Positions 1-64,000 of a DNA stretch of 64,000 nt are shown one piece after another; the first letter of the stretch is position 1, and every line of letters begins with the position of its first letter. Under the pieces are notes generated by a model. It saw only the letters and a program-made list of their open reading frames with translations, was not told the origin of the DNA and did no database searches. The position numbers were made by a program, and so were the translations under genes. The DNA lies in the NCBI GenBank assembly GCA_020832235.1, contig JAFIEZ010000007.1:372001-436000 (forward strand), in the 5' to 3' direction. This DNA comes from Bacteroidota bacterium. GTDB taxonomy: Bacteria; Bacteroidota; Rhodothermia; Balneolales; HLUCCA01.

Positions 1-1709
1 GAGCTCACAGTATAGCCGCTCAAGGTGGAATTAACGCTGCCAAAAACTATAAAAATGACGGTGACAGTGTCTATCGTCTGTTTTATGATACGGTTAAAGG
101 CGGTGACTACCGCTCCCGTGAAGCCAACGTACATCGCCTGGCTGAGGTTAGTAACGCCATCATCGATCAGTGTGTAGCACAGGGCGTTCCTTTCGCACGT
201 GAATATGGCGGACTGCTCGACAACCGCTCGTTTGGCGGAGCCCAGCTATCCAGAACATTCTACGCCAGAGGCCAAACCGGTCAGCAACTTTTGCTTGGTG
301 CCTACTCGGCCATGATGAAAAATGTTGATTCCGGTGCTGTTAAAATGCACAACCGTAGCGAAATGCTTGAATTGGTTGTCGTTGACGGTAAAGCGCGTGG
401 TATCATCACCCGCAACCTGGTCACTGGCGCTATTGAGCGACATGCCGCTGATGCCGTACTGCTGTGTACCGGTGGCTATGGTAACGTTTATTACCTGTCA
501 ACCAATGCCAAAAACTGTAACGTAACGGCCGCCTGGCGCTGCTATAAGAAAGGCGCCATGTTCGGTAATCCTAGCTTCACACAGATTCACCCGACCTGTA
601 TTCCTGTTTCTGGTGACTACCAGTCAAAACTCACCCTCATGAGTGAGAGTCTCCGAAATGATGGTCGCGTATGGGTACCACGCAAGCCCGATGATAAACG
701 CCACGCAAGTCAAATTCCCGATGAGGAGCGCTATTATTTCCTTGAGGAGCGTTACCCAAGTTTCGGTAATTTGGTTCCACGTGATGTTGCTTCCCGAAAT
801 GCCAAAGACGTTTGTGATAAAGGACACGGTGTAGGTCCATCTGGACTCGCCGTTTACCTGGATTTCCGCGACAGTATCAAGCGCTATGGTCGCGACAAAA
901 TTGCCGAGCGTTATGGAAACCTTTTTGATATGTACGCTAAAATTACCGGTGACAACCCATACGAAGAGCCAATGCGCATCTTCCCGGCCGTGCATTACAC
1001 GATGGGCGGTCTCTGGGTAGATTACAACCTGCAAACTACCATTCCTGGTTTATATGCACTGGGTGAGGCTAACTTCTCCGATCATGGTGCCAATAGATTG
1101 GGCGCAAGTGCCCTGATGCAAGGTCTGGCCGACGGGTACTTCGTAATTCCCTACACCGTAGGTGATTACCTGTCAAGTGAAAAAGCCGGTGAGGTAGATA
1201 CCTCTCACGAAGCCTTTGAACAGGCTGAACAAGAAGCCGTTGAACGCATCGACAAACTGCTCAAGTCTAAAGGAACAAAAACAGTACTCGACTACCACAG
1301 AGCACTTGGTAAAATCATGTGGGACAAAGTGGGTATGTCACGAAGTGAAGCTGGCTTGAAAGAGGCTATTGCTCAAATTAGTGCCATGCGTAAAGAGTTC
1401 TGGAACAATGTTTATGTTCCTGGTGAGAAGTCTACATGCAATAAGTATCTGGAATACGCTAACCGTGTGGCTGACTTCCTTGAACTGGGCGAGTTGATGG
1501 CACACGATGCTCTCGACAGAAATGAATCTTGTGGCGGTCACTTCCGTGAAGAATATCAGACACCGGAAGGGGAAGCACAACGTGACGATGAAAACTATTG
1601 CCACGTATCTGTATGGGAGTATCCTGGAAGCCCGGATGCCGACCCTGTGTTGCACAAAGAAGCATTAGAGTTTGAATACGTCAAACTCACTCAGCGTAGC
1701 TATAAATAA
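1..1709 (+). CDS. sdhA: Succinate dehydrogenase/fumarate reductase flavoprotein subunit, 5' truncated
   Basis: This is the flavoprotein subunit of respiratory complex II, which oxidises succinate to fumarate and passes electrons to SdhB. The frame is open from base 3, so the gene begins before the window; 568 residues are visible and the family is usually about 640-650. The first visible residues ([16 protein letters not shown]) carry the His expected to hold FAD covalently. Further on are [11 protein letters not shown], the PRDVASR segment containing the catalytic Arg of this family, and the HYTMGG and [19 protein letters not shown] blocks. The wording matches the long Bacteroidota form rather than the E. 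coli form. The sdhB gene follows after 27 bases, and the cytochrome subunit is presumably upstream, outside the window. An internal ATG at 291 is not the start. Confidence 0.97.
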
Positions 1710-1736
1710 CGACTTTAAACCGACGAAAAGAGTATT

Positions 1737-2483
1737 ATGAGTACAATGACAATAAATCTGAGAGTCTGGAGACAGAAAAATGCTTCAACGCCCGGTAAAC
1801 TCGTCGACTATAAAGTCGATGGCGTGAGTGAGCATATGTCGTTTCTGGAAATGTTCGACCATCTCAACGAACAACTCATGAAAAAAGGGGAGGAACCCGT
1901 TGAATTTGATCATGACTGCCGCGAAGGAATCTGCGGTTCATGTAATATGGTCATCGACGGTCAAGCGCATGGACCTCAAAAAGGAACGGCTGCTTGCCAG
2001 CTTCACATGAGACATTATAACGACGGCGATACCATCGTTGTAGAACCATGGAGGGCCGCTGCTTTCCCTATGATTCGTGACCTGGTAGTTGATCGATCTG
2101 CTTTCGATCGCATTCAGGCAGCCGGTGGATACATTTCCGTAAACACTGGCGCAGCACCGGATGCACACGCTGTTCCCGTTGAAAAGGTCGATGCCGATAT
2201 AGCATTCGATTATGCTGCTTGTATTGGTTGCGGAGCCTGTGTTGCGGCGTGTCCTAATGCCTCCGCTTCGCTATTTACGGGTGCAAAAGTTGCTCAGTTC
2301 GCTCGCCTCCCACAAGGACAGGTTGAACGAGAGCGACGTGTTGTTCGTATGGTAGAGCAAATGGAAAAAGAGGGCTTCGGCGATTGCTCCAACTTTGGAG
2401 AGTGCGAAGCGGTATGTCCTAAAGAGATATCTATACAAGCCATTGCAGAAATGAGACGCGAATATCTCAAGGCGCTATCTTAA
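1737..2483 (+). CDS. sdhB: Succinate dehydrogenase iron-sulfur subunit
   Basis: This 248-residue protein carries electrons from the SdhA flavin to the quinone site. Cys clusters are visible in the expected order: CREGICGSC near residue 62 for the [2Fe-2S] centre, [12 protein letters not shown] near residue 162, and [12 protein letters not shown] near residue 219 for the [4Fe-4S] and [3Fe-4S] centres. The ATG at 1737 follows an AAAAGAG ribosome-binding sequence; a second Met three codons later is possible. It is cotranscribed with sdhA and ends at a strong terminator, so it is the last gene of the operon. The length is typical of Bacteroidota SdhB. Confidence 0.97.
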
Positions 2484-2512
2484 TACAGTCGACATCCAAA
2501 CGTTTCACATCA

Positions 2513-2543
2513 AAAGGCTCTGGGATATTATCTCAGAGCCTTT
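2513..2543 (+). terminator. Intrinsic terminator of the sdh operon
   Basis: A perfect 10-bp stem (AAAGGCTCTG / CAGAGCCTTT) closes a loop of about 11 bases, 30 bases after the sdhB stop. The T-run is short, so termination strength is inferred. Confidence 0.8.
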
Positions 2544-2653
2544 ATTGTTTAAGTGAGTTTAGGCAGGTGCCGATAGGCCAATGTAACGTGGTTGGTAGCC
2601 TTTTTGAGTGGCTTTACAATAGATGTGATAAATTTAACTAAGTGGTGTCTGAT

Positions 2654-4318
2654 ATGATGAAAACTATAGGTAATAAAATACTCCTATCGGCCTTTCTTGC
2701 ATTAACTGCGATTACCGTGATTAGTATTGTGATGCAAAATCGAATTGTAACCGACCAGGGTACGGATTTGATTGAAACCCAGCTCAAAAATATGGTTATG
2801 CAGTCTGAATCGGTCCGAAGTCGTGTATCTCAAATGTGGTTAGACGGTGCATTTTCTCTGCAAGATCTCCTCCAGGATTATGAGCAGTATGGAATAAATC
2901 GCATAGAGCAAAGCAAAATATATGGTACCATACCCGTTGTTGCCGCCTGGGAATCTATACAAACAATAGCCGATGAACTTGATTACGATTTCAGAGTGGT
3001 AAGAGCCAATCCCCGAAATCCCAATAACTCGCCCAATCAACGTGAATCTGAAATACTACGTTATTTTGAAACCCATAACGTACTCGATTATTTCAGCGTA
3101 GATGAAAGCATGGGCCAAATTATTTACGCCAGAGCAGTTGTACTCACACAAGATTGTCTCGCCTGTCATGGAAACCCCGCCAATAGCCCTACCGGTGACG
3201 GTAAAGATATGCTTGGTTTTACCATGGAAGGATGGTCGGCAGGGGACGTACGTGGAGCTTTTATTCTTCGAGCTCCTATCAGCGAAATCACAAATGTTGC
3301 AACAGCCGGCAGAAATAACTTGCTGATGATTATTGTACCGGCATTCCTTCTCATTGGAATTGGATTCGTTCTGGTTAACAAGCGATTTATCGTTGCCCCC
3401 TTGCGCCATGTATTGGAAGAGCTGAACCTGGTCGCAAGCGACACAACGCTTTATTCAGGCCAAATCCGCGATGCCAGTGCTGAATTAGCAGACCAAAATA
3501 CCGCACAGGCTGCCAGTCTGGAAGAAATTTCTGCATCTATTTCAGAAATTGCAACGATCTCCGAAAAGAACAGATCTGTTTCTGAAAATGGTCAAAAACT
3601 TATTCATACGGTATCGGATGTTACCAGCAGAAGTGCAGAAGACATGAAAAAACTCAATGCTTCTATGCAAGATATTTCCACATCAAGCAGAGAGTCACAA
3701 AAAATTCTGGACACGATTAACAGTATTGCCAAGCAGACGAATCTGCTGGCCATTAACTCCAGTGTTGAAGCCGCTCGAGCGGGAGAAGCCGGACGAGGAT
3801 TCTCCGTAGTCGCCGAAGAAATTCGTAAACTTGCAAGTCAAACAGCTTCATCTGCTTCCGAAATCGGACTATTCATACGAGAAACCATCAATAAAACGGA
3901 AGCAGGAAGTAAAGACACCCAAGATCTGGTAGAGAATTTCACAAAAGTACGCAAGTCAGTGGATGAACTGCTCATTAAGATATCAGATATTGCCGAGGGT
4001 TCACGAGGTCAGGCCTATGCTGTCGAGCAAATTCAAGTTGCCATGCAAGAGCTTGAAAAAACGACCATGAATACAGCCGCTCAATCCGAAGAAAATACAG
4101 CCAATACCAATGAGCTCGATCTGCTTGCAGCTAAACTTGCAGAGGAGATTGCAAACATTAAAGCTATGGTAATGGCACATAATGAGCTGATGGTATCGTC
4201 ATCATACAATAATGGTAACGGACAAACATCCGTCCATACCCGTAAGCCGAAAAATAATTCAAAACAAATAGGTGCAAGCAAGCACGAATATCAGGAAGTA
4301 GAAGTAGCGTCGTATTAA
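2654..4318 (+). CDS. Methyl-accepting chemotaxis-type receptor with a c-haem sensor domain
   Basis: This is a membrane signal transducer of about 554 residues. One membrane helix lies near residues 4-23. An extracytoplasmic sensor domain follows, with a CLACH haem-c motif at 168-172 and the flanking HGNPANSP seen in DUF3365/Tll0287-like haem domains. A second membrane helix lies near 225-245. The C-terminal signalling domain has the conserved hairpin segment ([20 protein letters not shown]) and long heptad regions. No CheB/CheR-binding tail pentapeptide is apparent. The sensor probably reads redox state or a gas ligand, which is inference from the haem motif. No che genes or flagellar genes lie nearby. 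In-frame GTG codons at 2642 and 2645 precede the ATG pair at 2654/2657; ATG was preferred because no ribosome site favours GTG. Confidence 0.85.
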
Positions 4319-4378
4319 ATCACAGATTCAGCCAAAAAGAGAAACCTCAATGATTAAAAAGAGGTAACTTCCGCCTGT

Positions 4379-6283
4379 ATGGATTACAATCAGGCAAAAC
4401 AGAATCTGAAAAAATACTGGGGATTTGATGATTTCCGTCCGGGACAAGATGAGGTTGTTCAATCAGTTCTGGATGGAAATGAAACCCTTGTGCTCTTCCC
4501 CACAGGTGGAGGAAAATCATTGTGTTATCAGGTACCGGCAACGGTACTGCCCGGACTCACACTGGTGATCTCACCTCTTGTAGCACTCATGCAAGACCAG
4601 GTAGACCAGCTTAACAAGCGAGGTATCCGCTCCGCATTTATAAACAGTACCCTGCCACAGTTTGAGGTTGAGCAAAGATTAATAAATGCCCGCAACGGGA
4701 TGTATACTCTGCTTTATTGCGCACCAGAACGCCTGGAAACCAACTTATTTCAGCAAGAAGCGCCCAATCTGAATATTCAGCTGGTTGCTGTGGACGAGGC
4801 GCACTGCATTTCGGAGTGGGGACATGATTTCAGACCACCATACCGGCGAATTCGCGAAAATATTGAAGCTTGTATTGGGAAGACCCGCTTTATGGCACTT
4901 ACAGCTACGGCCACACCCAGGGTAAAAGAGGATATTATTTCGGTAATGGGCTTCAGAAATCCAGTAGTTATATCAAAAGGTTTTGAGCGTAAAAATCTGA
5001 AATGGTGGGTCAAGGCAACGGAGCAAAAGAGCACTACACTGCTCAATATGGTTCAGAAAGCTCCCGGATCCGGCTTAGTATATGCATCTACCCGCAGAGG
5101 CTGTAACGAGCTTGCAGCTCTTGTACGATCCAAAGGCATTGCATGCGAAGCATACCATGCCGGACTCACCTCCCTGGACCGTAAGCGTATACAGGAGCAA
5201 TGGATAGATAACACGCTACCCCTGGTTGTTGCCACAAACGCCTTCGGAATGGGTATCGACAAACCCGACTGCCGATATGTGATTCATTATGATATTGCCT
5301 ATTCCCTGGAAGCGTATTATCAGGAGGCTGGCAGGGCCGGCAGAGACGGTGAGTTGAGTTTCCCCACTTTGCTTGTGAAGAAATCGGATCTTGTACACGC
5401 CCGTAAGCGATTAAACGACTCTTATCCCGACTACGATTTGGTACAACGAGTGTACACATTGCTATGCGATACGCTGCACCTGGCCCTTGGCTCTGTCCAT
5501 GAAGGACCTCAAACCGTATCGCTGCAGCATGTATCCAAACGATCAGGATTACGAAATACGCTGATCATGAATTGCTTACGGGTGTTGAATAGATTAGGCG
5601 TTATTGTACTTTCACAAAATACTGAGCCTCAGTTTGGCATTCGTTTTAACCGAAACAAGGATGTACTTCTTGATATCATGCTGGAGTGGAAAAATGAAGC
5701 AAAGCAACGGTTTCTGGAAAACCTTATGCGTCTGTACATTCCCGAATCGCTTAATGATACACATTTCATTGACCAGTCAACGGTTATGACAAAACTGGAG
5801 CTAACGTACAATGGAGTAGTGAAAGGACTCGACGTACTTTCGAATGAAGGCCTGCTGAAATGGGAGTCCCGAACTGACGACCCGGTTGTGCAGGTGTTGG
5901 AAGCAAGGAGTAGTCGCGCCCCCATCACGCGTAAAGAAGTAGAGCAATTTCGGGATATTCAAAAGGAAAAACTTGAAATGATGATTGGCTATGCCCTTAC
6001 TTCAGGATGCAGAAGTGCTTACATCCGTCGGTATTTTGGAGAAGAAGAAGTGCCGGAATCGTGTGGGTTTTGTGATCGATGCCTTGCTGTAAAAAGAAAT
6101 ACCTACAATGAAGAAGATATTAAACGTACTCTTCTCGAACTTAAAAAAAGTCCCCTGACATTAACTCAAATTGCACGTGTTTGCAAAATTCCTGAAGAGT
6201 CGGCCATGCAAATGCTAAGGTGGTTGGCTACGGAGCGCAAGGTGCGTTATACGAAAGAGACGGCTCAATTTTCACTGCGTTAA
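4379..6283 (+). CDS. recQ: RecQ-type ATP-dependent DNA helicase
   Basis: This 634-residue superfamily-2 helicase unwinds DNA 3' to 5' in repair and recombination. Visible motifs are the QxxxR region (FRPGQDEV), Walker A TGGGKS at 42-47, the DEAH box at 139-142 followed by CISEWGHDFRP, and motif VI (YYQEAGRAGRDG). The C-terminal zinc-binding region ends in CGFCDRC and is followed by a winged-helix-like segment. No clear HRDC domain is seen, so this is a RecQ with core and RQC only. Its stop codon overlaps that of the opposing lipoprotein gene. Confidence 0.93.
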   Translation: MDYNQAKQNLKKYWGFDDFRPGQDEVVQSVLDGNETLVLFPTGGGKSLCYQVPATVLPGLTLVISPLVALMQDQVDQLNKRGIRSAFINSTLPQFEVEQRLINARNGMYTLLYCAPERLETNLFQQEAPNLNIQLVAVDEAHCISEWGHDFRPPYRRIRENIEACIGKTRFMALTATATPRVKEDIISVMGFRNPVVISKGFERKNLKWWVKATEQKSTTLLNMVQKAPGSGLVYASTRRGCNELAALVRSKGIACEAYHAGLTSLDRKRIQEQWIDNTLPLVVATNAFGMGIDKPDCRYVIHYDIAYSLEAYYQEAGRAGRDGELSFPTLLVKKSDLVHARKRLNDSYPDYDLVQRVYTLLCDTLHLALGSVHEGPQTVSLQHVSKRSGLRNTLIMNCLRVLNRLGVIVLSQNTEPQFGIRFNRNKDVLLDIMLEWKNEAKQRFLENLMRLYIPESLNDTHFIDQSTVMTKLELTYNGVVKGLDVLSNEGLLKWESRTDDPVVQVLEARSSRAPITRKEVEQFRDIQKEKLEMMIGYALTSGCRSAYIRRYFGEEEVPESCGFCDRCLAVKRNTYNEEDIKRTLLELKKSPLTLTQIARVCKIPEESAMQMLRWLATERKVRYTKETAQFSLR

Positions 6284-6702
6284 TCAAGAATTTCTTCTTC
6301 TTCTTCTCCAATAGCCCTGTGATGTCGCAGGTTTTTCCGGTCTTCCGGCAATTCAAGTTCTACGTCGGTTACTACATCTCTGGCAACATCATCTATCCGT
6401 AAACGCTCTTCATTCATGGCCATAATCATTCTTTCATACCGGGCAATCTCTTCAGGTAGCTGTCGCTCATAAAATCGGTAGCTAGCCATAAACTCTTCTA
6501 AAGTGAAATTATAGTAGTCTTTGAGGTATTGCAATATTTCAGCAGTGCGCTCCGTATCACCCGTGTAGGAATGAATCATGTAAACAATTTCCAGTTCGGT
6601 GCGAATCTGCATGTAGGTTTCCTCATCGAGCGGAGCGCGATTGTTTAAATCGCACCCCGCTGATATTACGAGGATCAATAAAACGGCTACCCAATGTTTC
6701 AT
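6280..6702 (-). CDS. Small lipoprotein, DUF4296-like
   Basis: This 140-residue protein starts with a lipoprotein signal (lipobox ISAGC, Cys17) and is then mostly helical and acidic. The segment YNFTLEEFMASYRFYERQLP resembles the DUF4296 family of Bacteroidota lipoproteins, whose function is unknown. The start overlaps the stop of the upstream SDR gene in an ATGA arrangement, so the two are probably translated together. The C-terminus is a Glu run (GEEEEEILD) encoded by a CTT/TTC triplet repeat at about 6292-6307. The gene converges on recQ, and the two stop codons lie in one TTAA. Confidence 0.7.
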   Translation of the reverse strand: MKHWVAVLLILVISAGCDLNNRAPLDEETYMQIRTELEIVYMIHSYTGDTERTAEILQYLKDYYNFTLEEFMASYRFYERQLPEEIARYERMIMAMNEERLRIDDVARDVVTDVELELPEDRKNLRHHRAIGEEEEEILD

Positions 6703-7409
6703 TTAGCCGATTTTGGAAATAACGGCCGCATCACAATTTCATCAATTAAGAAATTATCCGGCATCTCAAGAACGTTAATCAAGGCCGTAGCCACATCATT
6801 CGATTGCATCATTCGGTCGTGCAAAGAACCACCACTATGCGTGAAGAATTCGGTGGCAATAGACCCGGGGTACATACAGGTAACTTTGATGCCATCATTT
6901 CGTAATTCTTTCATAAGAGCATCACTCATTCCGCCAAGAGCAAACTTGGTAGCGTTATATCCCGATAGATTTGCATTTCCGAGCTTCCCGGCAATGGATG
7001 CGATGTTGATGATATGACACACGTTCTCGTTCCGCTTTAGTAAAGGCGTTACGGAGCTGGTAAGATAAAAGACGGCATTCAGATTCAAATTAATCATCGT
7101 GTGCCAATCTTCCGTAGAAAGGGTGTCAACGGGTCCAAATTTGCCTATTCCTGCGTTATTTATGAGAATATCGGGCACTAAGTCGGTAAAAGTATCTTTA
7201 ACCCAACTTCTTACAGCCTGCTCGTCGGTGACGTCTAGCACTACGGGAACGAACGCATCTCCCAGTTCTTTTTGAAGTTCATCCAGACGTTCTTTACGTC
7301 GGGCAAGACCAAAAACGGTGCTGCCTTTATCAACAAGTCTTCGTGAAAAATCAGCTCCCAATCCACTGCTGGCTCCGGTTACAATTGCTACTTTTCCGTG
7401 TAAATTCAT
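6699..7409 (-). CDS. Short-chain dehydrogenase/reductase (YdfG-like)
   Basis: This 236-residue Rossmann-fold oxidoreductase has the cofactor motif TGASSGLG near residue 11, the NNAG motif, a catalytic Ser in the NIASIAG segment, and the YNATK catalytic Tyr/Lys. The ARRKER stretch after the second strand suggests NADP preference. The segment YPGSIATEFF is typical of the YdfG/serine-dehydrogenase-like group. The substrate cannot be told from sequence. It is the first gene of a two-gene leftward unit with the small lipoprotein and is divergent from coaX across a 97-base gap that probably holds both promoters. Confidence 0.88.
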   Translation of the reverse strand: MNLHGKVAIVTGASSGLGADFSRRLVDKGSTVFGLARRKERLDELQKELGDAFVPVVLDVTDEQAVRSWVKDTFTDLVPDILINNAGIGKFGPVDTLSTEDWHTMINLNLNAVFYLTSSVTPLLKRNENVCHIINIASIAGKLGNANLSGYNATKFALGGMSDALMKELRNDGIKVTCMYPGSIATEFFTHSGGSLHDRMMQSNDVATALINVLEMPDNFLIDEIVMRPLFPKSAK

Positions 7410-7506
7410 AATAATGTATCTATTTTATTCCGCTAAGCGATATAATATGTAATGGTTTCAATGTACATATGTCAACAATATCTAACAACGTTACGGTTCC
7501 TCCTTT

Positions 7507-8271
7507 ATGATTTATCTTGATGTCGGCAATAGCTTTATTAAAATGGCATCCCACGCCGGCGACATCACCGGTGATGAGGCGGGCTTGCATCAGAATGAAA
7601 CCGAAAACTGGATTGTCCACCTTCGTGCACCACATGCCGATTTGAACAAGGTGTTAAGTCTACTGAATACCGAACTATTAACCCAGATGCCTGTTATGGC
7701 ATGCAGTGTGGTTGAGTCGGTAAGTGAAGCATTGCGTAACGCATTGGGCAGCCGTATTACGTTTGCCAGACGGGAATGGATACCCGATAGTTTACTGGAC
7801 TACCATTCCCCCGATACTTTAGGGATGGACCGGTTCATGGCCTGTCTGGGGGCATGGTCACTTTCCAAACGTGAATCTGTAATCGTTATCGATGCAGGTA
7901 CAGCAACAACCATAGACCTGATGACGGGCGAGGGTGTTTTTCGTGGTGGTGTTATCATGCCGGGAATTAAGCTCTTTGAACAGGGACTGCAGCATTTTGC
8001 TCCCGCGTTGCCCAAAGTGCCAAGGGAGTTACCTTCCCAATGGCCACCTAAATCAACGGTTCAGGCCTTACAGTGGGGCATTACGGGTAGTTATCTGGAG
8101 GCTGTAAAAGCCCATGTGAGTGCCATGCAACAAGACTCCGCTCGGATATGGATTACCGGCGGAGACGCCGACGTACTGGCCCAGATTCGCAATGTTGAGC
8201 TGCATTATCATCCGAACCTGGTATTTGAAGGGCTCCGGGCCTGGGTAAACCATCAGGCAGATCAGCGATAA
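7507..8271 (+). CDS. coaX: Type III pantothenate kinase
   Basis: This enzyme phosphorylates pantothenate using ATP, the first step of coenzyme A synthesis. It is 254 residues, the family's usual length. ASKHA-fold motifs are visible: the N-terminal phosphate loop IYLDVGNSFIKMA, the LGMDRFMA segment that binds pantothenate, the DAGTATTIDL phosphate motif and GGVIMPGIKL. The gene stands alone, divergent from the SDR gene and convergent with udk. A GGTTCCTCCTTT stretch lies just before the ATG and gives no clear Shine-Dalgarno match. The 168 bases after its stop hold no recognisable terminator. Confidence 0.94.
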   Translation: MIYLDVGNSFIKMASHAGDITGDEAGLHQNETENWIVHLRAPHADLNKVLSLLNTELLTQMPVMACSVVESVSEALRNALGSRITFARREWIPDSLLDYHSPDTLGMDRFMACLGAWSLSKRESVIVIDAGTATTIDLMTGEGVFRGGVIMPGIKLFEQGLQHFAPALPKVPRELPSQWPPKSTVQALQWGITGSYLEAVKAHVSAMQQDSARIWITGGDADVLAQIRNVELHYHPNLVFEGLRAWVNHQADQR

Positions 8272-8439
8272 TCAGCTCCGGTCCATGATTAGTATTCAGG
8301 CTAATGAGTTCTCTTTGGGTTTGCAAACAGACGACTCACCGATATCATTTCTGCCGTTCTACATCAATTACCTCGCATTATTGGCGAACAATCTGGTTTT
8401 TTACCCTACAATTGACCGCTTTATTCCGTGTACTGATTT

Positions 8440-9063
8440 TTATTCCGGATGAATTACTTTGCCAGAAATTAGAGCATTAAGCATATCCAGAGCAGCCTTA
8501 TTTTCGCCGCCGTGGGGAATAATGATATCAGCATAACGTTTGGTTGGCTCAACGAACTCCAGATGCATCATTCGCACGTGCCTCTCATACTGATCCAGAA
8601 CATTTTCCACCGTTCGTTTACGCTCTAAAATATCTCTGCGCAGCCTCCTGAGCAGGCGAACATCAGCATCGGTATCAACATAAAGCTTCAGATGCATAAG
8701 ATCCCGCAGCTCTTTTTCGAAGAAAATCAGAATGCCATCTACCAATATTACCGGACGAGGCTCCAGCGTTTCGGTTTGATCCCTGCGTACATGCTCTTTG
8801 AAATCATAGATTGGCATTTCCACACTGTAGCCCTGTTGCAGAGCCTGTACGTGCCGTACCAGAAGCTCGGTTTCCAGAGACGATGGGTGATCAAAGTTCT
8901 GACGCGACCGCTCTTCAAAGTCCAGATGTTTGAGGTCACGGTAATACGAATCGTGTTGTATTAACACAAGATTGCCTTCACCAACACGATCTATAATGTG
9001 TTTTACTACCGTTGTTTTTCCTGAGCCACTTCCGCCAGCTACGCCTATTATAAATGGTTTCAC
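8440..9063 (-). CDS. udk: Uridine kinase
   Basis: This 207-residue P-loop kinase salvages uridine and cytidine to UMP and CMP. Walker A (GGSGSGKTT) lies near residues 10-18. HDSYYRD, the FDHPSS motif, and a Lid region with LLRRLRRD all match Udk. The start codon is GTG; no in-frame ATG fits the family's N-terminus better. The start lies three bases after the amidase stop, so the gene is cotranscribed with that gene. Confidence 0.95.
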   Translation of the reverse strand: MKPFIIGVAGGSGSGKTTVVKHIIDRVGEGNLVLIQHDSYYRDLKHLDFEERSRQNFDHPSSLETELLVRHVQALQQGYSVEMPIYDFKEHVRRDQTETLEPRPVILVDGILIFFEKELRDLMHLKLYVDTDADVRLLRRLRRDILERKRTVENVLDQYERHVRMMHLEFVEPTKRYADIIIPHGGENKAALDMLNALISGKVIHPE

Positions 9064-9066
9064 AAG

Positions 9067-10467
9067 TTAATCTGTTTGGTTAGTTGTGTTCTCTTCCAGG
9101 GCTACTTTATAGTCGCGTATTGCACGAAATAATGCCGATGCCAGAATGGCCTGACCACGCTCTGAACGCATATATTGCTCTTCCTGAGGATTTGTTATGA
9201 AACCTAGTTCAACAAGTACAGCGGGCATAGATGCCTGAAACAGTACAATAAACCCGCCTTGCTTTACCCCTCTGGATCTGCGTCCTGCACGTTGGGTAAA
9301 CTGGTGATCCATTTTTTCGGCCAGTCGCTGACTGGTTGTCATGTAGCCAACATTGGTTAATTCGTATAATATGAGCTCTTCTTCAGTGAGTTCCCTCGTT
9401 CTGGTAGCGGGATCTTCAAGGGCAATTACACTATTCTCACGTTTCATTACCTCCAGAGCCGATTGGGTTCTGGCAACCCCAAGAAAGAAAAATTCGGCAC
9501 CGTATGCAGAGCGGGAGGTAGATCCGTTTGTGTGAAGTGAAATAAACAAGTCGCCTTGTGCACGATTGGCAATTCTGCCTCTTTCATGTAAGTCAACAAA
9601 GGTATCATCGGTACGAGTATATATTACATTAACATCGGGCAGAAATTCATTAATATAGGCGCCAAGACGTTTTGCAACAGCCAAAGCGATATCTTTTTCA
9701 CGCGTACCTGCAGGTCCCACAGCTCCGGGATCATGCCCGCCATGACCTGCGTCGATAACAACGGTTCGTAACCGCCTTCCGTTAAAGTCTCTTGACAATG
9801 CCGAAGGTGATGCAGGAGGTGTTTCATCTAAAAAAGTGTCACCCAGCGAGCTCCCCAAAAAATCAGCATCCGCACCATTCGCTTCCGTTTCCTCTTCAGA
9901 AGCAGTAGTCTCAGCTGGCAACGACCATACCAATGGCTGCATGCCCTCTGTTAACGTAGCTACATCACGCGCAGAAGCTGTTGTAAGACCAACCAGTAGG
10001 TGACGTCCGTTTGCATCCGGATATCCTCTTGCTATAAAATTGTGCCCTTCAGCTAATTGGATGTTGAAACCAGTCCCTGCAGAAAAAGGGATAGGTGTTA
10101 TGGTCTGAATAACGTCCCCTTGTGGAGGCATTTGAATGGCATCGGTCTGAATCCCCGATGTATAGGTCGTCACCTGAATTAAGTCGGCACTCGGCTGAAA
10201 TACCTTGAACGAATCGGGTGCACTGGTAAAATGCATGCGAAGTACGTATCCCAAGCCGTCGCTTCGGGTGGCTACAGATACTCTTGGAAGCACATTTTGG
10301 GCCATAACGGGTACCGCAACCAGCAGGAGCAGCATCCATATCGTCAGAATTCGTATGACTGATGCTACAGAGTGGTTAGCGCATGTAGCGATGTTTAGTA
10401 GCCTGCCTGCCAAAATAGAGCTGAAAGTTAGGTAGAGTGGTGTCTTGTAGTTGTAAACAAAACGCAA
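9067..10467 (-). CDS. N-acetylmuramoyl-L-alanine amidase (Amidase_3) with N-terminal AMIN-like domain
   Basis: This periplasmic zinc amidase cleaves the bond between muramic acid and the stem peptide, in cell separation or wall turnover. The C-terminal half is Amidase_3: DAGHGGHDPGAVG near residue 222 with the first zinc His, the later metal Glu and His (SLHTNGS), and the final catalytic Glu in VLVELGFITN. The middle region (about 60-170) is beta-rich and AMIN-like. A hydrophobic segment ending VPVMAQ at about residue 57 looks like the signal peptide. The longest frame starts with TTG at 10467; a TTG at 10413 or ATG at 10335 are alternatives, and none has a convincing ribosome site. It is the first gene of an operon with udk. 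Confidence 0.88.
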   Translation of the reverse strand: MRFVYNYKTPLYLTFSSILAGRLLNIATCANHSVASVIRILTIWMLLLLVAVPVMAQNVLPRVSVATRSDGLGYVLRMHFTSAPDSFKVFQPSADLIQVTTYTSGIQTDAIQMPPQGDVIQTITPIPFSAGTGFNIQLAEGHNFIARGYPDANGRHLLVGLTTASARDVATLTEGMQPLVWSLPAETTASEEETEANGADADFLGSSLGDTFLDETPPASPSALSRDFNGRRLRTVVIDAGHGGHDPGAVGPAGTREKDIALAVAKRLGAYINEFLPDVNVIYTRTDDTFVDLHERGRIANRAQGDLFISLHTNGSTSRSAYGAEFFFLGVARTQSALEVMKRENSVIALEDPATRTRELTEEELILYELTNVGYMTTSQRLAEKMDHQFTQRAGRRSRGVKQGGFIVLFQASMPAVLVELGFITNPQEEQYMRSERGQAILASALFRAIRDYKVALEENTTNQTD

Positions 10468-10468
10468 C

Positions 10469-10506
10469 GTAATTTATAAAATTACACCGACTTCTTTTAA
10501 AGAAGT
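10469..10506. promoter_or_regulatory. Two adjacent palindromes in a divergent promoter region
   Basis: A 17-base palindrome with 7-bp arms (GTAATTT/AAATTAC) at 10469-10485 is followed by a second with 8-bp arms (ACTTCTTT/AAAGAAGT) at 10490-10506. Both lie between the amidase and the ATPase genes, which are transcribed away from each other. A TATATT hexamer at 10533-10538 could be the -10 box of the ATPase gene. Regulator binding is inference. Confidence 0.4.
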
Positions 10507-10569
10507 TTTTAATCAGATGATTCGCTTATATGTATATTAGCCTAAATATCAATAAGTACATTTTTTTTA

Positions 10570-13500
10570 ATGGCGCAGCGAAAATTAAGAGCAGACTTTC
10601 AACAGTTTACCGAAGACCTTGAGATTCAGGTCATCAATGGTATGCTTGCTCAGCGTGAGCAAGCTCTACGTGAACTGCTATCCATAGCCAGTCATTTTCA
10701 TGCCCAATTTGCCGGCCATCACATAAACAACGAAGACGAAGAACGTCTGAAATGGATTGAAGAACAGGCTTCTGAGCTATCTGTGTTTGTGACATCTCAA
10801 AAAATGTCGGCTTATTTTGCGGATTTACGCCATCGGTTACAAGTGCTCAGCCAGTCGTTTGATTCAACTGTTGAGTATGTACAACAGGAGCGATGCTTTG
10901 TGCTCTCAACATCCGACTCCCTATATCACCGGGAGGTAAAACGTCTCAAACGCATATCCAGGCAATTGCAGCGCAGCTGGCATCATGGTTTTCACAGGAT
11001 TGCTAAGGTTTGGGGCAGGGAGCCGGTACCCCCGCCAGAATGGAAACATTATGTAGATTGGTCTTTGATTACACGCATTGCAGGAATTAAGGTGGGGGCG
11101 ATGCTGCTAGACGCTATCGAAGAAGACCTTAGTCTTAGAAACGACCTGGCTTCGTGCCTGGTAGCAATATCGGATGCTGGTCTGAATGAAATTAACAAAA
11201 CAGAACATCTTCAGGCTGCAGCTGACCGACTTTATGAGTATATCTCACGCATTAATGCACGTTTAAACTCAATTAAAAGTGATTCAGAAGAAAGGCTTAC
11301 AGCAGAACTGGACGTACTTTATGTGAAACTGGTTTATGCCGGAACAGCCAATGCGGCTAAAGAGCTAAGCGATGTAGAGAAATTAGATAAGGAAACCGAC
11401 GAGTTAAAGATTACTTACTCAACCCAGTTGCGTGCCTGGGATACCGATATTAATACCGTCCTCTCTCAACTCGAAATAGACCTTGGCTTTCAGCGTTTTT
11501 TGAGCCTGATCGAAAACGAAATAGACAATGTAGTCAACCGCCTCAGCAATCCATTTAATGAGGATGTGCAGCCAACCCTGCAGCAGTTGTTTGAAAAGCT
11601 GGAACAAACAGCAGATGAATTTGAACAAATTAAAAATAACAAGAAAGAATCCCGCACTGCATTTCTCAAACGCGTTCAAACTGTAACCACCGAGCTTAAT
11701 GAATACCTGCACAACGAGTTTATGTCGGTATTAAACCAAGCGGTAGATTCTACAGATATTAATACGGCTTTAGAGGAGGCCTTTGCGGAAATTGTACTAA
11801 ACAATGGTCTGCTGACAGCCGAAACGCAGGTATTTTCAAGTCCCGATGAAAAAGATAATACCAAGGGTGAACCACGTACCGATACCGAAAAAGTAGACTT
11901 CCGCCGGGAGATTACCATCTATCTTAATCACGAGCTATTTCGCAAATTAAGACTGATTCCCGAAAAGCTTACGCCCATGTTGGGTGGAATCCAAAAGTTA
12001 GGCTCAGACATCACACAAATAGTGGATGTGAATATGCAAATTGCCGATGAGCTTGCCGTTACAACAAAACAGACGGATGTGGCTATATCGGAGCTATATG
12101 ACCTCATTCACGATGGTCTCGATCGCGCAGCTGCCAGGTCTCGGGATTTAACACAGCAGGTTGCCAACTTTACCGGGCAAATTAGCCAGGAATGTACCCA
12201 GCCCATACAGGTATTCAGACAATTGTGCGAGCGTATCATGCGTGAGGACGATTACCTTTACATCAAAACGCGTAATCGGGAGGTGAAGGTAACGTCAAGG
12301 GCTATTGACTGGAAACAAAGATTGGTTCGTAATTGGAACAGACTTAGTGACAATGCCGAAGCATGGGGCAGATTGGGATTGCAAATTGGTCGGAAGCAGC
12401 TCAATGCACTGCAGATATTACTTGGGTTTGACGCCGGAGAAGCGTCCGGTACTATTATCAAAAGCGAGGCGAGCCAGTTTCTGGCCTCCACTGATAAATC
12501 ATTAAAACAACTCCCACTTATTTACCGAAGGTTATTTACATCCGAACCACTCCAGGAAACGCGATTTTACAAAGCACGTCAGCACACCCAGCAAATATTT
12601 GTCGACTCATTCTCCGCATGGCAATCCGGTACGGTAACCAATATTGCACTCGTAGGTGAAAAAGGAAGTGGTAAAACAAGCGTGATTAACATACTCCAGA
12701 AAGAGCTGGAAAGTTCCAAAGTCAAGTTTGTGAGAGGGAGCATTGACTTTACAACGTTTGAAGTCGCAGGACTTCTGAAACAGCTTTGTGCCATCTTAGG
12801 TATGAGTCCTGTAGAAGATCCCGGTGTTTTTATTGATAAAGTTAACGCGATTCGAACACGTAGGGTAATATTTATAGAAGGGTTTCAGAATGTATACCTG
12901 AGACACATGCACGGTTTCGAAGCATTGGAAGCATTTCTGCTAATTATCTCAAGAACAGGCAATCAATTATTTTGGGTGGTTTCAAGTTCACGCTATGCCT
13001 GGCAATATCTCGACAAGATATACGACCTGGATGGCTATTTTACCCATAAAAGAATGGTAGATGAGGTTAAGTCAAATTCTCTCAAAGATATCATCCTTTC
13101 GCGCCATACCGTATCGGGCTACGAACTCCACTTTGAGCCATCACCCGATATGCGTGACTCGCGAACGTTTAGAAAGACCTCAGGTGATGAACTGGAGCAA
13201 CAAAAACTATTGCGCGAGGACTACTTCGAAAAGCTTTACGAGGTAACCAAAGGTAATATTTCCATAGCACTTCAATATTGGCAACTATCAGTTAAAGAGA
13301 TTATAGATGATGTTATTCGCATAAGACCTTTGGAGCAGTTAACACTCACACTGGGCGATGGTTTCAGTAACGATGACTTATTTGCTTTAGGAGCCATTAT
13401 TTTCCACGATGATCTCACCGAGCAACAGATGGCAGATGCGTTGCATATAGATTATGCGACCAGCAGAATGATTCTTGCCAAGCTTACAGCCAGATCAATT

Positions 13501-13590
13501 CTATACCGAAAGGAAGACCGCTTTTATCTGAATAACCTTCTTTACCGTCAGGTGGTTGACCTGCTGAAATCCAAGAATATACTTCACTGA
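10570..13590 (+). CDS. Large coiled-coil P-loop ATPase coupled to an MscS channel gene
   Basis: The exact function of this 1006-residue protein is not recognised. Residues 1 to about 600 are almost entirely helical, with long charged, Gln/Glu/Leu-rich stretches and no membrane segment or signal peptide. A nucleotide-binding domain follows: Walker A GEKGSGKTS at 696-704 and a Walker-B-like strand VIFIEG at 766-771, in which Glu sits where Asp is usual. An SSSRYAWQYL segment nearby may be sensor 1. The C-terminal 70 residues (LTEQQMADALHIDYATSRMI) look like a winged helix, giving an AAA/STAND-like or Orc-like layout. The stop TGA overlaps the ATG of the MscS-type channel by one base, so the two products are probably made in fixed ratio and may work together. 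Confidence 0.75.
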   Translation: MAQRKLRADFQQFTEDLEIQVINGMLAQREQALRELLSIASHFHAQFAGHHINNEDEERLKWIEEQASELSVFVTSQKMSAYFADLRHRLQVLSQSFDSTVEYVQQERCFVLSTSDSLYHREVKRLKRISRQLQRSWHHGFHRIAKVWGREPVPPPEWKHYVDWSLITRIAGIKVGAMLLDAIEEDLSLRNDLASCLVAISDAGLNEINKTEHLQAAADRLYEYISRINARLNSIKSDSEERLTAELDVLYVKLVYAGTANAAKELSDVEKLDKETDELKITYSTQLRAWDTDINTVLSQLEIDLGFQRFLSLIENEIDNVVNRLSNPFNEDVQPTLQQLFEKLEQTADEFEQIKNNKKESRTAFLKRVQTVTTELNEYLHNEFMSVLNQAVDSTDINTALEEAFAEIVLNNGLLTAETQVFSSPDEKDNTKGEPRTDTEKVDFRREITIYLNHELFRKLRLIPEKLTPMLGGIQKLGSDITQIVDVNMQIADELAVTTKQTDVAISELYDLIHDGLDRAAARSRDLTQQVANFTGQISQECTQPIQVFRQLCERIMREDDYLYIKTRNREVKVTSRAIDWKQRLVRNWNRLSDNAEAWGRLGLQIGRKQLNALQILLGFDAGEASGTIIKSEASQFLASTDKSLKQLPLIYRRLFTSEPLQETRFYKARQHTQQIFVDSFSAWQSGTVTNIALVGEKGSGKTSVINILQKELESSKVKFVRGSIDFTTFEVAGLLKQLCAILGMSPVEDPGVFIDKVNAIRTRRVIFIEGFQNVYLRHMHGFEALEAFLLIISRTGNQLFWVVSSSRYAWQYLDKIYDLDGYFTHKRMVDEVKSNSLKDIILSRHTVSGYELHFEPSPDMRDSRTFRKTSGDELEQQKLLREDYFEKLYEVTKGNISIALQYWQLSVKEIIDDVIRIRPLEQLTLTLGDGFSNDDLFALGAIIFHDDLTEQQMADALHIDYATSRMILAKLTARSILYRKEDRFYLNNLLYRQVVDLLKSKNILH

Positions 13591-14627
13591 TGAAATTGCA
13601 ATCAACACTTAACGCATTCCTATTTCTGGTGGTAGTATTTTTATGGCTACCCATACCCGTTGCAGGGCAATCCGATACCACAATTGCCGTTACCGACACG
13701 GTTTTTGTAGATCTTGCCCCTTCAGAAATCGATGCAGATACACAAGTCGACACATTAAACCAGCCGCCAGATTCGGTAACGGTTGCCATTAACACAGCCC
13801 GGGAGACGGCAGAGCCACAAGTGGAAGCCACCAATGAAGCCGAACGGATTATTCCATCTGTTACCGAAATAATTTCATTTGGCAAGATATTCATGAGCAT
13901 ATTAGTCTTGCTCCTGGTATGGGTGGGGTCCAGATTCATCAGTTCAGTACTTACGAACCTCAGTGAGCGGTTCTCTGGTCAGCGTTTGTTCATTAAACGA
14001 CTGGTACCCATCGTAAAAGTTCTTGTTTGGTCTGTAGCACTCTATTTCATCATAGCCGGAATCCTGCAACCACCGCTTGAAACCATTATTACTGTTTCGG
14101 CATCTATCGGTATTGCAGTTGGTTTCGCCTCACAGGATATTCTCCGGAATATATTCGGAGGCATCATGATCATACTGGACCGCCCCTTCCAGGTAGGCGA
14201 CAAAATTGAGGTGGATAAACAATACGGTGAAGTGTTGCAAATAGGTCTGAGGTCTGTGAGAATTGTTACTGAAGACGATTCCGTTGTAACGGTACCCAAT
14301 GCAGAGATTATGAATAAATCGGTATCAAATGCGAATTCAAGTGCATTGGATTGCCAGGTGGTTGCAGAGCTTTTCCTGCCGCGAACTATAGACACACGAC
14401 TGGTAGAAAAAGTTTGTCGCAAAGCAGCGATGACCTCCAGATTTGCATACTTGAATAAACCGGTTTACGTACACGTTACTCATGTAACAGTTGGCCCGAA
14501 AGACTATCTCAAGGTACGTCTCAAAGCGTATGTTCTGGATATTCGCTTTGAGCAGGAGCTTCGCAGTGACATGACTACCATTTGTATGGATGAATTTAAT
14601 CGATTGGGTTTACTTCCAACGGCATAA
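13590..14627 (+). CDS. MscS-family small-conductance mechanosensitive channel
   Basis: This 345-residue channel probably opens under membrane tension to release solutes. A signal peptide (ending about VAGQ) is followed by about 75 hydrophilic Thr/Glu/Asp-rich extracytoplasmic residues. Membrane helices lie near residues 95-120 and 131-155, then comes the pore helix region with SIGIAVGFASQDILRNIFGG. The cytoplasmic beta domain starts with DRPFQVGDKIEV and carries VPNAEIMNKSVSN. The added extracytoplasmic N-terminus is longer than in E. coli MscS. The start overlaps the stop of the upstream ATPase gene (TGATG), which marks a two-gene operon. Confidence 0.9.
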   Translation: MKLQSTLNAFLFLVVVFLWLPIPVAGQSDTTIAVTDTVFVDLAPSEIDADTQVDTLNQPPDSVTVAINTARETAEPQVEATNEAERIIPSVTEIISFGKIFMSILVLLLVWVGSRFISSVLTNLSERFSGQRLFIKRLVPIVKVLVWSVALYFIIAGILQPPLETIITVSASIGIAVGFASQDILRNIFGGIMIILDRPFQVGDKIEVDKQYGEVLQIGLRSVRIVTEDDSVVTVPNAEIMNKSVSNANSSALDCQVVAELFLPRTIDTRLVEKVCRKAAMTSRFAYLNKPVYVHVTHVTVGPKDYLKVRLKAYVLDIRFEQELRSDMTTICMDEFNRLGLLPTA

Positions 14628-14762
14628 ATGTATAAACTACAGGATAGTGAGGAAAAGGCTGGGCTGGTTGAGTTAACGAAGTTCGGTCTTGTAGAAAGGC
14701 CGGCATTCCACCTGCACGACTATTGGGGATATCAAACGTCAATGCATACACTGGTCGCATAG
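14628..14762 (+). CDS. Possible 44-residue ORF directly after the channel gene
   Basis: The ATG follows the channel's TAA with no gap, and the frame runs 44 codons (MYKLQDSEEKAGLVELTKFG...). The product is soluble and matches no family I know. Its placement suggests translational coupling, but there is no other support. It may instead be chance open sequence in the 184-base gap before fbp. Confidence 0.25.
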   Translation: MYKLQDSEEKAGLVELTKFGLVERPAFHLHDYWGYQTSMHTLVA

Positions 14763-14811
14763 AGATTCGATAAAAAGATAAATTATTAGTTAGAAACGCA
14801 CAGAGGTTATT

Positions 14812-15840
14812 ATGACAGTTACCACACAAAATGAAAAATTAGTCACGCTAGAGGAATACGTTATTGAAGCTCAGGCTCAATTTCCCAAAGCAACAGGGGA
14901 GATGACGCAACTGCTGATGGATATTACGCTGGGCGCCAAAATTATTGCCCGTGAAATTAACAGGAGTGTTCTGAAAGATATCAACAGCGCTGAAACCATC
15001 ACCGAACCACATAGCTTTAAAAGAGCCCGCCTCGAACAATTCGCAAAAGAACAAATGTATTACGCCCTGAATCGGTCGAATGAAGTATGCTTAATGATTA
15101 CCGATGATATGGCTGAACCAGAAATGCTCAATGAGGGTACAGGTAAATACATTGTTGTGCTCGATCCTCTAGATGGTACTTCGAATATTGCGTTTAATGG
15201 TGCAGTAGCGACTACTTTTTCAATCTACCGCCGAAAAACTCATCCAGAAAGTGTGATTGACCCCACTGAGGCGCTACGTTCGGGCAATGAACAGGTAGTT
15301 GGCGGGTACGTTCTTTATGGATCCAGCATCATGCTTGTTTTTACTGCGGAAGGTATGGGGGTCAGTTTTTTCACCTTAGATCCTGCGATTGGTGAGTTTT
15401 GCCTTTCCAATGAGAATGTCTCTGTACCAGAGTTTAAATCAAACTTCAGCATAAACACTTCTTTTTATGAGCTATGGAGTGAGGTTGATCAAGGATTTTT
15501 TGATTATCTAACCGGAAACGATAACCTGGCAGGTAAAGCATACTCGCTGCGTTACGGCGGATCGGTTGTGTCGGATGTACACCGTATTCTCATGGAAGGT
15601 GGCTTATTCGGCTATCCACCGAACAGTCTCAATCCACGCGGTAAATTACACTTGATGTACAAGTGCAATCCGCTGGCATTCATCATGGAAAAGGCGGGAG
15701 GTGTGGCCACCAATGGAGATGTACGATTACTTGATATACGGCCCGGGAAGATTCACTACCAGACCCCCGTATTCATGGGGTCTGTGAAAAATATGCAGGA
15801 GTATTCCGATTTTAGGACGAATTTCGAAGATAAAAAGTGA
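14812..15840 (+). CDS. fbp: Class I fructose-1,6-bisphosphatase
   Basis: This enzyme hydrolyses fructose 1,6-bisphosphate to fructose 6-phosphate, the committed step of gluconeogenesis. It has 342 residues, normal for class I. The metal-binding motif VVLDPLDGTSNI is visible (usually DPLDGSSNI), as are YSLRYGGSVVSDVHRIL and KLHLMYKCNPLAFIMEKAGG, the substrate-phosphate and metal-binding segments. A GAGGT ribosome site lies seven bases before the ATG. It is followed at 179 bases by acs; both would be needed for growth on acetate. Confidence 0.96.
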   Translation: MTVTTQNEKLVTLEEYVIEAQAQFPKATGEMTQLLMDITLGAKIIAREINRSVLKDINSAETITEPHSFKRARLEQFAKEQMYYALNRSNEVCLMITDDMAEPEMLNEGTGKYIVVLDPLDGTSNIAFNGAVATTFSIYRRKTHPESVIDPTEALRSGNEQVVGGYVLYGSSIMLVFTAEGMGVSFFTLDPAIGEFCLSNENVSVPEFKSNFSINTSFYELWSEVDQGFFDYLTGNDNLAGKAYSLRYGGSVVSDVHRILMEGGLFGYPPNSLNPRGKLHLMYKCNPLAFIMEKAGGVATNGDVRLLDIRPGKIHYQTPVFMGSVKNMQEYSDFRTNFEDKK

Positions 15841-16019
15841 AAATCAGGTTAAAAATCACTCTGATGTTTTAAAATTGAGTTGATTTTCAGGTTTTAAAAC
15901 AAATACTTCAAAAAAACTTGTTTTAATAGTGCGTGTTAATTTGCCTGAAAGCGCTTCTTTGTTTAACATCAGACATCTACAGAACTAACATGTCATGTAA
16001 TTTAAACAGGAGTTAATCG

Positions 16020-17930
16020 ATGGCCCAATCCAAACCCGCAGAGCCGGTGATCAAAGAGTTATACACACCCTCCAAACAAGTCGTTAAGCAGGCACATATC
16101 AAAGATTATGATAAGGTATATGCCGAGTCAATTGCCGATCCTGAGGCATATTGGGCAAAGGAGGCGAAACAGCTTAAATGGTATAAAAAATGGACAAAAG
16201 TACTGGATGATTCTGAAAAACCATTTTATAAATGGTTTGTTGGTGGCAAAATCAACATCATCCATAATGCTATCGACCGACACCTGGAAACCTGGCGACG
16301 TAATAAGCTGGCTATTATCTGGGAAGGTGAGCCCGGAGACGTACGAACCATGTCGTATCATGCGCTCAATCGGGAGGTATCTAAGTTTGCCAGCGTTCTG
16401 AAAAGTATGGGCGTAAAAAAAGGCGAAATTGTGACCATATATATGCCTCAGATACCTGAACTGGTTATTGCCATGCTTGCATGCGCAAAGATTGGCGCTG
16501 CGCATAGTGTTGTCTATGGAGGATTTAGTCAGGAAGCACTCGCCACTCGTATAGATGATGCAAAGAGCAGGGTTCTGGTTACAGCTGATGGTGGCTTTAG
16601 AAGAGGTAAAATTACAGACTTGAAAGGTATAGCCAACGAGGCTATTAACCGCTCTCCCACAATAGAAGTATGTATTACCGTTAAGCGCACCGGGCAGGAA
16701 GTACACATGGAAAACGATCGCGATTTCTGGTACCATGACCTGATGAACCTACCCATAGCCTCGCCAAAATGTGAAACGGAGGTTATGGATTCGGAAGACC
16801 TTCTGTTTATTCTCTATACTTCCGGTACTACCGGCAAGCCTAAGGGACTCATGCATACTCATGGCGGATACACGTTGTATACCTCTGTTACCCATAAGTA
16901 TGTTTTTGACATTAAAGATGAAGACCGCTGGTGGTGTGCGGCCGACCCCGGATGGATTACCGGTCATAGCTATCTTGTTTATGGTCCGCTTATCAATGGC
17001 TCTACTATGGTTATGTATGAGGGCGCACCCAATCATCCGTACCCAAACCGTTGGTGGCAAATGGTTGAGAAGTATGGAATTACCATTATGTACACCTCTC
17101 CCACAGCAATTCGCGGACTGATGCGGTTCGGTGACCAGTGGCCTAAACGTCATGACTTGTCTACATTACGGCTTCTAGGATCCGTAGGAGAACCGATTAA
17201 TCCGGAGGCCTGGCGATGGTACCATGAAGTAATTGGTGCCGGTAATTGTCCGATTATGGATACCTGGTGGCAAACCGAAACCGGTGGACATATGATTACC
17301 CCTTTACCCGTGACGCCGCTCAAACCCGGATCGGCCACAAAGGCGTTTTTTGGAATCGAGGCAATTGTAGTTGATGAGCAAGGAAATCCGGTGAAACCCG
17401 GAGAAGAGGGCAAACTGGTAATCAAAGGCCCCTGGCCAGGTATGGCCAGAAGTATCTATGGTGACCCTGATCGCTATGTTACCACGTACTGGGAGGAGTA
17501 TAAAGAAAAAGGCTGGTACAAGGCCGGAGATTCTGCTCGAATCGATGAAGATGGTTACATTTGGGTAATCGGAAGGATTGATGATGTAATCAAGGTAAGC
17601 GGTTATCGCCTGGGAACAGCTGAAGTTGAAAGCGCTCTGGTCAGCCATCCAAAAGTGGCCGAGTCTGCTGCAATTGCCATCCCACATGAAGTGAAAGGTA
17701 ACAGTATTCAGGTATTTGTAATACTGAAAGCCAATATCACCGGATCAAAAGAGCTTGAAGACGAGCTCCGGGAACATGTTGGCTCGGAAATTGGCCCTAT
17801 TGCCAAGCCCGATAAAGTGACGTTCGTTGAATCACTTCCGAAAACACGATCAGGCAAAATAATGCGGAGGGTGCTCAAAGCAAAAGCCATGGGCACAGAT
17901 GTAGGGGACCTTTCTACCCTTGAAGAGTAA
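16020..17930 (+). CDS. acs: Acetyl-CoA synthetase
   Basis: This 636-residue ANL-superfamily enzyme makes acetyl-CoA from acetate, ATP and CoA by way of acetyl-AMP. Visible are the phosphate loop YTSGTTGKPKG (about residue 271), the acetate-pocket region DTWWQTETGG, the hinge segment IDEDGYIWVIGRIDDVIKVS, and the C-terminal PKTRSGKIMRR, whose Lys is the usual acetylation site. An AGGAG ribosome site seven bases before the ATG fixes the start. The upstream gap contains a GTTTTAAAAC palindrome at about 15891 and no clear promoter. A strong terminator follows. Confidence 0.97.
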   Translation: MAQSKPAEPVIKELYTPSKQVVKQAHIKDYDKVYAESIADPEAYWAKEAKQLKWYKKWTKVLDDSEKPFYKWFVGGKINIIHNAIDRHLETWRRNKLAIIWEGEPGDVRTMSYHALNREVSKFASVLKSMGVKKGEIVTIYMPQIPELVIAMLACAKIGAAHSVVYGGFSQEALATRIDDAKSRVLVTADGGFRRGKITDLKGIANEAINRSPTIEVCITVKRTGQEVHMENDRDFWYHDLMNLPIASPKCETEVMDSEDLLFILYTSGTTGKPKGLMHTHGGYTLYTSVTHKYVFDIKDEDRWWCAADPGWITGHSYLVYGPLINGSTMVMYEGAPNHPYPNRWWQMVEKYGITIMYTSPTAIRGLMRFGDQWPKRHDLSTLRLLGSVGEPINPEAWRWYHEVIGAGNCPIMDTWWQTETGGHMITPLPVTPLKPGSATKAFFGIEAIVVDEQGNPVKPGEEGKLVIKGPWPGMARSIYGDPDRYVTTYWEEYKEKGWYKAGDSARIDEDGYIWVIGRIDDVIKVSGYRLGTAEVESALVSHPKVAESAAIAIPHEVKGNSIQVFVILKANITGSKELEDELREHVGSEIGPIAKPDKVTFVESLPKTRSGKIMRRVLKAKAMGTDVGDLSTLEE

Positions 17931-17938
17931 ATAAGCAA

Positions 17939-17970
17939 ATGGTCGGACTCCTGGTCCGGCCATTTTTTTT
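17939..17970 (+). terminator. Intrinsic terminator after acs
   Basis: A 10-bp stem with one G-T pair (ATGGTCGGAC / GTCCGGCCAT) and a five-base loop is followed by eight Ts, starting eight bases after the acs stop. Confidence 0.92.
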
Positions 17971-18095
17971 ATTGGGCAATCTGACAGAAAAGAAGACGTT
18001 TATTTCTTCAAATGCTTTGTTATTTTTAAAGCAATCACAAAAATAAGGCGACGGTCAAAAAAATAGCCGTTGCTAATCAGTAAAATAGGAAATAC

Positions 18096-18791
18096 ATGTT
18101 GAATAAGAAGTTTATTGGAGTGGCAGTACTCGCCGTAACTATAGCCTATGGTTGCCAGCCTAGTGTTCCTCCCATTGAAACCGATATGGATAGAGTAAGC
18201 TATGCAATCGGCTACGATATAGGCCGAAGCATTCAGGGAGAGCAAATTGAAGGACTCGACCTGGACGTACTATTCAGAGGAATGAAGGATGCAGCCACCG
18301 GCGAAGGTGTACTCACCGACGATGAAATGATGGATGCACTCATGAAATTTCAGCAGGATATGATGGAGCGCCAGCAGTCTCAGGCTAGTGAACTTGGTGC
18401 AAATAACCTCGCTGAGGGCCAAATATTCCTGGATATGAATGCGCAGCGCGATGAAGTTTCTGTTACCCCCAGCGGTCTGCAGTACCGTGTCATTGAAGAA
18501 GGAAGCGGTCCGAGACCAGGTCCTGAAAGTGAAGTAACGGTCCATTACCGTGGTACCCTTATTGACGGAACGGAGTTCGACAGTTCGTTCAGCAGGGGAG
18601 AGCCCGCATCATTCCCCCTCAACCGTGTTATCCCAGGATGGACAGAAGGTCTTCAGTTGATGCGCGAAGGCTCAACATTTGAGTTCTTTATTCCCTCTGA
18701 GCTTGGATACGGAGAGCGCGGTACACAGGGCATAATCGGTCCCAATGCTGTACTTATTTTCGAAGTAGAGCTCATCAGTATTGACTCTTAA
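18096..18791 (+). CDS. FKBP-type peptidyl-prolyl isomerase lipoprotein (FkpA/Mip-like)
   Basis: This 231-residue envelope protein speeds cis-trans isomerisation of proline bonds and probably acts as a periplasmic folding factor. It begins with a lipoprotein signal (IAYGC, Cys20). A helical dimerisation region (residues about 30-110, with DRVSYAIGYDIGRSIQ) matches FkpA/Mip. The FKBP domain (about 120-231) shows VTVHYRGTLIDGTEFDSS, VIPGWTEGLQLMREG and PSELGYGERG. The small membrane protein gene follows after 18 bases and is probably cotranscribed. Confidence 0.93.
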   Translation: MLNKKFIGVAVLAVTIAYGCQPSVPPIETDMDRVSYAIGYDIGRSIQGEQIEGLDLDVLFRGMKDAATGEGVLTDDEMMDALMKFQQDMMERQQSQASELGANNLAEGQIFLDMNAQRDEVSVTPSGLQYRVIEEGSGPRPGPESEVTVHYRGTLIDGTEFDSSFSRGEPASFPLNRVIPGWTEGLQLMREGSTFEFFIPSELGYGERGTQGIIGPNAVLIFEVELISIDS

Positions 18792-18809
18792 TTAAAAAGG
18801 ATTACAACG

Positions 18810-19025
18810 ATGGCAAAATGGTATATAATCAGTGCCGTTATTGGTGCCTCTGCAGGATTTGCTTACTACTACTACATCGGATGTGTAACAGGAACCTGTC
18901 CCATCCAGACAAATCCGTGGCTTTCAACAAGTTTTGGTACACTATTCGGCGTAACCTTACTGCCGGATGTTTTTTCCAAATTTCTTGACAAAAAACAGCC
19001 GGAGACACCAGTCGATACCCAATAA
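18810..19025 (+). CDS. Small two-helix membrane protein, DUF6132-like
   Basis: This 71-residue protein has a first membrane helix (ISAVIGASAGFAYYYY), then a conserved-looking GCVTGTCPIQTNPW loop with two Cys, a second helix and a charged tail. The YYY-GC-G-CPI-NPW pattern is that of DUF6132, a common small protein in Bacteroidota sometimes found near redox and sulfur-handling genes. Function is unknown. An AAGGAT ribosome site precedes the ATG. It is the second gene of the FKBP unit, closed by a strong terminator. Confidence 0.75.
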   Translation: MAKWYIISAVIGASAGFAYYYYIGCVTGTCPIQTNPWLSTSFGTLFGVTLLPDVFSKFLDKKQPETPVDTQ

Positions 19026-19054
19026 CAAATCGTTGTTTTCATACTTCCGTATAA

Positions 19055-19091
19055 CAAAAAAGCTGCTGTTTGTGAACAGCAGCCTTTTTTT
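19055..19091 (+). terminator. Intrinsic terminator of the FKBP unit
   Basis: A 9-bp GC-rich stem (GCTGCTGTT / AACAGCAGC) with a four-base loop is flanked by six As and seven Ts. The A-run allows the stem to extend and suggests some activity in both directions. Confidence 0.92.
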
Positions 19092-19184
19092 ATGGCAATC
19101 TGCCATCAGCATGGCTTTGCAGATTCAACACAATGCAAATCTGCATGTTCAACATCACTGAACGTACTGTTCAGTGATGTTGAA
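19092..19184. repeat. Cluster of inverted repeats abutting the ettA stop
   Basis: A perfect 16-bp inverted repeat (TTCAACATCACTGAAC, five-base loop) occupies 19148-19184 and touches the last base of ettA. An 8-bp repeat TGCAGATT/AATCTGCA lies at 19118-19145, and a short TGGCA/TGCCA hairpin near 19093-19105. No T-run follows on the ettA strand, so this is not a standard terminator. It could stabilise the ettA 3' end or be a protein site. Confidence 0.6.
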
Positions 19185-20855
19185 TTATCTGGTTATGGGC
19201 TTATACTGAATACGCTTAGGCTGGTCTTCGGTGATCCCCAGCTTCTTACGGCGATATTCCATATACTCCTGATAGTTGCCCTCATACCATATAACCTCTG
19301 AATTCCCCTCAAAGGCCAGAATGTGTGTGGCAATACGATCAAGAAACCACCGATCGTGAGAGATGATTACCGCACAGCCCGCAAATTCCAACAAAGAATC
19401 TTCAAGTGCCCTGAGGGTATTTACATCAAGATCGTTGGTCGGCTCATCCAATAAAAGTACATTCGCCTGTTCTTTAAGCATCTTAGCCAGGTGTACCCGA
19501 TTTCGCTCACCTCCAGACAGCTCCGTAACTTTCTTTTGCTGATCACTTCCGCTGAAATTAAAACGGGCAACATAGGCGCGGGAATTAACCTCTCGCTGAC
19601 CCAGCTGAATGATTTCGTTACCATCTGAAATTTCTTCCCAAATGGTTTTAGCAGGATCGAGGGGTCTATTTTGATCTATGTAGCCAAGTTTTACAGTAGA
19701 ACCTACCGTAAATGTGCCGGAATCCGGGGTCTCCTGACCCGTAATCATTCGGAATAATGTTGTTTTACCCGCACCGTTAGGACCAATTATTCCTACAATA
19801 CCACCAGGTGGTAAAGCGAAATTTAAATTATCATAAAGCAAACGGTCGCCAAATCCTTTGGCTACCTTGTCAGCAATAATTACCTTATCGCCAAGGCGCG
19901 GTCCGGGTGGAATGTAAATTTCAAGGTCTTCACGACGCTTCTCATTCTGCTCTGAAAGTAGTTCCTCATAGGCTGATACACGGGCTTTACTTTTGCTCTG
20001 TCGGCCTTTGGGATTCTGCCGCACCCATTCCAGCTCACGGGCCAAAGTACGCTGCCTTTTCGACTCCTGTTTTTCCTCAACAGCCAGACGTGCCTGTTTC
20101 TGCTCAAGCCAGCTGCTGTAATTCCCCTCAAAAGGAATACCCTCGCCGCGGTCGAGCTCTAATATCCATCCAGCCACGTTATCGAGGAAGTAACGATCGT
20201 GCGTTACAGCGATAACGGTACCCTCATAGCGTGCCAGGTGTTGCTCAAGCCAATCTACCGATTCGGCATCCAGGTGGTTTGTAGGCTCATCTAGCAGTAA
20301 AACATCTGGTTTCTGCAGCAAGAGCCGACAAAGTGCAACACGACGACGTTCCCCTCCAGAGAGCACCTTAACCGAAGTATCGCCTTCCGGACAACGCAAG
20401 GCATCCATGGCCATTTCCAGCTTACTGTCCAGATCCCATGCGTCCAGTGCATCAATTTTTTCCTGCAATTTGGCTTGCTTTTCGATTAGCGCATCAAAAT
20501 CGGCATCCGGCTCGGCAAACTGGGCGTTGATGTCCTCAAATGCGTTAAGAAGGTCAACGGTTTCCTGAACACCTTCCTCTACAATTTCCTTAACGGTTTT
20601 TTCAGGATCTAACTCAGGTTCTTGAGATAAATAACCAAAAGTAACTCCCTTTTGAGCACTGATCTGCCCTATATAATCGGTATCCAGGCCAGCGATGATT
20701 TTCAGAAGGGTAGACTTACCGGCTCCGTTGAGACCGAGTACGCCAATTTTTGCGCCATAAAAAAATGACAGGTATATATTTTTGAGTACATGCTTGTTGG
20801 GCTTGTAAATTTTACTCACGCCCACCATAGAGAAGATGATTTTCTGATCGCTCAA
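19185..20855 (-). CDS. ettA: Energy-dependent translational throttle protein EttA (ABC-F)
   Basis: This ABC-F ATPase binds the ribosomal E site and gates the first steps of elongation according to ATP/ADP level. There are two nucleotide-binding domains: GLNGAGKST with LSGGE and DEPTNHLD in the first, and GPNGAGKTT with LSGGE and DEPTNDLD in the second. An arm region follows the first Walker A, and a charged linker lies between the domains (QNPKGRQSKSKARV). There is no transmembrane part. The TTG at 20855 (MSDQKIIFSMVGVSK) gives 556 residues, matching EttA length; the frame can extend to another TTG at 20897, but those 14 residues have no family counterpart. Confidence 0.94.
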   Translation of the reverse strand: MSDQKIIFSMVGVSKIYKPNKHVLKNIYLSFFYGAKIGVLGLNGAGKSTLLKIIAGLDTDYIGQISAQKGVTFGYLSQEPELDPEKTVKEIVEEGVQETVDLLNAFEDINAQFAEPDADFDALIEKQAKLQEKIDALDAWDLDSKLEMAMDALRCPEGDTSVKVLSGGERRRVALCRLLLQKPDVLLLDEPTNHLDAESVDWLEQHLARYEGTVIAVTHDRYFLDNVAGWILELDRGEGIPFEGNYSSWLEQKQARLAVEEKQESKRQRTLARELEWVRQNPKGRQSKSKARVSAYEELLSEQNEKRREDLEIYIPPGPRLGDKVIIADKVAKGFGDRLLYDNLNFALPPGGIVGIIGPNGAGKTTLFRMITGQETPDSGTFTVGSTVKLGYIDQNRPLDPAKTIWEEISDGNEIIQLGQREVNSRAYVARFNFSGSDQQKKVTELSGGERNRVHLAKMLKEQANVLLLDEPTNDLDVNTLRALEDSLLEFAGCAVIISHDRWFLDRIATHILAFEGNSEVIWYEGNYQEYMEYRRKKLGITEDQPKRIQYKPITR

Positions 20856-21083
20856 AACTTTAGTATTAGGTTGATAAATCGTGTTTTCTGAGCACAAAAC
20901 TACGGAAGTTTCAGCAAATTATATGTCGGTCACTTTTTCGTTTGATTACTTCTGCTAAAAGCATTACAATGCTATTAGTTGCTATGGTACATCACCAAAA
21001 AAAGTATTTAGAGTGGTATGGCTGAATGTGCAATTGCAACGCTTATAATCGCAATGCTAACTCCAAATATGAGAGGTGGGACT

Positions 21084-21467
21084 ATGAAAGAAGAAATATT
21101 TCTTTCCGCCGCGGAGACCGGAGATATTGATACGGTTAAGAAAATGCTCGAAGAGGGCATACCTGTCGATACACACGACGAACATGAGCGCACAGCTCTG
21201 ATGAAAGCAGCCAAATATAATCAAGCCGAAATCGTACTATTTTTAATCGAGAACGGCGCTGATATTAACGCCCGTGATAATCGAGGTACGAATGCTATTT
21301 ACTGGGCAGCCTCTAAAGGCCTTCTCGATATGACGAAATTATTATTGGAAAAAGGCGCTGACATTACCGTTCACGACGACCGCGGCTGGACAGCAATAGA
21401 CCATGCCAAGTCAAATCATCACCTGAGTGTGGCCCGTTTTCTGGAAGGGCAAACCGCAACGGTTTAA
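21084..21467 (+). CDS. Ankyrin-repeat protein
   Basis: This 127-residue soluble protein is made of three to four ankyrin repeats, seen as helix-turn-helix units with RTALMKAAKYNQAEIVLFLI, GADINARDNRGTNAIYWAA and GADITVHDDRGWTAIDHA. Such proteins bind other proteins; the partner cannot be told. The ATG at 21084 is preferred because a strong GAGGTGG ribosome site lies just upstream and the first helix begins at once; an in-frame extension to 21018 lacks both. It is a single-gene unit closed by a terminator. Confidence 0.85.
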   Translation: MKEEIFLSAAETGDIDTVKKMLEEGIPVDTHDEHERTALMKAAKYNQAEIVLFLIENGADINARDNRGTNAIYWAASKGLLDMTKLLLEKGADITVHDDRGWTAIDHAKSNHHLSVARFLEGQTATV

Positions 21468-21493
21468 TCATCTGCTAATAAAGTATTCAATCC

Positions 21494-21527
21494 AAAGCCT
21501 GTTCGTAGTTTCGAACGGGCTTTTTTT
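21494..21527 (+). terminator. Intrinsic terminator after the ankyrin gene
   Basis: A 12-bp stem with one G-T pair (AAAGCCTGTTCG / CGAACGGGCTTT) is followed by a run of seven Ts. It also lies just past the stop of the opposing methylase gene and may serve both. Confidence 0.9.
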
Positions 21528-21530
21528 AGT

Positions 21531-22349
21531 TTATTTCCTTCTGTTACCGCGATAAGAAGTGTCCCGGGAAGAAGATCGCCCGGTAGATTTGCCTTTGCTG
21601 CTCCTTCCCCGATCAGGTTTATTGCGCTGCTGTCTGGCTGGTGCAAGAAATAAAAACATAGCTGGCTTTCTGTCAAATTCTTCCGGTAGCCTTACAGTTG
21701 CCCAATATTGAATTTCTTTACTAACCACAAACTGATCTTCTGCCATCAAGTTCCAGCAAACCGCAAGACGTGTTTCAGGTTGTAAGTTTTCAATCAAGGC
21801 CTGCAAAACAGCGCTATTACGAAAGGGGGCTTCAATAAAAACCTGTGTCTGCTCGTCGTTAGCACTCCTGCCTTCAAACGTTCTGATTTTTTCGTCTCGC
21901 TTCGCATCATCAACCGGCAGATAACCATTAAATGCGAACTGCTGACCGTTCAAACCCGCATACATCACAGACAGCGTTATGGCGGAGGGACCTACCAAAG
22001 CCTCCACATGTATACCTCTGGAGTGGCACAACCATACCAGTTGCGCGCCAGGATCTGCAATTCCAGGACAACCCGCTTCGGTGATAACTCCTACATGCTC
22101 TCCTTTAGTCAATACAGATAGGATATCATGTAGCTGTTCGGCTGTAACATGCTTGTCAAGCGGGTGAAACCCCATCTTATACTCAGGTACCGGATGCCCT
22201 GTTTTAGACAGAAACTGCACAGCCTGCTGAAGCTTCTCTACGGCAAAATGGTTTACACCATGTATTTTTTTGAGCACCTCAGGTGGATGTGAGTACTCCA
22301 GAGGCATGGTACTTAACGGGGTTGGAATGAGATACAGCGTACCCTTCAT
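21531..22349 (-). CDS. RsmI-like SAM-dependent methyltransferase (tetrapyrrole-methylase fold)
   Basis: This 272-residue protein begins MKGTLYLIPTPLS, the pattern of the RsmI/YraL family, and has EAGCPGIADPGAQLVWLC and LVGPSAITLSVMYAGLNGQ, the SAM-site segments. RsmI 2'-O-methylates C1402 of 16S rRNA. The Bacteroidota form seen here is a divergent paralogue, so its exact target is uncertain. The last 30 residues are a basic Arg/Ser/Lys-rich tail (SSKGKSTGRSSSRDTSYRG) suited to RNA contact. The start is ATG 22349; the frame extends three codons to a TTG. It converges on the ankyrin gene. Confidence 0.82.
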   Translation of the reverse strand: MKGTLYLIPTPLSTMPLEYSHPPEVLKKIHGVNHFAVEKLQQAVQFLSKTGHPVPEYKMGFHPLDKHVTAEQLHDILSVLTKGEHVGVITEAGCPGIADPGAQLVWLCHSRGIHVEALVGPSAITLSVMYAGLNGQQFAFNGYLPVDDAKRDEKIRTFEGRSANDEQTQVFIEAPFRNSAVLQALIENLQPETRLAVCWNLMAEDQFVVSKEIQYWATVRLPEEFDRKPAMFLFLAPARQQRNKPDRGRSSKGKSTGRSSSRDTSYRGNRRK

Positions 22350-22438
22350 AGGATGCAATAATTAAAATAAAAAAATGGGTTCTTGCCGGAATGTACTCCA
22401 GCAAACGTAGAATTTAAAACGCAGGCAGTAAGCAAAAC

Positions 22439-22918
22439 TCACTCATCCACTCTTACAAATACCGGGTCTTCAGGCTGCTTTATACGTCGGTTTGCAAGCT
22501 TGGTAGCCCACACAGCAATAAGCACAACGGCCATAAAAGAAAGCGTAAGCACGGCTATATTCACCACCACCATATTTCGATGAATCTGATAGGTTGCCGT
22601 TATTACAATATCTTGCGTATTGGAAGGATTGTACCGAACATCCAGCATACCGAAATTCATGAGTGGCGCGGCCATCTGTACGGGCAGTGAAAGAAGCTGA
22701 TTCACATGAGTGCCGTCTGAAGTTGTGAAATCCAGAACGATAAACCCGTTCGTTTGCGCGGCAATTTGCTTGATACGGAAGTCGGTAACTCTCGCCGTGA
22801 CTATTTCGCCGGTTGTATATGTACTGTGCATACTGTACAGTACATTCATCTGATACCCCAACTGATATCCTATATATAACGGTAAAAGCCAAATAGCCAG
22901 TCGAAGAATTTTATACAT
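22439..22918 (-). CDS. Two-helix membrane protein, DUF3592-like
   Basis: This 159-residue protein has a membrane helix at residues 3-22, a beta-rich extracytoplasmic part of about 90 residues (TGEIVTARVTDFRIKQIAAQ, VRYNPSNTQDIVI) and a second helix near 120-142, then a short cytoplasmic tail. The layout resembles DUF3592, of unknown function. ATG 22918 was chosen over a longer frame to 23014, because the extension would overlap another small gene and precede the first helix with unrelated sequence. It is the last gene of a tight leftward trio. Confidence 0.65.
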   Translation of the reverse strand: MYKILRLAIWLLPLYIGYQLGYQMNVLYSMHSTYTTGEIVTARVTDFRIKQIAAQTNGFIVLDFTTSDGTHVNQLLSLPVQMAAPLMNFGMLDVRYNPSNTQDIVITATYQIHRNMVVVNIAVLTLSFMAVVLIAVWATKLANRRIKQPEDPVFVRVDE

Positions 22919-22920
22919 GC

Positions 22921-23082
22921 TTAAAAATGATAAACAATCAAGTAATAGATTACATAAATCCATCCTAGCAGACCATGAATAAGCAGCCAGAATAATGACT
23001 GGTTTGCTGTCCATGAGAATATCATCGCCAGGATGGTTCCGATTCCAATTCCGGTATTGGCATATACAACACGTGTTCGCAT
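22921..23082 (-). CDS. 53-residue two-helix membrane protein
   Basis: This short gene encodes MRTRVVYANTGIGIGTILAM and onward, with two predicted membrane helices (about 8-24 and 29-50) joined by SWTANQSLFW. It fits exactly between its neighbours: three bases after the upstream stop and two before the downstream ATG. That spacing, an ATG start and the strongly hydrophobic Trp/Tyr-rich product argue that it is real. It resembles small hypothetical membrane proteins of Bacteroidota, and its role is unknown. Confidence 0.7.
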   Translation of the reverse strand: MRTRVVYANTGIGIGTILAMIFSWTANQSLFWLLIHGLLGWIYVIYYLIVYHF

Positions 23083-23085
23083 GAC

Positions 23086-24276
23086 TTAATTCATTTCAGT
23101 GGAAGTGAGCAACGTTTTCGAGGTTTTCTCGAACATAGCAGGATCAAACTTGAGGCGCAACTGGAAATCCTGATTGATCAGGTTGCTGGACATATGCATC
23201 CAAAATCCTATGGGCAACTGATCAAAGAAGGTAACACTGGCAAAAGTCTCGCCGGTGTAGGCCGATGTGCCAAAACTGATGCCGTTAGAAAGAGCAATCC
23301 GGCTATCGTAAATAGCACCAACGTCACTGAAATCCCTGAGTATATCGGTATTTTCCATCGGCCATCGCATATGATTTAAGATGCGTTCACGCCCCGGGAA
23401 ATCATCCTCGGTTAGTATCGTTAACATGGCAGCAGCAAGATCTACCGGTACTACGTGAGGCAGCAGACGGTAGATGCTTTTTTCTTCAAAAAAAGTGTAA
23501 TCAACTCCGCGTTTTCTTCCTTCAGGGAGCATCTCGGAGATGCGCATTGCCCCGGTATCCAACTGGTCAAATACGATGGAGGCTTGCTGCTGAAAACGAA
23601 TTCGATCTTCCTGACTCACAGGCTCATCATGGGCAGGCATTACAATGGTCGCAGCCGTGTAGAAAGACGACCATGTAATGGGTACCTCCGCCTGCTCACC
23701 CATAATATTGCCGGTTACCTCGTGAATGAACGGTTTGCCAAGTAAATGATATACATAGTCGGCCGAAGGCTGATGGTTACGGGTTACCATTAAACTTACA
23801 ATAGCATCAACGGGAGCCAGGTTGTTCTCTACTAAACCAAGTCGATTCAGCAATCGGACGGATTCTCTGTGGCGGTTGGGCTCATGACCCGGAACTGCAA
23901 AACGGTCCAGATCATCCAAGTTGACGGGTTGATCCGGATCAATGATGCCGCTTTCTACGGCTTGCGCGTAAGCCACGAGCAAAAAGAAATGAGCTGTTGT
24001 ACCCATCGCTCTGGGCGTGTTTTCCTCAAAGTGAAGCCGATGCGATGAGGCTGTATCTGCCGGCAACATCACAATAGACACCAGCTGTGGGTGTGCCGCA
24101 ACGAAATCGGTCATTCCTGCCAATGAGAATGTTTTTTCCACCCACTCACTGCCCTCTGCCAACGCTTCCTGGTTGGTAAATACAGTCTTGAATACATTAA
24201 AATTGAGCCCTACAACAAGCAGGTACACAAGGCCGGTAACAATCATGAAAACGGCCAGAAATTTAGCTATGCGCAT
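23086..24276 (-). CDS. Beta-lactamase-fold serine-hydrolase-like protein with degenerate active site
   Basis: This 396-residue protein has an N-terminal signal anchor (residues 5-24) and then a class-A beta-lactamase/transpeptidase-like layout. Where active members have SxxK followed by a long hydrophobic helix, this protein has GTTAHFFLLVAYAQAV, so both Ser and Lys appear replaced (T, H). Where SDN is expected it has NHQPSADYVYHLLG. It may be a non-catalytic binding protein in the periplasm. It leads a leftward operon with two small membrane proteins at gaps of two to three bases. Alignment was by eye, so the exact motif register is uncertain. Confidence 0.65.
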   Translation of the reverse strand: MRIAKFLAVFMIVTGLVYLLVVGLNFNVFKTVFTNQEALAEGSEWVEKTFSLAGMTDFVAAHPQLVSIVMLPADTASSHRLHFEENTPRAMGTTAHFFLLVAYAQAVESGIIDPDQPVNLDDLDRFAVPGHEPNRHRESVRLLNRLGLVENNLAPVDAIVSLMVTRNHQPSADYVYHLLGKPFIHEVTGNIMGEQAEVPITWSSFYTAATIVMPAHDEPVSQEDRIRFQQQASIVFDQLDTGAMRISEMLPEGRKRGVDYTFFEEKSIYRLLPHVVPVDLAAAMLTILTEDDFPGRERILNHMRWPMENTDILRDFSDVGAIYDSRIALSNGISFGTSAYTGETFASVTFFDQLPIGFWMHMSSNLINQDFQLRLKFDPAMFEKTSKTLLTSTEMN

Positions 24277-24415
24277 GAAAATAATATTTATGAAAAAACA
24301 AATTTGCTAAATATACTCACAAATACGCAGTTTTTGGGCCCTATTGGTTTCAATAATACGGTTATAGGAACTGCAGAACTGGCCTTATATTAACAGCTGA
24401 ATCAACATTATTTTT

Positions 24416-25249
24416 ATGACACTCGACGAAGCTACTTTAACGCTACCCGACGGTACATTGCTGGCTACTTACCATAAAAATCCGGCTAAAGAGCATAATA
24501 AAGCCATACTTCTGTTTCACGGCTACGCCGAGTATACCGACCGTTACAGAAGCTTTATTACCAGGCTTTCAAACGAAGGGTACCACGTTTTTGCCCTCGA
24601 CTATCGGGGCCATGGCCGCTCTGCAGGTGCACGTGGCGCTGTGCAATCGGTACAGCAGTTAACCAAAGACGCAACGTTCTGGTTCGAAGCGATTCAGCGT
24701 CAACATCCATCCCTAGACTATATGGTCTTCGGTCACAGTATGGGTGGTGGACTGGCGATTGACTTTGCGCTACAGCATCAGGAAAAGCTCAAAGGTGTTG
24801 TTTTGTCGGCACCACTTATTGCACTGCCCGATATGGTTCCCGGATTTGTTAAAGCTATAGGGCGGATACTTGCGGCACTTTTTCCTGCATTACCTTTAAT
24901 ACCCATAGACTTTGATGCCCTCAGCAGAGATCCGGGTGTAGTTAAACGGTACAGGGAAGACCCCAAAATTTATTCAGGCAGGGTTAAAGCAGGTACAGCG
25001 GTTGCGCTGGATGTGTTTACTGAATACATCCAAAACAGATTACACGAATTAAAGTTGCCTTTTTGGGCCGGACATGGTACGTTAGACCGGGTTACTGATG
25101 CAGCGGGTACAAAAATGCTTGCTGCCAGAGCTTCGTCTGCAGACAAAACAACTAAAATGTACCACGGACTATTTCATGAGTTGCTCAACGAACCCGAGCA
25201 GGAGATTGTGATTCACGATATCCTGCATTGGCTACGCAAGCGATTCTGA
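24416..25249 (+). CDS. Alpha/beta hydrolase, monoacylglycerol lipase/lysophospholipase type
   Basis: This 277-residue cytoplasmic hydrolase is likely active on monoacylglycerols or lysophospholipids. It has the oxyanion motif LFHGYAEYTDRY, the DYRGHGRS turn, the nucleophile elbow GHSMGGG near residue 107, and a later His in GLFHELLNEPE with Asp in GTLDRVTD completing the triad. The family match is good, but the substrate is inferred. The DUF819 gene follows after 22 bases and may be cotranscribed. Confidence 0.88.
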   Translation: MTLDEATLTLPDGTLLATYHKNPAKEHNKAILLFHGYAEYTDRYRSFITRLSNEGYHVFALDYRGHGRSAGARGAVQSVQQLTKDATFWFEAIQRQHPSLDYMVFGHSMGGGLAIDFALQHQEKLKGVVLSAPLIALPDMVPGFVKAIGRILAALFPALPLIPIDFDALSRDPGVVKRYREDPKIYSGRVKAGTAVALDVFTEYIQNRLHELKLPFWAGHGTLDRVTDAAGTKMLAARASSADKTTKMYHGLFHELLNEPEQEIVIHDILHWLRKRF

Positions 25250-25271
25250 TATCCCGAATTATTTATCACCT

Positions 25272-26465
25272 ATGGAAGAACCTACAGCATTAATAACAGA
25301 TCCGTATGGTTTATTGGCCGTACTGGTCTTAATACCCGCTGCATTATTTTATCTGGCCGAGAACACACCCCTGAAAGCTTTTTTTCAAAAAGTGCCGGTA
25401 CTCGTGTTCGCGTACATCGTACCTTCTCTTTTTGCTGCCGCCGGAATTATTCCCTCCGATGCACCTATTTACGGCGATATAATGCGCTTTGTTCTGCCAG
25501 CAAGTTTACTCTTGCTTACGCTTTCTATCGATTTGAAAGGAATTTACAATCTGGGTCCAAAAGCGTTATTGTTATTTTTTTCGGCAACGGCAGGAATTAT
25601 TATCGGTGGCCCTATAGCATTGTTGCTGTTTCAAAGTTACCTCCCCGATGATATCTGGCAAGGCTTTGCAGCACTTGCAGGCTCCTGGACAGGCGGAGGG
25701 GTGAACTTTGTAGCCGTAGGGGTTGCCGTTGGTGCAACTGAAAGCATGTTGGGCATGATGGTAATTGTGGATGTGGTTGTAGCCTATACCTGGACTGGGC
25801 TTCTTATGTTCTTCGCATCGCGCTACAAGCGCATTGATGCCCGTCACGGCGCCGATAACTCTATGGTTGAAAACCTTCGCATAAAAGTAGAAAGCTTCCA
25901 GAAAGAGACGGCCAGAGTTTCCACAACATCCGATTTTATGGTTCTCATTGGTGTCGCATTTGGAGCCGCCTGGCTGGCACGTCAAATTGGAATGTGGCTG
26001 CCTCCCATCGGTGGAATATTTGATTCCTTTGCATGGATGATTGTGCTGGTTACCGGATTTGGTGTTATCCTCTCGTTTACACCATTTCGTAAGTACGAGG
26101 GAGCCGGCGCATCTAAGCTGGGCACCCTTATGCTCTACATGCTCATCGGAGTTATTGGAGTTAAAGCAGACTTCACACTGATCGCTGAATATCCGATGCT
26201 TATCGCGGCAGGAGCTACATGGCTGCTCATACACATTTTTGTAATTTACCTGATTATGAGATTTACCAAGGCCCCGCTGTTTTTTATGGCCGTTGGTTCG
26301 CAGGCCAATGTTGGAGGTGTAGCATCTGCGCCTATTGTCGCCTCCGCTTTTCACCCTGCTTTAGCCACGGTTGGCGTTTTACTGGGTGTAGCCGGATATG
26401 TTGTAGGAACATATGCAGGGCTCTTTACGGCCTATCTGCTTCGTTTGGTAGCAGGAGGGGGGTAA
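25272..26465 (+). CDS. DUF819 family membrane protein
   Basis: This 397-residue protein has about ten to eleven hydrophobic helices. It carries the DUF819 (YjcL-like) motif GSWTGGGVNFVAVGVAVGA in the middle and GSQANVGGVASAPIVASAF near the end, which look like two re-entrant transport repeats. The family is thought to be a membrane transporter; the substrate is unknown. It lies between the lipase gene and an SDR gene, all in one direction. Confidence 0.86.
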   Translation: MEEPTALITDPYGLLAVLVLIPAALFYLAENTPLKAFFQKVPVLVFAYIVPSLFAAAGIIPSDAPIYGDIMRFVLPASLLLLTLSIDLKGIYNLGPKALLLFFSATAGIIIGGPIALLLFQSYLPDDIWQGFAALAGSWTGGGVNFVAVGVAVGATESMLGMMVIVDVVVAYTWTGLLMFFASRYKRIDARHGADNSMVENLRIKVESFQKETARVSTTSDFMVLIGVAFGAAWLARQIGMWLPPIGGIFDSFAWMIVLVTGFGVILSFTPFRKYEGAGASKLGTLMLYMLIGVIGVKADFTLIAEYPMLIAAGATWLLIHIFVIYLIMRFTKAPLFFMAVGSQANVGGVASAPIVASAFHPALATVGVLLGVAGYVVGTYAGLFTAYLLRLVAGGG

Positions 26466-26532
26466 TGACATCGGAACGACCGCGCGTTGACTTTGGTTGC
26501 ATCCATCAAACCCTAACTCCAGAATTGATTGT

Positions 26533-27252
26533 ATGAAAGACAAAGTTGTACTTATTGTTGGTGGCTCCGGTGGAATCGGTGCTGCAACAGCTACCTTATT
26601 TTCAAAAGCCGGCGCTAAGATCGTACTCGCTGCCAGGAATAAAGAGAAGGCAGAGGAAACGGCAAAAAAAATCAATAACGATGGAGGAGAAGCCTTCGTT
26701 ATTCAGGTTGATGTAACCGACCTCTCGTCTGTATTCGAGATGGTAGACACCGTCGTGAAAGAACTCGGGCATATTGACATACTTGTTAATGCCTTTGGCG
26801 TAGGGCTCATTCAGCCCCTGATGGATGTAAATCCTAAATCAGCCAAAAATGTATTTGATGTAAATGTGTTCGGTACATATCTGGTCACGCAAACAGTATT
26901 GCGCTACATGGTTACCCGCAAGGAGGGTACCGTGGTGATGATACCTGGAATTCTCGGAAAGGCTGTGATGAAAAACTCATCCATCTATTCAGCCAGCAAG
27001 TTTGCAGTTACCGGATTTACAAAGGCTTTGGTTGATGAAACCAAAAGGGCAAATATAAAATTCAGTTTGTTGTACCTGGGTGGAGTTGCTACCGACTTTT
27101 GGGAAAATCCCGATATAGATATGCGCGTGCAAAAAGAGAAAATGCTTTCGGCCGAAGAAGTTGCCAAAACGATATACTATGCTTGCACGCAACCGGGGCA
27201 GTCTGTACTCAACGAAATTGTTATTCAGCCTGATTCCCATCAAATGGTGTGA
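26533..27252 (+). CDS. Short-chain dehydrogenase/reductase
   Basis: This 239-residue Rossmann oxidoreductase has the cofactor motif GGSGGIG and the AARNKEKAEE stretch that favours NADP. The usual NNAG is changed to NAFG. The catalytic YSASK is present, and the active-site Ser region reads IPGILGKA, lacking an obvious Ser at the usual place. The ATG at 26533 begins the protein right at the first strand; the 12-codon extension to 26497 has no fold counterpart. It is closed by a terminator shared with lat. Confidence 0.85.
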   Translation: MKDKVVLIVGGSGGIGAATATLFSKAGAKIVLAARNKEKAEETAKKINNDGGEAFVIQVDVTDLSSVFEMVDTVVKELGHIDILVNAFGVGLIQPLMDVNPKSAKNVFDVNVFGTYLVTQTVLRYMVTRKEGTVVMIPGILGKAVMKNSSIYSASKFAVTGFTKALVDETKRANIKFSLLYLGGVATDFWENPDIDMRVQKEKMLSAEEVAKTIYYACTQPGQSVLNEIVIQPDSHQMV

Positions 27253-27310
27253 TAAACTAAGGTGTCGTCTACACCAGCTCGGGAAGCCTCCAGAACAATT
27301 GCTTGTAAAT

Positions 27311-27348
27311 AAAAAAGGCAGGTGATGCATAATCTACCTGCCTTTTTT
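27311..27348. terminator. Bidirectional terminator between SDR and lat
   Basis: A perfect 13-bp stem (AAAAAAGGCAGGT / ACCTGCCTTTTTT) with a 12-base loop lies between two convergent genes. A and T runs on either side allow it to act on both strands. Confidence 0.92.
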
Positions 27349-27384
27349 GCGTATCAGAACTGAATTTAGTTCGTTTTACATGCG

Positions 27385-28758
27385 CTATTTCGTACTTGTC
27401 ATCGATTTGCCAACCAGATAAGGGCATTTAGCAGCAGATTCGTGCAATGATTTATGCACAATAGCCAGACCTTCATCAATCTGGTCGGGAGTGATATTCA
27501 ATGGCGGACGGAACCGGATGGTATTGGTACCGCATGGAAGAATCATCAGACCATTATCATAGCAGGCTTTAACAACCTCGTTACGTGCATGAGTATTGGG
27601 CAGATCAAATGCGCACATCAACCCCTTACCTCTTACGCCATTAACAAAGGATACCTCTTCTTGTAAAGCATCCAGCTTCTTGAGCAGGTGTGCTCCGGTA
27701 CTAGCGGCATTTTCAACCAGATTATCTTCCTCAATAATCTCCAGGTAACGCTGAAAACGTACCATATCAACCAGGTTGCCACCCCATGTAGAGTTGATTC
27801 GTGAAGATTTGTGAAATACGTTTGTTTCAATATCATCAATGCGTGTTGAAGCCAAAATACCGCAAACTTGCGCTTTTTTCCCGAATGCCAGAATGTCGGG
27901 CTTAACATAATGCTGATGAGCCCAGAACTTACCGGTCAGACCAACACCGGTCTGTACCTCATCGTATATCAACAATGCTTCGTTTTCATCGGCCAATCGA
28001 CGTAATTCCTTATGGAAATTCAATGAGAAATGGTTATCGCCACCCTCGCCTTGAATGGGCTCAATAATAATCGCTGCAATGTCATCTTTGTGTGTTTTGA
28101 AAAACATTTCAGCCTGAGCAATAGAAAGCTTCTCATTGGCTTCTGTATGTGCAACGTTCTCTGCAGTCAACGGGAACACCTGCTTCGGGTTGAGTATGCG
28201 CGGCCATGGAAACTTAGGGAAGTAGGCAACTTTATTAGGCTCGGTATTGGTAAGCGACATGGTATACCCGGTTCGACCATGAAACGCCTGCTCAAAATGC
28301 AAAACCATGTGACCCTTTTCCTGACGATAACCTTTCCTGAAATTCTTCTGAACCTTCCAGTCAAATGCTACCTTCAGCGCGTTTTCAACCGCTAAAGCTC
28401 CACCGGCTACGAAAAAGGTGTACGGCATGTAGGAGGGAATACCAACACGAGAAAAAGTCTCCACAAATTCTGCCATGTACGTCGTATATACGTCAGAGTT
28501 GGAAGGATTATGGGCCGCAACATGAGCCAGTTTACTCATAAACTCATGGTCACCAACCAATTTCGGATGGTTCATCCCAACCGGGTTCGAAGCAAAAAAT
28601 GTAAAGAAATCAAGATAGTTCTTGTTGTGCTTGGAATCATAGAGATACGGGCCCTGGCTCTTATCCAGGTCCAGAACGACATCAAAGCCGTCTGCCAGAA
28701 TGTGCTTCTTCAGCACGTTATGCACTTCATTTGGTGCAATCTGTTGTGTTGTAATCAT
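27385..28758 (-). CDS. lat: L-lysine 6-aminotransferase
   Basis: This 457-residue class III PLP aminotransferase moves the epsilon-amino group of lysine to 2-oxoglutarate, giving aminoadipate semialdehyde. The PLP Lys lies in LAFGKKAQVCG, matching the LAT family, and the LIYDEVQTGVGLTGKFWAHQ and PCGTNTIRFRPPLNI segments fit too. The whole-length wording (SNPVGMNHPKL, HNPSNSDVYTTYM) is LAT-like rather than ornithine or GABA aminotransferase. It probably serves lysine breakdown. No aminoadipate semialdehyde dehydrogenase is next to it. Divergent from the tRNA gene. Confidence 0.9.
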   Translation of the reverse strand: MITTQQIAPNEVHNVLKKHILADGFDVVLDLDKSQGPYLYDSKHNKNYLDFFTFFASNPVGMNHPKLVGDHEFMSKLAHVAAHNPSNSDVYTTYMAEFVETFSRVGIPSYMPYTFFVAGGALAVENALKVAFDWKVQKNFRKGYRQEKGHMVLHFEQAFHGRTGYTMSLTNTEPNKVAYFPKFPWPRILNPKQVFPLTAENVAHTEANEKLSIAQAEMFFKTHKDDIAAIIIEPIQGEGGDNHFSLNFHKELRRLADENEALLIYDEVQTGVGLTGKFWAHQHYVKPDILAFGKKAQVCGILASTRIDDIETNVFHKSSRINSTWGGNLVDMVRFQRYLEIIEEDNLVENAASTGAHLLKKLDALQEEVSFVNGVRGKGLMCAFDLPNTHARNEVVKACYDNGLMILPCGTNTIRFRPPLNITPDQIDEGLAIVHKSLHESAAKCPYLVGKSMTSTK

Positions 28759-28902
28759 AGGTTCGTTTAAGATAAGGTTCGACGTTGTAATAGATAATCA
28801 AAATCGCCCACTCCGTGGTACTATGACCATAACTTACCCATAAAGGCTCTGCATGACAACCCCCGCTATACTGTTTAAACCAAGAACAGTTAATTTTATT
28901 CC

Positions 28903-28931
28903 TTGACTCGACGGCACGTTGTGCGTATATT
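28903..28931 (+). promoter_or_regulatory. Sigma70-like promoter of the initiator tRNA
   Basis: TTGACT at 28903-28908 and TATATT at 28926-28931 are separated by exactly 17 bases, about 13 bases before the tRNA. The position and spacing are what a housekeeping promoter would show. Confidence 0.75.
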
Positions 28932-28943
28932 ACAATTCTACAC

Positions 28944-29019
<76 letters not shown>

Positions 29020-29022
29020 ATG

Positions 29023-29058
29023 AAAGGTCTGATGCTTAAACACATCAGGCCTTTTTTT
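29023..29058 (+). terminator. Intrinsic terminator after the tRNA
   Basis: A 12-bp stem with one G-T pair (AAAGGTCTGATG / CATCAGGCCTTT) is followed by a run of seven Ts, three bases after the CCA end. Confidence 0.9.
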
Positions 29059-29189
29059 ATTTCAAGTCATTGTGTCTGCACATTTTTTTGTACTTTTTTC
29101 CTAGTTGTTAAGCAACACAACCGTGTTTTTTAACTCTACACCCATCTGCTTTTCGTAATAGCTGTTCCGGTTAATCGTTTTTATCTACT

Positions 29190-31796
29190 ATGCGAATTTT
29201 TGCCACATCCGTCTTGTTTATCGTAGCATTGCTGTCAGCTCAAGTCGCAGCCCAGGATGTTGCTGAGATCGAGTTGTTTCGACTCAATGAGGTACTACAT
29301 CGTACCACTTCTGTCCATTCACAGGCATGTCAAACACTAGACTTACTACAACGGCCAGAGTCTGTTGACGCTCTTCGCGAATTCCGCAGCTGGGCGGGTA
29401 AAGGCAGACCAGGACAACAAAACCTACTTGAGATCGCGAATTCGTTTTCCGTGGGAGAACGCAAGAATTTCAAAACCTATGATTTTTCGTCAGAATCGTA
29501 TCGTGATATTAACTTTGAGTTGGTAGCCCAGGGGGATATAACCAATATTTGGGTGGAGTATGCCGAGTTGGGCTCAACAGCCGTTAGCAGGTCTTCGCTC
29601 ACCGATGTGCTTGCCTTTATGGAAGACAGAACAGGTAGTCAGTCTGTAAATCCGAATGAGGGCATCCTGGTTAATAATACCTCTCTTTTTGGGAATCGAC
29701 CTAATGTAGATGGCTCAGGAAGGCTCAATGTATTGCTTACCCGTATAGATCCCGACGACGGGTTTATTGTTAATGGATATTTCGCACCTATAAACTTGAG
29801 TCTAACGAATGCGAACTCCAATAGGATGGATATCATTTACATCAATTCTTTGCTGTTCTACAACGCTGATACTCGAGGAATACATAATGCCCTTTCTACA
29901 TTGGCACACGAAGATCAGCATCTCATTCATGCCAACTACGGCGCACTGCCGACGTTTCAGAACGAAGGTCAATCAGAGTGGGCTGAAATTGCGAATGGGT
30001 TCGGCGGACGTTTTGCTTCCCATCTGGCTTTGCCTGAAGAAATAAATGCTCCATTGTATCAGTGGAGACAAGGTTCTGTTGAGGGACTATATGACTACAG
30101 CCGGGCTTCACTGTTTCATGATTACCTCGCAGGACGAATCGGGATTGAGGCAACTGGTGCAATTACCCGTTCGCCTCAAGGTTTTACAGCAGCCTATGAA
30201 AATGCAATACCCGGTTCAGGACAGCTGCCGAACATTTTAATGGATTTCCACACGGCAAACCTGGTCAACAACGCCAACCTCAGCAACGGGGTCTACTCCT
30301 ACGTGAACCCGGTTCGCGCATCATCACGGGCTACAGGTTTTGCTACTAGGTTTCCTTCCGTACTTATTGATGCCGTAGGTTCTGGTTCTGTTCGATATGG
30401 TGGTGCAGAGATGAATCAATGGGTAGGTGTACGTAACCTGTCTGTGGATCTCTCATCTGGCAGTGGCATGATGCATCGTATTGTAAAAAAGCCAATCGGA
30501 TCATCAGCATTGACAGTATTATCCGTTTCACCCGGAAATATCTCCATCCCAGGCGAATTTGAAACCGTAACGCTTATCTCCGCGAATGTTGTTGCCAGTA
30601 GCGCCAACCCGGGATCAACACCTGCTGTATCGTACAGTTTTACTTCTACCTGGGATCCGCTTCCATTTGAAATTAATACTCTTGATTACAGCGGCGCTCC
30701 GGCGTTTTTTGCAGAGCTGCCGGGCGACCCTACGAATTCATCCCGACGAGATATTCGCAAGGTGGCTGTTCGTATATCGCCTGAAACCAACGGATCACTC
30801 ACCCAGGTATCATTCTCAATAAATAATCGTCAGCAGGGCGTGGTAGGCAACGGCACCCTGAATGTGGAGCTCTATACGAGCATAAACGACGGAATAGACG
30901 GTTCAACCAACACACCCCGCCTCATACCCGGAGAAAAACTTTATGGCGAATCAATACCTTTCGAAAACATCAGCAGGGGATTGAATACGCTGGTAGTTAG
31001 CGGCGAATCTTGGTCGGTTGAAGCATTTGAGGAATACTTCGTTGTATTTGAGGTGGTTGACCATACTGCCGATGCCCGTCTTGAATTTCTAATTGACAGC
31101 GGATCAGAGTCAATCACCAATTCAAATTACTATCCGGTACGGAGCCGTTTATTTTTTGCCGGAACACAAAATGAGTGGCGTCGCTGGCAAGATAGCAACA
31201 ACTACCTGGTATCAGCCACTGTGGCAGGATTCTATGCAGGGGATCTAGACCAGCCACAATTCACTATATTGCCCCGCGAGCGCTACGTAGCGGCTGTCGG
31301 CACGCAGTTAAATATTGATGTACAGGCTTCCGGTACACCTGAACCAATATACATCTGGCGTCGTAACGGTCAGTTGATTCCAGATCAGACAGGACCCAGG
31401 TTAACAATCGACAGAATTACTGCCGAACAGTCAGGAATATACGAGGTCAGGGCTTCCAATTTTGCCGGTTTTACCGAATTCCAACAGTTTGAAATTGCCG
31501 CAATTCCCCAGGGAGTTGTACTATCCGATAACTTTCCAAATCCTTTTAATAACACAACTACAATTCAGTTTAGTATTTCCTCGCCAGGATTTGTAGACCT
31601 TGAGGTATTCGATGTGCTCGGTAGGAGAGTGGCCCAGTTAGCTCAAACCGCACCCTATCAGCCGGGGTTATATCGGATACCTTTTAATGCTTCCGGACTT
31701 GCCAGCGGTGTATACCTTTATCGTTTGCAGTTTACCCCGGCCTCCGGTAATGGTGATTCGGTCACGGAAATTCGAAACATGCTTTACCTGAAATAG
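29190..31796 (+). CDS. Secreted HExxH metalloprotease-like protein with Ig-like and T9SS sorting domains
   Basis: This 868-residue exported protein has a signal peptide (residues 1-21). A gluzincin-like zinc site HEDQH at 240-244 is followed by NEG (Glu259) as a likely third ligand, so the N-terminal part is probably a peptidase. Beta-rich regions of unknown type follow. An Ig-like domain at about 690-775 contains [10 protein letters not shown] and [13 protein letters not shown]. The last 80 residues ([28 protein letters not shown]) form a type A sorting domain for type IX secretion. Expected location is the cell surface or medium. Substrate is unknown. Confidence 0.85.
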
Positions 31797-31833
31797 CACA
31801 TTCCATCAGCATAAGTGGTGTTCTTGATGCGTA

Positions 31834-32847
31834 TCAGTCTGTTGAATGGAGGTCTAGCAGATTGTCGAGATAGCCGTATATTTCCGTTTTTTTTGCCTCC
31901 GAAAACTTGTCGATTGCCTGAATACATAAGAAGCGCTTCTTTCCTTTTTTCAGCGTATTCATTTTCCAGGAATAGTAGAAACCATAATCGGTCTCTCCAT
32001 TTAGCATAAGTACCTCCTTAGTACCTTTAAGAACAGCCGTTCCCTTCATTATTTCAATGTGATTGGCAAGGAAAAAAGAAGAGAACTGAGCCGTATCGCG
32101 AAGAGGATACTTCAAGTTTTCACTAAGTAAGGACTCGTTTTTTTTAAAAAAATGAACCAGGGTCTCTTTTTTAACAGGGTGAGGGATATGTGGTATTCTG
32201 AAATATTTATGTTTTAACCCGGCTAGTTGTGCCGACCTTATCTGATACAATAAATGCAGTGAGCGCGTGATGCCGAACCATTTCAGCGCCAAACTATTCA
32301 TTAACGCGTTGACATTCATATAAAACCGACCATGTGGCAAGATACGGCTCCAATTACCACGTAAAACCACGTCATTATCTCGGAAAAAGTCCTCGTAGCG
32401 TACCGGTGCAGTAAGCAAAAAGTCATCGTTGAAAAAGATAAAACGGTCGGCAAGGTCACGAATGCGCCACAATACAGTTTCAATAGACCTGGAGTTGAAT
32501 GTGGGCAACGACCATTCAAAGCCCGAAAATATCTCCGAGTGATCAATTAACTGTATCCGATTAGACTTCATATACGCATCGGTAAAAAAATCAGGCTTCT
32601 GAGCGTCTGTCACCACAAAGATTGTTCGAATCCACGGGGCAAATTTTCGGATTGATCCAATCGTGTATCGAATCTCCCCATTATCAATAAACCGAGTTTT
32701 CTCACCGGCAGTGGACAACAACGTCTCGGACAGGTCATCCGGTCTGCCAAGTAGTTTCTTTCGCTTGCGCTTGTGTTCCGGGTCGTTACCGTCTACCCAG
32801 GTAATAACAACATCTACTTCAGGAATGGAATGGGTTTCAGATTTCAT
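31834..32847 (-). CDS. Stealth-family sugar-phosphate transferase
   Basis: This 337-residue protein has the Stealth conserved regions: DVVITWVDGNDPEH at the N-terminus, FIDNGEIRYTIGSIRKFAPW, and the FIFFNDDFLL block with paired Asp. Stealth enzymes transfer hexose-1-phosphates when capsule or surface polysaccharide is made. It is the last gene of the phosphohexomutase operon, six bases after the haemolysin-III gene. A phosphohexomutase would supply the sugar-1-phosphate precursor, which supports a surface-polysaccharide role. Confidence 0.88.
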   Translation of the reverse strand: MKSETHSIPEVDVVITWVDGNDPEHKRKRKKLLGRPDDLSETLLSTAGEKTRFIDNGEIRYTIGSIRKFAPWIRTIFVVTDAQKPDFFTDAYMKSNRIQLIDHSEIFSGFEWSLPTFNSRSIETVLWRIRDLADRFIFFNDDFLLTAPVRYEDFFRDNDVVLRGNWSRILPHGRFYMNVNALMNSLALKWFGITRSLHLLYQIRSAQLAGLKHKYFRIPHIPHPVKKETLVHFFKKNESLLSENLKYPLRDTAQFSSFFLANHIEIMKGTAVLKGTKEVLMLNGETDYGFYYSWKMNTLKKGKKRFLCIQAIDKFSEAKKTEIYGYLDNLLDLHSTD

Positions 32848-32853
32848 ATTGCT

Positions 32854-33513
32854 TTACATGTACCAGTAAACGGCCCAAAAATGACTGGCTGTACCTGCCA
32901 TAACAAAAAGATGCCATATTTCATGAAATCCGAAAACATCAGGCCAGGGATCAGGTTTTTTAAGTCCATAAATCACAGCGCCGATAGTATAAAAAAGTCC
33001 ACCGGCTATAGTCCAGTATAAAGCTGCTTCAGTGATATTGCCAGACATATTCGGCAGGCTCCATACGGCCAACCACCCCATAAATACGTAAAAACCCGTA
33101 GAAAGCCATCGCGGTGCATGAAACCAGACCAGTTTAATGAGGATGCCAGCTTTGGCCAAAACCCAAATGGTGATCAGATACACCCATTTTGTTGTGCCAT
33201 CCATAGCCAGCAGACAATATGGAGTATACGTACCCGCTATAAGCACATAGATCATAGAGTGGTCCAGTTTGCGTAATAGCAGCGTACCGCGCTCATCCAG
33301 ACGAAGCCAATGGTAAACAGCACTGGCCGTATACAAAAAGACCATTGACAGTCCAAAAACAGTAACAGCCAGAAAACGTACATCGTCTCCAGTGTGAATG
33401 GTTTGACGGATAAGCAATATCAATCCAATGAGCGATAAAACCGCCGCAAAAGCGTGAGTTAAACTGCTCACCGGATCTTTAATCCGACTTGACAACGCAG
33501 ACCACACCTGCAT
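32854..33513 (-). CDS. Haemolysin III family (PAQR-type) membrane protein
   Basis: This 219-residue protein has seven predicted membrane helices and the family's signature residues: SAVYHW, LDHSMIYVLIAGTYTPY and the C-terminal HEIWHLFVMAGTASHF, whose His residues may bind zinc as in PAQR receptors. Despite the family name, haemolysis is not established for most members; membrane-lipid homeostasis is more likely. Its ATG overlaps the phosphohexomutase stop by one base. Confidence 0.9.
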   Translation of the reverse strand: MQVWSALSSRIKDPVSSLTHAFAAVLSLIGLILLIRQTIHTGDDVRFLAVTVFGLSMVFLYTASAVYHWLRLDERGTLLLRKLDHSMIYVLIAGTYTPYCLLAMDGTTKWVYLITIWVLAKAGILIKLVWFHAPRWLSTGFYVFMGWLAVWSLPNMSGNITEAALYWTIAGGLFYTIGAVIYGLKKPDPWPDVFGFHEIWHLFVMAGTASHFWAVYWYM

Positions 33514-35252
33514 CAGGCTACACCTAAATCGCTCATTACAGCGTCAATTTTCTTGTCGAGTTCTGCTGATACTGTATCGAAGTCCTCTTTTCTGTTCAGC
33601 TGACCTTTTACGCTGCAGTAAAACTTGATTTTTGGCTCTGTGCCCGACGGTCGCGCGGATATGACGCTGCCGTCTTCGGTAATAAACTGCAGTACATCTG
33701 AGGCCGGTAGGTCTATAGCTTCCTGTTTTCCGGAAGAAAGTTCTCTGGATGTCTGTGCCGCATAGTCTTTAAGCGTACGAACCGGCGAACCGCCCAGTAC
33801 ACTCGGTGTATCTTCCCGGTACGATTTCATCATGGCTTTGATTTCCTCAGCCCCAGACTTGCCCTTTTTGGTAATTGAAATAAGCTTTTCTTTGTAGTAC
33901 CCGTGCTGAACATATAGCCCAATCAAAGCATCAAACAACGATTGTCCCTTATCTTTGTAATAGGCAGCCATTTCGGCAATCATCGCAGCCGCTACCACAG
34001 CATCTTTGTCTCTTGCGTGCTCTCCAACCAGATACCCATAGCTCTCTTCACCGCCAACTACAAAGGTTTGTTCTCCTTCCAGTCGCGTCATAAGATCCCC
34101 TATAAACTTGAAGCCGGTTAATACATTATAACAGGTTACGTTCATGGATGCTGCAATACGATCCATCAACTGTGATGTTACAATCGTTTTAACCACATAC
34201 TGCTTCCCGTCTAGTTTGCCGGCCTCGTTCCATGCCGTCAGTACATAGTGCATGAGCAAAGAACCTGTCTGATTCCCATTTAATAACACCAGTTCACCGT
34301 TGTTGTCGCGAACCGCAATGCCAACCCGGTCGGCATCAGGGTCGGTAGCCATCACCAGGTCTGCTCCCACTTCCCGGGCCTTCTGCAGTGCCATAGTCAA
34401 CGCTTCCTGCTCTTCGGGATTCGGATAAATCACGGTGGGGAAGTTTCCATCGAATGTAATCTGTTCGTCAACCAAAATCACGTTGCTGAAACCAAATCGT
34501 TTTAAAACATCAGGAACAAGGGGATACCCGGTACCGTGAATCGGGGAAAAAACGATTTTCATGTCATGCTGCCGTTTTATGGCGTCTGCAGATATTGATT
34601 CCCGGGCCAGTCGTGCAACGTATTGTTCATCCATTTCGGCCCCCAGCTTTTTAATCAACGCCGGATTTCCGTCAAACTTGACTTCATCAACCGAAGTAAT
34701 GTTGGCAACCTCCGCTACTACATTCTTGTCATGTGGTGCTATAAGCTGACCTCCGTCATTCCAATAGGCCTTGTAACCTGAATACTCTTTTGGGTTATGA
34801 GAAGCCGTCAACATTACACCGCTCTGACATCCTAACTCACGTATAGCATACGATAACTGGGGGGTAGGACGCAGCTCTTCAAACATGTACACCTCAATAC
34901 CATTCGCAGAAAATACATCTGCGGTAATTTGAGCAAATGTCGTGGCATTGTTACGGCAGTCGTGCGCAATAGCTACCTTAATCGGGGTGTCACCATACAC
35001 TTTTTTCAAATAGTTCGATAGTCCCTGAGTTGCCATTCCAATCGTATAGCGATTAATTCGATTCGAGCCAATTCCCATAATACCACGCAAACCACCAGTG
35101 CCAAATTCAAGATCTCTGTAAAATGCATCAGTCAGTTCAGTAGTTGCATTTTCTTTAATCAAACGGCGGATTTCATCTTTTGTTTGCTGGTCGTAGTTAC
35201 CATTCAACCAGGTCTCCATATTCTTTTTGGTGGTTGCGTCAAGTTGTAGCAT
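33513..35252 (-). CDS. pgcA: Alpha-D-phosphohexomutase (PgcA-type phosphoglucomutase/phosphomannomutase)
   Basis: This 579-residue enzyme interconverts hexose 6- and 1-phosphates; its length matches PgcA of Bacillus. The catalytic phosphoserine loop is LTASHNPKEYSGYK. The metal-binding loop DPDADRVGIAV, sugar loop GGEESYGYLVG and phosphate loop RPSGTEPKIKFY are all present. Whether glucose or mannose is preferred cannot be told. It leads an operon with the haemolysin-III and Stealth genes and is divergent from the symporter operon. Confidence 0.92.
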   Translation of the reverse strand: MLQLDATTKKNMETWLNGNYDQQTKDEIRRLIKENATTELTDAFYRDLEFGTGGLRGIMGIGSNRINRYTIGMATQGLSNYLKKVYGDTPIKVAIAHDCRNNATTFAQITADVFSANGIEVYMFEELRPTPQLSYAIRELGCQSGVMLTASHNPKEYSGYKAYWNDGGQLIAPHDKNVVAEVANITSVDEVKFDGNPALIKKLGAEMDEQYVARLARESISADAIKRQHDMKIVFSPIHGTGYPLVPDVLKRFGFSNVILVDEQITFDGNFPTVIYPNPEEQEALTMALQKAREVGADLVMATDPDADRVGIAVRDNNGELVLLNGNQTGSLLMHYVLTAWNEAGKLDGKQYVVKTIVTSQLMDRIAASMNVTCYNVLTGFKFIGDLMTRLEGEQTFVVGGEESYGYLVGEHARDKDAVVAAAMIAEMAAYYKDKGQSLFDALIGLYVQHGYYKEKLISITKKGKSGAEEIKAMMKSYREDTPSVLGGSPVRTLKDYAAQTSRELSSGKQEAIDLPASDVLQFITEDGSVISARPSGTEPKIKFYCSVKGQLNRKEDFDTVSAELDKKIDAVMSDLGVA

Positions 35253-35587
35253 AATAATAGTGTTGGTTAAATCAGTTTGCTGAAGTAGCTACACAACAGC
35301 AGATTCAGATAGGTTTGGTTTCAGCGGTATAAAATACATCCGAATTTCCCAATTTTGAGGGCTATTATCAAGAAAAACCATTGCCATATCATTCAGAACA
35401 AATGATTTCGGAATTTTACAGTTGTATTTATTAGTTTACCAGCGTCTTTAAATCGTAAGTTAATCAAAAACAACCACGTTATCGTTTTTTACAGTTACAC
35501 CCACCCGATTTTTCTTCACCATCCAATCAGTTTTTCAGACTGTTGTATTTCGCACCATACATCCCAACATAACTTTTGGGAGGGCTT
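35253..35587. other. 335-base divergent intergenic region
   Basis: This region lies between the phosphohexomutase and symporter operons and should hold both promoters. It is AT-rich with several T-runs. I found no convincing -35/-10 pair, palindrome, tRNA or small ORF. At its right end GGGAGGG forms the ribosome site of the symporter gene. Confidence 0.5.
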
Positions 35588-37036
35588 ATGCATTGGGTAG
35601 ACCTCCTTGTTTTTATAGTATATATGATTGGGATTCTGGGCGTTGGATTCTACTTCATGCGTCGCAACAAAGGAGATGAAGACTATTTCCTGGCCGGCCG
35701 ATCAATGTCGTACCCACACATTGGGCTATCTGTTGTTGCAACCGACGTTGGGGGCGGTTTCTCGATAGGTTTGGGAGGACTGGGCTTCATTCTTGGTATT
35801 TCCGGTTCATGGATGCTATTCACCGGATTGATGGGGGCATGGCTCAGCGCTGTGTTCCTCATACCAAAAGTTAAAAAGCTATCTTCCTCCAAACGCTTTT
35901 TTACCATGCCCCAACTCTTCGGGCACTATTATAGTCCCACAGCTGCACTGGTTGCAGGATTTATTTCAGCCATAGGATACATCGGATTCACAAGCTCTCA
36001 GATGCTGGCAGGTGCCAAACTGGCCTCGGCATCATTCCCCGAACTATCATTGATACATGCCCTTTATCTGATGGGATTCATAATTGTGGTATACACCGTA
36101 ATGGGTGGTATCAAAGCCGTAATATATACAGATACGTTTCAGTGGGCATTGCTCATGGTTGGGCTAATATTTGTAGGAATACCCATTGCCTATCTCGCTG
36201 TGGGAGGATTCGATGCCATCTCGGAAGCAGTTCCCCGTTCGTTTCTCAGGCTCGATGCTATAACCCATTATGATTTCATAAACTGGTGTATAACCATTAT
36301 GCCCATCTGGTTTGTAGGGATGACGCTTTATCAGCGTATATACGCCTCGCGAGACGAGAAAGAGGCCAAAAAAGCCTGGTATCTGGCAGGATTATTTGAA
36401 TGGCCGATTATGGCATTCATGGGCGTGTTTCTTGGTCTCTTAGCCAGAGTAGCAGCAGAACAGGGGATGTTTGCATACCTCGGCTATGCCGATGCAACGG
36501 GAATGGACGCGGAGATGGGACTTCCTTTACTGCTATCAACCGTTCTGCCTATCGGTTTTATGGGACTTATGATGTCGGCTTATTTTTCCGCTGTTATGTC
36601 AACCGCCGACAGTTGCCTTGTAGCCGCATCCGGCAATGTGGTCACTGATATTATGCGAAAAGGGATGGGGTTCAGAAACAGAGCTATCACCGACATAAGG
36701 TTGTCACAGTATGTAACGTTGGCATTGGGCGCGCTGGCACTCGGCATCGCCGCTTCTTTTGAAAATGTACTGGACATCATGCTCTGGTCATACGCTTTTA
36801 TGGTTTCCGGACTCTTTGTGCCCGTTATTGGAGCGTTGTACTGGAAGAAAAGCACAGCAGCCGGTGCGGTATCTGCCATGATATCCGGTGGAGCCACCAC
36901 CGTTTGGCTTAGCGTGTCCCCACCCCAATTTCTGAGCGAAAACTGGGATCCCAACCTTTACGGCATTTCAGTCGCTCTGCTTGTTTTTATTTTCATCTCG
37001 CTGATCACCCAAAAGCAAAATGAATCGGGTAATTAG
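35588..37036 (+). CDS. Sodium:solute symporter
   Basis: This SSS-family carrier of about 482 residues uses the sodium gradient to import a small organic solute. About 13 hydrophobic helices are visible. The family segments EDYFLAGRSM near residue 33, the Gly-rich stretch (VATDVGGGFSIGLGGLGF), and MSAYFSAVMSTADSCLVAASG match SSS. Substrate is unknown; the downstream racemases, peptidase and amidohydrolase point to an amino acid or peptide-like compound. The ATG at 35588 follows GGGAGGG; a TTG four codons earlier is unlikely. First gene of a six-gene operon. Confidence 0.9.
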   Translation: MHWVDLLVFIVYMIGILGVGFYFMRRNKGDEDYFLAGRSMSYPHIGLSVVATDVGGGFSIGLGGLGFILGISGSWMLFTGLMGAWLSAVFLIPKVKKLSSSKRFFTMPQLFGHYYSPTAALVAGFISAIGYIGFTSSQMLAGAKLASASFPELSLIHALYLMGFIIVVYTVMGGIKAVIYTDTFQWALLMVGLIFVGIPIAYLAVGGFDAISEAVPRSFLRLDAITHYDFINWCITIMPIWFVGMTLYQRIYASRDEKEAKKAWYLAGLFEWPIMAFMGVFLGLLARVAAEQGMFAYLGYADATGMDAEMGLPLLLSTVLPIGFMGLMMSAYFSAVMSTADSCLVAASGNVVTDIMRKGMGFRNRAITDIRLSQYVTLALGALALGIAASFENVLDIMLWSYAFMVSGLFVPVIGALYWKKSTAAGAVSAMISGGATTVWLSVSPPQFLSENWDPNLYGISVALLVFIFISLITQKQNESGN

Positions 37037-37090
37037 CGCCTAAAAAGCCGATATTACTATCAAAGAAAATTATAATGAACGGCTAAGACT

Positions 37091-37531
37091 ATGAACATTG
37101 TTATTATTGATTCTACTAATTACGAACAAACATCATTTACAAAAGAAGCGATCGCCGATTTCCTCGTAACAGCTTTGGAGCAGTATGGCGATAAAAAAGA
37201 GGACATTCTTAAATGTCTCGACTATGCGCTTTCACGCGAACCGGGTAAAGGAGGGATGATTACCTTAACTCATGAAAATGAAAAGATTACTGGTGTTGTT
37301 GTGATAAATCACACCGGAATGGCCGACTACATACCGGAACACATTCTGGTCTATATTGCGGTAGACTCCTCCCAGCGCGGGAAAGGGGTGGGAAAAGCGC
37401 TCATGGAAACCGTAATTAAGGCAACATCCGGATCTATAGCCCTACACGTAGAGCCCGATAATCCGGCTCGTCGATTGTATGAAAGGCTAGGCTTTACCAG
37501 TAAATACTTGGAAATGCGATTGCATAAATAA
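37091..37531 (+). CDS. GNAT-family N-acetyltransferase
   Basis: This 146-residue protein has the acetyl-CoA pyrophosphate loop QRGKGVGKALME near residue 98 and the C-terminal NPARRLYERLGF signature. It probably acetylates a small amine or amino acid, possibly the substrate handled by its operon partners; this is inference. It lies 54 bases after the symporter and four bases before the racemase gene. Confidence 0.88.
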   Translation: MNIVIIDSTNYEQTSFTKEAIADFLVTALEQYGDKKEDILKCLDYALSREPGKGGMITLTHENEKITGVVVINHTGMADYIPEHILVYIAVDSSQRGKGVGKALMETVIKATSGSIALHVEPDNPARRLYERLGFTSKYLEMRLHK

Positions 37532-37535
37532 ATTC

Positions 37536-38606
37536 ATGGCATATTTAAAACTGTACCGGGACAGACTTAAACATAACTATAATCACCTCAAGAAAGTATT
37601 TGGCGACAAAGACGTATCATGGGGTGTAGTGACAAAACTGTTTTGTGGGAACGAGCTTTTCATCAGAGAAATCGCAGATCTCGGTATAAAAGAAATGCAC
37701 GATTCACGCATAAGCAACCTCAAGGCAATCAAGCGTATTGATCCGTCTATTCAGACAGTGTACATCAAACCACCGCCACGACACAGTATCAAGAATATCA
37801 TCAAATATGCAGATGTTAGCTTCAATACGGAGTTTGAAACAATAAAGCTCTTATCTGATGAAGCTGTACTGCAAGATAAAACCCATAAAATCATAATTAT
37901 GATTGAGATGGGTGACCTGCGTGAAGGTGTGATGAGAGATGAATTGGTTGAGTTTTACGCCAGGGTATATAACCTGCCTAACGTCAAAATTGTTGGAATT
38001 GGAACCAATCTGAATTGCCTGCATGGAGTTATGCCAAGCAGTGATAAACTTATTCAGCTCTCACTCTACAAACAAATTATTGAACTCAAGCTTGGAATCA
38101 CGATTCCATGGGTTTCTGGTGGAACAACGGTAACGCTTCCGTTGTTAATTCGAGGGGACTTACCTTCGGGTATCAACCATTTCCGGGTTGGCGAAGCACT
38201 GTACTTTGGCGCCGACCTGTTCTCTGGGGCTACCATTGAGGGCATGCGAGATGACATCCTCCGTCTGTACACCGAAATCATTGAAATTCACGAGAAACCG
38301 GTCGTTCCTAGTGGAGATATCGGAGCCGACCCCATGGGTAATATTATGACAATTGACGAATCTCTGATAGGTCAAACATCTACCAGAGCCATAGTTGATG
38401 TTGGTCAGCTTGATATTAATCCCGATTTTTTAATACCGGAAAGTTCGGATGTTAAGGTAGTGGATGCCAGCAGCGATATGCTTGTTCTGGATGTGGCCGA
38501 CAATAAACGAAATCTGAAGGTTGGCGATATGATATCCTTCAATGTTAAATACATGGGAGCACTGGGTATCATGAATTCCCGTTACATAGACAAAGTTGTT
38601 GAATAA
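37536..38606 (+). CDS. Ornithine-racemase-like PLP enzyme (alanine racemase fold)
   Basis: This 356-residue fold-type III PLP enzyme resembles clostridial ornithine racemase. Shared wording includes DSRISNLK, IIIMIEMGDLREG, LNCLHG, WVSGG, LPSGINHFRVGE and SGDIGADPMGN. The PLP Lys is in VTKLFCGN, where ornithine racemase has VKSMCAN. It therefore probably interconverts L and D forms of a basic amino acid, although other substrates are possible. It starts four bases after the GNAT stop and is followed two bases later by the M23 gene. Confidence 0.82.
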   Translation: MAYLKLYRDRLKHNYNHLKKVFGDKDVSWGVVTKLFCGNELFIREIADLGIKEMHDSRISNLKAIKRIDPSIQTVYIKPPPRHSIKNIIKYADVSFNTEFETIKLLSDEAVLQDKTHKIIIMIEMGDLREGVMRDELVEFYARVYNLPNVKIVGIGTNLNCLHGVMPSSDKLIQLSLYKQIIELKLGITIPWVSGGTTVTLPLLIRGDLPSGINHFRVGEALYFGADLFSGATIEGMRDDILRLYTEIIEIHEKPVVPSGDIGADPMGNIMTIDESLIGQTSTRAIVDVGQLDINPDFLIPESSDVKVVDASSDMLVLDVADNKRNLKVGDMISFNVKYMGALGIMNSRYIDKVVE

Positions 38607-38608
38607 TT

Positions 38609-39196
38609 ATGGCAGTTTTTACTTCTAAAGCATTTGGTCCAGTTATGCAACCGGCCGAACCCCTGCGTGCAGTTGACCTCACGGATGGAGGCTATCCCGG
38701 TAGGCTAATAGACAAGCAATGGCTGGTGGGCGGCTACCTTGAGAACCGCAAAGGGATGTATACCTCCGAAATATTCAACAACGAGCGGTATATACACCTC
38801 GGAATCGATATTTGGGCTTCAGCCGGAACACCCGTGTATGCCATCAGGGACGGTATTATCTTCGGCTTGAAAGATAATAACAACGACCTTGATTACGGTC
38901 CCACCGTCATAACGCAACATGAGGTAAATGGAATTAAGCTTTGGTGCCTGTATGGTCACCTTAGCAGGGGTTCAATAGGAACGCTGGAAAAAGGTGCTGA
39001 AATTAAACGTGGCGACAGGCTTGCTCTGCTTGGGTCTACGGCGGAGAATGGAGGATGGCTACCCCATCTTCATTTTCAGGTAAGTCTTGAAGAGCCGAAA
39101 GAAATAGATATGCCCGGTGTTTGTTCGCCGGAGGAAGTAGATAAAGCCAGGCTCACCTATCCAGATCCACGACTTCTCCTAGGCCCTTTGTACTGA
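38609..39196 (+). CDS. M23-type metallopeptidase without signal peptide
   Basis: This 195-residue protein has the full LytM/M23 zinc site: HLGID (H-x3-D), YGHLS and HLHFQ. Family members usually cut Gly- or D-Ala-containing peptides in peptidoglycan. Unusually, there is no signal peptide or membrane anchor; the N-terminus is soluble (MAVFTSKAFGPVMQ). It therefore may act in the cytoplasm on a small imported peptide, or its catalytic fold may be used for another amide. Tightly packed between the racemase-like and M20 genes. Confidence 0.85.
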   Translation: MAVFTSKAFGPVMQPAEPLRAVDLTDGGYPGRLIDKQWLVGGYLENRKGMYTSEIFNNERYIHLGIDIWASAGTPVYAIRDGIIFGLKDNNNDLDYGPTVITQHEVNGIKLWCLYGHLSRGSIGTLEKGAEIKRGDRLALLGSTAENGGWLPHLHFQVSLEEPKEIDMPGVCSPEEVDKARLTYPDPRLLLGPLY

Positions 39197-39202
39197 TATG
39201 TC

Positions 39203-40336
39203 ATGAATGTTACGCCTTTAATTGCTTTGCGGCATGAACTTCATCGTCACCCCGAATTGGCGGGTGATGAACGGGAAACAGCACATCGCATAGAAACGTT
39301 CTTACATCAACTCAAGGGATGGAAAATCACTCGAAACGTTGGTGGATACGGTATTTTGGCTGAATATTGCACAGACAATCCTGGAACACACACGGTATTC
39401 AGAGCGGAGTTGGATGCATTGCCTATACAAGAGCGAAGCGGCGTACCCCATGCCTCACAGCACAAAGGTGTAGCTCACTTGTGTGGTCATGATGGTCATT
39501 CGGTTATACTTTGTGGCTTAGCTGCGTATCTGTCGCGTAATAATCCTGCATCCGGTAGAATTACCCTGCTATTTCAGCCGGCCGAGGAAACAGGACAGGG
39601 AGCTGCTGCCATGCTGAAAGACAAGGCACTGGCAGACTTTAAACCGGATCGTATTATTGCCTTACATAACATGCCCGGGGAAGCCCTGGGTTCGGTACTA
39701 CTCCGAAATGGTACGATGTTGGTAGCTTCTACGGGCGCTCAGATATATTTTCAAGGACGGTCAGCTCATGCTGCCGAACCGGAAAAAGGCAGCCCCGCAT
39801 GGCCTGCAATGCAGATCTTAATACAAGAGGCTTTATCATGGCCTTCTACGAAAGTTTCACTTCCTGAGCAGGTAAAAATCACACTTGCGGGTTGCAATAC
39901 TGGCGGACCTTTTTACGGTACTGCAGCTGGTGACGGCACCGTGTGGCTTACCTTACGTGCCTATGAGACGCACACGCTAAATACACTGAAACAACTGCTT
40001 GCAGAAAAGGCTGACTCCTTGGCCAGAGTATTCGATTTGTCAGTAAATGTTACCTTCGCAGATGAGTTTGATGCAACAGTTAATGAGTCCAAACTTACCA
40101 ATGAGTTTATAGCATTAATGAAGAGCACTGGAATACCAGCTAAGGAATTGGCAAACCCATACAGCTATTCTGAGGATTTTGGACGCTTTTCAAGTAAAGC
40201 ACCCTCACTATTTTTCGGGCTTGGTGCCGGTGAAGCCCAAAAGCCATTACACTCTCACGAGTATGATTTCCCCGATCAGTTAATTGAGAGGGGTATGGAG
40301 ATATTTAAATTAATTGTTAGTAAATACCATCAATGA
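39203..40336 (+). CDS. M20-family amidohydrolase (aminoacylase/amidase type)
   Basis: This 377-residue zinc hydrolase resembles M20D amidohydrolases such as hippurate, N-acyl-amino-acid or IAA-conjugate hydrolases. Metal-binding segments are HLCGHDGHSVI, PAEETGQGAAAML and HNMPG, with a C-terminal HSHEYDFP His. Residues 180-290 form the lid/dimerisation domain. It would remove an acyl group from an amino acid, possibly the reverse of the GNAT enzyme two genes upstream. Its last four bases overlap the start of alr. Confidence 0.88.
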   Translation: MNVTPLIALRHELHRHPELAGDERETAHRIETFLHQLKGWKITRNVGGYGILAEYCTDNPGTHTVFRAELDALPIQERSGVPHASQHKGVAHLCGHDGHSVILCGLAAYLSRNNPASGRITLLFQPAEETGQGAAAMLKDKALADFKPDRIIALHNMPGEALGSVLLRNGTMLVASTGAQIYFQGRSAHAAEPEKGSPAWPAMQILIQEALSWPSTKVSLPEQVKITLAGCNTGGPFYGTAAGDGTVWLTLRAYETHTLNTLKQLLAEKADSLARVFDLSVNVTFADEFDATVNESKLTNEFIALMKSTGIPAKELANPYSYSEDFGRFSSKAPSLFFGLGAGEAQKPLHSHEYDFPDQLIERGMEIFKLIVSKYHQ

Positions 40337-41502
40337 CGTTCGCTCCCCCAAATTTTTCGGGCTCTGTAATTGAAATTTCACGCTCAGCCCTGCTAAATAA
40401 CTACAATTTTCTTCGCGCGAAAATTGGGAAACGTACCCTATTGTCGTCCGTTGTTAAAGGAAACGCTTATGGCCACACAATACCCATGTTTGTGCCATTG
40501 GCTGAGTCATGTGGTATAAACCATTTTTCTGTGTTTAGCGCTGACGAAGCTTGGCAGGTATTTCAAGCCAGGACAACCGATGCTGGAATTATGATTATGG
40601 GAAGTATTCCCGATGAAGCATTAGAATGGGCGGTTGAGAACGGCATAGAAGTAATAATTTTTGAGCTCGAACGACTAAAAAATATCTTAGCTGTCGCAAA
40701 AAAACTGGGCAAAAGAGCCCATATTCACCTCGAGTTGGAGACCGGAATGAACCGAACGGGACTGGAAGCTACGCTATTTGATGACGTTAAAGCTATACTG
40801 AACGATTATGCCGGTCATTGGCAACTAAAAGGAATATGTACGCATTATGCCGGAGCGGAGAGTACGAGCAATTATCTTCGGGTTCGCCGGCAAATGAAGC
40901 GATTTCGCAATTTGGTAGAGGAGCTGCGCGACCGAGGACTGAAAGCCGAACGACTCCATACGTCCTGCTCGGCAGCTGCCTTATCATACCCGGAGGCTGC
41001 AATGGATATGGTTCGCATCGGCATCGCCCAATATGGATTTTGGCCCAGTCGGGAAACATGGATGCATCATTACCTCAAACGACCGGGTGAACCTGACCCA
41101 CTCAAACGAGTGATGAGTTGGAAAAGCAGCGTTATGAGTGTAAAGCAAGTCCCTGCCGGAGATTTCATTGGATACGGAACCAGCTATCTCGCTGGCGTAC
41201 CCACACGAATTGCAACCGTTCCGGTCGGATACTCACATGGCTTTGCGCGAAGTTTAAGTAATCTTGGCAGGGTATTGGTAGCCGGTCATAGAGTTGCTGT
41301 AGTCGGGCTTATCAATATGAATATGATGATGATTGACATTACGGAAGTCCCTCACGTAACAAGAGGGGATGAGGTCATGATCATCGGTACGCAGGAAGGC
41401 CAGGAGGTTTCGGTTTCATCGTTCAGTGAGCTTTCACAAAACCTAAACTACGAGACACTGGTCAGACTTCCCGGTTCCGTACCAAGAGTTGTTGTGCCAT
41501 AA
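40333..41502 (+). CDS. alr: Alanine racemase
   Basis: This 389-residue PLP enzyme makes D-alanine from L-alanine. The PLP Lys is Lys42 in VVKGNAYGH, and the second catalytic base is Tyr281 in FIGYGTSY. The C-terminal LINMNMMMIDIT and RGDEVMIIG segments fit Alr. It is free-standing, not fused to MurF as in many Bacteroidota. The start overlaps the M20 gene by four bases (ATGA), making it the last gene of the operon. It may serve the operon's pathway, general cell-wall supply, or both. Confidence 0.93.
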   Translation: MTFAPPNFSGSVIEISRSALLNNYNFLRAKIGKRTLLSSVVKGNAYGHTIPMFVPLAESCGINHFSVFSADEAWQVFQARTTDAGIMIMGSIPDEALEWAVENGIEVIIFELERLKNILAVAKKLGKRAHIHLELETGMNRTGLEATLFDDVKAILNDYAGHWQLKGICTHYAGAESTSNYLRVRRQMKRFRNLVEELRDRGLKAERLHTSCSAAALSYPEAAMDMVRIGIAQYGFWPSRETWMHHYLKRPGEPDPLKRVMSWKSSVMSVKQVPAGDFIGYGTSYLAGVPTRIATVPVGYSHGFARSLSNLGRVLVAGHRVAVVGLINMNMMMIDITEVPHVTRGDEVMIIGTQEGQEVSVSSFSELSQNLNYETLVRLPGSVPRVVVP

Positions 41503-41561
41503 ACTCGTGAATGGGCCTTTCCGCTACCTCTCAATGTAATGCAGCCCATACTAATTTTGTA

Positions 41562-41589
41562 TTGACAGTGCACTAACGGTCACTTAGTG
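41562..41589 (+). promoter_or_regulatory. Possible promoter and operator of the RND efflux operon
   Basis: TTGACA at 41562-41567 is followed by an inverted repeat CACTAA-N7-TTAGTG at 41571-41589 that would cover the spacer and -10 area. This arrangement is common where a TetR- or MarR-type repressor controls an efflux pump, but no regulator gene is nearby and no good -10 box is seen. Confidence 0.4.
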
Positions 41590-41680
41590 GTTATTTTGCC
41601 AATCTTTTACATAGATGTTGAAACAATTATCATGTAATCTCGCGTTCTTTGATAATTCACCTTCTCAAGAATAATATCGA

Positions 41681-42763
41681 ATGAAAAAAAGCACAAAATT
41701 AATTCTATATGCACTGATTCCGCTTGTTTTGGTGGGCGCTTTTGTGCTGAGATCTGTATTTATAGATGGGAATGAGTCAGAAACTGCTCCTCAAACTACA
41801 CAGAGGTCCGCACAGGGTGGAGGCCCTTTGTCTGTATCAGGAGTGATTATCCAGCCTGAACCATTTAGTGAACGGATTATCACTACAGGGAATATCATCG
41901 CCAATGAAGAAGTAATGCTCAGACCGGAAGTATCTGGCAGGGTTACCGAGCTATTTATACAGGAGGGAAACGCTGTAAAACGTGGCGATGTACTGCTCAA
42001 GATTAATGATGCTGATTTAAGAGCAGAATTACTGCGAACACGGTTGCAGCTGGAGTTGGCCGAAATCCGCGAAGCGCGACAAAAAGCATTACTTGAGAAC
42101 CGAGCTATTGCTGCTGAAGATTATGAAGTTGCCCTTAATCAGGTCAATACCCTAAAGGCTGAAATAGAACTCATTCAGGCCAGAATCGAAAAAACGGAAA
42201 TCCGGGCACCCTTCGATGGTATTATCGGCCTCAGAAATATAAGTCCTGGTGCCTACATTACGCCTTCCGACATCGTTGTTTCATTACAGGATTTTGACAG
42301 AATCCGCCTAGATTTCTCTATTCCTGAACGTCACGCCGCTCGAGTTCGTAACGGCGACAGGGTTGAGTTTACAAGACTCGGTACACAACGTAGGTATAAC
42401 GCCCGTATCATAGCAATAGAACCTCGTATAGATGCTACCACTCGTACACTCAGTTTACGCGCTTTTGCCGAAAATCCGGGCAGAGAAATTATCCCGGGAT
42501 CATTTGTGGAAGTTTCTTTGGAGTTACGCGAAATCCCCGATGCCATGCTTATCCCAACCCAGGCACTCATACCTGAACTGGGTGGCGCCAGCGTATTTAT
42601 TGCCGATAACGGAAGCGCTCAACAGGTAAGGGTTCAATCGGGTGTGCGAACTGAAGACAGGGTTCAAATAACCAGTGGAATTTCTCCCGGCGATACGGTT
42701 TTAACATCAGGTATTCTTCAACTCAGGAACGGGTTACCCATTCGTGTAAATACGGGAAACTAA
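41681..42763 (+). CDS. RND efflux periplasmic adaptor (membrane fusion protein)
   Basis: This 360-residue adaptor links an inner-membrane RND pump to an outer-membrane channel. It has one N-terminal membrane anchor (residues 7-25), no lipobox, a lipoyl/barrel-sandwich part (VSGRVTELFIQEGNAVKRGDVL), a short coiled hairpin, and the second half-lipoyl IRAPFDGIIGLRNISPG. Beta-barrel and C-terminal domains follow (RTLSLRAFAENP). One base separates it from the pump gene. No outer-membrane factor gene is in the window. Confidence 0.93.
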   Translation: MKKSTKLILYALIPLVLVGAFVLRSVFIDGNESETAPQTTQRSAQGGGPLSVSGVIIQPEPFSERIITTGNIIANEEVMLRPEVSGRVTELFIQEGNAVKRGDVLLKINDADLRAELLRTRLQLELAEIREARQKALLENRAIAAEDYEVALNQVNTLKAEIELIQARIEKTEIRAPFDGIIGLRNISPGAYITPSDIVVSLQDFDRIRLDFSIPERHAARVRNGDRVEFTRLGTQRRYNARIIAIEPRIDATTRTLSLRAFAENPGREIIPGSFVEVSLELREIPDAMLIPTQALIPELGGASVFIADNGSAQQVRVQSGVRTEDRVQITSGISPGDTVLTSGILQLRNGLPIRVNTGN

Positions 42764-42764
42764 T

Positions 42765-45700
42765 ATGACGCTCTCATCCTTAAGCATCAGAAGACCGGTT
42801 CTGGCATCTGTGATGTCAATCGTCATTATACTCTTCGGCCTGATTGGTTATAATTACCTCGGTGTGAGGGAGTATCCTGCCGTTGATCCGCCATTTATTA
42901 CCGTAACCACCAACTATGTTGGCGCAAATGCAGATGTAATTGAATCTCAGATTACCGAGCCGCTCGAAGAGTCAATAAATGGAATTGCCGGAATCCGAAC
43001 GCTTACCTCGGTTAGTCGTGAGGGGCGTTCAACCATTACCGTTGAATTCGGTCTGGATGTAGACCTTGAAGCGGCCGCCAATGATGTGCGTGACCGTGTA
43101 TCCCGTGCTTCGAGGCTGCTCCCGCCAGATGTAGATAACCCCACTGTAACAAAAGCAGATGCCGATTCAAGCCCAATTGTCTTTCTAAATGTCAGCAGCT
43201 CTACCAGAAATGAACTTGAAATTTCAGATATTGCTAATACCCTCATAAGGGAACGGGTGCAAACCATCCCAGGCGTCTCGGAAGTGCGGGTTTGGGGTGA
43301 AAAGCGATTCTCCATGCGACTCTGGATGGACCCCGGACGATTAGCCGCTTACGGTCTTACTCCTCTGGATGTAAGACAAGCCATCGATAGAGAAAATATT
43401 GAGTTGCCTAGTGGTCGAATTGAAGGATTTAGAACGGAATTGTCAGTCCGCACAATGTCACGGCTCGAAACGCCTGCAGAGTTTAACGACCTTATTATTA
43501 AAGACGACGGAGTTAATGTAGTTCGGTTTCGCGACGTTGGAGTCGCTATGCTTGGTGCCGAAAATGAACGCACAGTGCTCAAGCGTGATGGTGTACAAAT
43601 GGTTGGTGTTGTGTTAATTCCTCAGCCCGGAGCTAACAATGTTGCCATAGCCGACGAGTTCTACAACCGCCTTGAAAGTATACAGCGCGATCTTCCCGAA
43701 GATATTCAACTGGCCATAGGCTTCGACATCACCGAATATATTCGAGATTCTATTGATGAGGTTAAACAAACAGTTATCATCGCTTTTATTCTGGTGGTCC
43801 TCATCATTTTCTTGTTCCTGCGCGACTGGAGGACAACCATTATCCCTACTATTGTTATACCTATTGCATTAATCGGGGCCTTCTTTGTCATGTATATCGC
43901 AGGGTTCTCGATAAATGTACTTACCATGCTCGGTATTGTATTGGCTATAGGACTGGTGGTGGATGATGCCATTGTGGTCATGGAGAACATCTACTCCAAG
44001 ATTGAGCAAGGAATGGAACCTGTAGAAGCAGGTATTCGTGGTGCAGCTGAAATCTTTTTTGCAGTAATATCTACTACAACTGCTCTTGTTGCTGTATTTC
44101 TTCCGGTAATCTTCCTGGAAGGACTTACAGGGCGACTTTTCAGAGAATTTGGTATGGTGCTTGCCGGCTCTGTTATCATATCATCTTTTGTGGCGCTGAC
44201 CCTCACGCCCATGCTGTCCAGCAAAATTCTCAAGAAACGTGAAAAACAAAATGTTATCTACCGGGCTACTGAACCCTTTTTTAGTGCATTAAACAAAGGC
44301 TACAGAACCTCACTGCGCTATTTTATGAAGGTGAGGTGGATGGCATTCGTCATTATAGCTGTTTCAGCGGGCGCAATTTACTGGGTAGGGTCATCCCTGC
44401 AGACCGAACTTGCTCCACTGGAAGATCGAAGCAGATTGCGTGTCTTTGTAAGTGCCCAGGAAGGGGCCACGTTCGAGTATATGGATGAGTACATCGACAA
44501 TATCGTATCGGTAGTGAAAGATACCGTCCCGGAGTCACAGGCAATCATATCCGTTACTTCACCGGGTTTTGGGGCCGCAAGTTCCGTAAACACCGGATTT
44601 GTAACCCTCGTACTGAACGACCCCTCCGAGCGTAGCCGCACACAGCAGGAAATCGCCAATGATCTCACCCAGATACTCAGGGGCTATACCGGAGCCCGTA
44701 CATTTGTATCTCAAGATCCAACTATTGGTGACCGCAGGGGAGGTCTACCTGTTCAATATGTAATTCAGGCCCCAAATTTTGAACGACTTAAAGAAAAATT
44801 GCCTGAGTTTTTAGAAGCCGCCAACGACAATCCCTCTTTTTCAGTAGTCGATGTAGACCTTAAATTCAACAGACCTGAATTAAGAATATCCATAAACCGA
44901 GACAGAGCGCGGGCGCTTGGAGTGTCTGCACTCGATATTGCTCAAACCCTGCAACTGGCTTTTAGCGGTCAACGTTTTAGTTTTTTCATCATGAATGGAA
45001 AGCAATATCAGGTCATCGGTCAGGTGAAACGAGAATTCAGAGATCAGCCATTAGACCTTCAATCACTCTTTGTTAAAAACAACAGAGGAGAGCTTATACA
45101 GCTGGATAATCTGGTTACTATCGAGGAAGAAAGCAGTCCGCCGGCATTATTTCGCTTCAATCGCTACGTAAGTGCCACGGTTTCAGCCGGACTTGCCAAT
45201 GGTGTGTCACTAGGTCAGGGTATAGATGCAATGGATAAAATAGCAGCTGAAGTGCTTGACGATTCTTTTAGTACAACCCTTGCCGGAACATCACGTGATT
45301 TCGCCGACAGCAGTTCGAGCCTTGTTTTTGCCTTCCTGCTCGCTATTGTTCTCATATATCTCGTACTTTCAGCACAATTTGAGAGTTTCAGAGATCCATT
45401 CATTATCTTATTTACCGTTCCGCTGGCTGTCGCAGGTGCCGTTTTATCTCTGTATATATACGGTCAGAGCTTGAACGTTTTCAGTCAGATTGGGATCATC
45501 ATGCTCGTTGGCCTGGTAACCAAAAACGCTATTCTGATTGTAGAATTTGCCAATCAACGCAAAGCTGCCGGATTGGATATCCGCGAAGCCATTGTGGATG
45601 CTGCCGCCGTTCGTTTCAGACCTATTCTAATGACGAGCCTTTCTACTATTCTTGGTGTAGCTCCTATTGCATTGGCTATCGGGGCTGGCGCCGAAAGTAG

Positions 45701-45881
45701 AATTTCTATGGGTATTGCGGTGATAGGAGGGTTGATTTACGCAAGCTTACTCACACTCTATGTCATTCCAGCCATCTATACCTTCTTTTCCAGTAAAACA
45801 GCGTCTGTGAGCAACCTTAATGTGGATGAAAATCTTATTGAATCCGAAAAGGCTATGGAGTCGGGTACGGTATCTGCTTAA
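42765..45881 (+). CDS. RND (HAE1-type) efflux transporter
   Basis: This 1038-residue proton-driven pump of the AcrB/MexB/MdtBC type has twelve membrane helices and two large periplasmic loops. Proton-relay residues are visible: the Asp pair in GLVVDDAIVVMENIY on helix 4 and the Lys in LVGLVTKNAILIVEFANQ on helix 10. The N-terminus SIRRPVLASVMSI is typical. It probably exports hydrophobic toxins or antibiotics; specificity cannot be read from sequence. Cotranscribed with its adaptor. Confidence 0.95.
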   Translation: MTLSSLSIRRPVLASVMSIVIILFGLIGYNYLGVREYPAVDPPFITVTTNYVGANADVIESQITEPLEESINGIAGIRTLTSVSREGRSTITVEFGLDVDLEAAANDVRDRVSRASRLLPPDVDNPTVTKADADSSPIVFLNVSSSTRNELEISDIANTLIRERVQTIPGVSEVRVWGEKRFSMRLWMDPGRLAAYGLTPLDVRQAIDRENIELPSGRIEGFRTELSVRTMSRLETPAEFNDLIIKDDGVNVVRFRDVGVAMLGAENERTVLKRDGVQMVGVVLIPQPGANNVAIADEFYNRLESIQRDLPEDIQLAIGFDITEYIRDSIDEVKQTVIIAFILVVLIIFLFLRDWRTTIIPTIVIPIALIGAFFVMYIAGFSINVLTMLGIVLAIGLVVDDAIVVMENIYSKIEQGMEPVEAGIRGAAEIFFAVISTTTALVAVFLPVIFLEGLTGRLFREFGMVLAGSVIISSFVALTLTPMLSSKILKKREKQNVIYRATEPFFSALNKGYRTSLRYFMKVRWMAFVIIAVSAGAIYWVGSSLQTELAPLEDRSRLRVFVSAQEGATFEYMDEYIDNIVSVVKDTVPESQAIISVTSPGFGAASSVNTGFVTLVLNDPSERSRTQQEIANDLTQILRGYTGARTFVSQDPTIGDRRGGLPVQYVIQAPNFERLKEKLPEFLEAANDNPSFSVVDVDLKFNRPELRISINRDRARALGVSALDIAQTLQLAFSGQRFSFFIMNGKQYQVIGQVKREFRDQPLDLQSLFVKNNRGELIQLDNLVTIEEESSPPALFRFNRYVSATVSAGLANGVSLGQGIDAMDKIAAEVLDDSFSTTLAGTSRDFADSSSSLVFAFLLAIVLIYLVLSAQFESFRDPFIILFTVPLAVAGAVLSLYIYGQSLNVFSQIGIIMLVGLVTKNAILIVEFANQRKAAGLDIREAIVDAAAVRFRPILMTSLSTILGVAPIALAIGAGAESRISMGIAVIGGLIYASLLTLYVIPAIYTFFSSKTASVSNLNVDENLIESEKAMESGTVSA

Positions 45882-45967
45882 AGTACAGATATAAAGTGTT
45901 AATTATATGGGATTGGGATACAGTTTAAATCTGTGTATTTTTAGGCTATCCTAAAAATAAATATATA

Positions 45968-46777
45968 ATGGATTATTTTCTAACACTCAGCCCTGTTTAC
46001 CAGGCGCTCATAGCGGGATTGTTTTGCTGGGGGATGAATGCCCTTGGTGCCGCGAATGTGTTTCTCCTGCGTACGTTCAACCAGAAATGGATGGATGGGA
46101 TCCTGGGGTTCGCCGGGGGAGTAATGATTGCGGCAAGCTTCTGGTCTTTACTAGAGCCGGCATTGGCAATGTCGGAGGGTGGAAACCTACCAAAATGGGT
46201 GCCCGCTGTGGTAGGCTTTTTACTAGGAGGGTTTGCAATACGTGGAATGGACGCGATATTACCTCATCTCCACATTGGCGCTCCATTGAAAGATGCAGAA
46301 GGGATTCCCACTTCATGGCGAAGAAGTACCCTGTTAATGAGTGCAATGACCCTGCATAATATCCCCGAAGGTTTGGCCGTGGGAGTTGCCTTTGGCGCCG
46401 CTGCTTCAGGGATACCTGAGGCCTCTGTAGCAGGCGCTATTGCGTTGTCACTTGGTATAGGCATCCAAAACTTCCCGGAAGGGATGGCCGTTTCTGCACC
46501 ACTTCACAGAGATGGAATGTCTAAAGCCCGAGCCTTTAACTATGGCCAGCTTTCAGCGGTAGTCGAACCGATCTTCGCCGTGATAGGTGCCCTGCTGGTA
46601 ATTGTGATGCAACCTGTACTGCCTTATGCACTGAGTTTTGCAGCTGGAGCTATGATTTTTGTAGTTATAGAAGAGGTAATTCCTGAATCACACCGAAACG
46701 GCAACGCAGATTTCGCTACAATGGGCGGCATGATTGGGTTTGCCGTGATGATGACCCTCGATGTGGCGCTGGGATAA
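45968..46777 (+). CDS. ZIP-family metal transporter
   Basis: This 269-residue, eight-helix transporter imports zinc or other divalent metals. The metal-site helices are clear: HNIPEGLAVGVAFGAAASG and GIGIQNFPEGMAVSAPL, with VVIEEVIPESHRNGNADFAT at the end. It is of the ZupT/bacterial GufA-like type. It stands alone between the RND pump and the SusC promoter region. A weak CTGC/GCAG hairpin followed by five Ts occurs after the stop at about 46800-46818. Confidence 0.92.
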   Translation: MDYFLTLSPVYQALIAGLFCWGMNALGAANVFLLRTFNQKWMDGILGFAGGVMIAASFWSLLEPALAMSEGGNLPKWVPAVVGFLLGGFAIRGMDAILPHLHIGAPLKDAEGIPTSWRRSTLLMSAMTLHNIPEGLAVGVAFGAAASGIPEASVAGAIALSLGIGIQNFPEGMAVSAPLHRDGMSKARAFNYGQLSAVVEPIFAVIGALLVIVMQPVLPYALSFAAGAMIFVVIEEVIPESHRNGNADFATMGGMIGFAVMMTLDVALG

Positions 46778-46931
46778 TTATTTTCACGATTTTCCAAACC
46801 TGCGGGGGCAGCTTTTTAGTTTGAGCGTAGTATGGTGATATTAAACAGGTTACCATACATTTATTTACATTGTTAACCCTAAAAATGGTGTCTTACAGCG
46901 GGAATTTCGGGTTTTTTGTAATCTAAATGAT

Positions 46932-46959
46932 TTGACATTAGGCTACTTCTTAATATATT
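46932..46959 (+). promoter_or_regulatory. Putative promoter of the susCD operon
   Basis: TTGACA at 46932-46937 and TATATT at 46954-46959 are 16 bases apart, giving a leader of about 110 bases before susC. The -10 hexamer is identical to that of the tRNA promoter. The rest of the 301-base gap (46778-47078) holds no gene or other clear element, and an AGAGGT ribosome site lies near 47068. Confidence 0.6.
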
Positions 46960-47078
46960 GGCAGATTGAAACCCGCTTATACAAAGCGGTGTGTTCAGTA
47001 TTTTTTAAATTCCGAGTTCAGTGTCGAAACTACCGGGATTTATAAAACCTTAACAAAATTAATTACTAGAGGTCGTCT

Positions 47079-50000
47079 ATGATTAAAAAGTTACGATTAG
47101 GTCTATTACTTAATTTGTTCGTGGTGTCGTTTGCTTTCGCGCAGACGGGAACACTTACAGGTACTGTAGTAGACAATCAGACGGGCGAAGCCCTTACCGG
47201 GGTTAACATCCTGGTTCAGGAACTTACCCGAGGTGCTGCATCCGATATTAACGGACGCTTCACTGTTGAAAACATACCTTACGGTAGCTACAACATCCGT
47301 GTTACATACGTTGGATTTTTAACACAAAATCTAACTGTGACTGTGGATTCTCCTACCACTACGCTTAATATCAGGCTGCGTGAAGATCTCATCGGGCTTG
47401 ACGAAGTAATCGTTACCGGTTACACAGAGTTGAGCAGAAGCCGAATTACAGGCTCAATGACGACTGTTAGCGCAGCACGAATTGAATCAACGCCTACCGG
47501 CTCATTTGAACAAGCCCTTCAAGGCCGTTCACCGGGCGTATTTATTACTACCGGTTCTGGTCAGCCAGGCTCTTCCGCAACAGTTCGTATTCGTGGTACC
47601 GGTTCAATCAACTCCAACAACGCTCCTTTATATGTAGTTGATGGTGTTGTCATTAACACAGGTGACTTTGCTTCGTTGAACCCAAACGATTTTGAAAGTG
47701 TAACCATTCTGCGTGACGCAAGTGCTACATCTCAGTATGGTGCTCGTGGATCAAACGGTGTTATTCTTATCCAGACCAAACGTGGTAGAAGCGGACCAGC
47801 ACAGGTGCGTTATTCTGGTCAACTTGGTGTTTCGCAGATTGGCGATTTTAAATTCGATATGATGAATACCGAAGAAAAACTGCAAATAGAAGAAATTCTG
47901 AGAACCGGTCCTGGCTGGAATACCTCACCTCTAAACCCTGCGAATGCTGCAAATCCAGATGCCGCTGCCGCAGCTAGGGCAGATCTGCTTGCGGTTAATA
48001 CAAACTGGAAAGACGAATTTTTCCGTACAGGTTTAACACAGCAACACAATTTGAGTGTTTCGGGCGGAAACGATCGTGTACGTTACTTTATCTCCGGTGG
48101 TATTTTCGAACAGGAAGGTATAGGGTTGCGAACCAACCTAAACAGATACTCATTGCGCGTAAATACTGACATTCGTGCTACAGAGCGTCTGGAAGTTGGT
48201 TTTAGTGGTTCAGGTAACTATAGTGAGTCAAGCTTCTCTGAGTCAGAAAGCGCCGTAGCACTGGCTAACCCATTTGCTGCAGCTTACTTGGCAAATCCGT
48301 GGGAGCGCGTACGCGATGAAGATGGAAACATCTTAGTAGGCGGTGGAAGAACAGGTGCCAATGCACTCGACCGTCTGGAGAAGGATACCAACGACAGAAA
48401 CGAAATCAAATTCGTCGGTAATACTTATGCCCGTCTTAATATTGGTAATGTAATTGTAGGCCAGGAGTTCGGAATGGACTTCCGTGAGCGATATTTCAGC
48501 CGGTGGGTTAACCCTGAGTCTTACGCAGGTGGCCTTGTGCAGTTGGGTCAGTCTGGCCTTCTTAGCAGGTCTACTAACCGTTTGACCTTCTTTACTTCCA
48601 ATACAAACATTCGTTACAGAACGGAATTTGATGGTGTACACCAATTAGACTTGTATGCCGGTAATGAGCTTACTCGCTCACATTTCCAGAGCTTTGGTTA
48701 CACAGGTTATGGATTAAACCCACTGTTGGGTGCAACACCAGCAGCAATAACACCAGGTTCTGTGGCTAATGGTCTAATACCTTCTGTAGCCGGTAGCTTT
48801 ACCAATAATGCAATATGGTCTGTATTTGCTATTGCAGATTACTCCTACGATCAGCGTTATAACCTTCGTGCATCTGTACGACGTGACGGTTCTTCCCGTT
48901 TCGGTCCTGGTAACCAATATGCATGGTTATGGTCACTCGGAACATCTTGGGTTGCTTCCAATGAAGAATTCCTCAGCGATGTTGATTTCCTTAGCAACTT
49001 GATTGTTCGCCTTAGCTATGGTATCACAGGTAACCAAGGATTCTCTTTCAGCGCGGGTCAGGATTTCCAACGCGTAGCTACTTTTGGTAGCGGCAGTTTT
49101 GCAGGTCAGCAGACGCTGATTCCTACAGCTCCAGGAAATGATGATCTCAAGTGGGAGACGGCATCTAAGCTAAACTTTGGTGTTGATTTTGGTTTCCTGA
49201 ATAATAGAGTCAGTGGTACCGTTGATCTCTACAGCGAGGAAACATCTGATCTTTTCATTACGCAGTCATTGTCACGAACAGCTGGTTTTGCTTCATTGAG
49301 CATTAATGCTGGTACAGTGAGAAATAGTGGTGTAGAAGTATCACTTGAAGGTGATGTTATTCGTCAGCGCGATATGACACTCACCCTGAATGCCAATTTC
49401 TCATACAACAAAAACGAAATCACTGACCTTGGTCAGGTAGATGAGTTTGAACTTGGTACCTCCATTATTCGTACCGGATTACCTATTGGTACACATTATG
49501 TAGTAGAGTGGGCTGGAGTAGATCCTGCTAATGGACAGCCACTTTACCGTGATCTCGATGGTAATGTAACCAATGTGTTCTCAAACGATTTCGCTAAAGC
49601 GGACTTCGGTTCTTGGCTGCCACCACGAACTGGTGGTTTCGGGCTCGATTTCCGATTCCGTAACCTGAGTGCTGCGGCGCAATTTAACTTTGCTGAAGGT
49701 AACGTATTGTTTAACAACCAGCGATTCTTCCAGGAGAATCATGGTTTTGCAAACTTCAACCTCTATAGAAGCATGTTAAACATCTGGCAACAGCCTGGAG
49801 ATATAACAGACATTCAATCAAATCAGTATGCACGTCAGTTTTCTTCAAAAGATCTTGAAGATGCTTCATACCTGAGATTCCGTAATCTTGTAGTTTCCTA
49901 CAACATTCCCGGAAGAGTGTTTAACAACGAAATACGTGGCATCCGGTTGTTTGTTCAAGGACAAAACCTCTACACATGGACTAAGTTCACTGGTTTTGAT

Positions 50001-50081
50001 CCAGAAGACTTCAACAACATATCCCAATATGCCTATCCGTTGCCGCGCATATTTACTGGTGGTATAGATATTAACTTCTAA
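47079..50081 (+). CDS. SusC/RagA-family TonB-linked outer-membrane protein
   Basis: This 1000-residue outer-membrane transporter has a signal peptide (ending FAFAQ), a carboxypeptidase-D-like regulatory domain (residues about 24-105, TGTVVDNQTGEALTGVNILV), the plug domain with DEVIVTGYTELSR, RIRGTGSINSNNAPLYVVDG and GARGSNGVILIQTKRG, then the barrel to the C-terminus. It imports oligosaccharides or peptides through a SusD lid, powered by TonB. The substrate is unknown. The susD gene follows after 13 bases. Confidence 0.96.
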   Translation: MIKKLRLGLLLNLFVVSFAFAQTGTLTGTVVDNQTGEALTGVNILVQELTRGAASDINGRFTVENIPYGSYNIRVTYVGFLTQNLTVTVDSPTTTLNIRLREDLIGLDEVIVTGYTELSRSRITGSMTTVSAARIESTPTGSFEQALQGRSPGVFITTGSGQPGSSATVRIRGTGSINSNNAPLYVVDGVVINTGDFASLNPNDFESVTILRDASATSQYGARGSNGVILIQTKRGRSGPAQVRYSGQLGVSQIGDFKFDMMNTEEKLQIEEILRTGPGWNTSPLNPANAANPDAAAAARADLLAVNTNWKDEFFRTGLTQQHNLSVSGGNDRVRYFISGGIFEQEGIGLRTNLNRYSLRVNTDIRATERLEVGFSGSGNYSESSFSESESAVALANPFAAAYLANPWERVRDEDGNILVGGGRTGANALDRLEKDTNDRNEIKFVGNTYARLNIGNVIVGQEFGMDFRERYFSRWVNPESYAGGLVQLGQSGLLSRSTNRLTFFTSNTNIRYRTEFDGVHQLDLYAGNELTRSHFQSFGYTGYGLNPLLGATPAAITPGSVANGLIPSVAGSFTNNAIWSVFAIADYSYDQRYNLRASVRRDGSSRFGPGNQYAWLWSLGTSWVASNEEFLSDVDFLSNLIVRLSYGITGNQGFSFSAGQDFQRVATFGSGSFAGQQTLIPTAPGNDDLKWETASKLNFGVDFGFLNNRVSGTVDLYSEETSDLFITQSLSRTAGFASLSINAGTVRNSGVEVSLEGDVIRQRDMTLTLNANFSYNKNEITDLGQVDEFELGTSIIRTGLPIGTHYVVEWAGVDPANGQPLYRDLDGNVTNVFSNDFAKADFGSWLPPRTGGFGLDFRFRNLSAAAQFNFAEGNVLFNNQRFFQENHGFANFNLYRSMLNIWQQPGDITDIQSNQYARQFSSKDLEDASYLRFRNLVVSYNIPGRVFNNEIRGIRLFVQGQNLYTWTKFTGFDPEDFNNISQYAYPLPRIFTGGIDINF

Positions 50082-50094
50082 GTATACCTACGAG

Positions 50095-51519
50095 ATGAAA
50101 AGATATTTTAAATACATAACTATGGTGCTTTTCGCTGTAACCATTACAGCATGTGAAAGCTATCTAGATACAACCCCGACCGACTTAATTGACGCAAGTC
50201 AAGCATTTCGTTCGGTTAGTAATCTTGAAGCCGGTGCACTAGGCGTCTACGCTACCTACGCAGGTGGTGCAGGTGCTATGAGTCATACTGAGCTAAATGC
50301 ATTGGTCAGTGATGAATTACGAAGAGCATCCACGAATACCGGTCAAGGGATGCAGTTATTTAACCATAACATTGTTTCTGGTGATAACACTGCACTGGCT
50401 ATGTGGACCTCCGCCTATTATACCATTGATAGAGCAAATCGTGTGCTGGCTGGTGTTGATATCGTAGAAGCGAATACAGCTGCTGAGCAAACACGCCAAA
50501 ATAGAGTTCAAGGTGAAATGCTGGGGCTTCGTGCCTGGGCACATTTTGACCTGTTCCGCGCGTTTGCAGATTTCACACCTACTGGCTTAGCTGTACCTTA
50601 TATGACGCAATCTCAAATCTCCAGTCCTGCAAGAATGGAGAAAGCCGCTTTCTTTACTCAACTTAATGCTGATATAGATGCTGCGATTGCTTTATTGCAA
50701 CCTTTTGGTTTCACTCCTGGTACAGATCAAAATGAGCGTATTAATTTCCGCGCGTTACAAGCACTGAAAGCTCGTGTAGCGCTCTACCGTGAAGACTGGC
50801 CTACAGCTATACAATATGCTTCTGCAGTAATTGATAACGTACCGTTAACGTCGTTGGCAGACTTCCCAGCTATCTGGAGCGACGAAAATAATGACGAGGT
50901 ACTTTTGAAATTCCGCAGACCAGATGTAACGGCTGGAACAGTTGAAATCTTTGAAAGATCTACCAACCCCGACGTCTTTTTCTGGGCTTCTAATCAGTTA
51001 GTCGATCAGTTTGACAGAGGTAATGATGTTCGATTTGGTGTGTATTTCCAGGAAGAAAATGCAACGACATTCCGGGTAATGAAATACAACCAAAGAGCTT
51101 CAAAGAATCTGGCTGACGTAAAACTTATTCGCGTGGCGGAAATGTATCTGATACGTGCCGAAGCATACGCTCGTAGTGCATCACCGAATCTAGCTGGTGC
51201 AGCTGCCGATGTTGCTTCACTAAGGGCACAACGATACACAACACCACCAGCTACTTCGTTTGGATCTGCTGATGCTGCAATGTCAACTATCAGAGCTGAA
51301 AGAAGACTAGAACTAGCTATGGAAGGTCACCGACTTTATGATGCTAAGCGATATGGTTCAACATTAACGCGTATTCCTGCTGATATAGATGGGTCAACGG
51401 CTGAAGTAACAGCTTCATTGGATCCAGCATCTGAGAGGGGATACTTGTTTGTAATGCCAATTCCGCAGACTGAGATTTTTGCAAATCCAAACATGCAGCA
51501 AAATCCAGGTTATAATTAA
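50095..51519 (+). CDS. SusD/RagB-family nutrient-binding lipoprotein
   Basis: This 474-residue surface lipoprotein covers the SusC barrel and binds its substrate. It has a lipobox (TITAC, Cys20), the family start ESYLDTTPTDLID, TPR-like helices (RVQGEMLGLRAWAHFDLFRA) and the C-terminal RAERRLELAMEGHRLYDAKR plus FANPNMQQNPGYN signatures. The two Thr/Asp-rich loops that set specificity give no clear hint of substrate. Part of the susCD operon. Confidence 0.96.
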   Translation: MKRYFKYITMVLFAVTITACESYLDTTPTDLIDASQAFRSVSNLEAGALGVYATYAGGAGAMSHTELNALVSDELRRASTNTGQGMQLFNHNIVSGDNTALAMWTSAYYTIDRANRVLAGVDIVEANTAAEQTRQNRVQGEMLGLRAWAHFDLFRAFADFTPTGLAVPYMTQSQISSPARMEKAAFFTQLNADIDAAIALLQPFGFTPGTDQNERINFRALQALKARVALYREDWPTAIQYASAVIDNVPLTSLADFPAIWSDENNDEVLLKFRRPDVTAGTVEIFERSTNPDVFFWASNQLVDQFDRGNDVRFGVYFQEENATTFRVMKYNQRASKNLADVKLIRVAEMYLIRAEAYARSASPNLAGAAADVASLRAQRYTTPPATSFGSADAAMSTIRAERRLELAMEGHRLYDAKRYGSTLTRIPADIDGSTAEVTASLDPASERGYLFVMPIPQTEIFANPNMQQNPGYN

Positions 51520-51549
51520 TCAGTCTCATAATAGTTAAGGTAATAACCT

Positions 51550-52359
51550 ATGAAAAACTACATAAATATCTTTAAACCGGGTCTTGTACTCGCTACAGCG
51601 TTGTTTATCGCAAGCTGTGGAATCCTTGATACGGACAGAGATCCCGCTTTATTTGACGGTGATCAAGAAGTAAAATTCGTGAATACTTCTCCAACATTTG
51701 TTGTTGAAGAAGCTCAGGAAACGTACACGTTTCAGCTTAACACACTGAAACCTGTTCGCGGAACACAGACGTTTACGTTTGAAGTTGTTGCTGAAGGAAC
51801 CACTGCGCAAGAAGGTGTACATTACCAGTTACCATCAACATCGGTTACAATTGCCGATGGTGAAGTGTTTGGTGAAGCTCAGATAACTTTATTGTCTGCA
51901 GGTTTTGGTGCTGCTATTGAAACGCTTGTGCTTCGAATTACTTCACCAGAAGCAGCTTCGTTCAGTAATGTTGCTACACTTAATCTACAGAGATTCTTCC
52001 CGTATGTACAGGCTGAATTCGTCGGTAGATACCGTGTTACATACCCATGGTGGGAAGCAAACCCATATGAAATCGACATGATTGCCGGTGCGAGTGAAAA
52101 TCAACTTGTTGCGGTTGATATGCTTGGCGAAGGCGTCGATTTTACAATAACGGTTGATGTTTCTGATCGGAATAATTTTACCGCTTCGTTTCTTGAGACT
52201 GGAGTATGGACTCACCCTGCAGGTCAAGTACGTGTATTCAGTACAGCTGGATCTTTCAGTCCTGCTACCTATACATTTAATTTTTCTGTATCACAGGACA
52301 TTCCTGGTGTAGGTGCATTCCCTGCTAATCAGCCAATGACATTACAGAAAATAGACTAA
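51550..52359 (+). CDS. SusCD-associated surface lipoprotein, DUF4843/DUF1735-like
   Basis: This 269-residue lipoprotein has a lipobox (FIASC, Cys23). The first half (about 40-145) is a beta-sandwich with FTFEVVAEGTTAQEGVHYQL and SVTIADGEVFGEAQITLL, resembling the Calx-beta/DUF4843/DUF1735 type that accompanies SusCD pairs. The second half is a different beta-rich region with aromatic residues (YPWWEANPYEIDM) that could bind ligand. It lies 30 bases after susD and is closed by a terminator. Its role is likely substrate capture. Confidence 0.8.
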   Translation: MKNYINIFKPGLVLATALFIASCGILDTDRDPALFDGDQEVKFVNTSPTFVVEEAQETYTFQLNTLKPVRGTQTFTFEVVAEGTTAQEGVHYQLPSTSVTIADGEVFGEAQITLLSAGFGAAIETLVLRITSPEAASFSNVATLNLQRFFPYVQAEFVGRYRVTYPWWEANPYEIDMIAGASENQLVAVDMLGEGVDFTITVDVSDRNNFTASFLETGVWTHPAGQVRVFSTAGSFSPATYTFNFSVSQDIPGVGAFPANQPMTLQKID

Positions 52360-52382
52360 TACTGGGATATTTTTTAAGTATG

Positions 52383-52419
52383 AAAAGGGCAGATACTGCA
52401 AAGTGTCTGCCCTTTTTTT
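52383..52419 (+). terminator. Intrinsic terminator of the susCD operon
   Basis: An 11-bp stem (AAAAGGGCAGA / TCTGCCCTTTT) with a 12-base loop and a seven-T tail follows the last gene by 24 bases. Confidence 0.92.
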
Positions 52420-52854
52420 ATGTATCGTATAGCTTCGTTTATAAAGGGTCGGTTCAGTATTTCTTTATGATCATCTAGGACTTTATGACGAATTCGATCT
52501 CAGCATTCATTTTTAGATTCATTATGCTATGATTTGAAGTCATTATCTGTTAGCTGGTCACCCGTCGTATCTAGATGGGTTCTTAGTTACTATTCACATG
52601 ATAAGCTGCGAATCTAGTGCTTGAAAAATTAGAGGCTTACAATTAAAAAGGCTACATGTTCGCATATGAATTTCTTATATCCATCGACTAACCCTACTCA
52701 GAGAATTGCACCAATACCATTAAATCTACCCTTAGAGCTCGTTGAAACCAGCTTAATCCACGTGCATAGGATACTATACCTATAGCCTTTATTTGTTCGG
52801 AAACACATCTATTCACAAAATACACCAATATCCTTGTGGCTTTAGAAATCTAAA
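52420..52854. other. 435-base gap with no recognised feature
   Basis: AT-rich sequence lies between the susCD terminator and the stop of the opposing GWxTD gene. It carries stops in all frames at short intervals. No RNA gene, inverted repeat of note or promoter was seen. It could be decayed sequence. Confidence 0.5.
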
Positions 52855-54282
52855 TTAATTCCGGGTCAGAATGTTTCCTGTTAACCAATCTCTCCTGATA
52901 TCATATTCCACAGAATGATAAAATCGCTGTCTGTCTAAAACATAATGCTGAAACGGGAAGAACTGATCGGCAACCCGCGGACGGGTAAATATAAATCGCT
53001 GTAGAGGGTCATTTCTCATGTAGGAGTAAAACCATACAGAGATATCCAATGTGTTTTCAACTTGTAACGGTGGACCAAACAATATAAAAACCATCCCCAT
53101 ATCCGTTTTCCAGCCCTCCTTGAAATTAGAAAACTGCTTATTTGCCTGTTCTACACGCGTATAGTACAGGTTTATTACTTCTCTCGCACGGGCAGGATTT
53201 CTGATATTACTCAACCAAAACCGGTCAATTTCGTTCTTTAAACTATCTGCATCCTGTATTTGCATTAACCTCTGGTGATCTCTGGGTCTCATCAAATATA
53301 TAAGTGGCTCAGCGAACTCCCGTACATTCTGAACATTAGGGAAATTTGCACTGTTCGTCACAAAAAACTCCCGTGCTTTGAACAAATCATCTGATTCATC
53401 ACTGAACGTCGCATTTACTGAAAACCGGTAATTCGCACTTCTTGGTAAGGGTAATACGTACTCAATAAGAATATTTCCTGTCTCCGTAACGATGGTACGA
53501 CTCGTACTTTCAATTATTTCTGTTCGGCTATAATCAATTCCGCGATAACCTATCGAACCAATAGGGTGCGGTATACCGGATAATTCACGCGCATGCAGCG
53601 AATCTGCATTAAAGCGATGTAACTCCATTAAAATTTCAGCTTCAGGGGATTCTTCAGAACGGGTAATCTGATATTGAAACTTCAATGTATCAAAGCGGGA
53701 TGGAATGAAATAGGTTGTTATAGGTACAAAACCATCCTCATTGTCGTTGTTTTTACCGAGCATCATAATGCTCGTAATTTGTGTAATATCGCTGTCAGGA
53801 TCTGGAATGGTGGTTACCGCCTGCCTGAAAGTACGGTTCCCGCTGGTAACATCTTTTACAGATATGGTTACCTCATACTGGCCCGATCCCAATATAATCC
53901 ATTGAGAAAATGTAGTTACATCCACACTTTCTACCACAAGAGGATCTGTATCTGTAATATCGAAATCAACAACCCTGTTAAGCACGCTGATTTTATCACC
54001 ATCTATTAACTGCATAACTTGAATTTGCAGCTCAACATTAGAAGAGAAAACTCCGTCTCTGGAGCGGTAAATAAAACTTCCCTTGACCATTTCAACATTC
54101 AATTTGATACCAGGAATATCCTCCTCGTTGAACATTCCTATAGCAAGCATCCTGACTTCCGGATAGCCCTCTCTGAAGCCCACATCAGATCCTCTCTCAA
54201 TGTTAGCCATACGCTCTGATGCACATCCCGCCAAGAGAATGAGCAGCAGAGTAAAAAGTGTTTTATGTTGAAATCGCATCAT
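52855..54282 (-). CDS. GWxTD-domain lipoprotein
   Basis: This lipoprotein of about 475 residues has a lipobox (LLAGC) after a short hydrophobic helix. The N-terminal two thirds are beta-rich. The C-terminal part holds the GWxTD signature (EGWKTDMGMVFILFGPP), a domain of unknown function found in Acidobacteria and Bacteroidota envelope proteins. ATG 54282 was chosen because it puts a normal signal peptide first; ATGs at 54279 and 54291 are near-equal, and the frame extends to a TTG at 54324. It stands alone; the 298 bases upstream to pyk should hold its promoter. Confidence 0.85.
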   Translation of the reverse strand: MMRFQHKTLFTLLLILLAGCASERMANIERGSDVGFREGYPEVRMLAIGMFNEEDIPGIKLNVEMVKGSFIYRSRDGVFSSNVELQIQVMQLIDGDKISVLNRVVDFDITDTDPLVVESVDVTTFSQWIILGSGQYEVTISVKDVTSGNRTFRQAVTTIPDPDSDITQITSIMMLGKNNDNEDGFVPITTYFIPSRFDTLKFQYQITRSEESPEAEILMELHRFNADSLHARELSGIPHPIGSIGYRGIDYSRTEIIESTSRTIVTETGNILIEYVLPLPRSANYRFSVNATFSDESDDLFKAREFFVTNSANFPNVQNVREFAEPLIYLMRPRDHQRLMQIQDADSLKNEIDRFWLSNIRNPARAREVINLYYTRVEQANKQFSNFKEGWKTDMGMVFILFGPPLQVENTLDISVWFYSYMRNDPLQRFIFTRPRVADQFFPFQHYVLDRQRFYHSVEYDIRRDWLTGNILTRN

Positions 54283-54580
54283 TTCTGACATTTGTGATAG
54301 TCTCGAAGCAAAAGTATGTACCAATAATACACATCTAAACCCATCTGCACATAGTTACGTTTCTGCGAATAGCCAATAGGAAGTTAGCTTAATAACGTTA
54401 AGCTCGTAGAGCAGATTCCTAACATGTTAATACAAATACTTGAAATTAGGTAACGTAGTAAACGACGAAATATGACCTCGGGTTGAGGAATTCGTAAAAA
54501 AGCAAGCTTGCGAAACAATGTTCATGCACATTCTTTATCTTTAGAAGGTAATTATATCCGTTAATAAACTAAATCAGCAT

Positions 54581-56017
54581 ATGCACCATTCGGACCGTCG
54601 AACTAAAATAGTATGTACAATTGGCCCGGCAACCAATACCCGCGAACGTATTATGGATCTTGCTAAAGCCGGGATGAATGTTGTTCGGCTAAACTTTTCC
54701 CACGGTACCCACGACGACCACAAAAAAGTGATAGAACACATACGTTCTGTTGCACAAGAAATAGGCTACAGTATTCCAATTCTGATGGATCTTCAGGGCC
54801 CCAAAATACGCGTGGGACATATGCTGGATGGCGTGCAGACAGTCACAGCCGGTGACTACGTTACACTTACACCCGACCTTGATGTTATTGGAACAAGTAC
54901 CATCATACCGATAGATTACCCTACATTAGCTAAAGATGCCGTTCCAGGCGACACTATTTTGCTCGATGATGGCCTCTTCGAGTTTCGTGTAGTTAAAAAA
55001 GACGGTGGTGCCGTAACGGCGCAAGTCATAAACGGAGGTTTGCTTAAGTCCAGAAAGGGTGTAAATCTTCCTGGTGTTAAACTTTCTATTCCTGCTACAT
55101 CTGAAAAAGATATAGAAGATCTTGAGTTCGGATTGAGTATGGGCGTAGATCTGGTGGCATTATCTTTCGTACGAAATGCTGAAGATGTACAAAATCTGAT
55201 ATCCCGAATACGCTCAGGCGGATCCAATGCCGGCATCATTGCGAAAATTGAAAAACCAGAGGCCATCAATAACTTCGAGGAAATCCTGGAAGAAACCGAC
55301 GGTATTATGGTTGCCAGGGGAGATCTTGGTATTGAAATTCCCAGCGAAACAGTACCGCTATATCAAAAACGAATGATACGTGCCTGCAGAGCTGCAGGGA
55401 AGCCGGTTATTACGGCTACACAAATGCTCGAATCCATGATAACCAATCCACGCGCTACGCGTGCCGAAAGCTCGGATGTTGCTAATGCAGTTCTCGATGG
55501 TACCGATGCTATTATGCTCTCGGGTGAAACCGCTGCTGGCAAGTATCCGATAGAGGCTGTTAAAGTGATGGACAAAATTTGCAGGTCTATTGAGCGTCAG
55601 AGTACGTCCATTTATATGAACCTGGATTTCAATAAACCGGAATGGAAGGAAAAGCAGGTTATTGAATCGCTAAGTTATAGCTGCGTTCGTATGGCTGAAG
55701 AAGTAGACGCTAAGGTAATTGCGACTATTACACATTCGGGAACCACGGCCAGGCGTATAGCAAAATATCGCCCTCGCGTACCCGTTATAGCTTTTACAGA
55801 AAGCCTTGATGTAAGACGGCAACTAAACCTCGTATGGGGGGTACAATCCGTCAAAATGAAGGAACTGTTCGAGACCGACCGTAGCGTGCAGCTGATGGAA
55901 GAATATTTGTTGCAGCAAGGGCTGGTTCAAAAGGGCGATCGTGTTGTGATCGCCACTGGAATTCCCATCACACAGCGTGGCCGAACTAATATGATTAAAG
56001 TTTCCGTTATCGAGTAA
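54581..56017 (+). CDS. pyk: Pyruvate kinase
   Basis: This enzyme makes pyruvate and ATP from phosphoenolpyruvate and ADP in the last step of glycolysis. It is 478 residues long with the N-terminal RTKIVCTIGPAT and NVVRLNFSHG segments, the active-site block IIAKIEKPEAINNFEEIL, MVARGDLGIEIPSE, and a normal C-terminal domain. No extra PEP-utiliser domain is present. The TPR lipoprotein gene begins one base after its stop, so the two are cotranscribed. Confidence 0.97.
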   Translation: MHHSDRRTKIVCTIGPATNTRERIMDLAKAGMNVVRLNFSHGTHDDHKKVIEHIRSVAQEIGYSIPILMDLQGPKIRVGHMLDGVQTVTAGDYVTLTPDLDVIGTSTIIPIDYPTLAKDAVPGDTILLDDGLFEFRVVKKDGGAVTAQVINGGLLKSRKGVNLPGVKLSIPATSEKDIEDLEFGLSMGVDLVALSFVRNAEDVQNLISRIRSGGSNAGIIAKIEKPEAINNFEEILEETDGIMVARGDLGIEIPSETVPLYQKRMIRACRAAGKPVITATQMLESMITNPRATRAESSDVANAVLDGTDAIMLSGETAAGKYPIEAVKVMDKICRSIERQSTSIYMNLDFNKPEWKEKQVIESLSYSCVRMAEEVDAKVIATITHSGTTARRIAKYRPRVPVIAFTESLDVRRQLNLVWGVQSVKMKELFETDRSVQLMEEYLLQQGLVQKGDRVVIATGIPITQRGRTNMIKVSVIE

Positions 56018-56018
56018 G

Positions 56019-58817
56019 ATGCATAAACGTTTTATCGGATTCATCGCAATAGTGATATTGTTTTCTGGCTGCTCTCTTGGTCTGCAACAACGCTGGACCG
56101 ATTTCAACGCCTATTACAATACCTTTTACAATGCTCGCCAGAGCTATGAAGCCGGTATGCGTTCTATGAATAACCAGCGTTTCGATATTAACGCTGAACG
56201 CCCCATTCGTATTCATCGAACCCCTGTGAGGGCAGGTCAGGCCGATTTCGAGAGAGCAATAGAGAAATCAGCCGACATACTCAGGGAGCATCGAGATTCA
56301 AGGTGGGTCGATGATGCGCTCGAACTCATAGGAAAGTCATACTTCCAGCTAGGACAGTATTTTTCAGCGGAACAAAAATTCAACGAGATTCTGCAAACCT
56401 CGCTGAATGACGATATTCGCCAACGTGCAATTTACTGGCGAGGTCGTGTTTACCTTGAGACCAGCCGTTACACCGAGGGAATCAGCTATCTTACTGCCAT
56501 TATCAACGCCGATGAATTTGAATGGAATCGCCAGATTCTTCTGGAAACCCACCTGGTTTTGGCTCAACTCCATGTTCAGTTAGAGCAATGGGAAGATGCT
56601 GCTGAAAATCTTCAATTCGGCGTGAACGGCTTTCGAAACGATGTGTTGCGATCCCGCGCATCTTTCCTAAAAGGTCAGATTTTTGAACGACTCAACATGC
56701 AAGATCAAGCTATAGCAGCGTATAATCAGCTCAGCAGGCGTTATCCTGAATATCAACTGCTTTTTTTGGCTGAACTTCGACAGAATCAACTCCTCAGGGA
56801 AATTGGAGATCTTGATCGTGCACATCGTAATTTTATTGCCATGAGCAGAGACGATAAAAACTTCGATAATCTAAGTTTACTCGAGTTTGAAATCGGAAGA
56901 ACACTGCAGGCAAAGGGAGAAGCAGATCAGGCATATCTAATATTTACAAACGTTTTATATAATAGTTTACAGGCACCGTCTCGCGAAACAATTGCCAAAA
57001 CGCACTACGCTAAGGCCGAATTATATCGTTTTGCCTACGGAGATTTTAAAATGGCAGCACTGTTTTATGATTCCTCCAGCCGTAGCGCAACCGATTTGAC
57101 CAGAATGCCCGAACAGTTTGATGCAGCTAACCTGGCGTCTTCCTTTGGCCAATATGCGCAGCTAAGCTCACAAATTGCTCGGAAAGACAGCCTTTTATAC
57201 CTTGGACAATTGCCTCTCGATGAATTTGAGGCACGTATTCTGGCAATTAGAGATGAGCGAATGCGGGAGTTTGAACGTCTTCAAAGGCAAGAACAGCTTA
57301 GAGGTACAACGGTAATTAATATTACTGAACAGCAAGGGCAACAATCACAAGAGCAAACCAGAGACAACGGTTTTTTGAGTCATAGAAATCCCCAACTCGT
57401 AGCACAGGCGAGTGAGTCATTTGCTGCTTTGTGGGGAAGTCGACCACTAGTGGATAACTGGAGACGCCAGGAGGCCGTCAGGGCCGCCATCATCGCTATG
57501 GAATCCGGTGAGCTTGATGATGACCTGCCTCCCGAAGAACTCGCCCTTACAGGCGAAATAATCAATGTTGATATTCCTGCTGAACTGGAAATTAATCTTC
57601 TTGAAATACCACGTGCAGAAGCCGACCGGGACAGAATGAGAAACGACATTGCACGACTTGAATACGAATTAGGGAATGTTTTTTACCTGAATCTCAATAT
57701 GCCCGACTCTGCTTTAATCCATTACCTCAGAGTAGCCGAAGATTTTCCAGACGCAGAAATACGTCCGCAGGCTATGTACTCCATTGCCGACATTTATCTG
57801 CTTAATGATAATAGAGAAACGGCCTCCGAGTGGGCACAGGCTATTATTGAGGAGTTTCCTCAAAGCAAAGTTGCAGAGCGTATTGCTTCGCGTTTAGGTA
57901 TCGAGCTTACGTTAACCGCCGCAGTATTGACAGAGGATGAAGTTGCCGAACAAGAATTTGTTTCATTGCTTCAAAGTTTACCAACACTGGAAGCTGAAAG
58001 CAGGGTGACCGAATTTCAGGCTTTCACGCACCGTCATCCAAATTCTGCCCGCATTGCAGATGCCATGTTCAATAAAGCATTGGCATTTGCCGAGATAGGG
58101 CGTAGTCAGTCAAGTTTTACTCAGTTATTTGAAGAGCGCGAGAAGCTCAGAAAAGAATGGCAGTTAGAACAAGAATCTTTTCGAATGTTGCAGGATAGTG
58201 CACGCTATGCTTTACAAGACACAACACTCAGCTCCGAGAAGCTGTCGTATTTCGAAGCAGTGATAGACTCCTCACTCACTCAACCAGATTTCGACAAACT
58301 ATTTCCATTCGTTGGTTCGCCCTGGGATAGTACCCGTGCTGCATTGAGCTATATTTCAGATCAGTTTGCTGGAAGTCGATTCGCGGAAAGATCCCGCGCT
58401 ATGCTGGACGTTATTCAAATACCGGCTTCCTTGCTGCCGCAAGATGAGCCCGAGGCTGAGAATGAAGAAGTAGCAGAACAAGATATTCCAGATGATTTCA
58501 TAGCGGAATTTGTAGAATGTAATGTGCTGGATGAACCTTTACGCTTTGTCAAAACGAATGATGACTTTCTAAGCGACAATGATTTTTATGCACTAATGCG
58601 AGAACAGGGTGTACTCTCTGCTGATTTCGAATTTGATATTACGGTAGACCATACAGGTACGATTATTCGTGTGGTATCGTTGATTGAGGAAGACCCCGTA
58701 GGCCTCACAGCTACACTACGAGAACTGTTGCTTTCAGAAGGGTCCTTCTCTCGGCCTACGAGCAGAGGAGCACCGGTACAATCTACGTGCTATTACAGCT
58801 TTTCCGTAGATTTATAG
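56019..58817 (+). CDS. Large TPR-repeat lipoprotein, SprE/PorW-like
   Basis: This 932-residue envelope protein starts with a lipobox (LFSGC, Cys19). The opening FNAYYNTFYNARQSYEAGM resembles the start of the T9SS lipoprotein SprE/PorW, which is needed for type IX secretion and gliding. Helical TPR-type pairs fill about residues 65-330 and 540-660. A low-complexity Glu/Gln linker (QQGQQSQEQTRDNG) lies near 435. The last 100 residues look like a small TonB-C-like domain. The T9SS assignment is by resemblance only, but the T9SS-tagged protease at 29 kb shows such a system should exist in the cell. One base after pyk. Confidence 0.7.
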   Translation: MHKRFIGFIAIVILFSGCSLGLQQRWTDFNAYYNTFYNARQSYEAGMRSMNNQRFDINAERPIRIHRTPVRAGQADFERAIEKSADILREHRDSRWVDDALELIGKSYFQLGQYFSAEQKFNEILQTSLNDDIRQRAIYWRGRVYLETSRYTEGISYLTAIINADEFEWNRQILLETHLVLAQLHVQLEQWEDAAENLQFGVNGFRNDVLRSRASFLKGQIFERLNMQDQAIAAYNQLSRRYPEYQLLFLAELRQNQLLREIGDLDRAHRNFIAMSRDDKNFDNLSLLEFEIGRTLQAKGEADQAYLIFTNVLYNSLQAPSRETIAKTHYAKAELYRFAYGDFKMAALFYDSSSRSATDLTRMPEQFDAANLASSFGQYAQLSSQIARKDSLLYLGQLPLDEFEARILAIRDERMREFERLQRQEQLRGTTVINITEQQGQQSQEQTRDNGFLSHRNPQLVAQASESFAALWGSRPLVDNWRRQEAVRAAIIAMESGELDDDLPPEELALTGEIINVDIPAELEINLLEIPRAEADRDRMRNDIARLEYELGNVFYLNLNMPDSALIHYLRVAEDFPDAEIRPQAMYSIADIYLLNDNRETASEWAQAIIEEFPQSKVAERIASRLGIELTLTAAVLTEDEVAEQEFVSLLQSLPTLEAESRVTEFQAFTHRHPNSARIADAMFNKALAFAEIGRSQSSFTQLFEEREKLRKEWQLEQESFRMLQDSARYALQDTTLSSEKLSYFEAVIDSSLTQPDFDKLFPFVGSPWDSTRAALSYISDQFAGSRFAERSRAMLDVIQIPASLLPQDEPEAENEEVAEQDIPDDFIAEFVECNVLDEPLRFVKTNDDFLSDNDFYALMREQGVLSADFEFDITVDHTGTIIRVVSLIEEDPVGLTATLRELLLSEGSFSRPTSRGAPVQSTCYYSFSVDL

Positions 58818-58847
58818 TTTTTTGAGCAACTTTGTTTGCTGAGTATC

Positions 58848-59891
58848 TCAGTCCAGAGCACGTGCCAGATTCGATGCAAACATAGGTCCATTGTATACTA
58901 AGCCAGTATAAATCTGTATAAGGTCAGCACCTGCTTTTCTCATGGTGATTGCATCTTCAATGCATGTAATGCCTCCCACCCCGATAACAGGCTTCTTACC
59001 ATCCGTAAATGACTTTATACGCTCTATCGTAGTACAAGCTCGTTGCAACAAGGGCGCTCCACTTAGTCCACCTCTGCCAATTGATGCTACTTCAGAGTCA
59101 CTGCTGTTGTGCAGATAAGCTCGAGAAGATGAAGTATTAACGGCCACGTAACCATCTATTGAAAATTTTTCACATACGGCCAGAAGCTCAATCAAAGCTC
59201 CCTCGCTTAAATCGGCAGAAAGCTTTACCAGCACAGGAACTCTTCGACAACCTCTATCACGCGGTTCTTGCGAAAGAGCTTTTAGCAACGTATTCAGTGT
59301 ATCCGGTTCTTCGAAGGTTTTACCCTCCTCGGTGTTTGGACAAGAGATGTTCACGGTAATATAATTGGCAACTCGCACAGCCTCCCGGAATGCAATAGAA
59401 TAGTCTTCTACAGCACGGTCGCCCATAATAGCTGGATTATGTGTTTTAGCGATATTGATGCCAAGTGGGATTTTAAAACGCGTTTGTGCAACGAGTCGAT
59501 CACAGATCACGCGTGCTCCGTCGTTATTCAGCCCCATTCGATTAACCAACGCTTTATCGCCTGGTAACCGGAACATTCTGGGTTTTGGATTGCCGTCTGA
59601 AGCCATGGCGGTAATGCTGCCTATTTCAGTAAAACCGAACCCTAAAGCCGCTACAATGGGGGGTAGGTGACCATTTTTATCGAAACCCGCAGCCAACCCC
59701 ACACGGTTTGGAAAGTGAAGCCCCCAAAGTTCTACGCCCTTTTTAGATTCACAAGACTGCGTTATCCTGGAAACCAAATCGCAGGCTCCATCGTAATTTG
59801 ATAGAATTCGTCCAGCCGAATAGGCAAGATCGTGTGCCAATTCCGGATTTAATCGGAACAGAGCAGGCTTAAGTACGTTTTGATACCACAT
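58848..59891 (-). CDS. pyrD: Dihydroorotate dehydrogenase (quinone), class 2
   Basis: This membrane-associated flavoenzyme oxidises dihydroorotate to orotate in pyrimidine synthesis and passes electrons to quinone. It is 347 residues with the class-2 N-terminal helix (MWYQNVLKPALFRLNPELAH). Also present are GLAAGFDKNG, the catalytic Ser region VNISCPNTEEGK, KLSADLS, NTSSSR and IGVGGI with a FMN phosphate site. It is divergent from folC across only 40 bases. Confidence 0.96.
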   Translation of the reverse strand: MWYQNVLKPALFRLNPELAHDLAYSAGRILSNYDGACDLVSRITQSCESKKGVELWGLHFPNRVGLAAGFDKNGHLPPIVAALGFGFTEIGSITAMASDGNPKPRMFRLPGDKALVNRMGLNNDGARVICDRLVAQTRFKIPLGINIAKTHNPAIMGDRAVEDYSIAFREAVRVANYITVNISCPNTEEGKTFEEPDTLNTLLKALSQEPRDRGCRRVPVLVKLSADLSEGALIELLAVCEKFSIDGYVAVNTSSSRAYLHNSSDSEVASIGRGGLSGAPLLQRACTTIERIKSFTDGKKPVIGVGGITCIEDAITMRKAGADLIQIYTGLVYNGPMFASNLARALD

Positions 59892-59931
59892 ATGTGTAAC
59901 TTACGACTTTCCGAATTAATTAGTTTATTCA

Positions 59932-61185
59932 ATGACGAAGCAATCAGCCAGGTTAACCTATAAGCAAGTCCAGGACCGACTCCTTTCCATGCCAAGGTTT
60001 GCCGATGTAGGTGATCGTGCAGCCAACTTCGCACTTGAACAGATTCAAAACTTTCTTCACGATACCGGCGACTTCTCAAAAAATATTCCGGCAATTCACG
60101 TAGCAGGTACTAATGGGAAGGGAACGGTCTGTAGCATGCTGGCTTCGGTGTACACCAGGTCTGGCTATAAAACGGGCTTATATACCTCTCCACATCTTAC
60201 AGACGTTCGTGAACGTTTCAGAATTGACGGGGAAATAATGCCTGAAAGTGAGCTAGTTGATTTTTTTGAAGAAATGGATGTGGTGCTTGCACGTCACACA
60301 CTTACGTTCTTTGAACTCACTACTGTTATAGCATTTTGGTATTTCAACAGAAAGGGAGTAGATATTGCCATTATTGAAACCGGTCTGGGTGGCAGGTTGG
60401 ATGCAACCAATATAATTACGCCTGTCTGCAGCGTTATTACCAGCATTGGCATGGACCACATGGAGCAATTGGGTAACACAATTGAAGAAATTGCAGCTGA
60501 AAAAGCCGGAATTTTGAAAAAAAAGATTCCTTTCATTACCGGCGACATCCATGGTACCGCCCAACAAGTTATACGTGAAAGGGGGGAGGCAATTGGTGCC
60601 ATCGCCTTAAACCGTTTGACGTACCCAACAAAACTTATGACTGACGTACCATCAGTTTTCGAAAAAACAAACATTGATCTTGTATACACGATTACCCAGA
60701 AACTCTCAGAGCAATATCCGCTAGACGATATCCACTTTCGCGAGGCTCTTTCAGACGTGAGAACATATTCAGGCTTGCAGGGTAGACTGCAAAAGCTCCA
60801 TCCACAGTATAACCTGTACTTTGATGGCGCTCATAATGTTGATGGGCTTAATGCACTGGGTGCTTATTTAGAAAAAAAATATGACCTTCAATCTTCCTCG
60901 GTTGTAGTTGCGATGATGAAAGATAAACTCAGTAAATCGATGCAATCATTTTTCGAACGGTTTGGCAAGGTGTATTTTTTTGAATTAAATCAGCCTAGAT
61001 CAGCAAAATTAGCCGATTTTCAAACTATTTGTCCCATAGCAACTCAAATTTACCCAACACAAGACATCGTAGAATCTTTGAGAAATCAGTCGAAAACTCA
61101 ATTGGTTTTATTTACAGGAAGTTTTTACTTTTATAGTGTTGTTTCTGAATGGATGGGGACTTACAAAACCACTACGTCCAACTAG
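59932..61185 (+). CDS. folC: Bifunctional folylpolyglutamate synthase/dihydrofolate synthase
   Basis: This 417-residue Mur-ligase-like enzyme adds glutamate to dihydropteroate and folates. It has the P-loop HVAGTNGKGTVCSML near residue 56, the YTSPHLTDVRERF segment, IETGLGGRLDATN and the C-terminal FDGAHNVDG. The Rho gene follows after 114 bases in the same direction. Confidence 0.95.
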   Translation: MTKQSARLTYKQVQDRLLSMPRFADVGDRAANFALEQIQNFLHDTGDFSKNIPAIHVAGTNGKGTVCSMLASVYTRSGYKTGLYTSPHLTDVRERFRIDGEIMPESELVDFFEEMDVVLARHTLTFFELTTVIAFWYFNRKGVDIAIIETGLGGRLDATNIITPVCSVITSIGMDHMEQLGNTIEEIAAEKAGILKKKIPFITGDIHGTAQQVIRERGEAIGAIALNRLTYPTKLMTDVPSVFEKTNIDLVYTITQKLSEQYPLDDIHFREALSDVRTYSGLQGRLQKLHPQYNLYFDGAHNVDGLNALGAYLEKKYDLQSSSVVVAMMKDKLSKSMQSFFERFGKVYFFELNQPRSAKLADFQTICPIATQIYPTQDIVESLRNQSKTQLVLFTGSFYFYSVVSEWMGTYKTTTSN

Positions 61186-61299
61186 CGTAACACTGCCTCT
61201 CAAGAAGACACAAGTCAACAGATATTAACAGACTTGCGAAGGCCAGAAACACAACGCTTCTACCTAGTTTTTTCAATAACGTATAGCTTAGGATTACCT

Positions 61300-63390
61300 A
61301 TGTCGGATATCCAACCTGTTGGATTTCATGCTCGAGACCTGATGTTTCTCGAAGATAAAACCCTTAAAGAACTTCAAGCCCTGGCGCGGAAATACGGATT
61401 AACACCTGTAACCGGCGTAAAAAAACAGGATCTTGTTGTTAGACTGCGCAGAGTGATAGAGTCACATGCGCAAACCTTATTAGACTTTAACGATGCTTCG
61501 CAGTCTGAGACGGATGCTTCATCCGAATTTTTTACCGGTCTGAACGCTTCATCCAAAATTAAAAATCTGGAAGAAGACTCATACGCGGAAGATAATAAGG
61601 CAGCAACACCGTCTCCAACACCCGTGAAACGTGGACGTAAACCTGCTAAAAAATCAAAGGATGAACTCTCAGCAGATGCGATATTTCCTAGCTTTGAGGA
61701 AGAAATCCCAGATAGCAAGAAACCACCAGCTAAAAAGAAACGCACTAAAAAAGTAGTCAAAATTAGCGCGGATGAGGTTGTTGAGGGCCATAATGATACA
61801 GATACCATCTCTAGTGAAGATGCATCTCCGCCCGAAACCCGTGCCGCAGAGTCTATAACTAAAGTGCACGTTTCAAAAAAGCCGCAAACTTCAGCTCAGC
61901 AACTCCCAGACAAAACAGATTCCGACTCTAATGCGATTGTAGATAGCGATAAACGAAGTGTAAGCAACTCAGAAGACCGTAGAAAAGCAAATAAAGGCAA
62001 ACAGCTGAATGTTCCGAACCAGTCGGATAGCGCAGCCAATACCCCGTCTCAAGCCGCTAAGAAGAAGCAGCATGCTCAAGAAAATAAGCATCAAAAAAAT
62101 GATGCTCAACAGCAGCAATCTGCCGAGCAGAAAACACATGCAGATTTCAGAGATGCCACATCCAGCGGTGGACGTAAAGACCAACGAGCGAAGAAACAGC
62201 TTGTTCACGATGCATTGCCAGAATCTGATGCCCCGACTTTACTGGAACGAATTAAAGAAATTGAACCGCAGCTGGGTGGTTACCTCGTTAATGAAGGGAC
62301 GCTCGAAATCCTTCCGGATGGCTATGGCTTTCTGAGATCAGTGAACTACAATTATGCGGCCAGCCCTGACGATATCTATGTTTCACCGTCCCAAATTAAA
62401 CGATTTTGCCTTAAACAGGGTGATACCGTAGTTGGCATTATACGTCCTCCAAAGGTTGGCGAGCGTTACTTCGCTTTGCTTCGTGTGGAGGGTGTTAATG
62501 GTAATATTCCGCAGGATATGGATGCGCGTAGAGATTTTGACGAACTCTTGCCCGTGTATCCAGACAGCAGGTATATTCTGGAGCATGAACCGGATAATTA
62601 TACAACCCGAATCATTGATCTGTTTTCACCTATCGGTAAAGGGCAACGTGGCCTGATCGTGGCTCAGCCGAAGACAGGAAAAACAACCATTTTGCGTCAC
62701 ATAGCGAATTCAGTTTCTGTGAATAATCCAGACACCAAAATCATCATTTTGTTGATAGATGAGCGACCGGAAGAAGTCACTGAAATGGAAAGAACTGCGG
62801 TGAGCGCCGAGGTTGTTGCCTCTACATTCGATCAAAAACCGGAAAACCACAAAGGGTTAGCTGAAATCGTTTTTGAAAAAGCGAAACGCCTGGTCGAAAG
62901 TGGACATGATGTTCTGCTGCTCATGGATTCTATAACCCGACTTGCACGAGCTTACAATATTACTGCAGCAAATAATGGCCGGACCATGTCAGGCGGTATT
63001 GATTCGGAAGCACTTAAAATTCCACGTCAATTATTTAGTTCCGCCAGAAATATCGAAAATGGTGGTTCTTTAACGATCATTGCCACGGCTTTGGTTGATA
63101 CGGGTAGCCGTATGGATGATGTTATATTCGAAGAATTCAAAGGTACGGGTAATATGGAAGTTGTACTCGATCGACGGGTTGCTGAACGAAGAATATTCCC
63201 GGCTATTGACATCTACAAAAGTGGCACCCGTAAAGAAGAGCTGTTTGTGGTGGAGGAGGAGCGCGAAAAAGTGGTATTGTTGCGTCGATACCTCACCTCA
63301 ATGAGTCCAAACGAAGCCATTGAATTTGTACTCGATAAGATGAAAGGGACCCGAAATAACCGCGAGTTCCTCATCTCGATGAATCAGTAA
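61300..63390 (+). CDS. rho: Transcription termination factor Rho with long charged insertion
   Basis: This 696-residue hexameric RNA helicase ends transcription at unstructured RNA. The first 50 residues are the N-terminal Rho helix domain ([20 protein letters not shown]). Residues about 60-325 form a disordered region rich in Lys, Glu, Ser and Gln, typical of Bacteroidota Rho. The cold-shock RNA-binding domain follows ([16 protein letters not shown]), then Walker [23 protein letters not shown] and [12 protein letters not shown] with the secondary-channel loops. ATG 61300 gives the standard N-terminus; the frame extends 22 codons to a TTG with no family counterpart. Confidence 0.95.
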
Positions 63391-63402
63391 CACGCTGTAG
63401 AC

Positions 63403-63419
63403 AGTCTAACGGTTAGACT
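63403..63419. repeat. 17-base palindrome overlapping the hydrolase stop codon
   Basis: Two perfect 8-bp arms (AGTCTAAC / GTTAGACT) flank a single base, 12 bases after the rho stop and over the stop codon of the convergent hydrolase gene. With no T-run it is not a clear terminator. Confidence 0.5.
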
Positions 63420-64000
63420 TACGGCTTTTGTCAAGTACAAACTGTCGATTTGCATCTTTTGTAAGCTTGCCGTGTTTTAGGTGTACAGAGTGGTAAAACA
63501 AAATTTCTGCTTCCTCTAAATGGGCTTGTTTCAAAAGCAGCATTTTAATTTGCCTTGCCTCTGTTACACTATAATCGGCATCAGGAACCATTCTGAAGCC
63601 AAGATAATGCTCATTAGGAATAATATCGCCGAAGTAATAGGAGGTTCTGCCTGAATCTTTCAAACGCACAATCTGATGACCAGGTGTGTGTCCACCAGTT
63701 CGAATGGCATCTACCCCATTTATGATTTGCTTTACAGGCTCTTCAATGAAACGTACTCTGCCGTCTGCTACCAACCGGTAAAAGTCATCCAGTTCATAAG
63801 CTAAATCACCTGACTCTTGTCTCGATTCAATTTTACTCAATGCAAATTCCCATTCTGATCTCTGAACCCAGATAGTAGCATTGGTTAATGTTGCCTTTAC
63901 CTCAGCATTGCTATCCGTATACGTGAGTCCAGCAATGTGATCTAAATGGAGGTGGGTAACTACAACGTGCTGAATCTGCTTTTCATCCAGCTCAAAGATT
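63406..64000 (-). CDS. Metallo-beta-lactamase-fold hydrolase, 5' truncated
   Basis: The frame is open to the window edge, so the N-terminus is missing; about 198 residues are visible. Near the edge is VVVTHLHLDHIAGLTYTD, the HxHxDH zinc motif of this fold. A later metal His lies in GGHTPGHQIVRL and the following Asp in YYFGDIIPNEH. The group includes lactonases, glyoxalases and other hydrolases, and the reaction cannot be told. An internal TTG at 63840 is not the start. It converges on rho. Confidence 0.9.
   Translation of the reverse strand, partial: IFELDEKQIQHVVVTHLHLDHIAGLTYTDSNAEVKATLTNATIWVQRSEWEFALSKIESRQESGDLAYELDDFYRLVADGRVRFIEEPVKQIINGVDAIRTGGHTPGHQIVRLKDSGRTSYYFGDIIPNEHYLGFRMVPDADYSVTEARQIKMLLLKQAHLEEAEILFYHSVHLKHGKLTKDANRQFVLDKSRKSNR

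Follow-up and report, generated by a model that had tools for sequence, protein, structure and literature searches.

In the D-glutamate pathway of DgcN and DgcA, an N-acetyltransferase is coupled to a racemase, and a later deacetylation is expected; DgcN belongs to the DUF1611 family and DgcA is a non-PLP enzyme. Orr of amino-acid-fermenting Clostridia is a fold III racemase. AblA and AblB isomerize a diamino acid and then N-acetylate it with a GNAT enzyme, making the compatible solute Nε-acetyl-β-lysine (PMC1224877). In Salmonella, an Orr-family gene lies beside amino acid permeases and DokD (899 bits against a cutoff of 700), a D-ornithine/D-lysine decarboxylase according to the STM2360 work cited in PMC7857480. 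Here, we describe a six-gene unit in a 64,000-nucleotide stretch of a Balneolales genome (contig JAFIEZ010000007.1, positions 372,001 to 436,000; hereafter, the window) that is predicted to resemble AblA/AblB or DgcN/DgcA in working and is a member of neither. Its enzyme families are known, and their combination seems undescribed: as the original prediction had proposed, no pathway with this set of genes was found in the open-access literature, which was the scope of the search, subscription papers lying outside it. The genes of the locus are listed below, together with a transaminase gene located outside the operon.

35588 (ATG) to 37036, + strand: SSF, a PutP-like Na+/solute symporter (482 aa; PF00474, 142.5 bits)
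37091 to 37531, + strand: GNAT N-acetyltransferase, core gene (146 aa; PF13508 [Acetyltransf_7]/PF00583 [Acetyltransf_1])
37536 to 38606, + strand: ORR, an ornithine-racemase-like fold III PLP enzyme, core gene (356 aa; Ala_racemase_N, 58.3 bits; invariant Lys34)
38609 to 39196, + strand: M23 metalloprotein, cytosolic type, accessory, mainly in Balneolales (195 aa; PF01551, 62.3 bits; all zinc ligands present)
39203 to 40336, + strand: M20D amidohydrolase of the N-acyl amino acid deacylase type (377 aa; Peptidase_M20, 110 bits; TIGR01891, 207.3 bits against a cutoff of 153.75)
40333 to 41502, + strand: ALR2, a second alanine racemase family enzyme (389 aa; Ala_racemase_N [PF01168], 158 bits, and C domain [PF00842], 133 bits; TIGR00492, 271.8 bits against a cutoff of 168)
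27385 to 28758, - strand: L-lysine 6-transaminase (Lat), outside the operon (TIGR03251, 668.6 bits against a cutoff of 520.8)

The six genes are a genuine operon that is kept in many Bacteroidota. Open reading frame calls reproduced the coordinates and spacings first reported for them (gaps of 54, 4, 2, 6, and -4 bases, in order, the last being an overlap), and the family assignments agree with the presence of two different fold III racemases, ORR and ALR2. The divergent upstream neighbors, a phosphoglucomutase-like gene (33513 to 35252) and a TrhA/HlyIII gene (32854 to 33513), are unrelated to the cassette by Pfam and NCBIfam. A scan of the locus for promoters and terminators was uninformative, promoter-like sites being no commoner than in shuffled sequences. 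RND efflux adaptor and pump genes (41681 to 45881) start 178 bases 3' of the cassette, a position kept in several relatives.

The idea that these genes form one unit is borne out by our neighborhood sample of 115 loci, in which GNAT and ORR are direct neighbors in 83 (median gap, 2), SSF and GNAT in 78 (median gap, 3), and M20 and ALR in 57 (median gap, -1); such recurrence indicates that the arrangement is more than chance. Comparative genomics, the check suggested in the original prediction, revealed no breakup of the cassette in relatives, and ORR was found in 27 of 41 near relatives. The order SSF-GNAT-ORR-M23-M20-ALR2 is that of Balneolales. In Marivirga and Cesiribacter, it is SSF-GNAT-ORR-M20-ALR2, SSF-GNAT-M20-ALR2-ORR is seen in several further lineages (Flavobacterium, Fulvivirga, Pedobacter, and Saprospiraceae), Pontibacter and Cyclobacterium retain SSF-GNAT-ORR, and a bare GNAT-ORR pair is all that remains in some Flavobacterium. 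A module conserved in shuffled order suggests a shared function rather than inherited synteny. A complete Balneolales-type cassette was also present on a contig labeled Candidatus Nealsonbacteria (PWOE01000024.1), which is probably misbinned.

Co-occurrence was assessed in 297 Bacteroidota genomes, with presence defined by scores above 250 bits for ORR, 120 for GNAT, 570 for SSF, and 199 for M20. ORR is present in 41 of them, spanning 10 families, several of which also contain members lacking ORR. The cassette GNAT occurs in all 41 ORR-positive genomes and in a single one of the 256 ORR-negative genomes (G107), the next best match scoring 38 bits. ALR2 was found in 32 of the 41 ORR-positive genomes and in none of the 256 others, so that 9 of the 41 have GNAT-ORR without ALR2; SSF is present in 32 ORR-positive and 3 ORR-negative genomes, and M20 in 33 and 19, respectively. 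Fisher P values range from 1e-49 to 6e-23 and are overstated, the genomes being related. GNAT-ORR is thus an inseparable core, accompanied in most cases by the symporter, M20, and ALR2. In several ORR-positive genomes (e.g., G014 and G137), ALR2 is not linked to ORR; its restriction to ORR-positive genomes even then counts as functional evidence.

The profile matches and the AlphaFold2 (AF2) model place ORR in an ornithine-racemase-like family with a fold III PLP racemase fold, its ornithine activity being putative. The best NCBIfam model is NF040742 (Orr), matched at 319.5 bits, below the curated cutoff of 480. ORR is about 35% identical over its full length to Orr from Acetoanaerobium, and in our tree it forms a distinct Bacteroidota clade apart from Orr. 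Because of the missed cutoff and the separate clade, we do not name it Orr; a further difference from the clostridial systems is that the cassette carries no aminomutase or thiolase genes. The predicted catalytic lysine, Lys34, is invariant in 19 sequences. A sequence search of the PDB (E value of 0.001) returned no meaningful relative, just two short matches to designed proteins; the top PDB matches of the AF2 model (pLDDT of 90) are fold III alanine and lysine racemases (probability of 1.00), including the lysine racemase 4dza and Bsr enzymes. The AF2 model of GNAT (pLDDT of 91) has the GNAT fold, and a fold search yielded generic GNATs alone, among them polyamine and aminoglycoside acetyltransferases. 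The possibility that the cassette GNAT is an AblB homolog was rejected, no similarity being found.

Judging from its sequence, ALR2 is an alanine racemase family enzyme with a Bsr-type residue and without an apparent export signal. All catalytic positions tested are kept (conserved residues K42, R141, H171, R228, Y281, Y300, and Y373), and the catalytic Lys and Tyr are retained in 60 of 60 cassette copies. The position of GsAlr Asp313 is occupied by Asn in 75/75 ALR2 copies versus Asp in 12/12 housekeeping enzymes whose sequences were extracted correctly (a thirteenth, from L001, was in the wrong reading frame and was set aside), and all 60 cassette copies carry Glu, His, or Gln instead of the carbamylated Lys. 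The ALR2 Asn aligns with that of the broad-specificity racemase Bar (4dyj). This Asp-to-Asn exchange is a natural feature of Bsr enzymes and makes M. tuberculosis Alr, in which it was introduced as D322N, resistant to D-cycloserine; there, it lowers the affinity for the inhibitor 240-fold (PMC10288493). We regard it as a hint of broader specificity in ALR2. The enzyme also keeps the equivalent of Tyr354, which favors small substrates. A housekeeping Alr, 25 to 35% identical to ALR2, is present besides it. By eye rather than by a signal predictor, no N-terminal hydrophobic stretch was seen in the translated ALR2 sequence, unlike the periplasmic Bsr and Bar.

Three clues from comparative data point to diamino acids: the neighbors of Orr-family genes, the nearest relatives of the symporter, which are Abl-linked, and the Bsr-type Asn of ALR2; the original prediction, drawn from one sequence, had no evidence in this direction. 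The cassette SSF scores below every NCBIfam SSF equivalog cutoff. Relatives in ORR-negative genomes overlap the AblA/KamA and AblB genes in two loci (L274 and L276) and lie directly behind AblA in a third (L275); in L276, AblA (781 bits) and AblB (327 bits) both exceed their cutoffs. The SSF of L274 is 62% identical to that of the cassette and the other Abl-linked SSFs are about 50% identical, and in the tree these proteins nest within the cassette SSF clade, so that a symporter of the same subfamily is found in the operon of both systems. In contrast to AblA/AblB, the cassette has a PLP racemase instead of a radical SAM aminomutase, an unrelated GNAT, and the additional M20, ALR2, and M23. 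By NCBIfam, lysine 2,3-aminomutase and AblB are absent from the cassette proteins, and AblB was not detected above its cutoff in any ORR-positive genome searched, and it was not detected in the window's genome. We also considered mutual exclusivity of AblB and ORR; they showed no overlap, but with AblB-like matches in just 2 of 77 genomes, this is not enough to tell.

In addition to the plasmid-borne Salmonella locus, which differs from the cassette in having a decarboxylase in place of the acetyltransferase and deacylase and another permease family, an Orr-family gene lies immediately behind a DUF1611 gene, overlapping it by 4 bases, in five loci on Vibrio, Ruegeria, and Phaeobacter plasmids (L260, L261, L264, L266, and L269). 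The three DUF1611 proteins scanned, from Vibrio and Ruegeria plasmids, match the DgcN N-acetyltransferase at 154 to 158 bits (cutoff, 480). Among the cassette proteins themselves, NCBIfam gave no match to DgcN or DgcA. Taken with GNAT-ORR in Bacteroidota, the plasmid pairs indicate that the racemase-acetyltransferase pairing arose with two unrelated acetyltransferases. Stress-type genes (HflK/HflC, NhaA, GroES/GroEL, and Hsp20) lie near several of the plasmid loci. The Lat gene, which is possibly related to the cassette, lies close to it in conserved synteny in several families of Balneolales and adjoins an ornithine aminotransferase (RocD) gene in Balneolaceae. We rejected this neighborhood as proof of ornithine catabolism, since RocD is absent above its cutoff from the window's genome and both genes also occur in ORR-negative Balneolaceae.

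The cassette probably converts amino acids of the ornithine or lysine type between their two enantiomers and adds or removes an acetyl group. Our leading reading of how it would do so, still a tentative one, is a diamino acid module in which ORR and GNAT would together produce an N-acetylated D-diamino acid, with M20 and ALR2 reversing this and the symporter acting as importer. ORR would racemize an amino acid resembling ornithine or lysine, and GNAT would acetylate one amino group, trapping a neutral, nonproteinogenic N-acetyl-D-diamino acid; Nδ-acetyl-D-ornithine and Nε-acetyl-D-lysine are the first candidates. Deacylation by M20 and the broader racemase ALR2 could run the reverse reactions, turning over the pool, while the symporter may bring in substrate or product with Na+ and the M23 protein of Balneolales could act as an extra hydrolase on a small peptide, liberating the amino acid. 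The role would be akin to that of Nε-acetyl-β-lysine, i.e., a diamino acid is isomerized out of protein use, acetylated, and stored as a solute. The inseparability of GNAT and ORR over 10 families, also as a bare pair, fits such a two-step pathway, and of the two earlier guesses, N-acyl D-amino acid synthesis agrees well with a core made of an acetyltransferase and a racemase. The confinement of ALR2 to ORR-positive genomes and the three clues above likewise speak for this reading. Several points weigh against this making and trapping of an acetylated D-diamino acid: opposing arms encoded in a single operon would run idle without regulation, ORR is just about 35% identical to Orr and sits in its own clade, GNAT is unlike AblB, Flavobacterium from fresh water and Pedobacter from soil have cassettes as well, the Tyr354 equivalent is kept, and the link to RocD is weak.

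A role in salvaging or detoxifying D-diamino acids from outside the cell appears almost as likely. Here, the symporter would take up D-ornithine or D-lysine in free or N-acylated form, M20 would deacylate it, ORR and ALR2 would convert D to L forms for catabolism, and GNAT would acetylate excess D-amino acid, as DgcN does with D-glutamate. The presence of an importer alongside a deacylase and two racemases suits uptake and use, and the adjacency of Orr relatives to DokD in Salmonella and to DgcN-like proteins in the five plasmid loci, as well as the proximity of Lat and RocD to the cassette in Balneolaceae, are in line with this account. However, where GNAT and ORR form a bare pair, a linked importer and deacylase are lacking, the acetyltransferase would counteract a pure salvage operon, and the distribution of RocD and Lat described above speaks against this account. 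We consider it very improbable that the cassette provides tolerance to racemase inhibitors such as D-cycloserine, with ALR2 less inhibited and GNAT acetylating the inhibitor. The Asn of ALR2 at the position of M. tuberculosis Asp322 would agree with it, but this residue is natural in broad-spectrum racemases (PMC10288493), a simpler account; moreover, 9 of the 41 genomes have the core pair without ALR2, and no inhibitor-producer context was seen.

Processing of an imported D-amino-acid-containing peptide or muropeptide, cleaved by M23 in the cytosol before M20 and the racemases convert its residues, is an unlikely alternative on balance. The M23 protein has all of the canonical metal ligands (H63, D67, H117, H153, and H155) and, as first reported, no N-terminal hydrophobic stretch that would indicate export, and M23-M20-ALR2 and M23-ALR2 clusters exist outside Balneolales (L235 and L237). 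The earlier suggestion of peptidoglycan fragment import nevertheless fares poorly, because M23, the sole peptidase, is missing from most of the cassettes in the 115 loci, being mainly a Balneolales addition, and its family is widespread in ORR-negative genomes. The cassette also lacks a muropeptide permease, amidase, or ligase, and SSF proteins are not known as muropeptide carriers. M23 is a member of the operon in the window and the least conserved partner, and we rejected it as a core part. Its best NCBIfam relative is PRK06148, a protein of about 1,000 aa; a cytosolic-type M23 family (38609 to 39196 in the window; G075, G159, and G257) occurs in Bacteroidota both on its own and embedded in such proteins. 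No shared pathway emerged from the neighborhoods of stand-alone M23 genes or from those of unlinked ALR2 and M20 genes. For M20, the next model after TIGR01891 is NF038260 (DoeB2, N-acetyl-diaminobutanoate deacetylase; 200.5 bits against a cutoff of 550).

Although the six genes are conserved across the phylum and their core co-occurs almost perfectly, we could find no function assigned to the unit in the open-access literature. Substrates can be predicted from the cassette for three proteins to which annotation pipelines give only generic names, namely, the acetyltransferase, the second alanine racemase, and the carrier, and a new pool of acetylated D-amino acids could come to light in bacteria that are common in the sea and in soil. 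More speculatively than the enzymatic scheme itself, the N-acetylated D-diamino acid might be a compatible solute or storage compound of a class not yet described, turned over by a deacylase and a broad racemase of its own; if so, it would be the Bacteroidota counterpart of Nε-acetyl-β-lysine, reached via racemization and acetylation.

Another ALR2-type racemase, 47 to 50% identical to ALR2 of the window, is encoded in four loci (L241 to L244). It follows a protein of about 660 aa (without a Pfam match in the L241 copy) and, on contigs that extend far enough, an ATP-grasp protein, and this cluster is a possible D-amino-acid ligase operon of Balneolales.
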